A DNA stretch of 64,000 nucleotides from contig JARCRU010000030.1 of NCBI GenBank assembly GCA_029850535.1, forward strand, positions 25,658-89,657, written 5' to 3'. The notes under the pieces were generated by a model. It did not search any database and was not told where the DNA came from. It was given only the letters and a program-made list of their open reading frames with translations. The stretch comes from Actinomycetota bacterium (GTDB lineage Bacteria > Actinomycetota > Acidimicrobiia > Acidimicrobiales > RAAP-2). The translations under genes were made by a program, and so were the position numbers. Each line of letters starts with the position of its first letter. The first letter of the stretch is position 1. Shown here in pieces: positions 1 through 64,000 of the stretch.

Positions 1-98
1 GTACCCCCCGACGCCACGAGTTCACAACCGAGTGACTCGAGGCCCCGCGCGAAATCCTCCAGGCCCGTCTTGTCCCACACACTCACCAGTGCACGCAT
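1..98 (-). CDS. purH: PurH, bifunctional AICAR transformylase / IMP cyclohydrolase (N-terminus only)
   Basis: This is the first 32 codons of a gene that runs off the left edge. The translation begins [20 protein letters not shown] and continues through a VASGG motif, the usual PurH start (phosphate-binding loop of the IMP cyclohydrolase domain). PurH catalyses the last two steps of IMP synthesis. The ATG follows the purN TAA with no gap, and GGAGG in the purN tail serves as its Shine-Dalgarno, so the two are translationally coupled. It is too short for the ORF track. Identity rests on a short but characteristic stretch. Confidence 0.85.
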
Positions 99-716
99 TT
101 ACACATCCTCCATCTCTCGAATGACCGAGGAAATGTCGCGACCCTCGGAGAGTGCCGCCATCACCCTAGTGACCACCGCGGGGTAGAGCTCGCGCTCCAC
201 CGCCTTGATCCGCTCGTGCAGACTCGACTCGTCGTCGTCGTTCTTGACCACGACTCGTCGCTGCGCCAGTATGGGCCCGTCGTCGAGGGCCAGCGTCGCG
301 ACGTGCACGGTGCAGCCCGTCTCGCTCACGCCCGCGGCGAGGGCTTGGCCGACCGCGTGCCAACCCTTGAAATCCGGCAACAAGCTCGGGTGCGTATTGA
401 GGACGCGACCGGGAAAGGCGTCGTGGAAGGCGGCGGTGATGATCGTGCCGAATCCCGCCATGGCGACGACGTCGATATCGCGCGAGGTCAACTCCCCGGC
501 CAAGTCGCTCGAGTAGCGATCCCGATCGAACTGCGCACCGAACGCGCCGTAGTCGGCGCGGGCCACCAGTAGCGCTTCGATTCCTGCGGCTCGCGCGACC
601 TCGAGACCGCGACAGGGTCGGTCCGCCCCCACGAGGGCAATCGCCACGCCCTGGTCGACGAGAGCCTCGAGGATGGTGCCCGAACCCGAGACGAGGACGC
701 AGAGGCGGGCGGACAA
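99..716 (-). CDS. purN: Phosphoribosylglycinamide formyltransferase (GART)
   Basis: Transfers formyl from 10-formyl-THF to GAR in purine synthesis. The 205-aa length is normal. An N-terminal glycine loop (VLVSGSGT) is followed by the catalytic-region motif NTHPSLLPDFKG, which holds the family His, and then GCTVHVATLALDDGPI with the conserved Asp. The start is TTG, 3 nt after the sucD TAG; no strong Shine-Dalgarno is visible, which suggests coupling to sucD. It lies immediately before purH, so two purine genes follow the sucCD pair in one transcript. Confidence 0.93.
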   Translation of the reverse strand: MSARLCVLVSGSGTILEALVDQGVAIALVGADRPCRGLEVARAAGIEALLVARADYGAFGAQFDRDRYSSDLAGELTSRDIDVVAMAGFGTIITAAFHDAFPGRVLNTHPSLLPDFKGWHAVGQALAAGVSETGCTVHVATLALDDGPILAQRRVVVKNDDDESSLHERIKAVERELYPAVVTRVMAALSEGRDISSVIREMEDV

Positions 717-719
717 GGC

Positions 720-1604
720 CTAGAGCGCCTGGACGATTTCGACCATCTTCTCACCGGCCGCGGTCGGATTGAGGCACACGTGGACGCCGGCGGCTGCCAA
801 CGCGTCCATCTTGGCCTGGGCCGTCCCCTTGGAACCCGAGATGATCGCACCCGCGTGACCCATCTTGCGCCCGGGAGGCGCGGTGACGCCCGCGATGTAC
901 GAGACGACCGGCTTGGTCATGTTGTGTTTGATCCATTCGGCCGCGCGCTCCTCCTCGGAACCGCCGATCTCCCCGATCATCATGACCGCCTTGGTCTCGG
1001 GATCCGCCTCGAAGGCCGCCAGACAATCGATGAAATTGGTGCCCGGCACCGGGTCGCCCCCGATGCCCACGCAGGTGGTCTGGCCGATGCCGTGTTGGGT
1101 CAATTCGTAGAGCGCCTGGTAGGTCAGGGTGCCCGAACGCGAGACGATGCCCACTGGTCCTCCGGGCAACGCGATGTCGCCCGAGGTGATGCCAATGTTG
1201 CACTTACCGGGGCTAATGATGCCCGGACAGTTCGGTCCGAGCAGGCGAACGTCGGGAAAGTCCTCCACCAACCGGTTGTAGGTGACCGCTTCATCGTGAG
1301 CGGGGATTCCCTCGGTGATGCAGACGATGAAGGTGATCCCCCCCTCGGCCGCTTCCACGATCGCCGCCGAGGCGAACTTGGGCGGCACCACGACGAACGA
1401 CGCGGTCGCGCCGGTGGCCTCGACCGCCTCCTTGACCGTATTGAAGACCGGGATGCCGTCGACGTCGGTGCCCCCCTTGCCCGGCGTCACGCCGCCGACG
1501 ACCTTGGTGCCGTAGTCGCGGTTGCGCAGGCCGTGGAACTTACCTTGGCCCCCGGTCAGACCCTGGACAATGACTTTCGTGTTTTCGTCAACAAAGATGC
1601 TCAT
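720..1604 (-). CDS. sucD: Succinyl-CoA synthetase alpha subunit
   Basis: Nucleotide- and CoA-binding subunit of the TCA enzyme that interconverts succinyl-CoA and succinate with substrate-level phosphorylation. The 294-aa length is typical. The CoA-binding Rossmann half starts [25 protein letters not shown] is the family signature, and KMGHAGAII carries the phosphorylated His at about residue 250. ATG start with AAGGAG 4 nt upstream. sucC ends 8 nt upstream, the normal sucC-sucD order. Confidence 0.97.
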
Positions 1605-1612
1605 GGCGCTCC

Positions 1613-2755
1613 TTAGGCGTTCGCGAGGGACACGGCGCGACGAGCGGCGTCCAACATGGTGGGTTCGGTACTGAGACGGTCGTTGAGGTGCGGCGCGAGG
1701 ATGGCGCGGCCCTCCACGGCATTGGTTCCGTCGAGTCGCAACACGATCGGGGCCTTGATGGTGACCCGGGCGAGGGCTTCGAGGACCCCCTTGGCCACCT
1801 CGTCGACGCGGGTGATGCCGCCGAAGATATTGACGAAGATGGCGGTCACCTTGGGGTCGGCGTTGATGACCTCGAGGGCCGCGGCCATGACGTCAGCGTT
1901 GGCGCCACCGCCGATGTCGAGGAAGTTGGCCGCCGAGCCACCCACCTGGTTCACGACGTCCAGCGTCGACATGGCCAGTCCGGCACCGTTGGCGATGATG
2001 CCGATCGTGCCGTCGAGGCCGATGTAGTTCAGACCCTTCTCCTTGGCCATCTTCTCGCGCGGGTCCTCGGTCTCGGTGGCGCGGTACTCCTCCCACTCGG
2101 GGTGGCGGAACGACGCGTTCTCGTCCAGGGTCACCTTGGCGTCCAGGGCGTGCACCGTGCCGTCGGGAGTGAGGATCAGCGGGTTGATCTCGGCCAGGTC
2201 ACAGTCGCCGGTGGTGTAGCAGTCGTAGAGCTTGACCAGCAGTTGCGCGGCCTGTTCACGCGCCGCTTCGTCCAGCTCCGCCTCGTGCACCCAACGACGC
2301 GAAGTCTCGATGTCGAGTCCGCGAGTGGGATCGATGGACAAGAACGCGATGGCCTCGGGATTCTCCTCGGCGACGACCTCGATCTCCACTCCCCCCTGCG
2401 CGCTGAGCATGCCCAGGTGCGACTTGTTCGCACGGTCCAACGTGAAGGAGGCGTAGTACTCCTTGGCGATATCGCTCGATCGCTCGATCCACAGGCGTCG
2501 CACGACGTGACCCTTGATATCGAGTCCCAGGATGTTGCCCGCGTGCAGGCGCACCTCGTCGGCGTCGATCGCCAGTTTGACGCCGCCGGCCTTACCACGG
2601 CCCCCGACCTTGACCTGCGCCTTCACGACGACGGGATAGCCCACCCGGTCGGCGACGGCGACGGCCTCGTCGACGGTGTCGGCCACGTCACCGGGCGAGA
2701 CGGCGATACCGAATCGCGAGAAGTACTGCTTTCCCTGATACTCAAAGAGATCCAT
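1613..2755 (-). CDS. sucC: Succinyl-CoA synthetase beta subunit
   Basis: ATP-grasp subunit that partners SucD. It begins [17 protein letters not shown], the usual start of this family, with [17 protein letters not shown] as the nucleotide-binding loop. The C-terminal domain has [15 protein letters not shown] and [10 protein letters not shown], which contact the phosphohistidine. The 380-aa length is close to the usual 386-390. It lies in the same minus-strand group as the B12-binding mutase subunit upstream, which may supply succinyl-CoA. Confidence 0.97.
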
Positions 2756-2797
2756 TCGTTTCTGCTTTCTGACTTAGGGGGAATACGACTACGGTGA

Positions 2798-3205
2798 CTA
2801 CGGCGCCGACGTGGCGTCGAGGGTGCTCTCGAGCCAGGTACCGATCTCGTGCAGGGAAGCACCCGGCGTGAAGACGCGTGCCACCCCGATCTCTTCGAGT
2901 CGCGACACGTCGGCGTCGGGAATAATCCCCCCCACCACCAACACGACGTCCTCGCGTCCCTGGGTGCGCAGCAACTCGGCGATTCTGGGCACGAGGACGA
3001 GATGCGCCCCCGACAACAAGGACAGTCCGAGCGCGTCGGCGTCCTCTTGTACGACGGCCTCGACGATCTGCTCCGGCGTCTGGTGCAAACCGGTGTAGAC
3101 GACCTCAAATCCCGCGTCACGCAGGGTGCGCGCAATCACTTTGGCGCCACGATCGTGACCGTCCAGACCGGGCTTGGCGACCACTACTCGGTAGGTACGC
3201 TTCAC
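2798..3205 (-). CDS. B12-binding small subunit of a methylmalonyl-CoA-type acyl-CoA mutase
   Basis: A 135-aa stand-alone cobalamin-binding domain. The motif [10 protein letters not shown] contains DxHxxG (D15, H17, G20), which positions the lower-ligand His. GLSLLSG and [10 protein letters not shown] complete the B12 fold. Such lone subunits pair with a separate catalytic subunit in some methylmalonyl-CoA, isobutyryl-CoA or 2-hydroxyisobutyryl-CoA mutases; no catalytic subunit is in the window, so the substrate is open. GTG start. A -10-like TAAGAT sits 8 nt upstream, so the message may be nearly leaderless. Placement before sucCD fits succinyl-CoA production. Confidence 0.88.
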
Positions 3206-3213
3206 GACTACTC

Positions 3214-3219
3214 ATCTTA
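3214..3219 (-). promoter_or_regulatory. Possible -10 box for the mutase small subunit (near-leaderless)
   Basis: TAAGAT lies 8 nt before the GTG start, in the divergent gap with the DPPR synthase gene. No convincing -35 hexamer and no strong Shine-Dalgarno are seen. The same hexamer serves as -10 in the better-supported rpsL and rplM promoters here. Confidence 0.35.
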
Positions 3220-3281
3220 CGTGAGGTGAGAACCCCCGTCGTCTCGAGGCTCCTGAAGGACGACGAGTAGCCTTGAGGGTC

Positions 3282-4184
3282 GTGAGCACACCAGGAAACC
3301 CCCGGGGAGCAGTGCGCGCCCTCGCCTCGGCGATGCGCATCTCGCAGTGGGTGAAGAACGGCCTCCTCGTGGTCGCTCCCGGTGCGGCGGGTCTCCTCTT
3401 TCACCACACGGTGCTGATCAACACCCTCGTCGCCTTCGTCGCCTTCTCCTTCGTCGCCTCGAGCATGTACATCTTGAACGACCTGCGCGACGTCGAGTCC
3501 GATCGCCAACATCCGACCAAGCGCCACCGCGCGATCGCCTCGGGCGACCTCTCAACGACGGCGGCGTTGAGCGCCTCGGCGCTGCTGGGTGTCGTAGGAC
3601 TCACGCTGCCGGTGTTGATCCATCGCCCCACGGGCTTCTACCTGATTCTGATCATCTACGTCGTCGAGACCCTGAGCTACATCTTCTGGCTCAAGAACGC
3701 GGTGATCATCGAACTCGGACTGGTGGCGAGTGGCTTCTTCCTGCGCTCCTACGGCGGCGCCGTGGCCTCACACATTCCGGTCTCCACCTGGTTCTTGATC
3801 GTCGTGACCTTCGGTGCGCTCTTCCTCGTGGTCGGCAAGCGATCGGCGGAACTGCGCCACGTCGGATCGAGCAATCGCCCCGTCCTGGCCGAATACACCA
3901 CCGAGTTCCTGCACTCGGCGCTCACCCTCTCGGCCACCGTCGTCGTGACCGCCTACTGCCTCTGGGCCATCGACACCTCCTCCACGGGCCTCTCGTCGAT
4001 CAAGCACGACGTCATCCCCCTGCGCTTGACGGTGGTGCCGGTGGTGTTGGCCATCCTCTTCATCATTCGCGGCGCCGAGTCCCCCCAGGGTGAGTCACCC
4101 GAGGACCTGCTGTTGAAGAACCGTACGGTGCAGATCTTGGCGCTCATCTGGGTGGGGTTGATGCTGGGCGGTACCTACGTATGA
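3282..4184 (+). CDS. ubiA: Decaprenyl-phosphate phosphoribosyltransferase (DPPR synthase, UbiA family)
   Basis: Polytopic UbiA-family membrane enzyme expected to move 5-phosphoribose from PRPP onto decaprenyl phosphate, the committed step to DPA. The first Asp-rich motif appears in extended form as NDLRDVESDRQHPTKRHRAI, the pattern of the phosphoribosyl branch (Rv3806c-like) rather than quinone or heme prenyltransferases. About nine hydrophobic segments follow, and the 300-aa length fits. Start uncertain: TTG at 3273 or GTG at 3282; I chose GTG because it follows a GAGGG stretch and gives MSTPGNPRG. Its stop overlaps the dprE1 start (ATGA), so the two are coupled. Confidence 0.9.
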   Translation: MSTPGNPRGAVRALASAMRISQWVKNGLLVVAPGAAGLLFHHTVLINTLVAFVAFSFVASSMYILNDLRDVESDRQHPTKRHRAIASGDLSTTAALSASALLGVVGLTLPVLIHRPTGFYLILIIYVVETLSYIFWLKNAVIIELGLVASGFFLRSYGGAVASHIPVSTWFLIVVTFGALFLVVGKRSAELRHVGSSNRPVLAEYTTEFLHSALTLSATVVVTAYCLWAIDTSSTGLSSIKHDVIPLRLTVVPVVLAILFIIRGAESPQGESPEDLLLKNRTVQILALIWVGLMLGGTYV

Positions 4185-5515
4185 GCCGCGAACGACTCTA
4201 CGGTTGGGGACGGACCACGCCGGCCATGTCCGAGGTGCTCACGCCCACGTCCGAGGACGAGGTGGCCCAGGAATTGTCCCTGAGCCAGGGAGCCATCGCT
4301 CGGGGACTGGGCCGCAGTTACGGTGACGCCGCACAAGTCAGTGGGGGCGTCGTGCTCAACAATCGCTCCCTCGGGGGAATCGGAGCCATCGCCGCCGACG
4401 GCGTGGTGCACGTGGGCGCGGGCGTCTCGATCGAGGAACTCCTCAGCGTCACCATTCCGCTGGGGTGGTTCATCGCCGTGACCCCGGGGACCCGGCAGGT
4501 CACCATCGGGGGCGCCGTCGCCGCCGACGTGCACGGCAAGAACCACCACCGCGATGGATCACTGGGCGACCACGTGCTCGAGATGCGTCTCGTGACGCCA
4601 CGGGGCACCTTCACGATCTCCCCCACCCTCGAACCCGAACTGTTCTGGGCGACCATCGGCGGTATGGGACTGACCGGCATCGTCACGACCGTGACCCTGC
4701 GACTGCACAAGATCGAGACCGACAAGGTCATCGTGGACACCACGCGATTCGCGAACCTCGATGACGTCATGGCCGCGATGGTGGCGCGCGACGACGACTA
4801 CCGCTACTCCGTGGCCTGGGTCGACTGCATGACCAAGGGCGCGTCCATGGGTCGCGCGATACTCACCCGCGGCGAGCACGCGACGCGACGCGACCTCGAG
4901 CACGCCTCCCTGGTGGCTCCCGCGCCGCCGCGGCTACGCGTGCCCCTCGACGCCCCCTCGGGGCTCCTTAACCCCTTGAGCATCCGCGCCTTCAACGAAC
5001 TCTGGTTCCGCAGTGCGCCCCAGCGCCGCGAGGGCGAGGAGCAGTCCCTCGGGACGTTCTTTCACCCCCTCGACGGCGTGAGCGATTGGAACCGCCTCTA
5101 CGGGCGACGAGGTTTCGTCCAGTACCAGTTCGCCGTCGCCGACAGCGAGTCCGACGTGGTCGTGCGCGCGATCGAGCGACTCTCCTCCTCGGGGGTCCCG
5201 AGCTTCCTCGCGGTCCTCAAACGCTTCGGACCGGCCAACCACGGACTCTTGTCCTTCCCCATCTCGGGCTGGACGCTCGCCCTGGACCTGCCGGTCGGCC
5301 CCGGCGCACTGCCCGGAGTGCTCGACGACCTCGACGAGTTGGTGATTGAAGCGGGCGGGCGGGTCTACCTGGCCAAGGACTCACGTCTCAGCCCCGAAGC
5401 GGTGCGGGTCATGTACCCGCGACTGCCCGAATTCCTCGAGATCAAGAACCGAGTCGACCCCCGACACCAGTTGGCGAGTGACCTCGCGCGTCGACTGCAC
5501 CTAGTAGGAAAGTAG
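4181..5515 (+). CDS. dprE1: DprE1, FAD-dependent decaprenylphosphoryl-ribose 2'-oxidase
   Basis: Oxidises decaprenylphosphoryl-ribose to the 2'-keto sugar; DprE2 then reduces it, giving DPA. The FAD-binding PP-loop region shows RGLGRSYGDAAQ (residues 41-52) and VTPGTRQVTIGGAVAADVHG followed by KNHH, all diagnostic. The C-terminus has YLAKDSR, with the catalytic Lys at about 399. The segment GWTLALDLP aligns with the M. tuberculosis segment holding Cys387, the covalent target of benzothiazinones; here the residue is Ala (A367, codon GCC). The 444-aa length is slightly short of the roughly 460 usual. It overlaps ubiA by 4 nt and is followed 2 nt later by dprE2. Confidence 0.95.
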   Translation: MSRERLYGWGRTTPAMSEVLTPTSEDEVAQELSLSQGAIARGLGRSYGDAAQVSGGVVLNNRSLGGIGAIAADGVVHVGAGVSIEELLSVTIPLGWFIAVTPGTRQVTIGGAVAADVHGKNHHRDGSLGDHVLEMRLVTPRGTFTISPTLEPELFWATIGGMGLTGIVTTVTLRLHKIETDKVIVDTTRFANLDDVMAAMVARDDDYRYSVAWVDCMTKGASMGRAILTRGEHATRRDLEHASLVAPAPPRLRVPLDAPSGLLNPLSIRAFNELWFRSAPQRREGEEQSLGTFFHPLDGVSDWNRLYGRRGFVQYQFAVADSESDVVVRAIERLSSSGVPSFLAVLKRFGPANHGLLSFPISGWTLALDLPVGPGALPGVLDDLDELVIEAGGRVYLAKDSRLSPEAVRVMYPRLPEFLEIKNRVDPRHQLASDLARRLHLVGK

Positions 5516-5517
5516 CC

Positions 5518-6285
5518 ATGGAAAACGCCTTCGGCCAACCCCAGAACGTCGTCGTCCTCGGCGGCAGTTCCGATATCGCGCGCGCGATCACCAAGAAGTT
5601 GTGCGCCGCGCGCGCCCACACCGTGATCCTCGCTGGTCGCAACCAGACTCTGCTCGACGAGGCCGCGCGCGAGGCGCTCGACTACGGGGCCTCCAAGACC
5701 GACACGGTGCTCTTCGACGCCGAGGACGTCGCCAGTGCCCGCGACGCGGTCGCCAGCGCCTTCGCCAAGGCCGGCGACCAGGTGGACCTGGTCGTGATGG
5801 CCGTGGGACTGCTCGGGGACCAGGTACGCGATCAGAGCGACGTCGCGGCCGCGACGCGCATGATGAGCGTGAACCTGACCTGGCCCGTCGCCGCACTGAC
5901 CGAAGTGCGAAACCGGCTGGTGGCCCAGGGCAGCGGACGCATCCTGGTCATGTCCTCGGTGGGCGCGGTGAGGGTACGTTCGAGCGCCTACCTCTACGGC
6001 GGCGCCAAGGCCGGACTGGACCGACTCTGCCAGGGCCTGGCCGACTCACTCGAGGGCACCGGCGTCACGCTGCAACTGGTCCGGCCCGGGGCGGTTCGCA
6101 CCCGCATGACCGAAGGACTTCGCGAAGTGCCCTTCACCACCGGCGTCAACCAAGTCGCCGACACCGTGATCAAGGGGCTCTCGAAGGGCGAGGCGGTCAT
6201 CTGGAGTCCACCGATTCTCAAATACGTCTACGCCGTCCTGCGCCACCTCCCGCGCCCGGTCTGGCGCAAGGTGATGGACCGCTAG
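5518..6285 (+). CDS. dprE2: DprE2, decaprenylphosphoryl-2-keto-erythro-pentose reductase (SDR)
   Basis: Short-chain dehydrogenase that completes the ribose-to-arabinose epimerisation on decaprenyl phosphate with NAD(P)H. The cofactor loop is GGSSDIA rather than the generic TGxxxGIG, a DprE2 trait. The catalytic Ser is in VMSSVGAVR and the YxxxK motif in LYGGAKAGLDRL. The 255-aa length is typical. It sits 2 nt after the dprE1 stop, so the three genes ubiA, dprE1 and dprE2 form one operon. A generic SDR function is possible in isolation, but the context makes DprE2 the best call. Confidence 0.93.
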   Translation: MENAFGQPQNVVVLGGSSDIARAITKKLCAARAHTVILAGRNQTLLDEAAREALDYGASKTDTVLFDAEDVASARDAVASAFAKAGDQVDLVVMAVGLLGDQVRDQSDVAAATRMMSVNLTWPVAALTEVRNRLVAQGSGRILVMSSVGAVRVRSSAYLYGGAKAGLDRLCQGLADSLEGTGVTLQLVRPGAVRTRMTEGLREVPFTTGVNQVADTVIKGLSKGEAVIWSPPILKYVYAVLRHLPRPVWRKVMDR

Positions 6286-6325
6286 GACCTCATCGTCGCG
6301 TTGACGTCTCGGACTCCTCCGGGTG

Positions 6326-7576
6326 TTACTGGTACTGAGGTCGCAGGCTCATCACGAAGAAGTCGCGGACCCACCAATTCGCGAAGAACCGACCAGGGTT
6401 GCCGACCATGCTCGGCAGCAGGTTCGTCCCGTTGGCCCCATTGATGGGCGTGCCGATGGGTCCCGAGTACGTCGTGTACTGCACCCAGTCGGTGTTGATG
6501 TCGAGTTCCATTGCGCGCACCGCGCCCGCGCGCACGAGCGTATCGGCGAGGTCGCTGATCGAGAGCCCCGGACCGCCCACGTAGACCAGCGCCCCGTCCG
6601 CGGTGATGCCCAGTCCCGATCGGAACACGTTGAAGGTGCCGCCGAGCGTCTTGCCCCAGGCAATCGCGTTGGGGTTGGCGAGACCCGCCACCGGCTTGCC
6701 GGCGTCGACGATGAGGTTGAGGTTCTGACGCACCGAGGCGACGTTGGGGGTCATGTGAAAGTCACGCCCCCACTCGCCCACGTCCATCGTGCCGTCCTTG
6801 TAGACGATCACCGACGCGGCACCGGGGCGCAGGGGAATGATCATCTTGTTGTTCGTGAAGTAGCCGCCGTTGGCGTCGGACATGCGAAATCCCGCGTTGA
6901 ACGCCGCGACGAGGGTCTTGGAGGCGGGTGCCGAAATCGGAGCGGTGAAGGGGAAGGGGCCGCCTCCGGGGATCGTGGAACCCGAGTAGAGCTGACCCGA
7001 GAGGATCTTGGTGTCCATCCAGGCCACTCCCACCACGTAGCTGGTGTGGACGGCGTCGGGTCGGATGAAGGTCGTATAGACGGCGGCCTTGCCCGATGCC
7101 GTCAGGCGACCCGCCGGGTACCAGACGCCCTCGTGCGCGAGTGGCACGGCGGCGGGGGTCTTCAAATTCGCGGGAACGGGCAGTGGGCTCGAGCCCTTCG
7201 AGATCACGACCGACGGCACTGTCGGAATCGAATTCTTGCTCGGCGCGCCACCCACGGCGGCGGGGTGCAACCGGTTGTACTCGGTCTCGCCCCACGTGAC
7301 GAAACCCCCGAGTCCGTGTAGACGTCCCCACTCGGCCAAGCGCGCTTGTAGCGAGACGCCGTAGGAGGGGTTGCTGAGGGCGAAGCCCAGCGTCACCCCG
7401 TAGTACGAGACCAGCAGGAGCGTCAGGGCCGCGGCCACCGCGATGACGCGGCGGCGCCAGTACACGTAGGCGGGCAGTCGGCGCGAATGCCGCGGCGACG
7501 CGTTGCGATACGGCGCTCGAACCGTGGGACCCGGCTGAGGGCGCGACTGACTGCGCGGCGGCGCTTCGTTACTCAT
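6326..7576 (-). CDS. Membrane-anchored phosphodiester glycosidase-like protein (NAGPA/DUF2233 domain)
   Basis: 416 aa: a Pro/Arg-rich cytoplasmic tail, one transmembrane segment at about residues 43-66, then an extracytoplasmic domain. The C-terminal 250 residues match the phosphodiester glycosidase (NAGPA-like) pattern as I know it: AAFNAGFRM, an RSGLGIT segment, then YVGGPGLSISDLADTL and AMELDIN. Members remove sugar caps linked through phosphodiesters; the natural substrate of bacterial forms is mostly unknown. It is convergent with the DPA operon (40 nt between the stops), so a role in envelope glycan trimming is conceivable but inferred. The ATG start gives a proper type II topology. Confidence 0.75.
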   Translation of the reverse strand: MSNEAPPRSQSRPQPGPTVRAPYRNASPRHSRRLPAYVYWRRRVIAVAAALTLLLVSYYGVTLGFALSNPSYGVSLQARLAEWGRLHGLGGFVTWGETEYNRLHPAAVGGAPSKNSIPTVPSVVISKGSSPLPVPANLKTPAAVPLAHEGVWYPAGRLTASGKAAVYTTFIRPDAVHTSYVVGVAWMDTKILSGQLYSGSTIPGGGPFPFTAPISAPASKTLVAAFNAGFRMSDANGGYFTNNKMIIPLRPGAASVIVYKDGTMDVGEWGRDFHMTPNVASVRQNLNLIVDAGKPVAGLANPNAIAWGKTLGGTFNVFRSGLGITADGALVYVGGPGLSISDLADTLVRAGAVRAMELDINTDWVQYTTYSGPIGTPINGANGTNLLPSMVGNPGRFFANWWVRDFFVMSLRPQYQ

Positions 7577-7644
7577 GAAGTTCCAATTTTACACAGGCTC
7601 TTCAAAGAAACACCGAAGGTGTCTCAATTCCCGCTAAGAAGTGA
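7577..7644. other. Short gap between pcrA and the glycosidase-like gene
   Basis: Contains only a small dyad ACACC-GAA-GGTGT with no T-run. No promoter or terminator can be supported. Confidence 0.3.
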
Positions 7645-9936
7645 CTAAGAGCCTGACGCGCGCCGCAGCGGAGTCATCGCCAGCACCAGTTGCTTGGTGC
7701 CGTGGTCGTCGAAGTTCACGCTCGCTCGGGCGTGACTTCCCGACCCGTCGACCCTGGTGACGACCCCTCGCCCGTAGCGGTCGTGCACGACGCGTTCGCC
7801 CACCCGGAGACCCAAATTCTCTGCCCCCGTCGAACGAACCGGTGGCGCGGTCCCCGTGCCGAAGGCCTTGCCCGAAGTGAAGTCGCTCCCGCGCCCGACG
7901 AAACCATCCTCGTCGGAACTGAACGTCGCACGGCGCATCGGCAGTGACGACGAGAGGTCGTGCACCAATTCGGGGGGAATCTCTTGGAGGAAGCGACTCG
8001 GCAGAGCGTCCGTACGTTGGCCCCACATGGTCCGGCTCCAGGCGTGCGTCAAGATCAGGTGACGCATCGCGCGGGTCAGTCCCACGTAACACAAGCGTCG
8101 CTCCTCCTCGAGTTCGGCCTCGTCGGAGAGTGCGCGACGATGCGGGAAGATCGTCTCCTCGAGACCGGTGATCACCACGAGGGGGAACTCGAGTCCCTTC
8201 GCGACGTGCATCGTCATGAGCGAGATGGCGCCCGCGCCCCCGTCGAGCTGGTCGGAATCCGCCACCAGGGCCATGCGTTCGACGAAGTCCATCAAGGTGT
8301 CGTACTGCGCCGCGGCCGACGCGAGTTCACCCAGGTTCTCCAGACGCGAGATCGCCTCGTCGGAGTTCTCGGCGCGCAACGCGTCGCCCATTCCGGTCTC
8401 GCGCACGATGGCGTCGATCATCTCACGCGGGGTCAAGTCGTTGGCGAGGGCGCGTAGCTCGTCCATGGTGAAGGCGAAGCGCTCGGCTCCCGAGAGCGCC
8501 TTCGCACTCAGGCCCGCCGCGGCGCCGTAGTGAGCCGCCTCGGCGAAGGAGAGCGAATTCTCGGCCGCGTAGATGCCGAGTTTGGCCTGGGCCGCCTCGC
8601 CGATGCCTCGCTTGGGTTCGTTGATCACCCGGCGCGCCGACGCCTCGTCGCGGGGATTCACGACGAGTCGTGCGTAGGCGAGCGCCGTCTTGATCTCCTT
8701 GCGGTCGTAGAAGCGCATCCCGGAAATGACCCGATAGGGGATGCCGGCGCGCAACATCTCCTCCTCGAGCACACGGCTCTGCGCGTTCGTGCGATAGAAG
8801 ACCGCCATCTGATTCCACTCGACACCAGCCTCGGTGCGAGCGCGACGTAATTCGGTGGCAATCCAGCGGCCCTCGTCGTACTCGTCGCCGGCGCGATAGA
8901 GCCGTATCCGCTCGCCGGCCCCGTGGTCGGTGAAGAGGTTCTTGGCGTGGCGTGACGCGTTCTTGGCGATGACGGCGTTGGCGGCGTCGAGGATCGTCTG
9001 GGTCGAACGGAAGTTCTGCTCGAGCAAAATGACGTCGGCGTCGGGGAAACGCTGTTCGAACTGCAGAATGTTGCGCACGTCGGCAGCCCGGAATCGATAG
9101 ATCGACTGGTCCGAGTCACCCACCACGCACAGGTTGCGGTGCTGGGCGGCGAGCATCATCACCAATTCATTCTGCACACCGTTGGTGTCTTGGAACTCGT
9201 CGACCAGCAGGTAGCGAAAACGTTGCTGATACGACGCGAGCACCGCGGCGTCGGCGCGCAGCATGGCGACCGCGTTGAGCAGTAGGTCGTCGAAGTCCAT
9301 CGCGTTGGCCAACTTGAGTCGCGCCTCGTAGAGACGATAGATCTCGGCGATACGACGGTGGTGCGGATCCTCGGCGTGGCCGGCGTCGCCGTAGCGCTCG
9401 GCCGAGAGCATCTCGTTCTTGGCCGCCGAGATCGCCGCGGCGACACTGCGCGGACTGACGCGCTTGGTGTCGAGGTTCAGTTCCTTCATGATGCGTTCCA
9501 CCGCCGACTCGGCGTCACCCGCGTCGTAGATCGTGAAACCGCGCTGGTAGCCCAGCACCTCGGCGTGCGCTCGCAGCATGCGCAGACACGCCGAGTGAAA
9601 CGTCGACACCCACATGTTCTTGGCGTCCTCGCCCACCAGATCCACCACGCGTCGCCGCATCTCGTCGGCGGCCTTGTTGGTGAAGGTGATGGCCATGATC
9701 TCGTGGGATCGCGCGTCGCCACTGGCGAGCAAGTGCGCGATGCGTCGGGTGAGGACCCGGGTCTTACCCGACCCCGCCCCGGCCACGACCAGGAGGGGGC
9801 CCCCGCGCTGGATGACCGCCTGACGCTGGGGCTCGGTCAGCCCCTCGAGCAGGCTGTCGGGGTCGAGGCCCGCGGGATTCTCTGCGACGTTGCCCCACAA
9901 CGCGTCGTCAGAGAAGGATCGCCGGCTCACTCCCAC
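7645..9936 (-). CDS. pcrA: ATP-dependent DNA helicase PcrA/UvrD
   Basis: SF1A 3'-5' helicase used in repair and replication. The Q motif (LTEPQRQAV) and Walker [10 protein letters not shown] (about 52-60) are followed by [29 protein letters not shown] and [14 protein letters not shown], the ordered UvrD motifs. The last 50 residues form the Tudor-like PcrA tail ([14 protein letters not shown]), which binds RNA polymerase in relatives. 763 aa fits actinobacterial UvrD1/PcrA. GTG start overlaps the end of guaA by 10 nt; a second GTG two codons in overlaps by only 4 nt and is equally plausible. Confidence 0.96.
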
Positions 9937-11462
9937 TCAATGGTGCCGGGCGGCTTCGAGGTCACGTCCAGCGCCACTCGATTGACACCCGGCACTTCAC
10001 GAATCAATCGGTTGGCGATGGATTCAATGACCTCGTAGGGCAGGCGGGCCCAGTCCGCGGTCATGGCGTCGTCGGAGGTGACCGCTCGAATAACGATCGG
10101 GTACGCGTAGGTTCGTCCGTCTCCCATGACCCCCACGGTACGCACCGCCGGTAACACGGCAAAACTCTGCCAGAGTTCGCGGTACAGTCCGGCCCGCTTG
10201 ATCTCGTCGACCACCACGTGATCCGCGTTACGCAGGATCTCGGCGCGCTCGCGGGTGACTTCACCAATGATGCGCACGCCCAGTCCCGGACCGGGAAACG
10301 GCTGGCGCCAGACGATCTCGTCGGGCAGGCCGAGCTCCTCTCCCACGTGGCGCACCTCGTCCTTGAAGAGACTGCGCAACGGTTCGATCAAGTCGAACGA
10401 GAGGTCCTCGGGCAGACCCCCCACGTTGTGGTGGCTCTTGATGTTGGCGGCGTGACCCGAGCCCGACTCGATGACGTCGGGGTAGAGGGTGCCCTGGACC
10501 AAGAAGCGGGGGGCATCCTCGCCCTCGGTGAGTTCGCGCGCGACGGCCTCGAACTCTCGGATGAAGAGTTCGCCGATGATCTTGCGTTTGCGTTCGGGGT
10601 CGGTCACCCCGGCCAGCGCTTCGAAGAAGCGGTCCTGGGCCTTGACGTGAATGAGTCGCACTCCGAATTGACGGGTGAAGGTGGCTTCGATCTGCTCGCC
10701 CTCGTTCTGGCGCATGAGCCCGGTGTCGACGAAGACGCAGGTCAACTGGGTGCCGATGGCCTTGGTCACCAGCGCGGCCGCGACGGCGGAGTCCACGCCA
10801 CCCGAGAGGGCGCACAGCACTCGCTCGGTGCCGACGCGCGCGCGAATGGCCGCGACCTGGTCGTCGATGATGGAAGTATTGGTCCAGGTGGGAGGGATCT
10901 CGGCCACGTGGTGCAAGAAGTTCTCGAGCAGTTCTTGCCCACGTTCGGAATGCGCCACTTCCGGGTGGAATTGCACCGCGAAGAGTTGACGGCTCGTGTC
11001 CTCCATTACCGCGACCGGCGCCAACGGGGTGGACGCGGTGACCACGAAGCCCGCGGGCGCGGTGGCGATGGCGTCGCCGTGGCTCATCCAACACGACTGC
11101 GTGTCGGGCCACTCCGCCATGAGAGAACTCGGACCGTGACGGGTCAGCTCGGTGCGTCCGTATTCCCCGGCGCCGGTGTGCGCCACCTCGCCGCCCAGTT
11201 GTTGGGCCATGAGTTGGGCGCCGTAGCAAATACCCAACATCGGGATGCCGAGTTCGAAGATGGCCGGGTCCAGCGACGGCGCGGGAACCTCGTAGACCGA
11301 CTGGGGGCCACCCGAGAGAATGATGGCCGACGGTTGCTTCGCGCGCACCTCGTCGGCGCTGATGGTGCTCTGGACGATCTCGGAGTAGACGCGCGCTTCA
11401 CGCACGCGTCGCGCGATCAGCTGGGCGTACTGGGCCCCGAAGTCAACGACCAGGACCGTCAA
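9927..11462 (-). CDS. guaA: GMP synthase (glutamine-hydrolysing)
   Basis: Converts XMP to GMP using glutamine ammonia. The class I amidotransferase domain has [15 protein letters not shown] with nucleophile Cys79 and a downstream FHPEVAHSE. The PP-loop is [15 protein letters not shown]. The dimerisation tail ends [12 protein letters not shown], the invariant GuaA C-terminus. 511 aa is normal. The start is TTG overlapping the guaB3 stop (TTGA), so translation is coupled to the upstream guanine-pathway gene. Confidence 0.97.
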
Positions 11463-12622
11463 TGTCCCATGCCTACGCCCTGGGCGCGCTGCAATTGCTT
11501 GCCCTCGGTCTGCAACGACGGCGCCAGCATGATCTCGGCCTTCTGGAATTCCTTCAGCGTCTCGTAGCCGCAGGTCGCCATCGACGTGCGCAGGGCGCCG
11601 AAGAGGTTGAGACGACCGTCATTCTCGTGGGCCGGTCCGACCAAGACTTCCTTCAAGGTGCCACGCACCTTGGTGCGCACGCGCGTGCCGCGCGGCAACG
11701 TCGGGTGAAAGGTCGCCATACCCCAGTGGAAACCGTGCGCCGGCGCCTCGACGGCGCTAGTGAGGGGCGAACCAATCATGACTGCGTCCGCACCGCACGC
11801 AATCGCCTTGGCGATGTCGCCGCCCTTGGACATGCCACCGTCGGCGATGACGTGCACGTAAACACCCGTCTCGTCCAGGTGGCGCATGCGCGCGCCGGCG
11901 ACGTCAGCGATGGCCGTCGCCTGGGGGACGCCAATGCCGAGCACGGCGCGTGAGGTGCAGGCGTTACCCGGACCGACTCCCACCAGGACGCCCGCGGCGC
12001 CGGTGCGCATCAGGTGCAGGGCCGCCTGGTAGCTCGCGCATCCGCCCACGATGACGGGCAACTCGAATTCACGGATGAACTTCTTCAAATTCAGGGGCTC
12101 CACGGTCTTGGACACGTGTTCGGCCGACACGACGGTCCCCTGGATCACCAGGATGTCGAGTCCGGCGTCCAGGATGGTCTTGGCCATCCAGTCCGTCTTC
12201 TGGGGGGTCACCGAGGCGGATGTGGTGATGCCGGCGGCCTTCATCTGGCGAATACGCTCGGCGACCAGTTCGAGTTTGACGGGTTCGAGGTACATCTGCT
12301 GCATGCGCGCGGTGGCCTTGTCGTCGTCAAGCGTCTGAATCTCCTCGAACAACGCCGTCGGGTCCTCGTAGCGGGTCCACAGGCCCTCGAGGTTCAAGAC
12401 GCCCAGGCCCCCCAGGCGACCCATCTCGATAGCGGTCGTGGGCGAGATAGCGCCGTCCATCGCCGAACCCAGGACGGGCAGGTCGAACTTGTAGGCGTCG
12501 ATCTGCCACGAGATGTCCACGTCCTCGGGGTCTCGGGTGCGACGCGACGGCACGATGGCGATGTCGTCGAAGCCGTAGGCCTGACGAGCCGACTTATAGA
12601 TACCGATTTCTACTTCCGCCAT
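11459..12622 (-). CDS. guaB3: GuaB3-family IMP dehydrogenase-related protein
   Basis: TIM-barrel IMPDH/GMPR family member of 387 aa without CBS domains. The active-site loop is [15 protein letters not shown] with the catalytic Cys. The start [13 protein letters not shown] and ALGSAMDG-like region match the actinobacterial GuaB3 group, distinct from canonical GuaB. The direction of catalysis (IMPDH-like or reductase-like) cannot be read from sequence. The ORF track extends it by 25 codons; I place the start at ATG 12622 because GGAGG sits 5 nt upstream and MAEVEIG is the normal family start. It is directly coupled to guaA. Confidence 0.9.
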
Positions 12623-12863
12623 GGCGACCTCCGGGGTGCAACCGCGCTCTGGGCTGAACGTGACTGCCTCCAATCTACTGGACGTCATTGGGCCCAACGC
12701 CGCCGCCGCGCACGCGACTCCGCGAGCACCGCGCTATCAACGCGCGCGCCGGGACTCGAGCGCGGCGGCCTTGCTTGATCGGCGCCATAAATTTGACACC
12801 TAAAATGATTCACGTCTTGGGCACGTGCCTAACTTTCGGACCCCACCTCAAGGAGCCCCCACC
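12623..12863. other. Divergent intergenic region guaB3 / MMPL
   Basis: 241 nt feeding both directions. A -10-like TAAAAT (12801-12806, plus) lies about 58 nt before the MMPL start; the nearest -35-like TTGATC is 20 nt away, which is too far for a confident call. Toward guaB3, TAGATT is preceded by TTGGGC at 14 nt. Neither is convincing. Confidence 0.3.
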
Positions 12864-14987
12864 GTGAAGTCACTCGCCCGGTTCAGTGTGCGACGCCGCT
12901 GGCTCGTTCTCGTCATCTGGATCATCTTGATCATTGGGGTCAACGTGGCCGCCCAAGCGGCGGGCACGGCGTACTCGAACTCCTTCAGCCTGCCCGGCAC
13001 CGACTCGACGCACGCGCTGCAACTGCTCGAGAAAGGCTTCCCCCACGCCTCGGGTGACTCCGACCAAATCGTCTTTCACGCGACGTCCGGACAACTCTCG
13101 AGCGACGCCGCGACGATCGCCCCGGTGATGAATTCACTCACGACTCTCACCAACGTGGGGACCGTCTCGCCCCTCCAGTACTCCAAGATCGATCCCGCGA
13201 TCGGCTACGTGACGGTCACCTTCACCAAACAGGCCAACCTGCTCAGCACCCCACAAATTCAAGCCGTCGTCAGCGCCGCGTCGAAACTGCGCTCGTCCAC
13301 CTTGCAGGTGGAATTCGGGGGCAACGCCTTTGGCCAATTGACCTCGCCCAAGGGTTCACCGGGCGAGGGCGTCGGCCTCCTCTTGACCGCGGTGGTCCTG
13401 TTCCTCGCCTTCGGGTCCTTGTGGGCCATGCTGTTGCCCCTCGGCGTGGCGCTCTTCGCGATTGGCATCGCCTCGGGGGCCACCACCCTGCTCAGCCACG
13501 GACTCTCCATCGCCCAGTTCGCGCCGATCCTCGGATCGCTGATCGGACTAGGTGTCGGCATTGACTACGCCCTCTTCATCGTCACCCGGGCGCGCCAGAA
13601 TCTACGTCAGGGCATGAGTGTCGAGGACGCCATCGTCACCGCGGTGAACACCTCGGGGCGCGCGGTGCTCTTCGCCGGAGCCACCGTCTGCGTGGCGTTG
13701 CTGGGCATGTTGGTGCTGGGCTTCTCGTTCCTCGACGGCCTGGGCGTCGCCGCGTCGGTCACGGTGTTGATCACCATGTTCGCCTCGCTCACCCTGCTGC
13801 CCTCGCTGTTGGCGTTCCAGAAGCACCGCGTGCTGAGCCGACGCGAACGTCGCCGCTTGGCCAGTGACGGCCCCGAGCCCGCCCTGATCGAAGGGGGCTG
13901 GCAGCGCTGGGCGCTCTTCGTGAGCCGCCACCCCCGCTCGCTCTCCCTGGGGTCCTTGGTGCTCATCGTGCTGATCGCTCTGCCGATCTTCTCGCTCAAC
14001 CTCGGTATCTCCGACCAGGGTTCGGACCCCGCCGGCTCGACCACCCGCATGGCCTACGACTACCTGGGTCAGGGCTTCGGGCCGGGTTCTAACGGCCCCC
14101 TTCTCGTGGTCGGCGACGTGCACAACAGCGCCGACGTGGCGACGATGGCCTCACTGGCCTCCACCTTGCGCACCGCCCCCGACGTGGCCTTCGTCGGTCC
14201 GGTCAACGTCAACCCCACCAAGACCGTCGCGCTGATCACCGTCGTGCCCAAGTCCAGTCCCCAATCACGATCGACGACGACGCTCATCGACGCCATCCGT
14301 TCGCAGTACGTGCCGGCGGCGACGTCGACCACGCACACCGCGATCTACGTCGGCGGTGCGCGAGCGCTCTCCGACGACTTCGCCAACATCCTCGACTCGA
14401 AGATCCCCCTGTTCCTCGTGGTCATCGTGCTGCTCGGCTGTCTGCTGCTGATGGTCGCCTTCCGCTCCGTCGTCATCCCGCTCGTCGCGGCCCTGATGAA
14501 CCTCCTAGCGGTGGGGGCCTCGTTCGGTCTCGTCGTCGCGGTGTTCCAGTGGGGCTGGGGCAGCTCACTCATCGGATCGGGTTCGGGACCCATCGAGTCC
14601 TACCTGCCGATCATCATGATCGCCATCCTCTTCGGCCTCTCGATGGACTACCAGGTCTTCCTGGTCTCGCGCATGCACGAGGAGTGGGTCAACACTGGTG
14701 ACAACGAGATGTCCATCGTCCACGGTCAAGCCAACACCGGGCGAGTCATCACGGCGGCCGCACTCATCATGATCTCGGTCTTCTTCTCCTTCGCCTTCGG
14801 CGGACAACGCATCATCGCGGAGTTCGGCATTGGACTCGGAGGAGCAGTGTTGCTCGACGCGTTCATCCTGCGCACCATCCTCGTGCCGTCGATGATGCAC
14901 TACCTCGGCCGGGCCAACTGGTGGATGCCCAAGTGGCTCGACCGCATCGTGCCACACGTGGCGGTCGAAGCCGGCGAAGACAACTAG
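12864..14987 (+). CDS. MMPL family RND-type lipid/small-molecule exporter
   Basis: 707-aa membrane protein with the MmpL layout: TM1 (LVLVIWIILIIGVNV), a roughly 130-residue outer loop, a bundle of TM helices, a second outer loop, and a second TM bundle. GVGIDYALFIVTR in the first bundle and FGLSMDYQVFLVSR in the second are the paired MMPL motifs with the proton-relay Asp-Tyr. Substrate unknown; relatives export lipids or glycolipids. Start set at GTG 12864 (AAGGAG 8 nt upstream, MKSLARFSVRRRW) rather than the track GTG 39 nt earlier, which lacks a Shine-Dalgarno. Monocistronic as far as visible. Confidence 0.9.
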   Translation: MKSLARFSVRRRWLVLVIWIILIIGVNVAAQAAGTAYSNSFSLPGTDSTHALQLLEKGFPHASGDSDQIVFHATSGQLSSDAATIAPVMNSLTTLTNVGTVSPLQYSKIDPAIGYVTVTFTKQANLLSTPQIQAVVSAASKLRSSTLQVEFGGNAFGQLTSPKGSPGEGVGLLLTAVVLFLAFGSLWAMLLPLGVALFAIGIASGATTLLSHGLSIAQFAPILGSLIGLGVGIDYALFIVTRARQNLRQGMSVEDAIVTAVNTSGRAVLFAGATVCVALLGMLVLGFSFLDGLGVAASVTVLITMFASLTLLPSLLAFQKHRVLSRRERRRLASDGPEPALIEGGWQRWALFVSRHPRSLSLGSLVLIVLIALPIFSLNLGISDQGSDPAGSTTRMAYDYLGQGFGPGSNGPLLVVGDVHNSADVATMASLASTLRTAPDVAFVGPVNVNPTKTVALITVVPKSSPQSRSTTTLIDAIRSQYVPAATSTTHTAIYVGGARALSDDFANILDSKIPLFLVVIVLLGCLLLMVAFRSVVIPLVAALMNLLAVGASFGLVVAVFQWGWGSSLIGSGSGPIESYLPIIMIAILFGLSMDYQVFLVSRMHEEWVNTGDNEMSIVHGQANTGRVITAAALIMISVFFSFAFGGQRIIAEFGIGLGGAVLLDAFILRTILVPSMMHYLGRANWWMPKWLDRIVPHVAVEAGEDN

Positions 14988-15094
14988 CAGGTGGTGTCGG
15001 TGCCCACTGGTGACGCCATGTCAGCGGGTACGCTCGCAGCACAGAAACGATCGCGCTCGATGTGCGTCGCGACCTTGGAGGCAGCGTCGGGGAG
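14988..15094. other. Convergent gap MMPL / methyltransferase
   Basis: 107 nt. A short dyad TCGGGG-TGACT-CCCCGA read on the minus strand could be a weak terminator, but there is no T-run. Confidence 0.3.
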
Positions 15095-15943
15095 TCACCC
15101 CGAGTGGTCTCGCCGCGCCGTGGCGAGCACCGAGACGTAGTGACGAGTCAACTCGCCCCCGTAGTCTCGATCAATTATTTCCTTAAGACGCTCAAAGAGC
15201 GCGGTACGCTTCAGGTCGTCCATGACGAGGAACCGCGAGTAGGTCCCGACGAGACCCAGCGCCTCGGGAGTCGAATAGGCACGCGTCCAGGGATAGAGAG
15301 CGACCTCGGGCGCGTCGAAGAGTTCTCCGGCAACCACCGTGGTCCCCTGGGGCGACATCGCCTCCCACAGCGCGCCAATGTCGTGGGCCGCGTCGCGGAT
15401 AATATAACGCAGGTCGGCGATGTCGGGAGAGTCACGCTCGTCGTCGACTCCGTGGACAATTCGCTCGTCGCGCGTGGCCACGCTGAAGTCGTGAAAACTC
15501 CCCTCGGCGAGTGCCTTGTTCCCCGCCAGCGCGATGAACCCACCGTCGGCCAGCACCGCCGCCGCCTTGGTCCAGCGAATCTCGGGCGCCACCCAGTGAA
15601 AGGCCGACGCGGAAAACACCACGTCGAAGCGGCGCCCGTGCGCGCGCCAGTCCTCAAAGGTCGACACCTCGACGGCGAAGCGCTCCTCGCCAAACTTCTC
15701 TCGCGCCACGCGGGCCAATTGCTCACCGGGATCGACCCCGAGCACCGACCACCCTCGCGAGATCATCTCCTCGGTGGCGACGCCGGGTCCGCAGCCAACT
15801 TCGAGAATGCGCGACGTGGCATTGATCGCGGCCCGACCCGCGAGATCATCGAATAGTTCTCGCGGGTAGCGCGGTCGAAACTGGTCGTAGACGAGGGCGG
15901 CGCCATCGAAGGTGAGGCCTCGGGTCAGGTCGCGCGCCGCCAT
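15095..15943 (-). CDS. Class I SAM-dependent methyltransferase (substrate unknown)
   Basis: 282 aa. Motif I is ILEVGCGPGVATEEM, followed by VLGVDPG (acidic end of beta-2) and a FDVVFSASAFHW motif typical of the UbiE/TAM-like group. The track ORF starts further up, but its extra 27 codons run through the groEL terminator, so the start must be lower; MAARDLTRG at 15943 fits, although its AGGAG touches the ATG, an odd spacing. GTG codons just upstream are alternatives. It is read separately from groEL. No context points to a substrate. Confidence 0.75.
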   Translation of the reverse strand: MAARDLTRGLTFDGAALVYDQFRPRYPRELFDDLAGRAAINATSRILEVGCGPGVATEEMISRGWSVLGVDPGEQLARVAREKFGEERFAVEVSTFEDWRAHGRRFDVVFSASAFHWVAPEIRWTKAAAVLADGGFIALAGNKALAEGSFHDFSVATRDERIVHGVDDERDSPDIADLRYIIRDAAHDIGALWEAMSPQGTTVVAGELFDAPEVALYPWTRAYSTPEALGLVGTYSRFLVMDDLKRTALFERLKEIIDRDYGGELTRHYVSVLATARRDHSG

Positions 15944-15987
15944 CTCCTCATTCTGACAGTCGCGCGCCACCACGACCAGAGTGGCCA

Positions 15988-16020
15988 GATGAAAAAACCG
16001 GGCCCGAAGGCCCGGTTCTT
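15988..16020 (-). terminator. Rho-independent terminator of groESL
   Basis: Read on the minus strand: CCGGGCC-TTCG-GGCCCGG followed by six T. A perfect 7-bp stem with a stable tetraloop lies 23 nt after the groEL stop. This is the only classical T-tract terminator found in the window. Confidence 0.92.
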
Positions 16021-16042
16021 CCAACGTCGCGTGAGCAACGTG

Positions 16043-17680
<1,638 letters not shown>

Positions 17681-17974
17681 CTACTTGGTAATCGTGGCGA
17701 GTACGTCACGGCTCGAGAGGATCAAGAGGTCCTCGCCGTCGACGGCGATCTCGGTGCCGCCGTACTTGGAGTAGACGACGGTGTCGCCGACGTTGACGCC
17801 GGTCGGGAAGATCTCGCCGGTGGCGTCAGCGCGACGACCGGGACCGGTGGCGAGCACTTCGCCCTGCTGAGGCTTCTCCTTGGCGGTGTCGGGAATGACC
17901 AGACCCGATGCCGTGGTCGCTTCCGCGGTGTTGGGACGGACCACGATACGGTCTTCTAGTGGGTGCAGTTTCAT
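17681..17974 (-). CDS. groS: GroES co-chaperonin, 10 kDa
   Basis: 97-aa lid of the GroEL cage. [18 protein letters not shown] is the typical start; the mobile loop carries [18 protein letters not shown], and [13 protein letters not shown] closes the barrel. The track start lies in the operator; AGGAGG is 8 nt before the ATG at 17974, so that start is preferred over the ATG two codons earlier (2 nt from the SD). Controlled by the CIRCE-type element just upstream. Confidence 0.97.
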
Positions 17975-17994
17975 TGGCATTGCCTCCTGTTTGG

Positions 17995-18021
17995 TTAGCA
18001 CTCAAACGTTGTGACTGCCAA
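17995..18021 (-). promoter_or_regulatory. CIRCE-like HrcA operator of groESL
   Basis: Minus strand: TTGGCAGTC, 9 nt, GAGTGCTAA. The CIRCE consensus is TTAGCACTC-N9-GAGTGCTAA, so the right arm is perfect and the left arm has two differences. Position between promoter and start is as expected for HrcA repression. A further TTGGCACTC half-site overlaps the -35. Confidence 0.85.
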
Positions 18022-18049
18022 TTTAGCAGACTCATGCGCCGAGTGCCAA
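18020..18049 (-). promoter_or_regulatory. groESL promoter
   Basis: Minus strand TTGGCA, 18-nt spacer, TAAATT. The -10 is 46 nt upstream of the groES ATG and abuts the CIRCE element, so HrcA bound there would block the polymerase. Confidence 0.6.
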
Positions 18050-18061
18050 CGGCGCCTCGCT

Positions 18062-18673
18062 TTAGGGGGCGAGGCGCTCGCGTCGCCACCCGTTCCGGGC
18101 GGGCTGATAGACCACCCGGTCGTGCAAGCGGTCACGGCGATGTTGCCAGAACTCGAAATAGGTCGGGGTCAGGAGAAATCCACCCCAATTCTCCGGCCGG
18201 GGTACCTCGAGCCCGGAAAACTCCTCGTCGAGTCGGGCCAAACGATTCTCTAGTTGGACCCTACTCGCCAACACCGAACTCTGCGCGCTCGCGTGAGCCC
18301 CGATCTGGTGTCCGCGGGGTCGCGAGGCGAAATAGGCGTCCGACGCCGTCGCGTCCATGTGGCGCACCGGGCCCTCGATACGGATCTGGCGGCCCAAGGG
18401 TTCGCAGTACCACAGCAGGGCCGCGTGCGAATTCTCCTCGAGTTCTCGGCCCTTGCGCGAGGAGTAGTTCGAGTACCAGCCAAAGCCGTCGTCGCCCACG
18501 TAGCGCAGCAGGACCATCCGCGCACTCGGACGCGCGTCACGCGAGGCGGTGACCAGCGCGATCGCCTCGCGTTCTCGCATCTCGACCGCGGCCTCGTCGA
18601 ACCAACGTCGGAACTGGACGAAGGGGCTGACGTCGGTGTCCTCGACGTCGAGGGGGACCCAGCGCTCACTCAC
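18062..18673 (-). CDS. pdxH: Pyridoxamine 5'-phosphate oxidase
   Basis: FMN enzyme that makes PLP from PNP/PMP. 203 aa with the PdxH pattern: ARMVLLRYVGDDGFGWYSN, SRKGRELEEN, ALLWYCEPLGRQIRIEG for FMN and substrate binding, and a C-terminal WGGFLLTP then EFWQHRRDRLHDR. The track extends it inside tsaD; the real start is GTG 18673, which overlaps the tsaD stop (GTGA), with GGAG 6 nt upstream. It ends 41 nt before the CIRCE dyad of groES. Confidence 0.95.
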   Translation of the reverse strand: MSERWVPLDVEDTDVSPFVQFRRWFDEAAVEMREREAIALVTASRDARPSARMVLLRYVGDDGFGWYSNYSSRKGRELEENSHAALLWYCEPLGRQIRIEGPVRHMDATASDAYFASRPRGHQIGAHASAQSSVLASRVQLENRLARLDEEFSGLEVPRPENWGGFLLTPTYFEFWQHRRDRLHDRVVYQPARNGWRRERLAP

Positions 18674-19680
18674 GAGATCTCCGCCAGCGCCCACGAGGGT
18701 CGCGCCGACAGCGCGAGATCGCTGGGCCCACCGTGGGCGAAGCGGTACCAGCCCGCCGCCGCGATCATCGCCGCGTTGTCGGTGCACATCGACAAACTCG
18801 GCAGCAGGGCCGCTACGGCGAATTCCTGCGCCACTCGCTCGACCCCGCGACGCAGCGCCGAATTGGCGGCGACGCCCCCCGCCAGCGCCACCGCGCGCAC
18901 GTCCGGATAGGCCACCAGGGTGCGACGCAGCTTGCGTAACAACTGTTCACTGACCGCGGCCTGGAAGGACGCCGCCACGTCGGCGAGGGCGACCTCGGGG
19001 TGCTTCTCGGTGGCGCGCACCACGGCGGTCTTGAGTCCCGAGAAGGAGAAATCGAAGTCCTCACCCGTCATCGAGACGGGCAATTTCAAGGTGCCGGGCG
19101 TGCCGCCGGCGGCCAGGCGGTCGATCTCGGGGCCGCCCGGATACGCCAGACCGAGCCAGCGCGCCACCTTGTCGTACGCCTCACCGGCGGCGTCGTCGAT
19201 CGTCTCGCCCAGGACCTCGTGCTCGCCGGGACCGTGTTGAAGGACGATCATGGAATGCCCCCCTGACACCAACAGCGTCACGATCGGCCACTGCAGATCC
19301 GGTCGCTCCAGGAGTGGCGCGAAGAGGTGGCCCTCGAGGTGGTTCACTCCCACGAAGGGCAGGTCCCACGCCAGCGCGTAGGCTTTGGCGGCCGAGAGCC
19401 CGATCAGCAACGAGCCGATCAACCCGGGGCCGCTGGTGACGGCGACCACGTCGATGGCCGGAGCGTGGGGGTCGAGTCCCGCCTCGACGAGAGCTCGTCG
19501 CACCACCGGTCCGATCGTGGTGAGATGCGCGCGCCCGGCGAGTTCAGGCACGACGCCGCCGAACGCCCGGTGTTGGTCAATCGAGGACTCGATGACCGAA
19601 GAATGTACGTGCAACTGCGCATCCACCACGGCGGCGGCGGTGTCGTCGCAACTCGTTTCGATCGCCAGGGCGAGAGCCAT
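18670..19680 (-). CDS. tsaD: tRNA N6-threonylcarbamoyladenosine transferase TsaD
   Basis: Kae1/Qri7 family catalytic subunit that puts the threonylcarbamoyl group on A37 of ANN-decoding tRNAs. It begins MALALAIETSCDDTAAAV. GVNHLEGHL supplies the two metal-binding His, LLVSGGHSMIV the ATP site, and the C-terminal CTDNAAMIA the third metal ligand. 336 aa is normal. It sits with tsaB and tsaE in one operon, the bacterial t6A set minus the unlinked TsaC. Confidence 0.97.
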   Translation of the reverse strand: MALALAIETSCDDTAAAVVDAQLHVHSSVIESSIDQHRAFGGVVPELAGRAHLTTIGPVVRRALVEAGLDPHAPAIDVVAVTSGPGLIGSLLIGLSAAKAYALAWDLPFVGVNHLEGHLFAPLLERPDLQWPIVTLLVSGGHSMIVLQHGPGEHEVLGETIDDAAGEAYDKVARWLGLAYPGGPEIDRLAAGGTPGTLKLPVSMTGEDFDFSFSGLKTAVVRATEKHPEVALADVAASFQAAVSEQLLRKLRRTLVAYPDVRAVALAGGVAANSALRRGVERVAQEFAVAALLPSLSMCTDNAAMIAAAGWYRFAHGGPSDLALSARPSWALAEIS

Positions 19681-19689
19681 GACCCCAGC

Positions 19690-20184
19690 CTAGGGAGCGT
19701 CGAGCTCATCGGGCGAACTGGCCGCGTCGAGAGGAGCGATATCGGCCCAGAGGATCAGGGCGTCCTCGTGCGTCTGCTGGTAGTAGTTCTTGCGCACCCC
19801 GACCGGGGCGAAGCCGTAGCGGTAGTACAGCGCCAGGGCCCGGGTGTTCGAGACCGCGACTTCCAGGGTCGCGCGCGTCACCCCGCTGCGGCGCACCTGC
19901 GCCCACGCCTCGTCGAGCAACGACGTCGCGACGCCGCGGCCCTCGTGCCCCTGGCGCGTCCCGATGGAGTTGATGTGCAACTCATCTTTCATCACGAACA
20001 TCAGCCCGAGGTAGCCAATGATGATGCCGTTCTCCTCGGCGACGCTATAGCGGCGGTTCTCGACATTGGTGATCTCCTCGAGCATCATCGCGCGCGACCA
20101 GGGCTCGGGAAACTGTTGGTTCTCGATGACCAGGATGTCACCGAGGTCGCGGCGCTCGGCCCGGCGGATGCGCCAGGTGTTCAC
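19690..20184 (-). CDS. rimI: RimI-type GNAT N-acetyltransferase
   Basis: 164-aa GNAT that in relatives acetylates the N-terminal Ala of ribosomal protein S18. The acetyl-CoA loop reads RQGHEGRGVATSLLDEA, followed by LEVAVSNTRALALYYRYGF, the RimI signature. The track start is inside tsaB in another frame; the true start is GTG 20184 (VNTWRIRRAERRDL), overlapping the tsaB stop as GTGA. The tsaB-rimI-tsaD order is the standard one. The actual substrate may be broader than S18. Confidence 0.92.
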   Translation of the reverse strand: MNTWRIRRAERRDLGDILVIENQQFPEPWSRAMMLEEITNVENRRYSVAEENGIIIGYLGLMFVMKDELHINSIGTRQGHEGRGVATSLLDEAWAQVRRSGVTRATLEVAVSNTRALALYYRYGFAPVGVRKNYYQQTHEDALILWADIAPLDAASSPDELDAP

Positions 20185-20858
20185 GAGCGCTGGCGCGTCG
20201 TGAAGTTCGCGACGGCGTCGGCCTCTCGCAGGTACATCGGGTCCACCTGCGCCACCGTGTCGCGCGTGGCACCCAGGAGCAACGCCGCGGCCACCGACGG
20301 CACCACCTGATGTTCCACCGTGGCGTTGGGCACCGCCGCGAAGTCTCGCAGGTAGCGTTCGACGCCGTCGCCGGTGAAGATGACGGGGGCACCGTTGGTG
20401 GCCCACTCAATGACGACACTGCGCGGCGTCGCGACCGACGCCGCGGTGAGCGCCGTCACGTCGTCGTCCAAACGAAAATTCTGAAGAAAGACTTCGCCGC
20501 GACGACCGTCCACGCAGCAGACCAGGGTCCCGCGGGTGCCCCCCAGGTGCGCCCCGTGCGCCAGGAGCTCGAGCGACGACACCGCCACCAGAGAACAACC
20601 GGTGCCCTCGCTCAGTCCGAGCGCGGTGGCCAGACCGACGCGAAGACCAGTGAAGAGTCCCGGTCCGCGGTCCACCACCACGCGGTCCAGGTCGCGCGCG
20701 CGCAGGTTCGTCTCGGCGAGCACTCGCGCGATGCCGGCGCTGAGCACCTCGGTGTGGTGTCGGTCCTCGTCGAGCACCCAACCCAACTCGAACCCGTCGT
20801 TGGTGCGCAGTCCGATCGCGCACGCGGGCGTCGCGGTCTCGATGGCGAGAATATTCAC
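20181..20858 (-). CDS. tsaB: TsaB, t6A biosynthesis scaffold protein
   Basis: Inactive TsaD-like partner that bridges TsaD and TsaE. 225 aa beginning VNILAIETATPACAIGL, with DRVVVDRGPGLFTGLRVG as the family signature. The first third aligns with TsaD-type ASKHA folds; the second half is short and divergent, as usual. The start is GTG 20858, which overlaps the tsaE stop (GTGA); the track's extra 49 codons are tsaE out of frame. Confidence 0.93.
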   Translation of the reverse strand: MNILAIETATPACAIGLRTNDGFELGWVLDEDRHHTEVLSAGIARVLAETNLRARDLDRVVVDRGPGLFTGLRVGLATALGLSEGTGCSLVAVSSLELLAHGAHLGGTRGTLVCCVDGRRGEVFLQNFRLDDDVTALTAASVATPRSVVIEWATNGAPVIFTGDGVERYLRDFAAVPNATVEHQVVPSVAAALLLGATRDTVAQVDPMYLREADAVANFTTRQRS

Positions 20859-21337
20859 GACGCCCCCCAGTTCGCCAGTTCGCGAGCTCGCGTCTCGTCG
20901 ATCGCGCCACTCGCGGTGATGACGCGGGTCTCCTCGTCGTCGGCGAACTCGAAGGAGAGGGTGAGCACCTCGCGGCCGAACACCGCGGCCGCGAGTTCGC
21001 CCCACTCGATGAGGACCACGCCGGCTTCTTCCACCAGCTCGCCCAAATCCAGGTCACGCACTTCGGCGACGCTCTCGACGCGATAGACGTCCGCGTGGTG
21101 CAGCGTGGCGATACCGCGATCGTTGTGAGCGACGTGTTGATGCACCATGGTGAAGGTCGGGCTGGTCACGCGCTCGACGACGCCGAGGCCGCGAGCGACC
21201 CCCTTGACGAACGTGGTCTTTCCCGCCCCCAGACCCCCGGTGAGCAACACCACGTCACCGGGACGCACGACCGTCGCGAAGGCCTCGCCCGCGCTGCGCG
21301 TCGCGACGTCGTCAGGACAGAGGCGCACGAAGTTCAC
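20855..21337 (-). CDS. tsaE: TsaE, t6A biosynthesis ATPase
   Basis: 160-aa P-loop ATPase that activates the TsaBD complex. Walker A is GGLGAGKTTF (34-43), followed by SPTFTMVHQH and the ADVYRVES signature, then VVLIEWGE with the catalytic Glu. GTG start follows directly on the TGA of the upstream glycosylase gene. Confidence 0.95.
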   Translation of the reverse strand: MNFVRLCPDDVATRSAGEAFATVVRPGDVVLLTGGLGAGKTTFVKGVARGLGVVERVTSPTFTMVHQHVAHNDRGIATLHHADVYRVESVAEVRDLDLGELVEEAGVVLIEWGELAAAVFGREVLTLSFEFADDEETRVITASGAIDETRARELANWGAS

Positions 21338-21880
21338 TCACACCCCCAGGTTCCTCAGCACGCGCAGATCAGCGCGCATCACGTCCACCACGTTAGGACC
21401 AGCGCGCAGGGCCGCGGCCGGGTGATAGGTCGCCACGCCCGGCACCTCGCCGTAGTGACCCAGACGCCCGTGCGCACGCGAGATGCCCTCGCTGAAACCG
21501 AAGACCGCCCGAGCGGCCACGTTGCCCACCGCGAGAATCCTGGTGGGGCGCAGGGTGTCGATTTGGGCCTCGAGCCAGGGCCGGCACGTCGCCACCTCGC
21601 TCGTGCGCGGCGTGCGATTCTGAGGGGGACGGCACTTGACGGCGTTGGTGACGAAGTAGTGCGCTCGCTCCAGTCCCAGTTCTTCGTGGATCAGGCGCAC
21701 CAGTAGTTGCCCGCTGCGACCGATGAAGGGTTCGCCACCCTCGTCCTCGTGGCGTCCCGGAGCTTCGCCCACGACCATGAGTCGTGGCGCCACGGGTCCC
21801 GAACCCACGACGACGCGTTGGCGCGTCGTGTGCAGGCCGCAGGCTTGACAAAAGGGCAGTTCCGTCAGGTCCATGCTCAC
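21338..21880 (-). CDS. Uracil-DNA glycosylase, family 4-like (4Fe-4S)
   Basis: 180 aa. Four Cys fit the iron-sulfur UDG pattern: CQACGL near the N-terminus, VKCRPP and TCRPW in the middle. Motif A is GEAPGRHEDEGGEPFIGRSG and motif B is YHPAA, where HPSA is more usual. It removes uracil from DNA in base-excision repair. It is inserted between alr and tsaE, genes that are commonly adjacent in actinobacteria. GTG start overlaps the alr stop; an ATG two codons in is an alternative. Confidence 0.9.
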   Translation of the reverse strand: MSMDLTELPFCQACGLHTTRQRVVVGSGPVAPRLMVVGEAPGRHEDEGGEPFIGRSGQLLVRLIHEELGLERAHYFVTNAVKCRPPQNRTPRTSEVATCRPWLEAQIDTLRPTRILAVGNVAARAVFGFSEGISRAHGRLGHYGEVPGVATYHPAAALRAGPNVVDVMRADLRVLRNLGV

Positions 21881-23037
21881 TCGACGAGGACGCGCGGCAC
21901 CCGCGCACCGATGCCGCAGAGAATCTCCCAGGTCACGGTCGTTCCCCAGGCGGCCCAGTCCTCGGCGGTGATCGATTCGTCGCCGCTGGTGCCGAGCAAC
22001 ACGACGTCGTCACCCACGTGGACCTCGTCGTCGCCACAGTTGATGAGCAACTGATCCATGGTCACCATGCCGGCGAGGGGATAGCGCTTGGCGTTGATGA
22101 GGACCTGCGCACCCGCGTCGAAGAGCCGGCGCGGGTAGCCGTCGGCGTAACCGAAGGGGACCGTGGCAATGGTGGAGGGCGTCTCCACCTCTCGGCGGCG
22201 TCCGTAGCTGGGGCGGTCTCCCACCTCGGCGCGACGCGTGGCCACGACCTGGGCGCGCAACGAGAGCGCCGGGCGCAACGTCACCGCGTGATGCGCGAGG
22301 ACGTCGCCCAACCACGCTGACGGGAGGTACCCGTAGAGCACGAGTCCGGGTCGAGCGAGGGTCGCGTGCGAGGACGGGTGTCCAAAGACGCCCGCGCTGT
22401 TGGCCAGGTGCACCAGGGGTGGCTCGATGTGGTTCGTACGCAACTCGAGGCGCACTCGATTGAAGACTTCGATCTGGCGCGTCGTGAAGGCACGATCCTC
22501 GTCACTCTCGCCGTCGGCCACCGAGAAGTGGGTGAAGATCCCCTCGAGTTCCAGCGCGGCGCAATCGTTGAGGATCCGGGCGGCTCGCAACGCCTCTCGC
22601 GGCGCGACGCCCTGACGCAGCATGCCCGTATCGATCTTGAGGTGGACCTTGTGCTTGCCCCCGAGCTCCGAGGCCACGCTCGCCGCGGCTCGCGCGCCCT
22701 CGAGGGAACCAACCGTCAGCGTCAATTCCGCCTCGAGCGCGGCACGAATCGTCTCGGCGGGGATCTCCGAGAGCAACAAGATCGCCTCGTTGATACCCGC
22801 GTCGCGTAGTTCGATCCCCTCGTCGATGATGGCGACCGCGAGGGAGTCGGCGCCCCCTTCGATCATGGCGCGCGCGGCGAGCACCGCCCCGTGGCCGTAC
22901 CCGTTGGCCTTGACGACGGCGCACACCTGGGTGGGACCGAGCACTTCGCGCACGACCGCAATGTTGTGAGCCAGGGCGGAGCGAGAGATCTCGGCCCACG
23001 CGGGACGGTGCACGCCCTCAGCTGGCACGCGCGACAT
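21877..23037 (-). CDS. alr: Alanine racemase
   Basis: PLP enzyme that makes D-Ala for peptidoglycan. The Schiff-base Lys is in VVKANGYGHGAV; GIFTHFSVADGES and YGYLPSAWL mark the barrel, and MVTMDQLLINCG near the C-terminus is the second-domain signature. The track starts at TTG 23049; I chose ATG 23037 (MSRVPAEGV), but GTG codons at 23028 and 23013 cannot be excluded. It overlaps the end of acpS. Confidence 0.95.
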   Translation of the reverse strand: MSRVPAEGVHRPAWAEISRSALAHNIAVVREVLGPTQVCAVVKANGYGHGAVLAARAMIEGGADSLAVAIIDEGIELRDAGINEAILLLSEIPAETIRAALEAELTLTVGSLEGARAAASVASELGGKHKVHLKIDTGMLRQGVAPREALRAARILNDCAALELEGIFTHFSVADGESDEDRAFTTRQIEVFNRVRLELRTNHIEPPLVHLANSAGVFGHPSSHATLARPGLVLYGYLPSAWLGDVLAHHAVTLRPALSLRAQVVATRRAEVGDRPSYGRRREVETPSTIATVPFGYADGYPRRLFDAGAQVLINAKRYPLAGMVTMDQLLINCGDDEVHVGDDVVLLGTSGDESITAEDWAAWGTTVTWEILCGIGARVPRVLVE

Positions 23038-23404
23038 CCGAGGATCCAATCACGAACGCGGTCGCGGTCGTGGCGGTGTGCGACAGCGAGACGTGCAGTT
23101 GTGTGATGCCTCTCGCCCGCGCGAGGGCCAGGGCGTCGTCGTAGAGCACGATCATCGGAGCCCCGTTCGACTGGCGCTGGACCTCGATGCTGCGCAGGGC
23201 GGCGTCGCCGAGTCCCGAGCCCAAGGTCTTCAGGACCGCCTCCTTGGCCGCGAAGCGCGCGGCGAGGCGTTCGGGGCGTTCGCCGGTGTCGTCGCGTTCA
23301 CGCGGGGTGAAGAGACGCTCGATCATGCGGGGACGACGTTGCAGCGCCAGGGTGAAGCGCGCCACGTCCACGACGTCGACACCCACCGCCACCGTCGCCA
23401 TCAC
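23018..23404 (-). CDS. acpS: Holo-[acyl-carrier-protein] synthase AcpS
   Basis: Transfers 4'-phosphopantetheine from CoA to acyl carrier protein. 128 aa with the two family signatures: GVDVVDVARF (Mg-binding Asp) and RFAAKEAVLKTLGSG, then LHVSLSHTATTATAFV. Starts at GTG 23404 or ATG 23401, both overlapping the glmS stop. Confidence 0.95.
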   Translation of the reverse strand: MMATVAVGVDVVDVARFTLALQRRPRMIERLFTPRERDDTGERPERLAARFAAKEAVLKTLGSGLGDAALRSIEVQRQSNGAPMIVLYDDALALARARGITQLHVSLSHTATTATAFVIGSSDVARAS

Positions 23405-25242
23405 TCAACCGTGACGGTCTTGGCGAGATTGCGCGGTCGGTCCACGTTACGTCCAAGTCCCCGCGCCAGCGAATACGCCAGCAACTGCAGCGGCACGATA
23501 TCGATCATCGGTGAGAACATCGGATCGCAGGCGGGCACGCGCAAGACGAAGTCCGCCACCGCGTCGATCTGCTCGTCGTCGTCAGTGGCGACCGCAATAA
23601 CCGTCGCCCCTCGCGCCTTCACCTCGGCGACGTTGGAGAGAATCTTCTCGTGCATCTGGGGGTCGGTCGTGACCGCGACGACGATGACGCCCGGTTCGAT
23701 CAACGCCAGCGGCCCGTGCTTGAGTTCGCCCGCGGCGTAGCCCTCGGCGTGAAGGTAGGTGATCTCCTTGAGCTTGAGGGCCCCCTCGAGCGCGGTAGGG
23801 AATCCCACGTGGCGGCCGATGAAGAAATAGTCTCTCGCGTCGAGGAGTTGGCGCGCCACCGCGTCAACGTCGTCGTGACGCGACAAGGTGGTGGCGATGT
23901 GATCGCCCACCGTGTTGAGCCCCGCCCAGAAATGTTCGATCTCGTCGGGCGTCAGGGTCTTACGCAATTGAGCCAGTCGCAGCGCGAGCAACTCGAGCGC
24001 GGCCACCTGGGCGACGAACGCCTTGGTCGAAGCGACCGACACCTCGAGTCCGGCCCGCGTGTAGATCACGGCGTCGGACTCGCGTGCCAACGACGAGTCG
24101 ACGATATTGGAGATGGCCACCACGCGCGCGCCGCGGCGCTGCGCCTCGCGAATCGCCTGGATCGTGTCGATGGTCTCACCGCTCTGGGACACGCCAATGA
24201 CCAACGTACCAATCTCGACGATGGGGTCACGGTAGCGGTACTCACTCGCGATGTCCACTTCAACGCTCAGTCGCGACCATCGCTCGATGGCGTACTTGGC
24301 CACGTGGGCCGCGTGCAACGACGTGCCACAGGCCACTAGGACCACCCGCTGGACGTCGCGCAATTCCTCATCCGAGATGCGCAGTTCATCAAAGGCGATG
24401 GTCCCGTCACGGCGGCGTCGGTCGAGCAACGTCGAGCGCACCGCGACGGGTTGCTCGGCGATCTCCTTGCTCATGAAGTCCTCGTAGCCACCCTTTTCGG
24501 CGGTCTCGAGGTCCCAATCGATCTGCAACTGTCGTAGCCGCACCGGGGCGCCTTCGAGGTCCACCGCGCGGAATCCCTCGGGTCCGAGACGAACGATCTC
24601 GTCATCATTGACCGCGTAGAACGCGGTCGCACGGCCGAGGATCGCGGGCACGTCACTCGCGAGGTACGACACGCCCGGCGAGGTGCCCACGACGAGGGGT
24701 GAGATGCGCCGCGCCGCCACGATGACGTCGGGCTCAGTCGCGTCCATCACCGCGATGGCGAAGGCTCCACGCACTCGCGTCAGTGCCGCGCGTACCGCGT
24801 CCAGGAGTTCGAGTCCGGTGCCTCGCAACTCTTCGACCAAGTGCGCCACCACTTCGGTGTCGGTGACCGAGGTGAACACGTGACCGCGCTCGCGCAATTC
24901 CTCGCGCAATTCGGTGTGGTTCTCGATGATGCCGTTGTGAATGATCGCGATGTGTCCCGAGCAGTCCAGGTGAGGGTGTGCGTTCTCGGCTTCGGGGGCC
25001 CCGTGGGTCGCCCAGCGGGTGTGACCGATGCCCGATCGATATCCCTCGGGGGCGTCCGCGCACGCTTCGCGCAGGGCCGCCACCGACTCGGTACCCGCGG
25101 CGGTGCGCGCGCGCCACGTATGACCGGGACGGACCAGGGCGACGCCGGCCGAATCGTAGCCGCGATACTCCAATCGCTGCAGGCCCTGGAGCAGCGTCAC
25201 CAGGGTGTCGTTGGATCCTACGACCCCGATGATGCCACACAT
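23401..25242 (-). CDS. glmS: Glutamine-fructose-6-phosphate aminotransferase (isomerising)
   Basis: Makes glucosamine-6-P for UDP-GlcNAc. The N-terminal Ntn amidotransferase starts MCGIIGVVG with nucleophile Cys2; RLEYRGYDSAGVAL follows. Two SIS domains carry GVSQSGETIDT and STKAFVAQV. The tail ends NLAKTVTVE, as in all GlmS. 613 aa is normal. No Shine-Dalgarno precedes the ATG; a promoter with its -10 only 6 nt upstream suggests a leaderless message. No glmS ribozyme-like space exists (36-nt gap). Confidence 0.97.
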   Translation of the reverse strand: MCGIIGVVGSNDTLVTLLQGLQRLEYRGYDSAGVALVRPGHTWRARTAAGTESVAALREACADAPEGYRSGIGHTRWATHGAPEAENAHPHLDCSGHIAIIHNGIIENHTELREELRERGHVFTSVTDTEVVAHLVEELRGTGLELLDAVRAALTRVRGAFAIAVMDATEPDVIVAARRISPLVVGTSPGVSYLASDVPAILGRATAFYAVNDDEIVRLGPEGFRAVDLEGAPVRLRQLQIDWDLETAEKGGYEDFMSKEIAEQPVAVRSTLLDRRRRDGTIAFDELRISDEELRDVQRVVLVACGTSLHAAHVAKYAIERWSRLSVEVDIASEYRYRDPIVEIGTLVIGVSQSGETIDTIQAIREAQRRGARVVAISNIVDSSLARESDAVIYTRAGLEVSVASTKAFVAQVAALELLALRLAQLRKTLTPDEIEHFWAGLNTVGDHIATTLSRHDDVDAVARQLLDARDYFFIGRHVGFPTALEGALKLKEITYLHAEGYAAGELKHGPLALIEPGVIVVAVTTDPQMHEKILSNVAEVKARGATVIAVATDDDEQIDAVADFVLRVPACDPMFSPMIDIVPLQLLAYSLARGLGRNVDRPRNLAKTVTVE

Positions 25243-25248
25243 GTAATC

Positions 25249-25276
25249 AGTCTAACCGCGGCGAATTTGCGCCCAA
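25249..25276 (-). promoter_or_regulatory. Candidate leaderless promoter of glmS
   Basis: Minus strand TTGGGC, 16-nt spacer, TAGACT, then 6 nt to the ATG. Transcription would start at or next to the A of the start codon, which agrees with the absence of a Shine-Dalgarno. Confidence 0.5.
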
Positions 25277-25278
25277 CT

Positions 25279-26577
25279 TTATGAAGGACTCAAGAAGTGG
25301 GTGCGCACGCGCGCAGTGAAATTGGTCACGAACGACCCGTCGAGCGCCTCGACCATCACCCGAACGAGGGGTTCGGTCCCCGAGCGACGGATGAGCAGGC
25401 GCACGTCGCTGCTCGACACGTTCATGAGGCGACACTCGTCGTCGAACATCTCGCGTACCGCGAAGTCGTCGTACTTGTCCGACGCGATGTTGATCAGGTC
25501 TTGGGGCACGCGCTCCCAGGCGGCGTCGCACTGCTCGGCCAAGGGACCGAAACGCGCGACCATGTCCGCCACCAGCATGCCCGTCAGCAATCCATCTCCC
25601 GTGGGACTCATGTGACGAAAGATGAGGTGCCCCGACTGTTCGGCCCCGAAGTTCCAACTGCGTTCCTCGAGCGCGGCGAGGATGTTGCGGTCGCCCACGT
25701 CGGTCTCGACAATCTCGACGCCGCGTTCACTCAGCGCTCGCCGCAGCCCGAGGTTGCTCATGACCGTCACGACGACGCCCTCGAGATCACCGCGCGAGTG
25801 ACTCTCGAGCGAGAACAGCACCGCCAGGTCATCACCGTTACGCAGATTCCCCTGAGCGTCGACGGCGATCAGCCGATCCGCGTCACCGTCGAAGGCGAGG
25901 CCCAGGTCCGCGCCGAGGCGCACCACGGCGGCGCGCAGATCGTCGGGGTGCGTCGAGCCACAATTGAGGTTGATATTCGTGCCGTTAGGCGTGTCGTGCA
26001 GGGTGGTGACGCGCGCGCCGGTCCCCTCGAAGAGTTCGTGGGCCACGTGCGAGGCGGCCCCGTTGGCGCAATCGAGGACCAAGTGGAGTCTCGAGAGATC
26101 GCCGGGCACCAGTCGGCGCAAGTGCTCGGCGTATTCGTGCTGCGCCTGAGCGTCGATCTCCACCTCGTCGAAAGCGCTGCGCTCGGGCGCGGGGGCCGCG
26201 TTCAGCGCGTCCTCAACCGCCCGTTCGGTCGCGATATCGAGCTTGGCGCCACCGATGCCGAGGACCTTGAGACCATTGTCGTGAAAAGGATTGTGCGAGG
26301 CCGAGACCACGATGCCCGCGCCACCGCGCCGTTGCGCGATGACCGCCACTCCCGGGGTCGTGAAGACCCCGAGATTGTGCCCCTGCGCTCCGGCGTCGGC
26401 GAGACCCGCGAGAACGGCGAGGGCGAGGACGGGTGAACTCTCACGCGTGTCGTACCCCACGAAAACGGGTACCGAGAAGACGGTCCCCACCGCGCGACCC
26501 AGCCGGTACGCCAAGTCGAGGGAGATCTCCTCGTACGCGCGGCCACGAATGCCGTCCGTGCCGAAATGCACGGCCAT
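25279..26577 (-). CDS. glmM: Phosphoglucosamine mutase
   Basis: Interconverts glucosamine-6-P and -1-P. It starts MAVHFGTDGIRGRAYEEIS; the phosphoserine loop is IVVSASHNPFHDNGLK, the Mg site is DGDADR and the sugar loop is EQSGHLIF, all in family order. The C-terminus has RRSGTEPLVRVMVE. 432 aa, slightly short. It lies 36 nt before glmS and 5 nt after rpsI, the usual actinobacterial order. Confidence 0.97.
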   Translation of the reverse strand: MAVHFGTDGIRGRAYEEISLDLAYRLGRAVGTVFSVPVFVGYDTRESSPVLALAVLAGLADAGAQGHNLGVFTTPGVAVIAQRRGGAGIVVSASHNPFHDNGLKVLGIGGAKLDIATERAVEDALNAAPAPERSAFDEVEIDAQAQHEYAEHLRRLVPGDLSRLHLVLDCANGAASHVAHELFEGTGARVTTLHDTPNGTNINLNCGSTHPDDLRAAVVRLGADLGLAFDGDADRLIAVDAQGNLRNGDDLAVLFSLESHSRGDLEGVVVTVMSNLGLRRALSERGVEIVETDVGDRNILAALEERSWNFGAEQSGHLIFRHMSPTGDGLLTGMLVADMVARFGPLAEQCDAAWERVPQDLINIASDKYDDFAVREMFDDECRLMNVSSSDVRLLIRRSGTEPLVRVMVEALDGSFVTNFTARVRTHFLSPS

Positions 26578-26582
26578 GACGT

Positions 26583-26975
26583 TTAGCGCTTCGAGTACTG
26601 GGGAGCCTTACGGGCCTTCTTGAGACCGTACTTCTTGGTCTCCTTCTTACGCGCGTCACGCGTCAAGAGTCCAGCCTTCTTCAGAGTCGGACGCAACTCT
26701 TCGTTGAGCTCGAGCAGCGAACGCGCGATACCGAGGCGCAGAGCACCGGCCTGGCCGGCGACGCCGCCACCTTCGATGGTGGCGTCGACGTCATAGGTCT
26801 CGACGTTCTCAGTCAAGCGCATGGGCTCCATCACCATCTGGCGGTGCGTGGCCGACGTGAAGTAGTTGTCGAACGCGCGGCTGTTGATGGTGATCGTTCC
26901 GGTGCCGGGGCGCAAACGTACGCGCGCGACAGCCTCCTTGCGGCGGCCAGTGGACTGAGTCAGCGGGGTGGTCAC
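26583..26975 (-). CDS. rpsI: 30S ribosomal protein S9
   Basis: 130 aa. [17 protein letters not shown] opens the fold; the Lys/Arg tail ends RKAPQYSKR, the terminus that reaches the P-site tRNA. Pairs with rplM as in nearly all bacteria. Confidence 0.98.
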
Positions 26976-26987
26976 GAGAGGATCTCC

Positions 26988-27434
26988 TTAGCCGCGGCGA
27001 ATCGCCGAGGTGTCGAACTGCGAGGGCTGCTGGGCGGTGTGCGGGTGCTCGGACCCGGCGTAGACAAAGAGTTTGCCCATCTGGGCGCGGCCGAGACGGT
27101 TCTTGGGCACCATGCCCTTGACGGCCTCGAAGACCAGCGCTTCGGGGTCGGTGTCCATCAGGGTCTGCCAGGAGGTGGAACGAAGGCCGCCGGGGTAGCC
27201 CGAGTGACGGTAGCGGAAGTTCTGCTGGGCCTTGTTGGCGGTCACGACAATCTTGTCGGCGTTGACAATGATGACGAAGTCACCGGTGTCGAGGTGCGGG
27301 GCGAAGTACGGGCGATGCTTACCGCGCAGTAGCGAGGCGGCCACGGTGGCGACGCGACCCAGGACGAGTCCCTCGGCGTCAATCACGCGCCACTCGCGCG
27401 TGATCTCTTTTTCCTTCGGTGAGTACGTACGCAC
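26988..27434 (-). CDS. rplM: 50S ribosomal protein L13
   Basis: 148 aa. [20 protein letters not shown] is the family start, with [19 protein letters not shown] and [11 protein letters not shown] later. The track adds 13 codons; GTG 27434 is preferred because AAGGAAG precedes it at about 5-7 nt and the L13 N-terminus begins here. Transcribed from the promoter that overlaps the end of truA. Confidence 0.97.
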
Positions 27435-27463
27435 AGTTCTTCCTTCAGCGATCTCTTCGTGTT

Positions 27464-27481
27464 CCCTCGACACGCCGAGGG
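27464..27481 (-). promoter_or_regulatory. Leader hairpin upstream of rplM
   Basis: CCCTCG-GCGTGT-CGAGGG, a 6-bp stem at the predicted 5' end of the rplM message (about 30 nt before the GTG). A possible autoregulatory leader; function inferred only from position. Confidence 0.4.
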
Positions 27482-27488
27482 GGACTTT

Positions 27489-28358
27489 TCATCTTACAAA
27501 ACCGGAGGGCCCTCCGGCAAATTGACCGTAGCCGACACCCACCAAGCTCAACCCGCCCGCGGGGGCCGGCGCGGGCAGGTGGTCGCGGTGATGGCTCTCG
27601 AGACGCTCGAGAATCGTCGATTCGGGCAATTTACCTTGACCAATCGCCACCAGAGTCGACGTGAGGCTACGCACCATGTTATGGCAAAAACTCTGTGCCC
27701 GTATGGTGAATCGCACCGCGGGCGCCCGTTCGGGACTCATTTGCCAATTGTCCTCGAGTCGTTCCCAGATCGCGCTGATCACACGACGATTGAGGGGTAC
27801 GTCGGGGTCAGATCCGTCGGGACGCCGACAAAAGGCCCGAAAGTCGTGGGTCCCGAGCAGACCCGCACTCGCCCGGTTCATGGCGTCCAGGTCCAGGGGG
27901 CCCGTCACCGCCCACGAGAAGGCCTCGTGCAACGACAACGCGGGCGGGGTGGTCTCGAGCACCAGATAGCGATACTCACGCCACGTGGCCGAGAAACGGG
28001 CGTGGAAGCTGTCCTCGACCACGTAGGCCGATAGCACCCGAATACGACCACGCAGCTGGCGATTGAGGGCCCGCACCAAACGCTGTGCGTCGGGTCCACC
28101 ACGCGAGGCGAAGAAATCGCTGGGTAGATCCACGTGGATCACCTGGGCGAACGCGTGAACGCCCGCGTCGGTGCGTCCTGCGCCCACGATCTGCGGTTCG
28201 ACGTCGAGGTGCAGAGTCGTGGCAATCGTCGAGCGCAAGAGACCGACGACGGTCGTGACTTCGGGTTGATAGGCGAAGCCGTTCAGGCCCTGGCCGTCGT
28301 AGGCGAGGTCCAGACGCCACCGTTGAGTGGCCGCCGAGATTGGCTCAGACGAACTCAA
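27489..28358 (-). CDS. truA: tRNA pseudouridine(38-40) synthase TruA
   Basis: 289 aa. The catalytic Asp lies in GAGRTDAGVHAFAQV, and RYLVLE, FRAFCRRPDG and FCHNMVRSL complete the TruA signature. It modifies the anticodon arm of tRNAs. The only start in frame is TTG at 28358, overlapping the end of rplQ by 14 nt, so it depends on the alpha operon. Its 3' end carries the rplM promoter. Confidence 0.95.
   Translation of the reverse strand: MSSSEPISAATQRWRLDLAYDGQGLNGFAYQPEVTTVVGLLRSTIATTLHLDVEPQIVGAGRTDAGVHAFAQVIHVDLPSDFFASRGGPDAQRLVRALNRQLRGRIRVLSAYVVEDSFHARFSATWREYRYLVLETTPPALSLHEAFSWAVTGPLDLDAMNRASAGLLGTHDFRAFCRRPDGSDPDVPLNRRVISAIWERLEDNWQMSPERAPAVRFTIRAQSFCHNMVRSLTSTLVAIGQGKLPESTILERLESHHRDHLPAPAPAGGLSLVGVGYGQFAGGPSGFVR
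27491..27520 (-). promoter_or_regulatory. rplM-rpsI promoter
   Basis: Minus strand TTGCCG, 18-nt spacer, TAAGAT. Both hexamers and spacing are identical to the rpsL promoter in this window. The spacer contains most of a perfect 16-nt palindrome, CCGGAGGGCCCTCCGG (27502-27517), which may also act as a weak terminator for truA (it is followed by TTTTG). Confidence 0.7.
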
Positions 28359-28707
28359 TGCGCGCCATCGGAGCGTTGTCGCCCTGACGCGGTCCGAGCT
28401 TCAAGATGCGGGTGTAGCCACCCGGACGGTCGCTGTAGCGCGGCGCGATCTCCGCGAAGAGCTTGTGCGCCATGTCCTTGTCGCGAATGAAGGCCACCAC
28501 GCGGCGTTGCGCGTGCACCGAGCCCTCGGGCGAGTTCTTCGCGGCCGTCACGACCTTCTCCACGATCGGTCGCAGCGCCTTGGCCTTGGCCTCGGTCGTC
28601 ACGATTCCTTCCGCGGCGATCATCGAGGCGACGAGGTTACCCATCATCGCCTTCTGGTGGGCGCTGTCGCCCCCGAAACGCTTTCCCTTGGTTGGAGTTC
28701 CACGCAT
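28345..28707 (-). CDS. rplQ: 50S ribosomal protein L17
   Basis: 120 aa, last ribosomal gene of the alpha operon, 2 nt after rpoA. MRGTPTKGKRFGGDSAHQKA is a slightly variant N-terminus (MRHxxxxxKLxRxxxHR is usual); IVTTEAKAKALRPIVEK and GGYTRILKLGPRQGDNAPMA are canonical. Confidence 0.97.
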   Translation of the reverse strand: MRGTPTKGKRFGGDSAHQKAMMGNLVASMIAAEGIVTTEAKAKALRPIVEKVVTAAKNSPEGSVHAQRRVVAFIRDKDMAHKLFAEIAPRYSDRPGGYTRILKLGPRQGDNAPMARIEFV

Positions 28708-28709
28708 GC

Positions 28710-29651
28710 TTAGTCCTCTACTCGCAGTGACAGACCGCGCTCGTCGAGACGGTCGGTGACGTCCTTCAGGGACGTCTGACCGAAGTTGGTGATCGACGTG
28801 AGGTCACGCTCGGTGGCGTTGACCAACTGGGCGATCGTGTTGATGCCCGCGCGCTTGAGACAGTTGCGCGAACGTTCGGTCAGGCCCAATTCCTCGATGC
28901 GGATGTCGAGTTCGCTGGCGGCGGCCTGGGCCGTGCCCACGTCGCCGAGCTCCAGGGCCGGGGCCTCGGAATCGAAATTGGCGATCAACTCCAGTAGTGT
29001 GCCCAACGTCTTGCCCGACGACGCCAGGGCTTCGCGCGGGCTGATCGAACCGTCGGTCTCGATCTCGATGACCAGACGGTCGAAGTCCTTCGACTGCTCG
29101 ACGCGCACGGGCTCGATCTCGAAACTCACCCGACGAACCGGGGTGAAGATCGCGTCGAGCGGGATGACGCCGATGGTCGAGGAGCCCTTGTTGCCCTCAG
29201 CACCCACGTAACCCTTGCCGCGTTCCACGGTCAAGTCGAAGGTCAGGACGCTCTTCGGGCTCGTGAGGAAGGCCAGGTGCAGGTCGGGATTCAAGATCTC
29301 CACGTCCGCCGTGGTCGAAAGGTCCGACGCCAGAACCGGTCCCTCGGCGCGCTTGTCCAAACGCAACACGACGGGCTCATCGGAGTGCACGACGAGCAGC
29401 AGGTCCTTCAGGTTCAAGCAGATGTCTTGGACGTCTTCCTTCACGCCCTCGATGACACCGAACTCGTGCAGGACCGCGTCGAACTTGACGCGGGTCGCGG
29501 CGGCGCCGGGAATCGAGGACAGGAGGGTACGACGTAGGGAGTTGCCCAGGGTGTGACCGAAACCGGGGTCGAGCGGTCCGATGCCGAATGACTGGCGGTG
29601 GTTGACCTCGTCGCCGAGGGCTTCGATGGTGGGGCGTTGGATGATCAGCAT
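28710..29651 (-). CDS. rpoA: RNA polymerase alpha subunit
   Basis: 313 aa. The N-terminal dimerisation domain shows FGHTLGNSLRRTLLSS; the C-terminal domain has IEELGLTERSRNCLKRAGI, the helix-hairpin-helix DNA- and activator-binding surface. Sits between rpsD and rplQ as usual. Confidence 0.98.
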   Translation of the reverse strand: MLIIQRPTIEALGDEVNHRQSFGIGPLDPGFGHTLGNSLRRTLLSSIPGAAATRVKFDAVLHEFGVIEGVKEDVQDICLNLKDLLLVVHSDEPVVLRLDKRAEGPVLASDLSTTADVEILNPDLHLAFLTSPKSVLTFDLTVERGKGYVGAEGNKGSSTIGVIPLDAIFTPVRRVSFEIEPVRVEQSKDFDRLVIEIETDGSISPREALASSGKTLGTLLELIANFDSEAPALELGDVGTAQAAASELDIRIEELGLTERSRNCLKRAGINTIAQLVNATERDLTSITNFGQTSLKDVTDRLDERGLSLRVED

Positions 29652-29680
29652 GGGGGCTCCTTAGAGGCTGTGAGGGACGA

Positions 29681-30325
29681 TTACTTCGAGTACAGCTCGA
29701 CGATGAGCTGCTCTTTGATCGACTCGTCGATCTGTTCACGCTGGGGCACCACGCGCACGGTGACGGTGAAGCCATTCTCGCCGGTCTCGAGCCAGCCCGG
29801 GACGTTGCGGTCGAGCACGTCGCGATTCCTCACGACGTTGAAGTTCTCGCGGGTGACGTTCTTGAGGCCGACGACTTCGCCCGGGCGCACGCGGTACGAC
29901 GGAATCGTCACGCGCTTGCCGTTGATGGTGACGTGGCCGTGGCGCACCAACTGGCGAGCCTGGGCGCGTGACGCGCCCCATCCCGCGCGGTAGGCGACGT
30001 TGTCGAGACGCAATTCGAGGAACTGCAGAAGATTCGTACCGGTCATGCCGGGTCGGCGACTGGCCTCTTCGTAGAGGTTGCGGAACTGCTTCTCCAGCAG
30101 ACCGTAGATGCGGCGAGCCTTCTGCTTCTCACGCAACTGACCCAAGTACTCCGAGCCCTGGCGCTGACGGGCGTTGCCGTGCATGCCCGGCGGGAACGCC
30201 CGCTTCTGGCGATCGGAGTTCTCGGCGACGGGGCACTTCATCGTGTGGCAGCGCTCGCCCTTGAGGTAGAGCTTCGTGCGCTCACGACGGCAGAGTCGAC
30301 AAACGGGTCCTGTGTAACGAGCCAT
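29681..30325 (-). CDS. rpsD: 30S ribosomal protein S4 (zinc form)
   Basis: 214 aa, primary 16S rRNA binder. The N-terminus keeps a four-Cys zinc site (VCRLCRRE, then RCHTMKCP). FRNLYEEASRRPGMTG and the S4 domain (ARQLVRHGHVTINGKRV) follow. This is the C+ paralogue type; zinc-limited bacteria often carry an extra C- copy elsewhere. Confidence 0.98.
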   Translation of the reverse strand: MARYTGPVCRLCRRERTKLYLKGERCHTMKCPVAENSDRQKRAFPPGMHGNARQRQGSEYLGQLREKQKARRIYGLLEKQFRNLYEEASRRPGMTGTNLLQFLELRLDNVAYRAGWGASRAQARQLVRHGHVTINGKRVTIPSYRVRPGEVVGLKNVTRENFNVVRNRDVLDRNVPGWLETGENGFTVTVRVVPQREQIDESIKEQLIVELYSK

Positions 30326-30333
30326 GATTTTCC

Positions 30334-30729
30334 TTAGCCTCGGCGACGCTTCTTGGGGCGACAGCCGTTATGGGGTAGCGGGGTGACATCCTTGATCGCC
30401 ACCACTTCGATGCCGGCAGCGGCAATCGAACGGATTGCGGTCTCGCGGCCCGAACCCGGACCGCGAACGAGGACGTCGACCTTCTTGACACCGTGCTCAA
30501 TCGCGGCGCGCGCGCACTTCTCGGCGGCGAGCTGAGCGGCGTAGGGGGTCGATTTGCGCGAACCCTTGAAGCCCACCTGGCCCGACGAGGCCCACGAGAG
30601 GACGTTGCCCTCGGGGTCGGTGATCGAGACGATGGTGTTGTTGAAGGAACTCTTGATGTGCGCGACCCCGAAGGCGACGTTCTTGCGCTCCTTCTTTCGG
30701 ACCTTGCGAGCGACGGTGGGCTTAGCCAT
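30334..30729 (-). CDS. rpsK: 30S ribosomal protein S11
   Basis: 131 aa. [35 protein letters not shown] and [17 protein letters not shown] are the invariant blocks of the platform protein. ATG overlaps the rpsM stop (TAATG). Confidence 0.98.
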
Positions 30730-31106
30730 TACTTCGTAACCTTCTTCTTACCGGCGACGGTGCGCTTGGGTCCCTTGCGGGTGCGGGCATTGGTGCGAGT
30801 GCGCTGACCGCGGACCGGCAGGCCCTTGCGGTGACGGATCCCCTGGAGGCAGTTGATCTCCATCTTGCGCTTGATGTCTTGGGCGACGTCGCGACGCAGG
30901 TCACCCTCGACGGTGACGTTCTGGTCGATGTAGGCACGCAACTTGTTGACGTCCGCGTCGGTCAGGTCCTTCACTCGGACGGACTCGTCCACGCCCGTCG
31001 CGGCACAAATCTGCTGCGCGGTGGTCGGTCCTACTCCAAAGATGTACGTCAGTGAAATCACCGTCCGCTTTTCGCGGGGGATGTCAACTCCGGCAATACG
31101 GGCCAT
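30729..31106 (-). CDS. rpsM: 30S ribosomal protein S13
   Basis: 125 aa head protein contacting P-site tRNA and L5. It starts [40 protein letters not shown] is the rRNA-binding signature; a Lys-rich tail follows. Alpha-operon position after rpmJ. Confidence 0.98.
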
Positions 31107-31118
31107 AATCTTCCTCTC

Positions 31119-31232
31119 CTAGCCCTGGCGCTGCTTGTGACGCGGGTTCTCGCAGATCACGCGGACGTGACCAGCACGTCGAATGACTTTGCACTTCTCA
31201 CACATGGTCTTGACGCTGGCGCGAACCTTCAT
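31119..31232 (-). CDS. rpmJ: 50S ribosomal protein L36 (zinc form)
   Basis: A 37-aa gene too short for the track: [20 protein letters not shown], then a segment with [13 protein letters not shown]. The Cys-Cys-Cys-His zinc site is intact (CEKC, C and H). It lies between infA and rpsM, where rpmJ is always found in this operon. Confidence 0.97.
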
Positions 31233-31265
31233 GTCGTTTCTTTCTCGAACTTTCTAGAACGTGAG

Positions 31266-31490
31266 TTATTTGTAGCGGTAGGTGATGCGTCCGCGGGTCA
31301 TGTCGTAGGGCGTGATCTCAACTTGCACCTTGTCACCCGGCAGAATACGAATGCGGTGCATGCGCATCTTGCCCGAGCTGTGAGCGAGAACGGTGTAACC
31401 GTTCTCCAACTCGACGCGGAACATGGCGTTGGGAAGTGGCTCGACGACGGTACCCTCTACGGTGAACGCGTCTTCCTTTGGCTTACTCAG
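31266..31490 (-). CDS. infA: Translation initiation factor IF-1, CTG start
   Basis: 74-aa OB-fold factor that fills the ribosomal A site during initiation. The protein reads [20 protein letters not shown] and later [18 protein letters not shown], complete by comparison with 72-73-aa homologues. No ATG, GTG or TTG lies at the right place: the start codon must be CTG at 31490, with a perfect AAGGAG 7 nt upstream. The nearest upstream GTG (31556) would add 22 unlike residues and has no Shine-Dalgarno. Promoter at 31573-31600. Confidence 0.93.
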
Positions 31491-31572
31491 GTTCTTTCTC
31501 CTTGTTGCGGCACTGCGACGCGAAGGAGCACGGAACTCCTCGACGGTTGACCCCACAAGAGGTCGGCTGACT

Positions 31573-31600
31573 ATTCTACCGAATTTTTCTGAGAATGCAA
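31573..31600 (-). promoter_or_regulatory. infA / alpha-operon promoter
   Basis: Minus strand TTGCAT, 16-nt spacer, TAGAAT, 82 nt upstream of the infA CTG. It lies in an A/T-rich patch. It is needed because the island at 31.7-34.7 kb separates infA from map and the spc operon. Confidence 0.7.
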
Positions 31601-31645
31601 AAGCGGCGCGGTGACGCGGTCCGCGACCCCTCGCACGGCCCGCCA

Positions 31646-31670
31646 CCACGGGTCAAATTGTGACCCGTGG
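31646..31670. promoter_or_regulatory. Perfect 10-bp dyad between infA and the sensor operon
   Basis: CCACGGGTCA, AATTG, TGACCCGTGG. It sits 40 nt before the PPOX-like ATG and 46 nt from the infA -35, with no T-run on either strand, so an operator is more likely than a terminator. GGGTCA half-sites resemble but do not equal the DosR box. Confidence 0.55.
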
Positions 31671-31709
31671 CCCTAGTTGTTTTCTCGCGACGCGGACCAT
31701 GCTAGACGG

Positions 31710-32093
31710 ATGGAGGACTTACCTGCCGTGTCAGTGCTGGACCGTGACGACTGCGTCGACCGGCTATCGGCGGCACCGCTCGCACGGATACTGGTGTCGG
31801 TACGATGTCTGCCCACTGCCCTGCCGGCCAGGATTCGCGTCGTGAACAGGAATAAGATCCTCATCGCCTCCTCGGACACCTCGATCTTGCTCGCCGCCCA
31901 GCGCCACGACGTCCTCACCGTGCAAGTCGACGGCGTCGATGAGCACAATCACACCTGGTCAGTGGTGGCGTCGGGCATCGCCGAGGTCTCCTCGGACACT
32001 GGCCCGATGGACGACGTGCTCGGGGACGCCTCGAGTTACGGGGGCCAGCTGGTCTCATTCCCGATGTCGGTCGTCGTCGGCCAACGACACTGA
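31710..32093 (+). CDS. PPOX-like flavin-binding split-barrel protein
   Basis: 127 aa. A region LDRDDCVDRLSAAPLARILV followed by a beta-rich stretch with KILIASSDTSILLAAQRHDVLTVQV resembles small pyridoxamine-phosphate-oxidase-like proteins that bind FMN or F420. Similar proteins occur among hypoxia (DosR) regulon members in mycobacteria, which fits its place in front of a DevS-like kinase; this is an inference. Start: ATG 31710 (MEDLPAVSV) is likely, but GTG 31728 is possible. 28 nt separate it from the kinase. Confidence 0.65.
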   Translation: MEDLPAVSVLDRDDCVDRLSAAPLARILVSVRCLPTALPARIRVVNRNKILIASSDTSILLAAQRHDVLTVQVDGVDEHNHTWSVVASGIAEVSSDTGPMDDVLGDASSYGGQLVSFPMSVVVGQRH

Positions 32094-32121
32094 GCCAACG
32101 ACCGCGTGCAATGGTGGTGGA

Positions 32122-33273
32122 GTGAAGTTCCGTGAACTGCGTGATCCCGACCGACTGCACGCGCTGATCGACGCCATGTTGCTCATGGAGACCGACGCGG
32201 CGCTGGGTACGCTGCTGCAACAGATCGTCGACACCGCCAGCGAGTTGGTCGGGGCCCACTTCGGAGCTCTCGGGGTGCTGGCCCGTGACGGAGCGACCAT
32301 CTCGGAGTTGTACACCTGCGGCATCGACGAGGAGGAGAGGATGCGCATCGGCCAGCCCCCCAGCGGCCAAGGAGTGTTGGGCCAGACCATCAGGGGGGCC
32401 CAGCCCCTGCGCATCGACGACCTCGCGCACCACCCCGGCTCGTCGGGTTTCCCCGAGAACCATCCCCCCATGCTCCGTTTCCTCGGGGTGCCCGTGATCA
32501 CTCGCAACGGCCACGTCTGGGGCAACCTCTACGTCACCGAGCCACTCAGCGGCGCGCCCTTCAGTCACGACGACGAATTGCTACTCGAGACGTTCGGACG
32601 TGTGGCCGGCGCGGTCATCGACCAGTCCAACTTGCGAAGAGAGTTGCGCGAACTCACGGTGACCGAAGAACGCGAGCGAATGGCGCGCGACCTGCACGAC
32701 ACAGTCATCCAACGACTCTTCGGCGTAGGGCTGGGCCTTCAGATGGTCCTCCCTTTGATCGGTGACGACGCTCGCGCGCGCGTGGACCTGGCATTGGACG
32801 AGCTCAATGAGACCATCCACGACATCCGCACCACCATCTTCGAGATCGACCAGGACCGCGCCACTGACGATACGTTGCGTCAGCGCGCGATGGCCCTCAC
32901 GAGCGAGGTGGACAGCCGACTCGGCGTCGAGGCCCACCTCCAAATGCAGGCGGGGCTCTCACAACAAGTCAACGAGCACTGCGCGCACCACACGATTCAG
33001 GCGCTGCGCGAGATTCTTTCGAACATCGTGCGCCACTCCGAGGCCACCCGCGTCGAAGTGGAGCTCAGTGACGACGGGGATTTCCTAGTGCTCACGGTCC
33101 GCGACAACGGGGTGGGTTTCGACAGCGGGGTGGGCTTCGACAACGGTGCGGGCTTCGGTCGGGGTCTGCGAAACCTCGCGACACGGGCGCACGACCTTGG
33201 TGGCGAGTGCGTCGTTCAGTCGAGCCCCGGAAGTGGCACACTGGTGAAGTGGACCGCACTGAAGAAGGCGTGA
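32122..33273 (+). CDS. DevS/DosS-like GAF sensor histidine kinase (predicted heme sensor)
   Basis: 383 aa with one GAF domain (about 12-165), a HisKA_3 dimerisation domain with phospho-acceptor His192 in RDLHDTVIQRLFGVGLGLQ, and a HATPase domain (DNGVGFD and GRGLRNLATRA). GAF residues match DosS GAF-A closely: GFPENHPPM keeps the His aligned with heme ligand H149 (here H114), and GNLYVTE keeps the Tyr aligned with Y171 (Y137). It would sense O2, NO, CO or redox. DosS has two GAF domains; here only one. Start GTG 32122; the track start lies in the preceding gene. The ATP lid carries a triplicated G-x-GFD motif. Confidence 0.9.
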   Translation: MKFRELRDPDRLHALIDAMLLMETDAALGTLLQQIVDTASELVGAHFGALGVLARDGATISELYTCGIDEEERMRIGQPPSGQGVLGQTIRGAQPLRIDDLAHHPGSSGFPENHPPMLRFLGVPVITRNGHVWGNLYVTEPLSGAPFSHDDELLLETFGRVAGAVIDQSNLRRELRELTVTEERERMARDLHDTVIQRLFGVGLGLQMVLPLIGDDARARVDLALDELNETIHDIRTTIFEIDQDRATDDTLRQRAMALTSEVDSRLGVEAHLQMQAGLSQQVNEHCAHHTIQALREILSNIVRHSEATRVEVELSDDGDFLVLTVRDNGVGFDSGVGFDNGAGFGRGLRNLATRAHDLGGECVVQSSPGSGTLVKWTALKKA

Positions 33274-33274
33274 G

Positions 33275-33916
33275 ATGATTCGACTCCTGCTCGTGGACGA
33301 CCACGAGATCGTGCGTCGCGGGCTGCGCGAACTCCTCGAGGCGAACCCCGATCTCACCGTGACGCATCAAGCCGGCAACCTCGAATCGGCGCTCGCGCTC
33401 GACTGCAGCGATGTGGATGTCGCCGTGCTCGACGTGCGACTGCCCGACGGTAGCGGCGTCGACCTGTGTCGGAGTTTGCGCGAGACCTACCCGCACCTCA
33501 ATTGCCTGATGCTCACCTCCTTCGCCGACAACGAGGCCCTCAACGCCTCGGTGCTCGCCGGAGCGCAGGGCTACGTTTTGAAGAACGTCCGCGGCGATGA
33601 ATTGATCAATTCCATCCGACGCGTGGCCCAGGGTGAGATGCTGCTCAGCACCGAACAGATCGAGCGTGCTCGTGAGCGCCTACGACGTCAGATCACCGAA
33701 GATATGCGCCTGGAGTCCCTGAGTGTCCAAGAGCGTCGTATCCTCGAGTTGCTCTCCGAGGGACTCTCCAATCGAGAAATCGGCGAAGTCATGTTCCTCG
33801 CCGAGAAGACGGTCAAGAACTACGTGTCGAACCTGCTCGCCAAGTTGGGCTTCCAACGTCGAACCGAGGCCGCGCTCTTCGCGCAACGCCAGTTCGACCG
33901 CGACCGTCGCGACTAG
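33275..33916 (+). CDS. DevR/DosR-like NarL-family response regulator
   Basis: 213 aa. The receiver has acidic D8-D9, phospho-Asp D53 in AVLDVRLPDGSG, Thr81 in LTS and Lys103 in YVLKN. The LuxR-type HTH reads LSNREIGEVMFLAEKTVKNY, with the KTVKNYVS recognition helix shared with DosR. It partners the kinase, whose stop is 1 nt upstream. The targets are probably hypoxia or gas-stress genes; no clear DosR box was found in the window. Confidence 0.92.
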   Translation: MIRLLLVDDHEIVRRGLRELLEANPDLTVTHQAGNLESALALDCSDVDVAVLDVRLPDGSGVDLCRSLRETYPHLNCLMLTSFADNEALNASVLAGAQGYVLKNVRGDELINSIRRVAQGEMLLSTEQIERARERLRRQITEDMRLESLSVQERRILELLSEGLSNREIGEVMFLAEKTVKNYVSNLLAKLGFQRRTEAALFAQRQFDRDRRD

Positions 33917-34243
33917 TCGACGCGACCGTTCTCGACCCCCCCGCCGGCCCTGGGGGCGTGGCGCGCCCAGCGTGCGCGTCGCTGGCGTCGCGGACCTCGA
34001 TGACGATCGTCTCGGGGAAAGATGGAGTGAACGCCCGGCGTCGTGCCGATTGTCACTCGAAGGAATCGATCAGTCCCGCGAGAGTTGGCCTCGGCGAAGT
34101 TATCGTTTCTCGTCTCGAGGGTGTTCATCACAACTCCCGGGGTGACATAGTTCGAGAGTTGCCCCTCGTCGCGGGAGCGACGGGATCAATGACTCTCACG
34201 GCCGCGGGGGCCACCGCGAGAAGGGTTCCTCTCGAGGTGGGCG
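33917..34243. other. Non-coding gap after the response regulator
   Basis: 327 nt. Short hairpins lie just after the stop: CCCCC-N9-GGGGG (33938-33956) and CCAGCG-N7-CGCTGG (33967-33985). Either could end the plus-strand operon, but neither has a T-run. The overlapping track ORFs look compositionally random and match nothing I know. Confidence 0.5.
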
Positions 34244-34546
34244 TCACGAGTAGAACGTCATCGCCCGCCGTTCGGCACTGACACGAAACTCCTCGTAGAC
34301 CGCGCGGTCCTGCAGCATGAAGACGTTCTTACCCGACGCGTTGTGGTGCGCCAGAGCAGTGAGGAAGCGCGCGATCCGGGTACTCCAGGTCTCACGAGCG
34401 TGGACGTCGCCCACGGTCGCAGCAATCTGGGTGGTCGCCGTGGCCCGGGAGGTCATGGCGCGCGGCGCGACGGGGGAGTCAAGGGATTCTTGGACGACGA
34501 AGTCGACGTGCGTAGCGTTGTTTCGTCGGGTATCGACAATGCTCAT
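34244..34546 (-). CDS. Hypothetical 100-aa protein
   Basis: Not recognised. ATG 34546 with AAAGGAAG about 6 nt upstream gives MSIVDTRRNNATHVDFVVQE. The middle is rich in Thr, Ala and Arg; the second half (RIARFLTALAHHNASGKNVF, then DRAVYEEFRVSAERR) looks helical. No transmembrane segment and no Cys. It is convergent with the response regulator and preceded by a 170-nt A/T-rich leader, suggesting a separately regulated gene, perhaps a target of the two-component system. The track start extends 29 codons without a Shine-Dalgarno. Confidence 0.6.
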   Translation of the reverse strand: MSIVDTRRNNATHVDFVVQESLDSPVAPRAMTSRATATTQIAATVGDVHARETWSTRIARFLTALAHHNASGKNVFMLQDRAVYEEFRVSAERRAMTFYS

Positions 34547-34631
34547 GGTGGTCTTCCTTTCAAGAAGTGAGATCCAGGATCCCCCCGCTTTTCGAAAAGC
34601 GCCGCCTGAAGCCGAACAGTACTGAATCTCC

Positions 34632-34662
34632 ACTGCCGTCCGCGGGCTTCACGCACGGCAGT
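34632..34662 (-). promoter_or_regulatory. Inverted repeat in the leader of the 100-aa gene
   Basis: ACTGCCGT, 15 nt, ACGGCAGT. It lies 86-116 nt upstream of the ATG, inside the predicted untranslated leader. Could be an operator or an RNA hairpin. Confidence 0.4.
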
Positions 34663-34724
34663 AAAGAACGGCTTCACCTTATCGTCATTATCGATGAATG
34701 TGACATGAACATCTATTCTAAAGA

Positions 34725-34733
34725 TGTATAGCA
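34725..34733 (-). promoter_or_regulatory. Extended -10 promoter for the 100-aa gene
   Basis: Minus strand TGCTATACA (TGn plus TATACA). No -35 hexamer at 17-18 nt. Surroundings are strikingly A/T-rich compared with the rest of the window. Confidence 0.4.
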
Positions 34734-34826
34734 AGAATCGGACTCTGCGATCACGGATCGTTCGCAGCCACGATGGTGGCAGGTTCCGTACGATTCGGTG
34801 CCACGCGCGAGGCGGGCGCCGACGTC

Positions 34827-35567
34827 CTAGGCGACAGTGAAGACTTCGGGACCGTTACTGGTCACGGCGATAGTGTGCTCGAAGTGGGCCGAGAGTTGAC
34901 CGTCTTGGGTCATCACTCCCCACCCGTCGTCGAGCACGAAAGTGTCAACACTTCCCACGTTGACCATGGGCTCGACCGCGAACACCATGCCCTCTTTGAG
35001 CGTAGGACCAGGGCTGCCGGGCCAGTAGTTCGGGACCTGGGGGCTCTCGTGCATAGCGGTACCGATGGCGTGACCCACGTACTCGCGCACCACCGAGAAA
35101 CCCGCGGCTTCGGCGACGTTCTGCACCGCTCGGCCGACCTCGTGCAAGCGGTTGCCCTTGTAGAGCTGCTCGATACCGGCCCACATGGATCGTTCCGTCA
35201 CCTCGATGAGTCGGGCGGCGAGGTGGCTGATCTCCCCCACCCCGGCGGTATAGGCCGCGTCGCCGTGATAGCCCTCGACGATCGCCCCACAGTCCACTGA
35301 GATGATGTCGCCCTCGCGCAGAACGTAGTCACCCGGGATGCCGTGCACGATCATGTCATTGGGGCTGGTGCAGATCACCGCGGGAAAACCGTGGTAATTC
35401 AGGAAGTTCGAACGCGCCCCGCGCTTGGCGATGACCTCGGCGGCCACCTCGTTGAGCTGCATCGTGGTCACGCCCGGGCGGATCGCCGCGCGCGTGGCCT
35501 CGTGCATCTCGGCCACGACCTTGCCGGCCTTGCGCATCTTGTTCAATTCCTCCGCGGTGCGCCTCAC
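34827..35567 (-). CDS. map: Methionine aminopeptidase, type I
   Basis: 246 aa; removes N-terminal Met. Metal ligands are visible: ISVDCGAIVEGYHGDAAYT (two Asp), GHAIGTAMHESP (His), FAVEPMV and FEHTIAVT (two Glu). GTG start overlaps the adk stop (GTGA). The usual next gene, infA, is displaced by 3.3 kb. Confidence 0.97.
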   Translation of the reverse strand: MRRTAEELNKMRKAGKVVAEMHEATRAAIRPGVTTMQLNEVAAEVIAKRGARSNFLNYHGFPAVICTSPNDMIVHGIPGDYVLREGDIISVDCGAIVEGYHGDAAYTAGVGEISHLAARLIEVTERSMWAGIEQLYKGNRLHEVGRAVQNVAEAAGFSVVREYVGHAIGTAMHESPQVPNYWPGSPGPTLKEGMVFAVEPMVNVGSVDTFVLDDGWGVMTQDGQLSAHFEHTIAVTSNGPEVFTVA

Positions 35568-36223
35568 GCGACGCCCCGTTCAGCGAGGGCATCGAGGATC
35601 TCGGCGGTCACCGTCTGGGGGGCCTGGTCTCCGTCGATGCGCACCAGTAGGCCCCGAGCTTCGTAGAAGGCCAGCAACGGTGCGGTATCGCGTTCGTAGA
35701 CCTCGAGTCGCTGGTGGATCGCTTCGGGCATATCGTCAGCGCGTTGGACTACGTCTCCCCCACAGTTCGTGCAGGTTCCCGAAATCGCCTCAATGTCACT
35801 GTCGCGGTAAATCGCTCCACACTCTTGACAGACCCGGCGAGAGGAGAGCCGTTCGGCCACCAGCGCGTTGGGCACGTCAAGATTGATGCAGATCTTGACC
35901 CCGTCGTCGCCGAGAATCTGATCGAGCGCCTCGGCTTGGGCCTCGGTGCGCGGGAAACCGTCGAGCAACGCGCCCCCGGCGGTGTCGGCATCGTTGAATC
36001 GTTCCTCGACGAGTCGATTCACGAGGTCGTCATTCACCAACTGACCGGCTTCGAGGATGGAGGCCACCTCGAGACCGATCGTGGTCCGATCGCGCACCGC
36101 GGCGCGCAGAATGTCACCCGTCGATACGTGAGGCACCCCCAAGTGCTGGGCGAGTCGTTTGCACTGAGTACCCTTGCCCGCGCCCTGCTTGCCGAGAACG
36201 ACGACGATCACGCGTGCCGACAT
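35564..36223 (-). CDS. adk: Adenylate kinase (zinc-lid form)
   Basis: 219 aa. P-loop GKQGAGKGTQCKR, AMP-site DGFPRTEAQ. The lid carries two CxxC pairs (VCQECG and CTNCGG) expected to bind zinc. ATG start 2 nt after the secY stop, in the normal secY-adk-map order. Confidence 0.97.
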   Translation of the reverse strand: MSARVIVVVLGKQGAGKGTQCKRLAQHLGVPHVSTGDILRAAVRDRTTIGLEVASILEAGQLVNDDLVNRLVEERFNDADTAGGALLDGFPRTEAQAEALDQILGDDGVKICINLDVPNALVAERLSSRRVCQECGAIYRDSDIEAISGTCTNCGGDVVQRADDMPEAIHQRLEVYERDTAPLLAFYEARGLLVRIDGDQAPQTVTAEILDALAERGVA

Positions 36224-36225
36224 CG

Positions 36226-37515
36226 CTACTTCTTCAGGAAGCCTTCGTAGTTGCGCATCATCAATTGTGAATCAATCTGCTGCATCGTCTGCAAGGCCAC
36301 CCCCACGGCGATCAAGAGTGTGGTGCCGTAATAGGGGAACCTATTGATGTTCCACATCGCCATCAGAATGCTCGGGATGACGGCCACCGAGGCGAGGAAC
36401 AACGCCCCCACCACGGTCAGGCGGCTCAACATGCGAGAGAAGTACCGCTCGGTCGGCTCGCCGGGGCGAATACCCGGGACGAAGCCACCCTGCTGGCGCA
36501 GCTGCTCGGCCTGCTGATGGGGTTCGAAGGCGATGTACACGTAGAAGAACGTGAAGGCCAGGATCAGCAAGAAGTCCGAACCGATGTAGAAGAAACTGGT
36601 GGGCCTGAGCGAGGAGTTCACAAAATTGGTGAAACTGGCCCAGGGCACGATGTTCGACAGGAGCACCGGGATGTAGAGGACCGACGAGGCGAAGATGATC
36701 GGAATAACGCCCGACTGGTTCACCTTCAGGGGGATGTACGTGGAGTTCCCACCCATCTCCTTGCGTCCGACCACTCGTCGTGCGAAGGTCACCGGGATGC
36801 GGCGCTGGCCCTGGTCCATGAAGACAATGAAGAACAGCAGGGCGATCGAGATCACCAGGATGATGAAGAACTTGACCGGTCCCCCCTCGCTCCAGACCGC
36901 GCGGCCACCCGAGGGCAGACCCGCCACGACGTTCGCGAAGATCAACAGACTCATGCCCTGGCCGATGCCCCGCTGCGTGATTAGTTCAGCGAGCCACATC
37001 ACGAAGCCGGTACCCGCGGTCATGATGATGACCATGAACAGGCCGAGCCAGAGGTTGAACTTGGGGATGAGGTCGATGTTGAAGCCCAACAACGCCTGGT
37101 CGTGACCGTGGAAGGCGTAGACCAGTCCCGTCGACTGCAACAGGGCCAGACCAATCGTCAAGTACCGCGTCGTCTGAGTGATGCGCTTTTGACCTTCGGG
37201 ACCCTGGTCACGCCATTCGGCGAGTTTGGGGATCACGGTGGTGAGCAACTGGATCACAATGGAGCTCGTGATGTAGGGCATCACACCGAGTCCGAAGACC
37301 GCCAGTCGCGTCAGAGCACCACCGGAGAAGAGATTCAAGAAGCCGAGAACACCGCTCGCCCCCGCCTTGGACTGCAGGAGGGTCACCTGGGACCAGCTCA
37401 CCCCGGGAATGGGCAAGTTGGCGCCTAGCTGGTAGAGGCAGATGATGGCGATGGTGAACAGGACCTTGTTACGAAGGTCCGGGACCCGGAAGATGTTCGA
37501 GAGACGCCGCAGCAC
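36226..37515 (-). CDS. secY: Preprotein translocase subunit SecY
   Basis: 429 aa with ten hydrophobic segments forming the Sec channel with SecE. The signatures GANLPIPGVSWSQV (plug region), GLMPYITSSI-type sequence in TM2 and the cytosolic loop GTFIMWLAE-like region are present. Ends the spc ribosomal block after rplO, as usual. Confidence 0.97.
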   Translation of the reverse strand: MLRRLSNIFRVPDLRNKVLFTIAIICLYQLGANLPIPGVSWSQVTLLQSKAGASGVLGFLNLFSGGALTRLAVFGLGVMPYITSSIVIQLLTTVIPKLAEWRDQGPEGQKRITQTTRYLTIGLALLQSTGLVYAFHGHDQALLGFNIDLIPKFNLWLGLFMVIIMTAGTGFVMWLAELITQRGIGQGMSLLIFANVVAGLPSGGRAVWSEGGPVKFFIILVISIALLFFIVFMDQGQRRIPVTFARRVVGRKEMGGNSTYIPLKVNQSGVIPIIFASSVLYIPVLLSNIVPWASFTNFVNSSLRPTSFFYIGSDFLLILAFTFFYVYIAFEPHQQAEQLRQQGGFVPGIRPGEPTERYFSRMLSRLTVVGALFLASVAVIPSILMAMWNINRFPYYGTTLLIAVGVALQTMQQIDSQLMMRNYEGFLKK

Positions 37516-37524
37516 GGACGAACT

Positions 37525-38010
37525 CTACCGGTTCTGGTGCTGGTTGCCCGCCGCCGGCGGACGCACGCTGAAAGGCAGGTCGAGTTCGGTGACGGTGCCA
37601 CCGGCCGCTTCGATGGCGGCCTTGGCCGACGCCGAGAAGCGATGCGCCGAGACGTGCAATACGCTCGAGAGTTCACCACGGCCGAGGATCTTGACGAGAT
37701 CCTTCTTTCGAGCGAGCCCGCGCGAGACAAGCACGTCAGGGTTAATCTCGGTGACGCCGAGCATCACCAGGGCATCGAGATTGACCGGCGTGTACTCCAC
37801 GCGGAACGGGTTCGTGAATCCCTTGAGCTTGGGGATGCGTTGCAGGAGCGGCAACTGTCCACCCTCGAAGCCCGCGGGGATCTGGCGACGCGCCTTTTGT
37901 CCCTTCGTACCTCGTCCGGCGGTCTTGCCACCCTTACCACCAATACCGCGGCCGACGATCTTCTTACGGTGCGTCGAGCCCTCGGGCGATTTGAGATCGT
38001 GCAACTTCAT
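37525..38010 (-). CDS. rplO: 50S ribosomal protein L15
   Basis: 161 aa, a little longer than the usual 145-150. The Gly-rich start GRGIGGKGGKTAGRGTKGQK is canonical, followed by GFEGGQLPLLQRIPKLKGF. The last 15 residues (VRPPAAGNQHQNR region) extend past the normal end. Confidence 0.97.
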   Translation of the reverse strand: MKLHDLKSPEGSTHRKKIVGRGIGGKGGKTAGRGTKGQKARRQIPAGFEGGQLPLLQRIPKLKGFTNPFRVEYTPVNLDALVMLGVTEINPDVLVSRGLARKKDLVKILGRGELSSVLHVSAHRFSASAKAAIEAAGGTVTELDLPFSVRPPAAGNQHQNR

Positions 38011-38192
38011 CAGTTGACCTCTTCCACTGAAACTAGGTGCGGTACTCGAGCAATCATCCCGCGAATCTCGGGACGGTCGGGCAACACGTTGGACTGGCTA
38101 ATACCGCGCAGGCCGAGTGCCCGCAGCGTACCGCGGTGCTTGGGCTTGGTGGCGATCGCCGAACGAATCTGGGTTACTTTGAGTTGGGCCAT
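38010..38192 (-). CDS. rpmD: 50S ribosomal protein L30
   Basis: 60 aa. LKVTQIRSAIATKPKHRGTL then ALGLRGISQSNVLPD and GMIARVPHLVSVEE: the entire small family fold. ATG overlaps the end of the rpsE-side spacer by design of the spc operon. Confidence 0.97.
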   Translation of the reverse strand: MAQLKVTQIRSAIATKPKHRGTLRALGLRGISQSNVLPDRPEIRGMIARVPHLVSVEEVN

Positions 38193-38197
38193 TGGTC

Positions 38198-38749
38198 CTA
38201 CGCCTCCGTCTTGAAGAGGTCACCCTCGCGCTGACGCTCGCGATACGCGCGTAGCGTCCCCGACGGGATGACGTGGTCGGCCGGCTTGTCGCGCAGTGAC
38301 GCGAGCTCCTCGGGACGACGCAGTTGCTTGAGTCCTTCGATGGTGGCGTGGGCCACGTTGATGCCGTTGGACGAGCCCAGCGACTTCGCGATGATGTCCT
38401 TCACGCCGGCCATCTCGAGGATGGCGCGAGCGGCGCCACCGGCGATAACACCGGTACCGGGGGCGGCGGGCTTCATGAGAACCCGACCCGCGCCGGCCTG
38501 GCCGATGACCGGGTACACGATCGTGGTGCCGGCGAGGGGCACATCGAAGAGGTTCTTACGAGCCTCTTCGATGCCCTTCTGCACCGCGAGTCCGGCCTCC
38601 TTGGCCTTGCCGTATCCCAGGCCGACCTTGCCGTTGCCGTCACCGATCACCATGAGGGCGGTGAACGAGAAGCGGCGACCACCCTTGACGACCTTGGACA
38701 CGCGATTCACCTTGATGGTGCGCTCTTCAAACTGTTCGAGATCGCTCAT
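38198..38749 (-). CDS. rpsE: 30S ribosomal protein S5
   Basis: 183 aa. The ds-RNA-binding N-domain has [20 protein letters not shown] and [10 protein letters not shown]; the C-domain has [20 protein letters not shown]. Contributes to decoding fidelity. TAATG overlap with rplR. Confidence 0.98.
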
Positions 38750-39105
38750 TAGAACTCCAATCCGGCGGCGCGCAATTGCTCCGCGAAGGCGGCCACGCGA
38801 CCGTGGTAGTCAAAGCCACCACGGTCAAAGACCACGGTGGTGATGTTGGCGGCCTGGGCACGCTGCGCGAGCAGCGCCGCCACGGCCTTGGCGCCCTCGA
38901 TGTTGCCACCGCTGGTCGACTTGAGGCTGGCCTCGACCGAGGACGCAGCAGCCAGGGTGCGCCCGGCCACGTCGTCGATAATCTGAGCCGAGATGTGCCG
39001 ATTGCTACGGCTCACGGCGACGCGGGGTCGCTCCGCGGTGCCCGAGAGGCGACGGCGGATGCGCGCGTGTCGGCGCTCACGTAGTTCACGAGTAGTACGA
39101 GCCAT
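38749..39105 (-). CDS. rplR: 50S ribosomal protein L18
   Basis: 118 aa. [20 protein letters not shown] is the 5S-binding start; [20 protein letters not shown] is the C-terminal signature. TAATG overlap with rplF. Confidence 0.98.
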
Positions 39106-39644
39106 TACTTCGCAGCCTTTCCTGCCTTGCGCAGAACCTTCTCACCGAGGTAGCGCACACCCTTACCCTTGTAGGGCTCGGGCTTACGGATCTTGCGGAT
39201 GGTGGCGGCCACTTGGCCGACCACCTCCTTGTCGGCGCCCTTGACGATGACGCGCGTCGGGGTAGGAACCTCGAACGTGACACCCTCGGGGGCGTTGAAC
39301 TTGACCGGGTGCGAGAAACCCAGGGCCAGGTCGAGCACCGCTGGATTCGACGTCGCAGCACGGTAACCCACGCCGATGATCTCGAGCTCCTTGGTCCAGC
39401 CCGTGGTGACACCGGTCACCATGTTGGCGACCAGCGTACGCGTGAGACCGTGAAGGGACTTCTGACTCGTCTCCTCCGAGGCGCGATCCACCGTGAGTAC
39501 GTCGCCCTCTTGGCTGAGGGTGATGCCCTCGGGAAGGTTGCGGTGCATGGTCCCGTTGGGACCCTGGACCGTGACGACACCGTCGGCGACGTCAATGACG
39601 ACGCCCGCGGGGACCGTGATGGGATTACGACCGATGCGTGACAT
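39105..39644 (-). CDS. rplF: 50S ribosomal protein L6
   Basis: 179 aa, two repeated beta-alpha domains near the factor-binding site. [15 protein letters not shown] start and [17 protein letters not shown] tail are typical. Start moved two codons down from the track because GGAGG lies 7 nt before ATG 39644. Confidence 0.97.
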
Positions 39645-39671
39645 CAGCACACCTCCGTGTTCGTGGGCGCG

Positions 39672-40076
39672 TTACCAGACATAACAGAGCACCTCGCCGC
39701 CCAGCTTGGCCTTACGGGCTTCCCGGTCAGTCATGAGACCGTGGCTGGTCGAAACGACTGCCACTCCCACGCCACCGAGCACCTTGGGCATCTGGTCGGA
39801 CTTCTTATAGATACGAAGACCCGGCGTCGACACGCGCTTGATACCCGCGATGGTCTTCTTGCGGTCTTCGGAGTACTTCAGGTTGATTTCCAGAGTGTCG
39901 CCCGGCTTGCCTTCGACCTTGGTCACGGTGAAGCCGGTGATGAAACCCTCTCGCTCCAGCACCTTCGCGAGGTTGACCTTGAGCTTGGAACTGGGCATCT
40001 TGACGCTGTCGAACATGGCGGCGTTCGCATTGCGAATGCGCGTGAGCATGTCGGCGATGGGGTCAGTCATTGTCAT
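39672..40076 (-). CDS. rpsH: 30S ribosomal protein S8
   Basis: 134 aa. [20 protein letters not shown] and [20 protein letters not shown] are the family blocks. Start could be ATG 40076 (GGAGGA 5 nt upstream) or the ATG two codons later. Confidence 0.97.
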
Positions 40077-40086
40077 AGCTGTCCTC

Positions 40087-40272
40087 CTACCAACTTGCCT
40101 TCGTCACGCCGGGGACTTCTCCGGCGTGGACCATCTGGCGCAGGCAAATACGGCACAGGCCAAACTTGCGATACACCGAGCGCGGGCGTCCGCAGCGCTC
40201 GCAACGGGTGTAGGCCCGCGTCGAGAACTTCGGAGTCTTCTGCTGCTTGATTCGAAGAGCTTTCTTCGCCAT
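40087..40272 (-). CDS. rpsN: 30S ribosomal protein S14, type Z
   Basis: 61-aa zinc-binding form: [20 protein letters not shown] followed by ICLRQ supplies two CxxC pairs. The short spc-operon S14; the longer zinc-free type would be elsewhere if present. Confidence 0.98.
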
Positions 40273-40274
40273 GA

Positions 40275-40838
40275 CTATCGATTCTCCTGCTTGAAGGGGA
40301 AGCCGTACGCGCGCAAGAACGCGCGACCCTGCTCGTCGTTTTGCGCCGAGGTGACAATGGTGATGTCAAAACCACGCGGCGCGTCAATCTTGTCGTAGTC
40401 GATCTCGGGAAAGATCAACTGGTCGTTCACACCGAAGGTGTAGTTGCCGCGTCCGTCGAACGACTTCGGCGAGAGGCCACGGAAGTCACGGATACGCGGA
40501 ATTGCCAGGCTCAGCAGGCGGTCGAAGAACTCCCAGGCGCGGTCGCCGCGCAGGGTCACCTTCACGCCGATGGGCTGCTCCTCACGCAATTTGAAACTCG
40601 CGATGGACTTGCGCGCACGAGTGACGATCGGCTTTTGGCCGGTGATCAACTCGAGATCACGCTGCGCACCTTCGAGCAACGACGCCTGCTGCGTCGCGCG
40701 CCCGACACCGGAGTTCAGAACGATCTTCTCCAAGCGCGGTACCTGCATGATGTTGTCGAGCCCGAGTTCCTCTTTCAGGGCAGTGCGAATCTCTTCGTCG
40801 AAACGCACCTTGAGGCGGGGACGGGTCGTGGTGGTCAT
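40275..40838 (-). CDS. rplE: 50S ribosomal protein L5
   Basis: 187 aa, 5S-binding. [20 protein letters not shown] and [19 protein letters not shown] match the family; the C-terminus has [19 protein letters not shown]. The track ORF begins 30 codons early inside rplX; ATG 40838 overlaps the rplX stop (ATGA). Confidence 0.97.
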
Positions 40839-41140
40839 AGCGTCTCTCCACACTTGCGGCAGACGCGCACCTTGGCACCGTCTGTGATCTTGTAGCCAGC
40901 TTTCGCCGGACCCTTGTGACCGGCGCACCAGAGTGCGACGTTGGACACGTGCAACGGCATCACCTTGTCGATAATGCCAGCCTGCATCATCTCCCCGGTC
41001 TGCTTGGTGTGACGCTTGGCGACATTCAGTCCCTCCAAGATCACCTTGCTCTGCGCGGGCAGAGCCTCTTCGACGCGAGCGCGCTCCCCGCGGTACTTGC
41101 CAGCGAGGACGAGCACGTCGTCTCCCTTACGAATCTTCAT
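40835..41140 (-). CDS. rplX: 50S ribosomal protein L24
   Basis: 101 aa. The KOW motif lies in [39 protein letters not shown] and [12 protein letters not shown] follow. The C-terminal Cys pair is common in actinobacterial L24. Confidence 0.97.
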
Positions 41141-41508
41141 TACAGCACCTCCGGCGCCAGAGAAATAATGCGCATGAACTTCTTGTCGCGCAGCTCACGA
41201 CCGACGGGCCCGAAGATTCGGGTGCCGCGCGGCTGCAACTGATCGTTGATCAGTACCGCCGCATTCTCGTCGAAGCGGATGTAGGAGCCGTCGGGACGAC
41301 GCTTCTCCTTCTTGGTACGAACGACGACGCAGCGAACCACGTCACCCTTCTTGACCGCGGCGCCCGGGATGGCGTCCTTCACCGAAGCGATGAAGACGTC
41401 ACCGATGGACGCGTAGCGACGACGCGAACCACCCAGGACGCGAATGCACAGCACTTCCTTCGCGCCGGAGTTATCGGCCACCTTGAGTCGAGATTCCTGC
41501 TGGATCAT
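41140..41508 (-). CDS. rplN: 50S ribosomal protein L14
   Basis: 122 aa. [20 protein letters not shown] and [20 protein letters not shown] plus a [20 protein letters not shown] end: an almost invariant protein at the subunit interface. Confidence 0.98.
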
Positions 41509-42005
41509 CGCGCACGCTCCACTACTTCGGTCAGTCGCCAGCGCTTGAGCTTGGACAACGGACGGGTTTCCTGCACGCGCACACGGTCACCGATCTTCGC
41601 GTCGTTCTTCTCGTCGTGCACGTACAACTTCTTGGTGCGCTGCACGGTCTTGCCGTAGCGAGGGTGGCTCACGCGCTCATTGACCGCGACGACCAGAGTC
41701 ATGTCCATCTTGTTCGAGACCACGATGCCCTCGCGGATCTTGCGCGGGTTCGAACGCGAATCGTCCTCGTTCGCCACCGCCACCTTGACTTCGCGCGCGA
41801 TCGGGGCCTTGATGACCGGTCCCTTGCGCTCGGCCGCGACGACCGCTGGCGTCGCGGTCACGGGGGTGGGAGCGTCGTCGACCTCGGGTGCCGGCGTCTC
41901 GTCCGCGGCCACGGGGGCGACGGTCTCGACCTCGGGTGCCGGCGTCTCCGCTACGGCCTCGGCCGTCACCTCGACGGTCTCTTCGTTATTCGTGATGTCA
42001 CTCAT
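41505..42005 (-). CDS. rpsQ: 30S ribosomal protein S17 with long acidic N-terminal extension
   Basis: 166 aa, twice the family length. The canonical S17 OB fold is residues 87-166 ([20 protein letters not shown], then [19 protein letters not shown]). In front of it are about 85 residues rich in Ala, Pro, Glu and Val with two copies of ETPAPEV (20-26 and 36-42). The ATG directly follows the rpmC stop (2 nt gap) and no Shine-Dalgarno start lies nearer the core, so the extension seems genuine. Confidence 0.93.
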
Positions 42006-42007
42006 GA

Positions 42008-42241
42008 CTACTCACCCTCTCCGGCGGCTTCAGCAGCCGCAATTTCGCGCTCGCGCAGGAAGGTGGCCAGGCGAGCAATGTCGCGGCGAACCTCACCTAG
42101 GCGGGCCGAGTTGTCGAGTTGTCCGGTCGCCAACTGAAAGCGCAGATTGAAGAGCTCTCGACGAGCTTCTCCCAGCCGCTCGAGCAACTCCGTGTCGCCC
42201 AGCGTGCGCATTTCGATGACACGTTCTTTTGTCTTCGCCAT
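42008..42241 (-). CDS. rpmC: 50S ribosomal protein L29
   Basis: 77 aa. [20 protein letters not shown] then [20 protein letters not shown] is the family core at the tunnel exit. The tail EAAGEGE is acidic. TAATG overlap with rplP. Confidence 0.97.
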
Positions 42242-42678
42242 TAGATGGTTACCTCCGGGGTGCCGTGCGTTCCAGGTCGCACGACGAACTTGGCCTTGAT
42301 CGGCAGCTTCTGGATGGCGCGCTCCATGGCCGCACGGGCCAAGGTCTCGTCCACTCCACCGAGTTCAAACATGATGCGGCCGGGCTTGACGACGGCGACC
42401 CAAAACTCGGGGTTGCCCTTGCCCGATCCCATACGGGTCTCGGCAGGCTTCTGGGTCACGGGCTTGTCCGGGAAGACACGGATCCAGACCTTTCCACCAC
42501 GCTTGACGTGACGAGTCATGGCGATACGAGCGGCCTCAATCTGACGGGCGGTGATCCAACCGGCCTCGAGGGCCTGGATGCCGAAGTCGCCGAAGGAGAT
42601 ATCGACGCCACCCTTGGCCATGCCGGTCATACGACCGCGCTGCTGCTTACGGTGCTTCACCTTACGGGGCATCAACAT
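42241..42678 (-). CDS. rplP: 50S ribosomal protein L16
   Basis: 145 aa. [20 protein letters not shown] start, [20 protein letters not shown] and [20 protein letters not shown] are canonical. Binds near the peptidyl-transferase centre and A-site tRNA elbow. Confidence 0.98.
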
Positions 42679-42680
42679 GA

Positions 42681-43616
42681 TTACTCAGCGTCCTTTCGGA
42701 AGTGGGGAGTGTCAGTGTGCTCTTGGGCGGTGCGGCGCTCGATGTCCTCTTCGACGCTCAAGCGGCGCTCCACCTCGTCAGTGGCGGCGAGCAGGTCGGC
42801 CGGGTTGACATCGGTCTCGGCGACGCCAACCACGACCTCTTCGACCACGACGTCAGTTTCAACGCGGCGGCGTCCTCCACCGGCACGGACGACACCCTTG
42901 GGTGCGGCCGACGCTGACGTGGGTACTTGGTCACCGGCGGCCATCGCGGCTTCGCGCACGATCTTCTCATCGTTCGTGAGCTGATAGGGCAGGATATCGC
43001 CCTTGTAGATCCAGACCTTGACACCAATTCGACCAGTCGACGTACGAGCCTCGCGGAATCCGTAGTCGATGTCCGCACGAAGTGTGTGCAGCGGCACACG
43101 ACCTTCGCGGTAGGACTCACGGCGCGACATTTCTGCGCCACCGAGGCGCCCCGACGCCTGAATCTTCACGCCCATGGCGCCCGCCTTCTGAACGGTCTGG
43201 ATACCACGCTTCATCGCCCGGCGAAACGCCACGCGACGTAGCAACTGGTCACAGATGCCCTGAGCGATCAATGCCGCGTCCAACTCCGGCTGCTTGATCT
43301 CTTGAATGTTCAAAGAGATCTTGTTCTTCTGGCCCGTGATCTTCTCGAGATCCTTCTTCAGGCGCTCGGCCTCGGCGCCGCGGCGACCGATCACGATACC
43401 CGGGCGAGCCGTGTGAATGTCCACGCGGATACGGTCCGAATTGCGCTCGATCTCGATGCGACTGACGGCGGCGCTCTCGAGCTGCTTGGTCAGGTAGTCG
43501 CGGATCTTCCAGTCCTCGATGACGAGGTCCTTGTAGCCGCGCTCCTTAAACCAGCGCGACTTCCAGTCCGTCGTGATACCCAGGCGGAAACCGTAGGGAT
43601 TTACCTTCTGGCCCAT
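42681..43616 (-). CDS. rpsC: 30S ribosomal protein S3 with C-terminal extension
   Basis: 311 aa; most S3 proteins have 210-280. [20 protein letters not shown] and the KH domain ([20 protein letters not shown]) are normal, as is [12 protein letters not shown] near residue 215. About 85 extra residues follow, first Arg/Val-rich, then acidic ([16 protein letters not shown]). The stop is followed 2 nt later by rplP, so the tail is in frame and real. Confidence 0.96.
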
Positions 43617-44263
43617 TATTTGGTCTCCTCAGTGGTGTCGTCGGACACCGTCTCGTCCGCGTTGGCCTCGCCCGCTTCTTCTTCGTTCATGCTCTCGTCG
43701 ACCGCGACCTCGTCGGACTCCGTCGTCTCAACCTCAGCCTCCATCGCCGGATTGACGATCTCGTTCTCCTCGACCTGCACCGACGGCTCGTACTGAGGGG
43801 CCGGCACGGGCTCGTCGCGGCGCCGTGATGACGCCACGCGACGCGAACGTGACGCGGCGGCCTGGGCCGATCGCGCGACCCGCAACAACTCGAGACGATC
43901 CTCGTCGAGGCGCGACACGATGACCGTGATGTGGCAGGAACGCTTGCGGATCTTGGCCGCACGTCCACGCGCACGCGGCGTGAATCGCTTCATGGTGATG
44001 CCTTCGTCGGCGTAGGCGGCCGACACGTAGAGCTCTTCGGCGTTCATGCTGTCGTTATTGACCGCGTTGGCGACGGCGGAGGCGAGCACCTTGCCGATGA
44101 CGCCCGCGGCTTCACGGGTGGTACCCGCCAGGATTTCGGCGGCACTCTGCACGTCCTCGCCGCGAATCAGGTTGAGCACGACGCGGGCCTTGGAGGCCGA
44201 CATGTGGTACCCCTTCAATGTGGCGCGGGTGCCGAGTCGTTCGTTGGTCTTGGGTCCAGTCAT
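43616..44263 (-). CDS. rplV: 50S ribosomal protein L22 with acidic C-terminal extension
   Basis: 215 aa against about 115 in most bacteria. Residues 1-120 are the tunnel-lining L22 fold ([20 protein letters not shown], then [20 protein letters not shown]). The rest is an Arg/Ser patch and then a highly acidic Glu/Asp/Thr tail ending SDDTTEETK. The stop overlaps the rpsC start (TAATG), confirming the frame. Confidence 0.96.
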
Positions 44264-44541
44264 TATCGACGTCCCGTCTTTTCCTGGCCCGCGTGGAACT
44301 TGAAGGTACGCGTGGGGGCGAATTCGCCGAGCTTGTGTCCCACCATCGACTCGTTGCAGAACACGGGCACGTGACGACGTCCGTCGTGCACCGCGAAGGT
44401 GTGACCGACCATGTCCGGGATCACCGTCGAGCGACGGCTCCAGGTCTTGATGACCTTCTTCTCGTTGGCCGCGTTCATCGCGTCCACCTTCTTCAGAAGG
44501 TGTCCGTCAATGAAGGGACCTTTTTTGAGGCTACGTGACAT
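44263..44541 (-). CDS. rpsS: 30S ribosomal protein S19
   Basis: 92 aa. [40 protein letters not shown] and [16 protein letters not shown] are canonical head-protein sequences. Confidence 0.98.
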
Positions 44542-44548
44542 TTTCTAC

Positions 44549-45382
44549 CTACCTCCGCGAGCCGCGTCCACGGCGACGACGAATAATGAGAGCGTCCGAC
44601 GCCTTGGGCAGGCGGGTACGACCCTCGGGTTGACCCCACGGCGAGACCGGGTGACGTCCACCGGACGTCTTGCCTTCTCCACCACCGAGTGGGTGGTCCA
44701 CCGGGTTCATGGCGACACCACGCGTCTGGGGGCGGATGCCCTTCCAGCGGTTGCGTCCGGCCTTACCGATCTTGATCAGTTCATGCTCGGAGTTGCCGAC
44801 GGTGCCCAGCGTGGCGCGACAGTCGATCGGCACACGGCGCATCTCCGTCGAGGGCAGACGCAAGGTGGCGTAGCCACCGTCCTTGGCCACGAGTTGGACG
44901 CTCATACCAGCGGAGCGAGCCATCTTGCCGCCGCCGCCGGGACGCAACTCCACGTTGTGCACGGTCGAACCAGTCGGGATGAAGCGCATCGGCAGGCTAT
45001 TGCCGTTACGGATGTCGGCCTTGGGACCCGACTCGACCATGTCGCCCACCTTGAGGCCGTTGGGCGCGAGCATGTAGCGCTTCTCGCCGTCAACGTAGTG
45101 CAGTAGAGCGATGCGACAGGTGCGGTTGGGGTCGTACTCAATGGTCGCGACCTTGGCCGGGATGCCATCCTTGTTACGCTTGAAGTCGATGATCCGGTAC
45201 TGCTGCTTGTGCCCACCACCGCGGTGGCGTGAGGTCTTGCGTCCGTAGTTGTTACGGCCACCCGACTTGGGCTTGGGGTCGAGCAGCGACTTCTCGGGCG
45301 TCGAGGTCGTGATGTCGGCGAAGTCCGACACCGTCTGGAAACGGCGACCGGGGCTGGTTGGTTTGCGGTGACGCAGTGCCAT
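44549..45382 (-). CDS. rplB: 50S ribosomal protein L2
   Basis: 277 aa, needed for subunit joining and peptidyl transfer. [40 protein letters not shown] and [20 protein letters not shown] (with the catalytically important His) are present. Confidence 0.98.
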
Positions 45383-45390
45383 GGCAGTCC

Positions 45391-45681
45391 TTAGTTCTCG
45401 AAGAGGTTGATCGAGTCACCCTCGGCGAGGGTGACGATGGCCCGCTTCGTGCCGGGGCGGGAGCCCACAACACCGGTGCGACTGTTGCGCGTCGACTTAC
45501 CCTTGCGGTTGAGTGTGTTGACGTTGGTGACCTTGACGTTGAAGGCTTGCTCGACGGCGTTACGCACGTCGATCTTGGTGGCCCGGGGGTCCACCACGAA
45601 GACGTAGGTACGGTTCTCCATCAGGTCGGTGGTCTTCTCCGAGACCACTGGACGGATCAGGACGCTCATGGCATCGCGCAT
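45391..45681 (-). CDS. rplW: 50S ribosomal protein L23
   Basis: 96 aa at the tunnel exit, docking SRP and trigger factor. [20 protein letters not shown] and [19 protein letters not shown] are family blocks. The track's first 17 codons are rplD out of frame; ATG 45681 overlaps the rplD stop (TAATG), with AAGGAG 8 nt upstream. Confidence 0.96.
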
Positions 45682-46361
45682 TAGTTGATCTCCTTCACGG
45701 TCGGCAGGGTCGCGTCGGTGAAGAGCACCCAATCCGAGTCCAGGACGTCGTAGGCATTGACCTCGCCGGCGTCGATGGTCTTGACGTTCTGCAGGTTGGC
45801 GAAGGAGTGGTACGCGACCGCGTCCTCACGACTCAACACGATCAGAACCTTGCCCGACAGACCCATGGCGCTGAGTGACGTCACCGCGTCCTTGGTCTTG
45901 GGTGCGCTCCACGCCTCGAAACTGTCGACGAGCGCGATCCGCGCTTCGGCGGCGCGGTCCGACAGGGCCGAGTACAGGGCCAGTCGGATCATCTTCTTGG
46001 GCGTCTTCTGGTCGTACTTGCGAGGCTTAGGCCCGAGCGCGACTCCACCACCCGGGTAGTGCGGCGCACGAATGGTTCCCTGGCGTGCCCCGCCGGTGCC
46101 CTTCTGGTTAAAAGGCTTCTTGCCACCACCGCGGACCTGCTTACGGGTCTTGGTGGACTGGGTGCCGGCGCGCTTCGCGGCCAACTGCGCCTTCACGACC
46201 TGGTGCATCACGGCCATGTTGGGTTCGAGACCAAAGATGGTGGGCTCGAGTGCCACGGAGCCCAGTTCCTGGCCCTCGAGGCTCTTGCGAGCCACGGAGC
46301 GCTTGGCGGGCTCGGGTCGGTCCTTCTTCACGGGACCGCGCAAGGTAAAGACGTCGCTCAT
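45681..46361 (-). CDS. rplD: 50S ribosomal protein L4
   Basis: 226 aa. The basic tunnel loop reads [20 protein letters not shown], followed by [17 protein letters not shown]. In enterobacteria L4 represses its own operon by binding the S10 leader; a structured leader is found here upstream of rplC. GTG/ATG region overlaps the end of rplC. Confidence 0.97.
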
Positions 46362-47017
46362 CGAGCACCTCCAGCCTTCATCGGATTCTTGACCGAGGTG
46401 CGCAAGACGACCACTCCGCCACGCGGACCGGGCACCGCGCCCTTGACCAGGACGAGGTTGCGCTCGGCGTCGACGCCGATGACTTCGAGATTCGTGGTGG
46501 TCACCTGACCGCCACCCATACGACCCGCCATCTTGGTGCCCTTGAAGACACGTCCCGGTGTCGAACAGGCCCCGATGGAGCCCGGCGCGCGGTGGTGCTT
46601 GTGGTTACCGTGAGCGGCCCCCTGACCAGAGAAGTTGTGGCGCTTCATGCCACCGGCGAAGCCCTTGCCCTTACTCACGGCCGTGGCGTCGATCATCTCG
46701 CCCTTTTCGAAGATGTCCGCCAGGATCTCCTGGCCCACCGAATAGGCCGAGACGTCGTCGAGGCGCAGCTCCACGAGCTTCTTGCCCGGGCTCACGCCGG
46801 CCTTGTCGAAATGACCGAGTTCGGGCTTGGACAGCGTGGAAGTGCGACGGGTGCCCCACGTCACTTGCACGGCCGAGTAACCCTCCTTCTCAGGGGTCTT
46901 AACCTGGACGACGCGAGCTGGGCTGACCTTGACCACAGTCACCGGGATGGCCCGATTCTGGGCGTCCCAGACTTGGGTCATGCCCACCTTCTCGCCGACG
47001 ATCGCTTTGGTCGCCAC
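46358..47017 (-). CDS. rplC: 50S ribosomal protein L3
   Basis: 219 aa. VATKAIVGEKVGMTQVWDAQ start and FAGGMKRHNFSGQGAAHGNH, then GSIGACSTPGRVFKGTKMAG are canonical; the Gln that PrmB methylates in relatives lies in this loop. Start placed at GTG 47017 (GAGAGG 5 nt upstream); the track start is 16 codons earlier in the leader. Confidence 0.96.
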   Translation of the reverse strand: MATKAIVGEKVGMTQVWDAQNRAIPVTVVKVSPARVVQVKTPEKEGYSAVQVTWGTRRTSTLSKPELGHFDKAGVSPGKKLVELRLDDVSAYSVGQEILADIFEKGEMIDATAVSKGKGFAGGMKRHNFSGQGAAHGNHKHHRAPGSIGACSTPGRVFKGTKMAGRMGGGQVTTTNLEVIGVDAERNLVLVKGAVPGPRGGVVVLRTSVKNPMKAGGAR

Positions 47018-47068
47018 GTGTGCCTCTCTTCTTCCTAAACCTGCGTATCGGTGGTCCCGACACACAGA

Positions 47069-47102
47069 CGCTCCGCCGGGCCATGAAAACCCGAACGGAG
47101 CG
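47069..47102 (-). promoter_or_regulatory. rplC leader hairpin, proximal
   Basis: CGCTCCG pairs with CGGAGCG (7 bp) and an inner CGGG/CCCG pairing closes the loop. It lies 52 nt before the rplC start in a leader of about 160 nt. Candidate L4-type autoregulatory element, judged by position only. Confidence 0.5.
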
Positions 47103-47115
47103 CTCGACTTGTTTG

Positions 47116-47146
47116 GTTCAGCGTCCCTCGAATGAGGCGACTGAAC
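47116..47146 (-). promoter_or_regulatory. rplC leader hairpin, distal
   Basis: GTTCAG/CTGAAC stem with a further partly bulged stem and an ATTC loop (minus strand). Together with the proximal hairpin it makes a two-stem leader. Confidence 0.45.
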
Positions 47147-47183
47147 ACTTCTGTTGTTGTCCTTCGTTCTGACAGGGGTACTA

Positions 47184-47213
47184 AACCTACACCACGAGGC
47201 CCCGCGAACGCAA
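47184..47213 (-). promoter_or_regulatory. Candidate rplC promoter
   Basis: Minus strand TTGCGT, 18-nt spacer, TAGGTT. The -35 sits in the loop of the rpsJ hairpin. Hexamers are weak, but the 18-nt spacing matches the rpsL, rplM, rplJ and groES promoters here. Confidence 0.4.
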
Positions 47214-47233
47214 AACGTTCGCGGGGCCTCGTG
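47193..47233 (-). terminator. 18-bp perfect hairpin after rpsJ
   Basis: Two 18-nt perfectly complementary arms (beginning CACGAGGCCCCGCGAACG) around a 5-nt loop, 5 nt past the rpsJ stop. No T-run follows, so this may be a T-less terminator, an mRNA 3'-end protector or a processing site. Confidence 0.7.
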
Positions 47234-47238
47234 AGTAG

Positions 47239-47562
47239 TTAACTCTGACGAATCTTGATCTCGATGTCCACACCAGCGGGAAGGTCGAGTCGCTGGAGCG
47301 AATCGACGGTCTTGGCTGAATGGTCCACAATGTCCAAGAGACGCTTGTGAACGCGCATCTCGAAGTGCTCACGCGAGTCCTTGTGCTTGTGGGGACCACG
47401 AACCACCGTGTAACGGTGCTTCTCGGTCGGCAGCGGCACGGGACCCTGCACGCGGGCGTTGGTACGCTCCACGGTCTGCACAATCTTCGCGCAGGACTGG
47501 TCCAAGACCTGGTGGTCGAAGGCCTTCAGCCGGATTCGGATCATTTGTCGGTTGTCGGCCAT
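47239..47562 (-). CDS. rpsJ: 30S ribosomal protein S10 (NusE)
   Basis: 107 aa, also the NusG-binding antitermination factor. [20 protein letters not shown] and [20 protein letters not shown] are canonical. Here it is the last gene after tuf and is cut off from rplC by a strong hairpin, rather than leading the S10 operon. Confidence 0.98.
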
Positions 47563-47570
47563 TGCGACTC

Positions 47571-48758
<1,188 letters not shown>

Positions 48759-48878
48759 TGTCGGGGACTTACTTTCTGTCTCGTGACGAACCCGCTATGA
48801 GTCCGTCGGTTTTGTTTCGGCCCTCCCCGACGACGGTTTGGACCTTGGTTTCACTGGTTACCCAGCGGTTACTGCTTC
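48759..48878. other. tuf-fusA gap
   Basis: 120 nt; no hairpin or promoter that I can support. GTAACC occurs twice near the fusA stop. Confidence 0.3.
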
Positions 48879-50969
48879 TTACGCGCCGGTGGCCTTGGCC
48901 ACGATCTCCTTAGCGATCGAGTCAGGTACTTCTGCGTACGAGTGGAACTGCATACTGTACGTCGCGCGCCCTTGGGTGCGAGAACGCAGGTCAGTAGCGT
49001 AGCCGAACATGTCCGCCAGGGGCACCAGAGCCTTGATGGTCTGGCCATTCCCCTGTTGTTCCATGCCTTCAATGCGACCGCGGCGTGAGGAGAGGTCACC
49101 AATGACGTCACCCATGTAGTCCTCGGGAGTGACGACTTCGACGGCCATCACCGGCTCGAGCAAGACGGGGTTCGCGAGGCGAGCGGCCTTCTTCACGGCA
49201 ATGGAGCCGGCGATCTTGAACGCCATTTCCGAGGAGTCGACGTCGTGGTAGGAACCAAAGGTCAGGCGCACACGCACGTCCACCATGGGATAACCCGCCA
49301 GAACGCCCGAAGTCAGGGCCTCGGTGATGCCCTGGTTGACCGGACCGATGTACTCCTTGGGAATCACACCGCCCGAGATCTCGTCCACGAACTCGTAGCC
49401 GCCGCCCGGTCCCGTGGGCTCCAGGGTGATAACGACGTGGCCGTACTGACCCTTACCACCGGTCTGGCGAACGTACTTCTCCTCGACCTTCTCGACCTTT
49501 TTGCGAACGGTCTCGCGGTAGGCCACCTGGGGCTTACCCACGTTGGCGTCCACCGCGAATTCACGCAGCATGCGGTCCACGAGGACCTCGAGGTGCAGCT
49601 CGCCCATTCCCGAAATGACCGTTTGGGCCGTTTCCTCATCAGTGCGCACGCGGAAGGTCGGGTCCTCCTCGGACAGCGCGTAGAGCGCCTTGGAGAGCTT
49701 GTCCTGGTCCGCCTTGGTCTTAGGTTCGACCGCGACGTGGATCACCGGCTCGGGGAACACGAGGTTCTCCAACTGGATGGGCTTGTCAATGGCCGAGAGC
49801 GTGTCGCCCGTGGTGACCTGCTTGAGTCCCACCGCGGCGACGATGTCACCGGTGCGGATGGTGTCGAGGTCCTCTCGATTGTTCGCGTGCATCAACAAGA
49901 GACGACTCAGGCGTTCCTTCTTCGAGCCCTTGGTGGTGTTGATGACGGTGTCACCCTTCTCCAGGGTGCCCGAGTACACGCGCAGGAAGGTCAACTTACC
50001 TACGAAGGGGTCGGTCATGATCTTGAACGCCAGCGCCGAGAAGGGTTCGGCGTCGTCGGCGTTGCGAAACTCCTCGTCCTCCTTGCCCGGCTTCGTGCCG
50101 TGCGTGGGCGGAAGGTCGAGCGGCGAGGGCAGGTAGTCCACGACCGCGTCGAGCATGGGCTGGACGCCCTTGTTCTTGAACGCCGAACCATTGAGAATCG
50201 GCACGCAGTGTCCACCGAGTGTCCCGCGACGCAACGCGGCGTGCAGGTCGTCACTGGAGGGCACCTCGTCGTTGAGGACCTTCTCCATGAGGTCGTCATC
50301 GAAGGTGGTCAAGATGTCAATCAGGTTCGCGTGGTAGTCCTCGGCCTGGGCCTGGTACTCCTCGGGAATCGGCACCACTTCGAGCTTCTCGCCCTTGTCG
50401 TCGTGATAAATGGTCGCGTTCATGGCCACGACGTCGATGATGCCCAAGTACGCGCCCTCCGCGCCGATCGGCAGTTGAATGACCGCGGGCACGCAATTCA
50501 GGCGATCGGCGATCATGTCGACGCAACGAAAGAAGTCCGCACCGGTGCGGTCCATCTTGTTCACGAAGCAGATGCGCGGCACGTTGTACTTGTTAGCCTG
50601 ACGCCACACCGTCTCGGTCTGGGGCTCCACGCCGGCGACGGCGTCGAAGACCGCCACGGCACCGTCGAGGACGCGCAGACTACGCTCGACCTCAACCGTA
50701 AAGTCAACGTGACCAGGTGTGTCGATGATATTGATCCGGTGACCCTTCCAGTAACAGGTGGTCGCGGCGGAGGTGATGGTGATGCCACGCTCCTGCTCTT
50801 GGACCATCCAGTCCATCACGGCAGCGCCCTCGTGAACCTCACCGATCTTGTAGCTCTTGCCGGTGTAGTAGAGAATGCGCTCAGTCGTCGTGGTCTTACC
50901 GGCATCGATGTGAGCCATAATGCCAATGTTGCGAACCTTGTCGAGGGAGATTTCGCGGGGGGTGCTCAT
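48879..50969 (-). CDS. fusA: Elongation factor G
   Basis: 696-aa translocase. G1 [17 protein letters not shown]3 DTPGHVDF, G4 [10 protein letters not shown]; domain IV carries [20 protein letters not shown] and [10 protein letters not shown]. Single full-length copy in the str operon. Confidence 0.99.
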
Positions 50970-50986
50970 GTGAATACTTTCTTTAC

Positions 50987-51457
50987 TTACCAGCGGTAGT
51001 GCGCGAACGCCTTGTTGGATTCGGCCATCTTGGCCATGTCTTCCTTGCGCTTCACAGCGGCACCAACGCCGTTGGATGCGTCGATGATCTCGTTGGCCAG
51101 GCGCTCGGCCATCGTCTTCTCGCGGCGCTTCTTGGCGAAGTCGGTCAACCAGCGGATCGCCAACGTCGTGGCGCGCCGCGGGCGAACTTCCACCGGGACC
51201 TGATAGGTGGTACCACCGACGCGACGACTGCGAACTTCGAGCTCGGGGCGGACATTCTCCAACGCACGCTTCAACGCGGCGACGGGGTCAGCGCCGGTCT
51301 TCTCCTCCACCATTTCGAGGGCGGTGTAGACGATGCGCTCGGCGATGGTGCGCTTGCCGCGCTCCAGGATCTTGTTGGTGATCTGGGTCACCAACACCGA
51401 TTTGTAGATGGGATCCGCGGGTACTTCGCGGCGTACGGCGGGACCTTTACGAGGCAT
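50987..51457 (-). CDS. rpsG: 30S ribosomal protein S7
   Basis: 156 aa. [20 protein letters not shown] start and [20 protein letters not shown] then FAHYRW end are canonical. TAATG overlap with rpsL. Confidence 0.98.
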
Positions 51458-51828
51458 TACTTCTCCTTCTTGGCGCCGTAGCGGCTACGGGCCTGCTTGC
51501 GGTCACGAACACCCGAGGTGTCCAGTGCGCCGCGGATGATCTTGTAACGAACACCGGGGAGGTCCTTGACACGTCCACCGCGAACGAGGACAATCGAGTG
51601 CTCCTGGAGGTTGTGACCCACGCCCGGGATGTACGCCGTCACTTCGACACCCGAGGTCAGGCGCACGCGCGCGACCTTACGCAGGGCCGAGTTCGGCTTC
51701 TTGGGCGTGACCGTGTGAACACGGGTGCACACGCCGCGACGCTGCGGGGCCCCCTTCAGGGCCGGCGTCTTGGTCTTGGATACTTTGTCCTGTCGGCCCT
51801 TTCGGACCAACTGTGCAATTGTGGGCAC
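51457..51828 (-). CDS. rpsL: 30S ribosomal protein S12
   Basis: 123 aa. [40 protein letters not shown] and [17 protein letters not shown] keep the Lys residues whose change gives streptomycin resistance, so wild type. GTG start with AGAGG 6 nt upstream. Own promoter after the rpoC hairpin. Confidence 0.98.
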
Positions 51829-51894
51829 GCAGAACCTCTTCTAGTTGTACATCGTTCTTTACACGCGCTAACGATGCCAGCGCGCGGACTTTCT

Positions 51895-51924
51895 ATCTTA
51901 CGACACGGACTGGCACATCGGCAA
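51895..51924 (-). promoter_or_regulatory. rpsL / str-operon promoter
   Basis: Minus strand TTGCCG, 18-nt spacer, TAAGAT, 66 nt upstream of the rpsL GTG. Identical hexamers and spacing to the rplM promoter at 27491-27520. Confidence 0.75.
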
Positions 51925-51929
51925 ACCCG

Positions 51930-51954
51930 CCGCCGCCGTGCGGGCCGGCGGCGG
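51930..51954 (-). terminator. Hairpin after rpoC
   Basis: CCGCCGCC, 9 nt, GGCGGCGG (minus strand), followed by CGGGTTTG. GC-rich stem 9 nt past the rpoC stop; the short T stretch is also the -35 of rpsL. A partial terminator is likely. Confidence 0.6.
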
Positions 51955-51963
51955 ATTGCACGA

Positions 51964-54900
51964 TCACAGCGCCTGTTCGCCCAACCCGTCTTCGGGGTTG
52001 GTCGCGTCGTTTTCCGGCATCGCCGACTCGTCGTAATTCGCTCCAATATTCTGGAACGCCGTCAAATCAGCGGAGAATGTGTCGTCGGAGGACAATTCAC
52101 CCAACAAACTGGCCAGGTCCAAGTCGTCGTCGGACACCTGCGCCCATTCGGGCAGGAGTTCGGCGTCGGGCATGTCCAGACGAAGCTCGCGCTTGTTGTA
52201 GTAATCCAGACCCGAACCGGCCGGGATCAACTTACCGATGATGATGTTCTCCTTCAGGCCCACGAGGTGGTCACGCTTACCCTCGATGGCGGCCTCGGTC
52301 AGCACACGCGTCGTCTCCTGGAAGGAGGCGGCCGAGAGCCACGAGTCCGTCGCCAGCGACGCCTTGGTGATGCCCATCAACTGAGCGCGACCGTCGGCGG
52401 ACTCCTTGGAGTTCTCCTCTAGCGCGTTGTTGGTGTCGTTGAAGAGCTTGACGTCGATCATCGCGCCCGGCAGCCAGGGAGAGTCCCCCGCGTCCACGAT
52501 CTGGACTCGCCGCGTCATCTGGCGCACGATCAACTCGATGTGCTTGTCGTGAATCGACACACCCTGGTCGCGGTAGACGTTCTGGACCTCTTCGACCAGG
52601 TACTGCTGGGTCTCACGGGTCCCGCGGAACTTCATCATGAGCTTGGGATCGAGCGGGCCATCGTGCAGCGGCGTCCCGACCTCGACCTCTTGACCATCCT
52701 CGACGAGCAGGTGGCGCGCGATCGAAATCGACTCCTCCTGCACTTCCCCGTCGTTACCGACCACGGTCAACTTGCGCTCACGACCGATCAACTCGACGCG
52801 CACGACACCCGAGAACTCCGCCACCTTGGCGGCACCCTTGGGGGTGCGTGCTTCGAAGAGCTCCACCACGCGCGGCAAGCCGTGGGTGATGTCGCTCTCG
52901 GTCACACCACCGGAGTGGAAGGTACGCATCGTGAGCTGGGTTCCCGGTTCACCAATGGACTGCGCGGCGATGACGCCGACGGCCTCTCCGAGCTCCACGA
53001 GCTGGTGAGTCGCGAGCGAGAGCCCGTAACAGGCGGCGCACACTCCCTGGACGGCGTCACAGGTCAGCGTGGTGCGTACCCGCACCCGACTCACCGCGGC
53101 GTCGTCGCGCAGGCGTTCGACGTCATCCATCATGAGCATGGTTCCCGCCGCCACGGTGGTGCCGTCACTCAAGACGACGTCCTCGGCGACGACCCGGCCC
53201 CACAACTTGGTCTCGAGATGGGCGCGCTGACCGCGGGTGTCCGCGGCGACGTGCTCAATCCACATCCCGCGCTGGGTCCCGCAGTCGAACTCCTTGACGA
53301 TGAGTTCCTGGGCCACGTCGACGAGTCGACGGGTCAAGTAGCCCGAGTCCGCGGTACGCAGAGCGGTGTCGCCCAGACCCTTACGGGTACCGTGCGTGGA
53401 GATGAAGTACTCCAAGACCGAGAGACCCTCGCGGAACGAGGACTTGATCGGACGAGGAATCATCTCACCGCGCGGGTTGGACACGAGGCCCTTCATCGCG
53501 GCGATCTGACGGATCTGCGAGGAGTTACCACGCGCTCCGGAGTCGACCATCATACGGATCGGGTTCTCGAGCTGGGCGTTCATGGCGCGATCGGTAGCGT
53601 CACCGACCTCCTTGTTCGCGTTGGTCCAGATCTCAATCTCCTGCTGGCGACGCTCGTCGTCGACGATCACCCCTCGGCGGTAGTTGAGTTCGACCTTGGC
53701 GGCCTGTTCTTCGTACTTGTTGAGGATCTCGGCCTTCTCCGACGTCGTGACGACGTCGTCAATGGAGATGGTCAGCCCCGACATCGTCGCGTACTTAAAG
53801 CCCAGCGACTTGATGGCGTCGAGCGCGTTAGCGACCTCCTGACGGCCGAAGCTCGCCGAGATGTCCTCCACGATCGAACCAATCGGCGTGGCGTTCTTAC
53901 CAATGAGCTCGTTCACGAAGCGAAAGCCGAAGGGCAGCGCCTCGTTGAAGAACACGCGCCCCGGCGTCGTGAGCAGCGAACGGCTCGCGCCGAGCACCTC
54001 GATACCCGCGGCGTCGAGGCGTGCGTCGAGGGACGAACCCTCCAACGGACGGATCTCCACGGGGGTACGCAGGGTGATCACCTTGTCGGCGAGGGCATTC
54101 TCGATCTCGTAGACGTGACGGAACACTCGAGGGTTCTCGATTGTCTCGTTGGCCGGCAAGGTCAAGTAGTACGCGCCGAACACCATGTCCTGAGCCGGCT
54201 CCGTGATCGGACGACCCGTCGCGGGAGTGAAGATGTTGTTGGTCGAGAGCATCAAGATTCGTGCCTCGGCCTGCGCTTCGGCCGACAGCGGCACGTGAAC
54301 GGCCATCTGGTCACCGTCGAAGTCGGCGTTGAACGCCTTGCAGACGAGGGGGTGAATCTGGATGGCCTTACCGTCAACGAGGATCGGCTCGAAGGCCTGG
54401 ATCCCCAATCGGTGCAGGGTGGGCGCGCGGTTGAGCAGGACCGGGTGTTCGCGGATGACCTCTTCGAGGACGTCCCACACAACGGCCTTGCGCCGCTCGA
54501 CCATGCGCTTGGCGCTCTTGATGTTCTGAGCCATCTGGGTCTCGATCAAGCGCTTCATGACGAAGGGCTTGAAGAGTTCCAGCGCCATCATCTTGGGCAG
54601 GCCACACTGGTGCAGTTTGAGCTGGGGACCGACGACGATGACCGAACGGCCCGAGTAGTCCACTCGCTTGCCCAACAGGTTCTGACGGAAACGGCCCTGC
54701 TTACCCTTCAACATGTCCGACAGCGACTTGAGGGGGCGGCCGCTCTGGCCCGCCACCGGACGCCCGCGGCGGCCGTTGTCGAAGAGAGCGTCCACGGCTT
54801 CTTGGAGCATGCGCTTCTCGTTGTTGACAATGATGTCGGGTGCGCCCAAGTCGAGCAACCGCTTGAGGCGGTTGTTGCGGTTGATCACGCGACGGTAGAG

Positions 54901-55989
54901 GTCGTTGAGGTCCGACGTCGCGAAGCGACCACCGTCGAGCTGCACCATGGGGCGAAGGTCCGGCGGGATGACCGGGACCGCCTCGAGGATCATCGCTCGC
55001 GGGTCATTGAGCCGGTGCCCGTGGGCGTCGCGGCGGTTGAAGGACTGCACGATGGCCAGACGCTTCAAGAACTTGGCGTGACGCTGCGCCGAGAGTGGCT
55101 TGCGGCCATCCTTGGCGTCGATCATCTCGCGCATCATGCGCTCTTCCTCGTCGAGGTCCATGCGGTCAATCAGTTGCAAGATCGCGTCGGCCCCCATGCC
55201 GCCTTCGAAGTACTCGCCGTAGCGGAACTCCATCTCGCGGTAGAGGACCTCGTCTTCGATGATCTGGCGCGAGTGCATCCCCTCGAAAGTGTCGAAGGAC
55301 TGCTTGGCCAATTCACGCTCCTCGGCGAAGCGACTTCGCACGGCGTCGAGTTCCTTCTCCGTACCGCGCTGCAGTGCGCGCAGTTCCGACTCCTTGGCCC
55401 CGTCAGTCTCGAGTTTCGCGGCGCGTGCCTCGATGTCCTTCAACTTGGTGTCGAGGGCCTTGGCCTCACGCTCGGCGATCTCGAGGAGCTCCTCGCTCAG
55501 CGCCTGGCGCAGGTCGGCCAGGTCCTCGTGACGACGTTCGACTTCCACGTGGGTGACCATGTGGGCGGCGAAGTAGATGACCTTCTCGAGCTGCTTGGCC
55601 TTGAGCTCCTCCTTGGGAGCGGTGCCCATCAAGAGATAGGCGAGCCAGGAACGGGTGCCACGCAGGTACCAGATGTGCACGACCGGCGCCGACAGGGCGA
55701 TGTGGCCCATGCGGTCACGACGAACCTTGTCCGACGTGACTTCGACGCCACAACGCTCACAGACGATGCCCTTGAATCGCACCCGCTTGTACTTGCCACA
55801 GGCGCACTCCCAGGCCTTCTGCGGTCCGAAGATCTTCTCGCAGAACAGGCCGTCCTTCTCGGGACGCAGGGTGCGGTAGTTAATGGTCTCGGGCTTCTTG
55901 ACCTCTCCCGAAGACCAACTACGGATGTTTTGGGCGGTGGCCAGACCAATGCTCAGTTCATCGAACTGGTTGACGTCGAGCGGACTCAT
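51964..55989 (-). CDS. rpoC: RNA polymerase beta' subunit
   Basis: 1341 aa. The N-terminal zinc site [20 protein letters not shown] and the active-site [12 protein letters not shown] are intact; second zinc cluster near the jaw ([13 protein letters not shown]). A long Glu/Arg/Leu-rich coiled-coil insertion at about 140-230 ([20 protein letters not shown] etc.) marks an actinobacterial beta'. ATG overlaps the rpoB stop (ATGA). Confidence 0.99.
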
Positions 55990-58900
55990 GACAACTTCCT
56001 TTCTGCGGCGCGGCGAGCGTCCTCCTCGTCAGATCCCCGCTCGGGACGACTGATGTCGATACCGAGTTCGCGGGTGACCGAGAAGAAGTCCTCTTCCGTG
56101 TCGGCGAGGTCCACGTGAGCACCGACCTTGTCGCGCACTTCCACGTTGAGACACAATGACTGCATTTCCTTGATGAGAACCTTGAACGATTCGGGGATAC
56201 CCGGCTCGGGGAGGTTCTGTCCCTTGACGATTGACTCGTAGGCGCGTTCGCGACCCTTCATGTCGTCGGACTTGACCGTCAACAACTCCTGGAGCGCGTA
56301 CGCCGCACCGTAGGCCTCGAGGGCCCAGACTTCCATCTCACCGAAGCGCTGTCCACCGAACTGCGCCTTACCACCGAGGGGCTGAGCGGTAATCATCGAG
56401 TACGGTCCCGTGGAACGAGCGTGGATCTTGTCGTCGACCATGTGGGCGAGCTTCAAGATGTAGGCGTAGCCCACGGAGATGGGGTTGTCGTACGCTTCAC
56501 CCGTGCGACCGTTGAACAAGACGACCTTGCCGTCGTGGTTCTCCGACAACAAACGCTTACCGTTGGCGCCATCGACATTGAGTCGCTCGAAGGTCTGCTG
56601 AATGGTGGGCTTGTCCTTGGCCCGCTCCGTCTCGTCCCAGTGAGCGCCATCGAATGACGGGGTGGCCACGTAGACCGCCGGCTCGGTACGGGGACGGGTC
56701 TTGCGATACGGACGGTTCTGGGGGTCGCTCTGGTCGTTGTGACCCGAGGTGCCGACGGCCGGATTGACCGCGACACCCGACCAACCGTGACGCGCGGCGT
56801 AACCCAGATGACTCTCGAGGACCTGACCGACGTTCATACGGCTCGGCACACCCAGGGGACTCAAGATGATGTCGACGGGGGTACCGTCGGCCATGAAGGG
56901 CATGTCCTCCTCGGGCAGGATCTTGGAGATGACGCCCTTGTTGCCGTGGCGTCCGGCGAGCTTGTCACCCTCGGAGATCTTGCGCTTCTGGGCCACGTAG
57001 ACCTTGACCAGCTGGTTCACACCCGGCTGCATCTCATGGTCCTCGTCGCGGCTGTACACCTTGACGTCGATGACCTTGCCCGATTCACCGTGGGGAACCT
57101 TCAACGAGGTGTCACGCACTTCTCGAGCCTTCTCGCCGAAGATGGCGCGCAGCAGGCGCTCCTCGGGCGACTGCTCGGTCTCACCCTTGGGCGTGACCTT
57201 GCCGACGAGGATGTCGCCGGGCTGGACTTCGGCGCCGATGCGCACGATGCCCATGTCGTCGAGGTCCGCCAGGATGTCGTCGGGCAGGTTGGGGATGTCA
57301 CGAGTGATCTCCTCGGCGCCCAACTTGGTGTCGCGCGCGTCGATCTCGTACTCCTTGACGTGGATCGACGTCAAGACGTCGTCACGCACCAGGCGTTCGT
57401 TCAAGATGATGGCGTCCTCGTAGTTGTAGCCCTCCCAGGGCATGTAGGCCACGAGCAGGTTCTTGCCCAGGGCCAACTCGCCGTTGGACGTGCTCGTGCC
57501 ATCGGCCAGCAGGTCGCCGGTCTTCAAGATCTCGCCACCCACGACGAGGGGCTTCTGGTTGATTGAGGTGTCCTGGTTGGAACGGCGGAACTTGTTGAGG
57601 TTGTACTGCTTCCTTCCCAACGCTTTGCCGTAGCGGTCGGTCACGCCCTTGTCGTATTCGACGACGATGCGGTCGCCCGACACCGACGTCACGACGCCCT
57701 CGCCCTCGGCGAGGAGTACGTCACCGGAGTCCAGCGCGGCGCGGGCCTCCATGCCGGTACCCACGAATGGGGCCTCGGGCATGATCAGCGGCACGGCCTG
57801 CTTCTGCATGTTGGCACCCATCAGGGCGCGCTGGGCGTCGTCGTGCTCGACGAAGGGGATCAACGATGTCGCCACCGAGATGACCTGCTTGGTCGACACG
57901 TCCATCAGCTCGACCTCGTCGGGCTTGACGAAGTCGATCTCTGAGGTGGTGGACGACGACTTGTTCGACGCACCGACGCGAAGGCCGGTGCCGATCGGAC
58001 CGCGCCGCACCAACACGCGTTCGGCCGTGAGCTGTCCCGCCTCGTCGACCTCGGTGTTGGCCTGGGCGATGACGTATCGCTCTTCCTCGTCCGCCGTGAA
58101 GTAACGGATCTCGCCCGTCACACGCCCGCCCGTCACGACGCGATAGGGCGTCTCGATGAAGCCGTACTCGTTGATACGCGCGTAATTCGCGAGGTAGCCA
58201 ATCAGACCCACGTTGGGACCCTCAGGGGTCTCGATGGGACACATCCGGCCGTAGTGCGAGGAGTGAACGTCACGCACTTCGAGTCCGGCGCGCTCACGCG
58301 AGAGCCCACCTGGCCCCAGAGCCGACAAGCGTCGCTTGTGGGTCAGACCCGAGAGCGGGTTGTTCTGGTCCATGAACTGGCTCAACTGTGAGGTCGCGAA
58401 GAACTCCTTGATCGCCGACATCACGGGACGGATGTTGATCAGCGTCTGGGGAGCGATCGCCTCAACGTCTTGGGTGTTCATGCGCTCGCGCACGACCCGC
58501 TCCATACGTGAGAGACCCGTTCGCAAGGCGTTCTGGATCAGTTCTCCCACGCTGCGGATGCGTCGGTTGGCGAAGTGGTCCTGGTCGTCGATGTGGTACA
58601 CCGTCTCCTTGGCGGTGCGGTCACGAGCCAAGTTGAGCAGGTAGGTCGCCGTGGCGAGCACTTCGGCCTTGGAGAGCACGTGCAGGGATTCGTTCGGCAA
58701 CTCGAGCAGATCACCGAAGAGTTCGACGTTCTTCAGCACTTCGGCCCCGAGCTTACGGTCGAGCTTGTAGCGGCCGACGCGGCTCAGGTCGTAACGCTTC
58801 TCGGAGAAGAATGCCCCCTCGAAGTACTGACGGGCGGCCTCGATGGTCTGCACCTCGCCCGGGCGGGCGCGACGATAGATCTCGAGCCACGCGGTCTCTT

Positions 58901-59669
58901 GGGACGCGCGCGCAAAGTTCTCGGGGCTGTCCTCCAGGTTGTACTTGTCCATGTGCTTGGCGATCTCGAGGTGCGCCTTCTTCCAGTCCGCGTGGAACTG
59001 ATCCTCGAGGAAGTCGAAGTGTGCGACGAACTTCTCGAAGAAGCCCTCGTCCATTGAGGTGTCGAGCGCGCGCAACAGGGTGAAGATCGAGATGCGGCGC
59101 TTGCGGGCGATTCGCGCACCGGCGTTGGCGGCCTTGTTCTTCTTCTCTTCGAGGTCGACTTGGAGCCACTCACCACGGCTGGGGTGGATGGTGCCTTCGA
59201 AGGCCACCTTCTCGTCCTTGCCGGGCTGGAACAAGACGCCGGGGGAACGTACCAACTGGCTCACCACGACACGCTCGGTGCCATTGATGATGAAGGTCCC
59301 CTGCTCGGTCATGATCGGGAAGTCGCCCATGAAGACGGTCTGTTCCTTGATCTCACCGGTCTCGGAGTTCAAGAAACGCGCACGCACGAAGATCGGCTGG
59401 GAATAGGTGGTGGCACGCTGGCGACACTCCTCAACCGTGAACTTCGGCGGACTCTTCAGGTCCGGGTCGTCGGGGTCGAACTCGAGTTCCAGCGACAGGC
59501 GACCGGTAAAGTCCGAGATCGGCGACAGGGCCTCGAAGGCCTCGCGCAATCCCTGCTTCATGAACAGGTCGAAACTGTCGCGTTGAATCTCAAGGAGATT
59601 GGGCAGGGGGTGAGCCTCACCCAGGGCCGAGAAGTTAAAGCGTTCGGGGCTAGTGGACCGAGACGTCAA
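55986..59669 (-). CDS. rpoB: RNA polymerase beta subunit
   Basis: 1227 aa. The rifampicin region reads [20 protein letters not shown] then [10 protein letters not shown], with the Asp, His and Ser of the drug site all wild type. [20 protein letters not shown] and [16 protein letters not shown] are canonical. TTG start with GGAGG 8 nt upstream. Preceded by a structured leader and three hairpins. Confidence 0.99.
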
Positions 59670-59711
59670 CGGTCTATCCTCCGTGTAAGTGGGTGGCTAC
59701 TGCATTGATTA

Positions 59712-59768
59712 CGTGTCCCCCATGCGAAAACCTCGTCAGGGGATGACAAAATAGAGTTCAGGGACACG
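59712..59768 (-). promoter_or_regulatory. rpoB leader RNA closed by an 8-bp stem
   Basis: CGTGTCCC and GGGACACG pair across 41 nt. The predicted transcription start (about 59770) falls at the 5' edge of the stem, and the 3' edge is 42 nt from the TTG. A candidate cis-regulatory RNA. Confidence 0.45.
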
Positions 59769-59776
59769 GTCTTTCG

Positions 59777-59806
59777 ACACTACTACTCTATGGTGATCAA
59801 ACGCAA
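59777..59806 (-). promoter_or_regulatory. Candidate rpoBC promoter
   Basis: Minus strand TTGCGT, 18-nt spacer, TAGTGT, directly after the third hairpin. The -10 is poor; TATTTT nearer the gene is an alternative -10 without a good -35. Confidence 0.4.
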
Positions 59807-59808
59807 GT

Positions 59809-59831
59809 GGCGCCCGTGTAACACGGGCGCC
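59809..59831 (-). terminator. rplL-rpoB hairpin 3
   Basis: GGCGCCCGTGT, one nt, ACACGGGCGCC: 11-nt perfect arms (8-9 bp usable). Nearest rpoB. Confidence 0.55.
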
Positions 59832-59865
59832 GCCACGGAGGCTGCGCTCACCCTAGGCAAATTCT

Positions 59866-59890
59866 GGACCCCCGTCAAGCATCGGGGGCC
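59866..59890 (-). terminator. rplL-rpoB hairpin 2
   Basis: CCCCCG/CGGGGG stem plus flanking GG/CC with one bulged base and an 8-nt loop. Confidence 0.5.
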
Positions 59891-59895
59891 ACAGC

Positions 59896-59934
59896 GTGCG
59901 AAGCCCCGACCGACGAGTGGTCGGGGCTTCGCAC
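59896..59934 (-). terminator. rplL-rpoB hairpin 1, 16-bp perfect stem
   Basis: GTGCGAAGCCCCGACC, 7 nt, then the exact complement; 12 nt past the rplL stop. No T-run, as with the rpsJ hairpin. Confidence 0.65.
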
Positions 59935-59946
59935 TAACTGCAGTAA

Positions 59947-60339
59947 TTACTTGAGTTCGACAGTGGCGCCGGCGGCCTCGAGGGCAGCCTTGGCCTTGTC
60001 GGCGTCCGCCTTGGAGACCTCCTCCAGAACGGGCTTGGGGGCACCGTCCACGAGGTCCTTCGCTTCCTTGAGGCCGAGGTTGGTCAGCGCGCGGACTTCC
60101 TTGATGACGGCAATCTTCTTGTCGCCACCGCTCGTCAAAATGACGTCGAAGTCGCTCTTCTCTTCGGCAGCCTCGGCGTCAGCGCCACCGCCAGCCGCCA
60201 CGGGGGCAGCAACGGCCACCGGGGCCGCCGCGGTCACGCCAAACTTCTCTTCGAACTCCTTGAGGAGCTCGCTGAGCTCGATCACCGACAGGTCAGCAAT
60301 GCCGTCGAGAATCTGCTCCTTGGTCAATGTTCCAGCCAT
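59947..60339 (-). CDS. rplL: 50S ribosomal protein L7/L12
   Basis: 130-aa stalk protein. N-terminal dimerisation helix ([20 protein letters not shown]), Ala/Gly hinge, and C-terminal factor-binding domain [20 protein letters not shown] then [15 protein letters not shown]. Confidence 0.98.
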
Positions 60340-60382
60340 GGTGATTCCTTTCTTTTCTTCGTTTCGTTACTGCGATGGTGGG

Positions 60383-61102
60383 TTATTCGGCCGGTTCGCT
60401 CGCGACACCCTCGGGTGCCTCGGAGTCCGCCTCGGCGTCGGCCACGGGGGCCTCGGCGTCGGCCTCGACCTCCGCGACGGGTGTCGCGGCGTCGTCGCTC
60501 GCTGCCGCAGCAGCTTCCTCGACCCCGGCCGGAGTCTCGGCGGCCGGCTCGGTGGTCTCGACCTCAGGGGCGGCCACGGGGCCTCCCTTGGAGTCGAGCA
60601 GGGCCGAGAGGCCGTAGGCGAAGTTTTGGGGAACGGCCTTTAAGAGGCCGGCCATGGTGCGCAAGGGTGCCGCCAGGGCGCCGGCGAATTGCGCCAGCAG
60701 TACGTCGCGGCTCGGCAGGTCGGCCAGCGCACTGATGTCCTTGGGGCTCAACGCCTTGCCGTCAAGCACGCCGCCCTTCAAAATCAGCTTGGGCGAGCTC
60801 TTGGCGAGGTCGCGCAAGGCCTTGGCGACTGCCGAAATGTCGCCGTCCACGAAGGCAATCGCGGTAGGGCCCTCGAGGAACTGGGTCATGGGCTCCACGC
60901 TGGTACCCGCCACGGCGCGACGCACCAAGGTGTTCTTGAACACCTTGTAATCGGCGCCCAGGGTGCGCAACTGGCGACGGATCTTGGAAATCTCCGCGAC
61001 CGTGAGCCCCCGATATTCGGTGACGACCGCCGTCGAGGTCGAGTCGACCTTGGCCTTGAGCTCGTCGACGGTAGCGACCTTCGCGGGGGGGACCTTGCTC
61101 AT
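60383..61102 (-). CDS. rplJ: 50S ribosomal protein L10 with acidic C-terminal tail
   Basis: 239 aa, about 65 longer than usual. Residues 1-172 are normal L10 (TAVVTEYRGLTVAEISKIRR, then FKNTLVRRA and GPTAIAF), ending in the helix that binds L12. Residues 175-239 are an Ala/Glu/Pro tail with repeats such as EADAEAPVADAEADSEAPEG. ATG with GGAG 5 nt upstream. The upstream leader is of the L10-leader type. Confidence 0.96.
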   Translation of the reverse strand: MSKVPPAKVATVDELKAKVDSTSTAVVTEYRGLTVAEISKIRRQLRTLGADYKVFKNTLVRRAVAGTSVEPMTQFLEGPTAIAFVDGDISAVAKALRDLAKSSPKLILKGGVLDGKALSPKDISALADLPSRDVLLAQFAGALAAPLRTMAGLLKAVPQNFAYGLSALLDSKGGPVAAPEVETTEPAAETPAGVEEAAAAASDDAATPVAEVEADAEAPVADAEADSEAPEGVASEPAE

Positions 61103-61271
61103 GTGAACTCCTTCACCGGATGCCGCCCGGTACGGGCCTCGGACATCGCAGCAAACGAGTCACCCTGCGGTGGGCTCGAATTCCTCGTCAGGCTGGCTGT
61201 TGAGCCACTTAAGCGGGTCACCCCGCACCGGATGTCTTCGGCGTTCTTCAAACTATGGCACTTTCGTGCGT
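61103..61271 (-). promoter_or_regulatory. L10-type ribosomal protein leader
   Basis: 169-nt leader of rplJL. It starts with GCAC-GAAA-GTGC, then GCCGAAGACATCCGGTGCGG, GCGGG-GTGA-CCCGC and CCCG-TAC-CGGG stems, and ends CATCCGGTGAAGGAG. CATCCGGTG occurs twice. The GCCGAAGAC block and overall layout fit the known L10 leader, where the L10-L12 complex represses its own synthesis. Confidence 0.65.
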
Positions 61272-61277
61272 CGGTAC

Positions 61278-61307
61278 ATCGTAGTGACGCAGGCGCACCC
61301 GCGTCAA
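61278..61307 (-). promoter_or_regulatory. rplJL promoter
   Basis: Minus strand TTGACG, 18-nt spacer, TACGAT, just inside and after the rplA stop. The best -35 in the window, and the start (about 61271) coincides with the first leader stem. Confidence 0.65.
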
Positions 61308-61314
61308 AACCGGC

Positions 61315-62031
61315 TCAGGCCGAGGTCAAGACCTCATCAAGATCACGGGTGTGCGTCGGGTCGATCTTCACGCCGACGCCCATCGTCGACGAAACGGTGA
61401 CTGACAATAGGTAACGACCCTTGGCGCTCGCGGGCTTCACGCGCACCAGTTCATCGATCACCGCGTGCACGTTCTTGGCCAGGTCCTCACGCGAGAAGCT
61501 CACCTTGCCCACGCGCAACTGCACGTTGCCGATCTTGTCAGTGCGGTACTCGACGCGTCCGCCCTTGAACTCGGCCACGGCCTTGGCGACGTCCATCGTG
61601 ACGGTGCCGGTCTTGGGGTTCGGCATCAGTCCGCGCGGTCCGAGCACGCGGCCCAGTCCACCGACTTGTCCCATGAGGTCCGGCGTCGCGATGGCGATGT
61701 CGAAGTCGAGGAATCCACCGGCCACCTTGGCCACCAGGTCCTCCGCACCCACGAAATCCGCTCCGGCGTCGCGCGCGGCCTGTGCGTTCTCACCCGAGGC
61801 GAACACCGCGATGCGATTGGTCTTACCAGTCCCCGAGGGCAGCGAGATGGTGCCACGAACGATCTGCTCGGCCTTGCGCGGGTCGACACCCAGTCGGACC
61901 GCGAGTTCGACAGTCTCGTCGAACTTGGCGGTGGCGAGGGCCTTGACCTTGTCGAGGGCCTCGTTGACCGTGATCAGTTCCTCGCGGTTGACCTGGGCCA
62001 GTGAATTCTTGTAGTTCTTACCGTGCTTCAT
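61315..62031 (-). CDS. rplA: 50S ribosomal protein L1
   Basis: 238 aa of the L1 stalk. [39 protein letters not shown] and [16 protein letters not shown] are canonical. In other bacteria L1 represses the L11 operon. Confidence 0.98.
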
Positions 62032-62040
62032 TGTTCTCTC

Positions 62041-62466
62041 CTAGCCCGCGACCGAGATGCCCATCGAGCGCGCCGTGCCGGCAATCTGCAGCTTGGCCTG
62101 CTCGAGGTCGTCGGTGTTGAGGTCCTTGATCTTGGTGTTGGCGATCTCTTCGATCTGCGCCATGCTCACGGTGGCCACGGTCTCGCGACCCGCCAGGTGC
62201 GCGCCCTTGTCGATGCCGGCGGCCTGACGCAGGAGAACGGGCGTCGGCGGGGTCTTCAACACGAAGGTGAAGGAGCGGTCGTCGTAGATTGAGATATCGA
62301 CCGGGATGACGGTGCCCTTCATCGCCTCGGTGGCGGCGTTGTACTGCTTGCAGAACTCCATGGTCTGGATGCCGTGGGGCCCGAGGGCGGTACCCACCGG
62401 CGGTGCGGGGGTAGCCCCGCCCGCCTGGAGCTGAATCTTGACGACGGCAATAATTTTCTTGGCCAT
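62041..62466 (-). CDS. rplK: 50S ribosomal protein L11
   Basis: 141 aa. The N-domain reads [20 protein letters not shown] followed by [11 protein letters not shown]; the family norm is PVGPALGQxGVNIMEF, so the thiopeptide-site stretch is mildly divergent. [19 protein letters not shown] follows. Confidence 0.97.
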
Positions 62467-62482
62467 GGTGTCTCCTTAGGAC

Positions 62483-63154
62483 CTAGAGCTTCGTAATCTG
62501 CGTGAAATCGAGTTCGACGGGCGTCTCGCGACCAAAGATGTCCACCAAGACCTTGACCTTGAGTTGGTCCTCGTTGATCTCAGCCACGTGACCGGAGAAG
62601 GTCGCGAAGGGACCGCTCTTGATCTGGACGGTGTCATTGATCTCGAACTCGTGCGTGGGCAGGCGGCGCTTGGTGACCGGCACCTCGACACCCTCGACCT
62701 GGGGTCGAATGATGTTATCGACTTCGCGGCGCGTCAGCGCCGTGGGGCGGGTCTTCTCGGCACCGACGAAACCGGTGACGCCCGGCGTCGAACCAATGAC
62801 GTAGAAGATCTCGGGGTCCGGTTCGCAACGGATCAGCAAGTAACTGGGGAACATTCGCTTGGCGACGGTGACCTTCTTGCCCGACTTGAACTCGGTGACG
62901 TCCTCTTCGGGTAAGTAGATCTCGTAGATCTGATCGGTCAACTCGCGGCTCTTGATGATGTTGTTGAGAGCGCCGATGACCTTCTTCTCGTGACCCGCGA
63001 AGGTGTGCACGATGTACCAGCGACCAGGTCGATCGAAGGCGCTCTCGGCGATGGGCTCCTCTTCGAGCTCCTCGTCGATGATGGTGATGTCGAGAATCTC
63101 GTTCTCGACGAGTTCGTTCTCGTCGTGCTCGGTGGGGGTCTGCGTGTCGTTCAT
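62483..63154 (-). CDS. nusG: Transcription factor NusG
   Basis: 223 aa. About 43 acidic residues (DITIIDEELEEEPIAESAF) precede the NGN domain (RWYIVHTFAGHEKKVIGALN; PSYLLIRCEPD; GVTGFVGAEKTRPTALT). The KOW domain is GPFATFSGHVAEINEDQLKV. Acidic N-terminal extensions are common in actinobacterial NusG. Confidence 0.97.
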   Translation of the reverse strand: MNDTQTPTEHDENELVENEILDITIIDEELEEEPIAESAFDRPGRWYIVHTFAGHEKKVIGALNNIIKSRELTDQIYEIYLPEEDVTEFKSGKKVTVAKRMFPSYLLIRCEPDPEIFYVIGSTPGVTGFVGAEKTRPTALTRREVDNIIRPQVEGVEVPVTKRRLPTHEFEINDTVQIKSGPFATFSGHVAEINEDQLKVKVLVDIFGRETPVELDFTQITKL

Positions 63155-63163
63155 GATCTCGCC

Positions 63164-63427
63164 TTACTTCTGGAAGAGGAACGTGACGAACCTCGAGAAT
63201 CCCGCGCCCAGGCCGAAGATCAGAAGGGTCATGAAGACGAGGACAAAGGCCACGATGGAGGTGTAATTGATGGTCTCGGGTCGCGTGGGCCAGGCGACTT
63301 GGCGTAGTTCCTCGCGGACCTGGGTGAAGAACTCACTCGGCGTCGCTCGTTGTGCACGTCGACGATCAGAGGCGTTGGCACCCACCTGACCCTGTCGCTG
63401 CATAATTCGCTTCTGTTCGCGGTTCAT
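63164..63427 (-). CDS. secE: Preprotein translocase subunit SecE
   Basis: 87 aa. A basic N-terminal stretch, then the amphipathic FFTQVREELRQVAWPTRPET and one transmembrane helix (IVAFVLVFMTLLIFGLGAGF). 9 nt before nusG, as usual. Confidence 0.96.
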   Translation of the reverse strand: MNREQKRIMQRQGQVGANASDRRRAQRATPSEFFTQVREELRQVAWPTRPETINYTSIVAFVLVFMTLLIFGLGAGFSRFVTFLFQK

Positions 63428-63473
63428 CTCATGTCTTTCGTTACTTCGTCGGAACTACGTGAAAATCTTGGAG

Positions 63474-63546
63474 CAGGGCAGGAGGGACTCGAACCCCCAA
63501 CCCCCGGTTTTGGAGACCGGTGCTCTACCAATTGAGCCACTGCCCT
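63474..63546 (-). tRNA. trnW: tRNA-Trp (CCA anticodon)
   Basis: 73 nt. 7-bp acceptor AGGGCAG/CTGCCCT, D-arm, anticodon stem CCGGT/ACCGG around CTCCAAA with anticodon CCA, T-loop TTCGAGT. The 3' CCA is not encoded. Sits just before secE, the common arrangement. Confidence 0.95.
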
Positions 63547-63600
63547 CTGCGTGCGTCACCGAGAAAACCAGTGAGTGCCCGTAGGGAAGGAACAGCCTAC

Positions 63601-63617
63601 CATCCCGCGCGGGGATG
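63601..63617 (-). terminator. Weak hairpin after rpmG
   Basis: CATCCC, 5 nt, GGGATG, 4 nt past the rpmG stop. No T-run. Confidence 0.35.
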
Positions 63618-63621
63618 CCCC

Positions 63622-63786
63622 TTAGCGAGTCTCCTTGTGCGTGGTGTGCTTGCGCTCCCACTGGCAATACTTCTTCATTTCGATACGCTCACGATCGTTG
63701 ATCTTGTTCTTCATCGTGATGTAGTTACGACGCTTGCACTCCTCACAGGCCAGGGTGACCTGTACGCGCTTCTCGTTCTTAGCCAT
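63622..63786 (-). CDS. rpmG: 50S ribosomal protein L33
   Basis: 54 aa. [20 protein letters not shown] and [15 protein letters not shown]. The first CxxC is kept, but the second pair has only one Cys (YCQWE instead of YCxxC), so zinc binding may be lost. ATG 63786 with AGGAG 8 nt upstream; the track extends into the tRNA-Met gene. Confidence 0.96.
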
Positions 63787-63808
63787 TTCGCTCTCTCCTC
63801 TTGGGCAC

Positions 63809-63844
63809 TGCGGTTTTGCGGTACTGCGGTACTGCGGTACTGCG
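63809..63844. repeat. Short tandem repeat (TGCGGTAC), 3.5 perfect copies plus one degenerate
   Basis: Three and a half perfect 8-nt units (63817-63844) after a degenerate TGCGGTTT copy, lying between the rpmG start and tRNA-Met. Slippage-prone. Confidence 0.9.
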
Positions 63845-63846
63845 CC

Positions 63847-63923
63847 TGGTAGCGGCGGCGGGAGTCGAACCCGCGACACCACGATTATGAGCCGTGTGCT
63901 CTAACCACCTGAGCTACGCCGCC
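63847..63923 (-). tRNA. trnM: tRNA-Met (CAT anticodon), CCA encoded
   Basis: 77 nt including encoded CCA. Acceptor GGCGGCG/CGCCGCT with a G1-U72 wobble, anticodon stem CACGG/TCGTG-type around CTCATAA, T-arm GCGGG-TTCGACT-CCCGC. Not an initiator (no C1-A72 mismatch, no GGG/CCC anticodon stem). tRNA-Ile2 also reads CAT before modification; the Thr-Met-rpmG-Trp-secE context favours elongator Met. Confidence 0.88.
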
Positions 63924-63928
63924 TGGCG

Positions 63929-64000
<72 letters not shown>

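Follow-up and report, generated by a model that had tools for sequence, protein, structure and literature searches.

The closest described counterparts of the locus considered here are the DevR/DosR system of Mycobacterium tuberculosis and the OsdR/OsdK system of Streptomyces coelicolor. The promoter-proximal DevR site of M. tuberculosis lies across the −35 element (PMC3029386), and the DevR box has been published in the forms GGGACTTNNGNCCCT (PMC6448022) and TTSGGGACTWWAGTCCCSAA (PMC2275270). The OsdR protein has a near-symmetric 16-nt consensus, AGGGCCGATCGGCCCT, with 43 predicted sites in S. coelicolor, and a predicted site is found upstream of the gene encoding OsdR itself (PMC5069765).

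The window analysed here, the whole 64,000-nucleotide (64-kb) stretch from an Actinomycetota bacterium, contains a 219-bp divergent gap that separates infA (minus strand; PF01176, TIGR00008) from an operon encoding a PNPOx-like protein, a sensor histidine kinase and a response regulator (Table 1). The kinase has the domain order GAF–HisKA_3–HATPase and differs from DevS, which has two GAF domains, in that a single GAF domain is matched. This domain is closest to the heme GAF domains of DosT and DevS (alignment to 2vzw and 2y8h), and the proximal histidine and distal tyrosine of the predicted heme pocket are both present in the alignment, here as H113 and Y136. The recognition stretch of the regulator, EKTVKNYVS (K178, K181 and N182 here), is identical to that of DevR, so that the operon encodes a regulator with DevR's DNA-contacting helix. 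In both its regulator and its kinase, then, the operon resembles the M. tuberculosis system (PMC3029386, PMC2275270). The nearest relatives of the regulator among named genomes are mainly Acidimicrobiaceae metagenome-assembled genomes, several of them with peatland-type isolate names. Between the response regulator gene and map lies a 129-amino acid frame (34247–34633, minus strand) that has no Pfam match and may not be a gene.

Table 1. Features of the infA–sensor operon region, in positions of the window
Feature	Coordinates	Strand	Remarks
infA promoter, TTGCAT-16-TAGAAT	31573–31600	−	TTGCAT 31595–31600, TAGAAT 31573–31578; predicted; conserved with and without the sensor operon
Palindrome	31646–31670		10-nt arms, 5-nt loop; lineage-specific; only the right arm overlaps the conserved box
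Candidate DevR-type box, TGTGACCCGTGGCCCTA	31659–31675	+	From aligned promoters of relatives; one site per genome, E=6e-9 here; 8/9 DevR/OsdR core letters
Sensor operon −10 element, CATGCT	31698–31703	+	22 nt past the box, 6 nt before the start codon; conserved though not fixed by the pattern
PNPOx-like gene (Pyridox_ox_2)	31710–32093	+	PF12900; predicted ATG start at 31710; start-codon distance fixed in relatives; mRNA probably leaderless
Sensor histidine kinase	32125–33273 (predicted start)	+	GAF domain (one matched) resembling the heme GAF domains of DosT and DevS
DevR-like NarL-family response regulator	33275–33916	+	Probable binder of the box; closest solved relative is DevR, 3c3w (E=1e-59)

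A preliminary description of this DNA had drawn attention to a perfect palindrome in the gap and proposed it as an operator for both infA and the sensor operon. The palindrome is exactly as described: CCACGGGTCA-AATTG-TGACCCGTGG has fully complementary 10-nt arms around a 5-nt loop, has no T-run and lies in the divergent gap upstream of both predicted promoters. Such symmetry is unusual for one gap: among 5000 dinucleotide-shuffled versions of the 219-bp sequence, 14 had a perfect inverted repeat with arms of at least 10 nt and a loop of 3–12 nt, and 3 had one with a loop of 5 nt. It is unremarkable in a genome, however, because the 64-kb window carries seven repeats of this kind. Two of the seven, at 47193–47233 (18-nt arms, 5-nt loop) and 59896–59934 (16-nt arms, 7-nt loop), are much longer. 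The genome search suggested in the description, for CGGGTCA-N5-TGACCCG, gave a single occurrence in the 2.48-Mb assembly, and the lack of a second copy is among the outcomes that it had named as counting against an operator; our genome-wide statistics for this genome rest on pattern searches of this type. The informative comparison is the one across relatives, rather than the search for second copies within the same genome.

What the relatives conserve is a shifted, asymmetric element, (T/A)GTGAC-N4-G(A/G)CCCTA, which in the window covers the right arm of the palindrome and part of its loop and extends 5 nt past the right arm. Same-genus infA loci with a divergent PNPOx–kinase operon share an A/T-rich flank, GTGAC-N4-G(A/G)CCCTA, usually CATGCT, and then the start codon; one such locus has GCCCCTA in place of G(A/G)CCCTA, and locus L017, whose gap contains Ns, is left out of this statement. 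The box lies 34 nt from the PNPOx start codon, a distance that, like the box letters, is invariant across the 35 collected sites by construction, since the pattern used to collect them fixed both. The −10 element was left free by that pattern and is conserved all the same, whilst no separate −35 hexamer is conserved in the sensor promoters. With the start codon taken as +1, the 16 core bases fall at −50 to −35 (centre −42.5) and the box thus overlaps the −35 region. Class II activator sites are placed in this way, here on a promoter whose mRNA is probably leaderless, with transcription predicted to start at the start codon.

To follow the element in other genomes, we used a sequence model of the box plus the −10 (R1) to search 61 same-genus genomes with a cut-off of E≤1e-3. 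Matches were found in 35 genomes, one in each and all directly upstream of the PNPOx gene as judged by coordinates; G066, G070, G073, G077, G078 and G083 are examples of matched genomes outside the model. The PNPOx gene itself is present in 42 of the 61 genomes, and the site was found in 35 of these 42 as against none of the 19 genomes without PNPOx (Fisher P=2.2e-10, the genomes being related and hence not independent). Three genomes, G026, G031 and G035, have the operon somewhere other than directly next to infA; there too the site precedes the operon, and infA retains a promoter of its own. That the site stays with the operon away from infA, while the infA promoter is equally conserved where no sensor adjoins it, shows that the site belongs to the sensor operon. 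Inspection of the seven PNPOx-positive genomes missed by R1 revealed related boxes at the same place in six (TGGGACCAACGGCCCTA, TGGGACTTTCGGCCATA (twice), TGGGCCCTCGGACCCTA, TGAGACTATTGGCCCTA and TGAGACCAAAGCCCCTA) and Ns in the seventh, G015. Outside the genus the element gave only two weak matches, both in other families of the order; a brief look at the frames placed neither of them before a recognised PNPOx–sensor operon. In its own genome, R1 returns one site only, and pattern searches for a regulon gave no excess over control patterns. A separate sequence in this genome, GTGACGTTGGGCCCT (L171, G000:C29:20112-20126), is followed at a distance of 49 nt by a long frame with a possible GTG start; its geometry is close to that of the sensor promoter but may be due to chance.

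How closely does the box resemble those of DevR and OsdR? The window box has eight of the nine letters of the GGGnC-N4-GnCCCT core with the right spacing (8 nt between GGG and CCC), departing from it at one letter (GTG for GGG) and being without DevR's TT after GGGAC. As matches of this quality number 33 in the window and are not rare in themselves, assignment of the box leans on where it lies, on the regulator encoded next to it and on variants of canonical form. The latter come from the six exceptional relatives, whose boxes have eight or nine of the nine core letters and overlap the published DevR and OsdR forms; some have GGGAC or GGGCC left halves and are canonical DevR-type boxes, such as GGGAC-N4-GGCCCTA. 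Around 71 other actinobacterial devR loci, canonical boxes at N4 spacing number 66 against 6–16 at other spacings, but a reversed control gives 40, so that this excess is only suggestive. With its candidate box, the locus shares with the M. tuberculosis system the 8-nt spacing and a promoter-proximal site on the −35 region, and is unlike it in that the left half is GTGAC and not GGGAC in most genomes, that the operon opens with a PNPOx gene and that pattern searches detect no regulon. Compared with OsdR/OsdK of S. coelicolor, the 16-nt length, the spacing and the presence of a predicted site ahead of the gene for the regulator itself are alike, whereas the box here is asymmetric and single rather than near-symmetric and one of many (PMC5069765).

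Taken together, these results suggest that the functional element of the gap is offset from the palindrome and is a class II site of DevR type through which the sensor operon activates itself, a reading to which we give a probability of roughly 0.78. It draws on the placing of all 35 sites upstream of the PNPOx gene and their absence from the 19 genomes without that gene, on the constant 34-nt distance and conserved CATGCT, on the related boxes in the exceptions and on a regulator closest to DevR and a kinase closest to DosT/DevS, as well as on the precedents of the M. tuberculosis proximal site (PMC3029386) and the predicted OsdR self-site (PMC5069765). Conservation, geometry, operon co-occurrence and protein similarity together point to a possible mechanism, in which signal, phosphorylation, binding, activation and transcription start are all predicted. 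The DosT/DevS-like GAF kinase would phosphorylate the regulator encoded beside it; a dimer of the phosphorylated regulator would bind the box, centred near −42.5, where it would touch RNA polymerase and make up for the lack of a −35 element. The leaderless operon (PNPOx–kinase–regulator) would thereby be activated by its own product in a positive feedback loop. An oxygen or redox sensor system would in this way switch on its own genes via the box, and the 10-bp symmetry of the palindrome would be a side effect of sequence upstream of the box that matches by chance in this lineage.

Alternative explanations start from the palindrome or from the box. Were the palindrome itself the operator, a dimer, either of the DevR-like protein or of a distinct repressor, would bind it symmetrically and control both infA and the sensor operon. 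The rarity of perfect 10-bp symmetry in shuffles of the gap speaks for this, as does the retention of 8 of 10 pairs in G070, one of the closest relatives, but neither G070 mismatch is compensated and the full palindrome is absent from all same-genus infA loci read (loci fetched via the infA protein). Across the aligned promoters the left-arm columns are nearly random: the arms pair at a mean of 4.2 of 10 positions over the 35 sites and 4.0 when the window is excluded, against 3.9 after random exchange of left arms between sites, and conservation of both arms, or compensating change, is not seen. In addition, the GGG and CCC blocks of the palindrome are 11 nt apart instead of the 8 of DevR and OsdR boxes, its centre falls near −92 relative to the start of infA transcription, which is predicted near 31566, and the infA promoter is independent of the sensor operon. 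We therefore regard a palindromic operator as very unlikely, and the perfect symmetry is best seen as incidental, probably produced when a conserved half was extended by chance in this lineage. CACGGG does recur weakly near −60 in a few sites, which leaves some room for an auxiliary half-site. It is very improbable that the left arm has evolved here into a second half-site, so that the palindrome would take up a further regulator molecule next to the conserved box and would link the oxygen or redox sensor also to infA and to the ribosomal-protein operon that follows it.

An RNA hairpin, whether terminator or leader structure, could in principle form from the ten G+C-rich pairs and 5-nt loop. 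We consider this extremely improbable, as the palindrome lies upstream of both predicted starts and hence outside both transcripts, is not conserved and matches no Rfam family at threshold (a chance-level match only); an intrinsic terminator was rejected because there is no T-run and both genes point away. The box might instead be an activator site for another regulator encoded elsewhere in the genome and not for the DevR-like protein, in keeping with its asymmetry and its departure from canonical DevR sites at GTG. Since the box is found only with the sensor operon and once per genome, some exceptions have canonical GGGAC or GGGCC boxes and the operon's own regulator has DevR's recognition helix, this too appears unlikely.

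For the preliminary description, the outcome is mixed. The gap does hold a regulatory element for the sensor operon, though the palindrome is not supported as that element, and the DevR-like regulator that had been named as a binder, encoded by the adjacent operon, is the predicted and most likely ligand. A dimeric repressor finds no support in a position that is that of a class II activator, nor does control of infA. The arrangement is an ordinary regulatory site, rightly suspected but misplaced and over-extended to infA. A perfect palindrome can evidently mislead: once relatives were compared, the site came to lie several bases away and the presumed connection with infA fell away. If the DevR-type reading is correct, it extends DevR/OsdR-style self-activation to a little-studied, uncultured soil lineage related to the Acidimicrobiaceae, in which drift would have given the box an asymmetric form, GTGAC/GACCCTA, at a position, −42.5, that is nearly fixed.

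On the other side of the gap, infA is, as far as sequence can tell, read from its own separate conserved promoter with no sign of control by the palindrome or box; promoter and leader are conserved in same-genus genomes that have no sensor operon next to infA. The gene apparently starts with CTG (31488–31490, minus strand) behind a Shine-Dalgarno-like AAGGAG, and the CTG is retained in the 30 loci read from the genus as well as in 27 others read from the order. Most loci read outside the order have ATG, GTG or TTG, whilst in one (L206) infA apparently starts with ATT after GGAG. A literature search for CTG-initiated infA yielded nothing relevant. For a translation initiation factor, so weak a start codon could be a sign of self-regulation, which is known for infC. 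The infA leader (31491–31572, minus strand) belongs to no Rfam family; within the genus it is usually predicted to fold as two adjacent hairpins, whose stem sequences differ between genomes whilst their pairing is largely kept.
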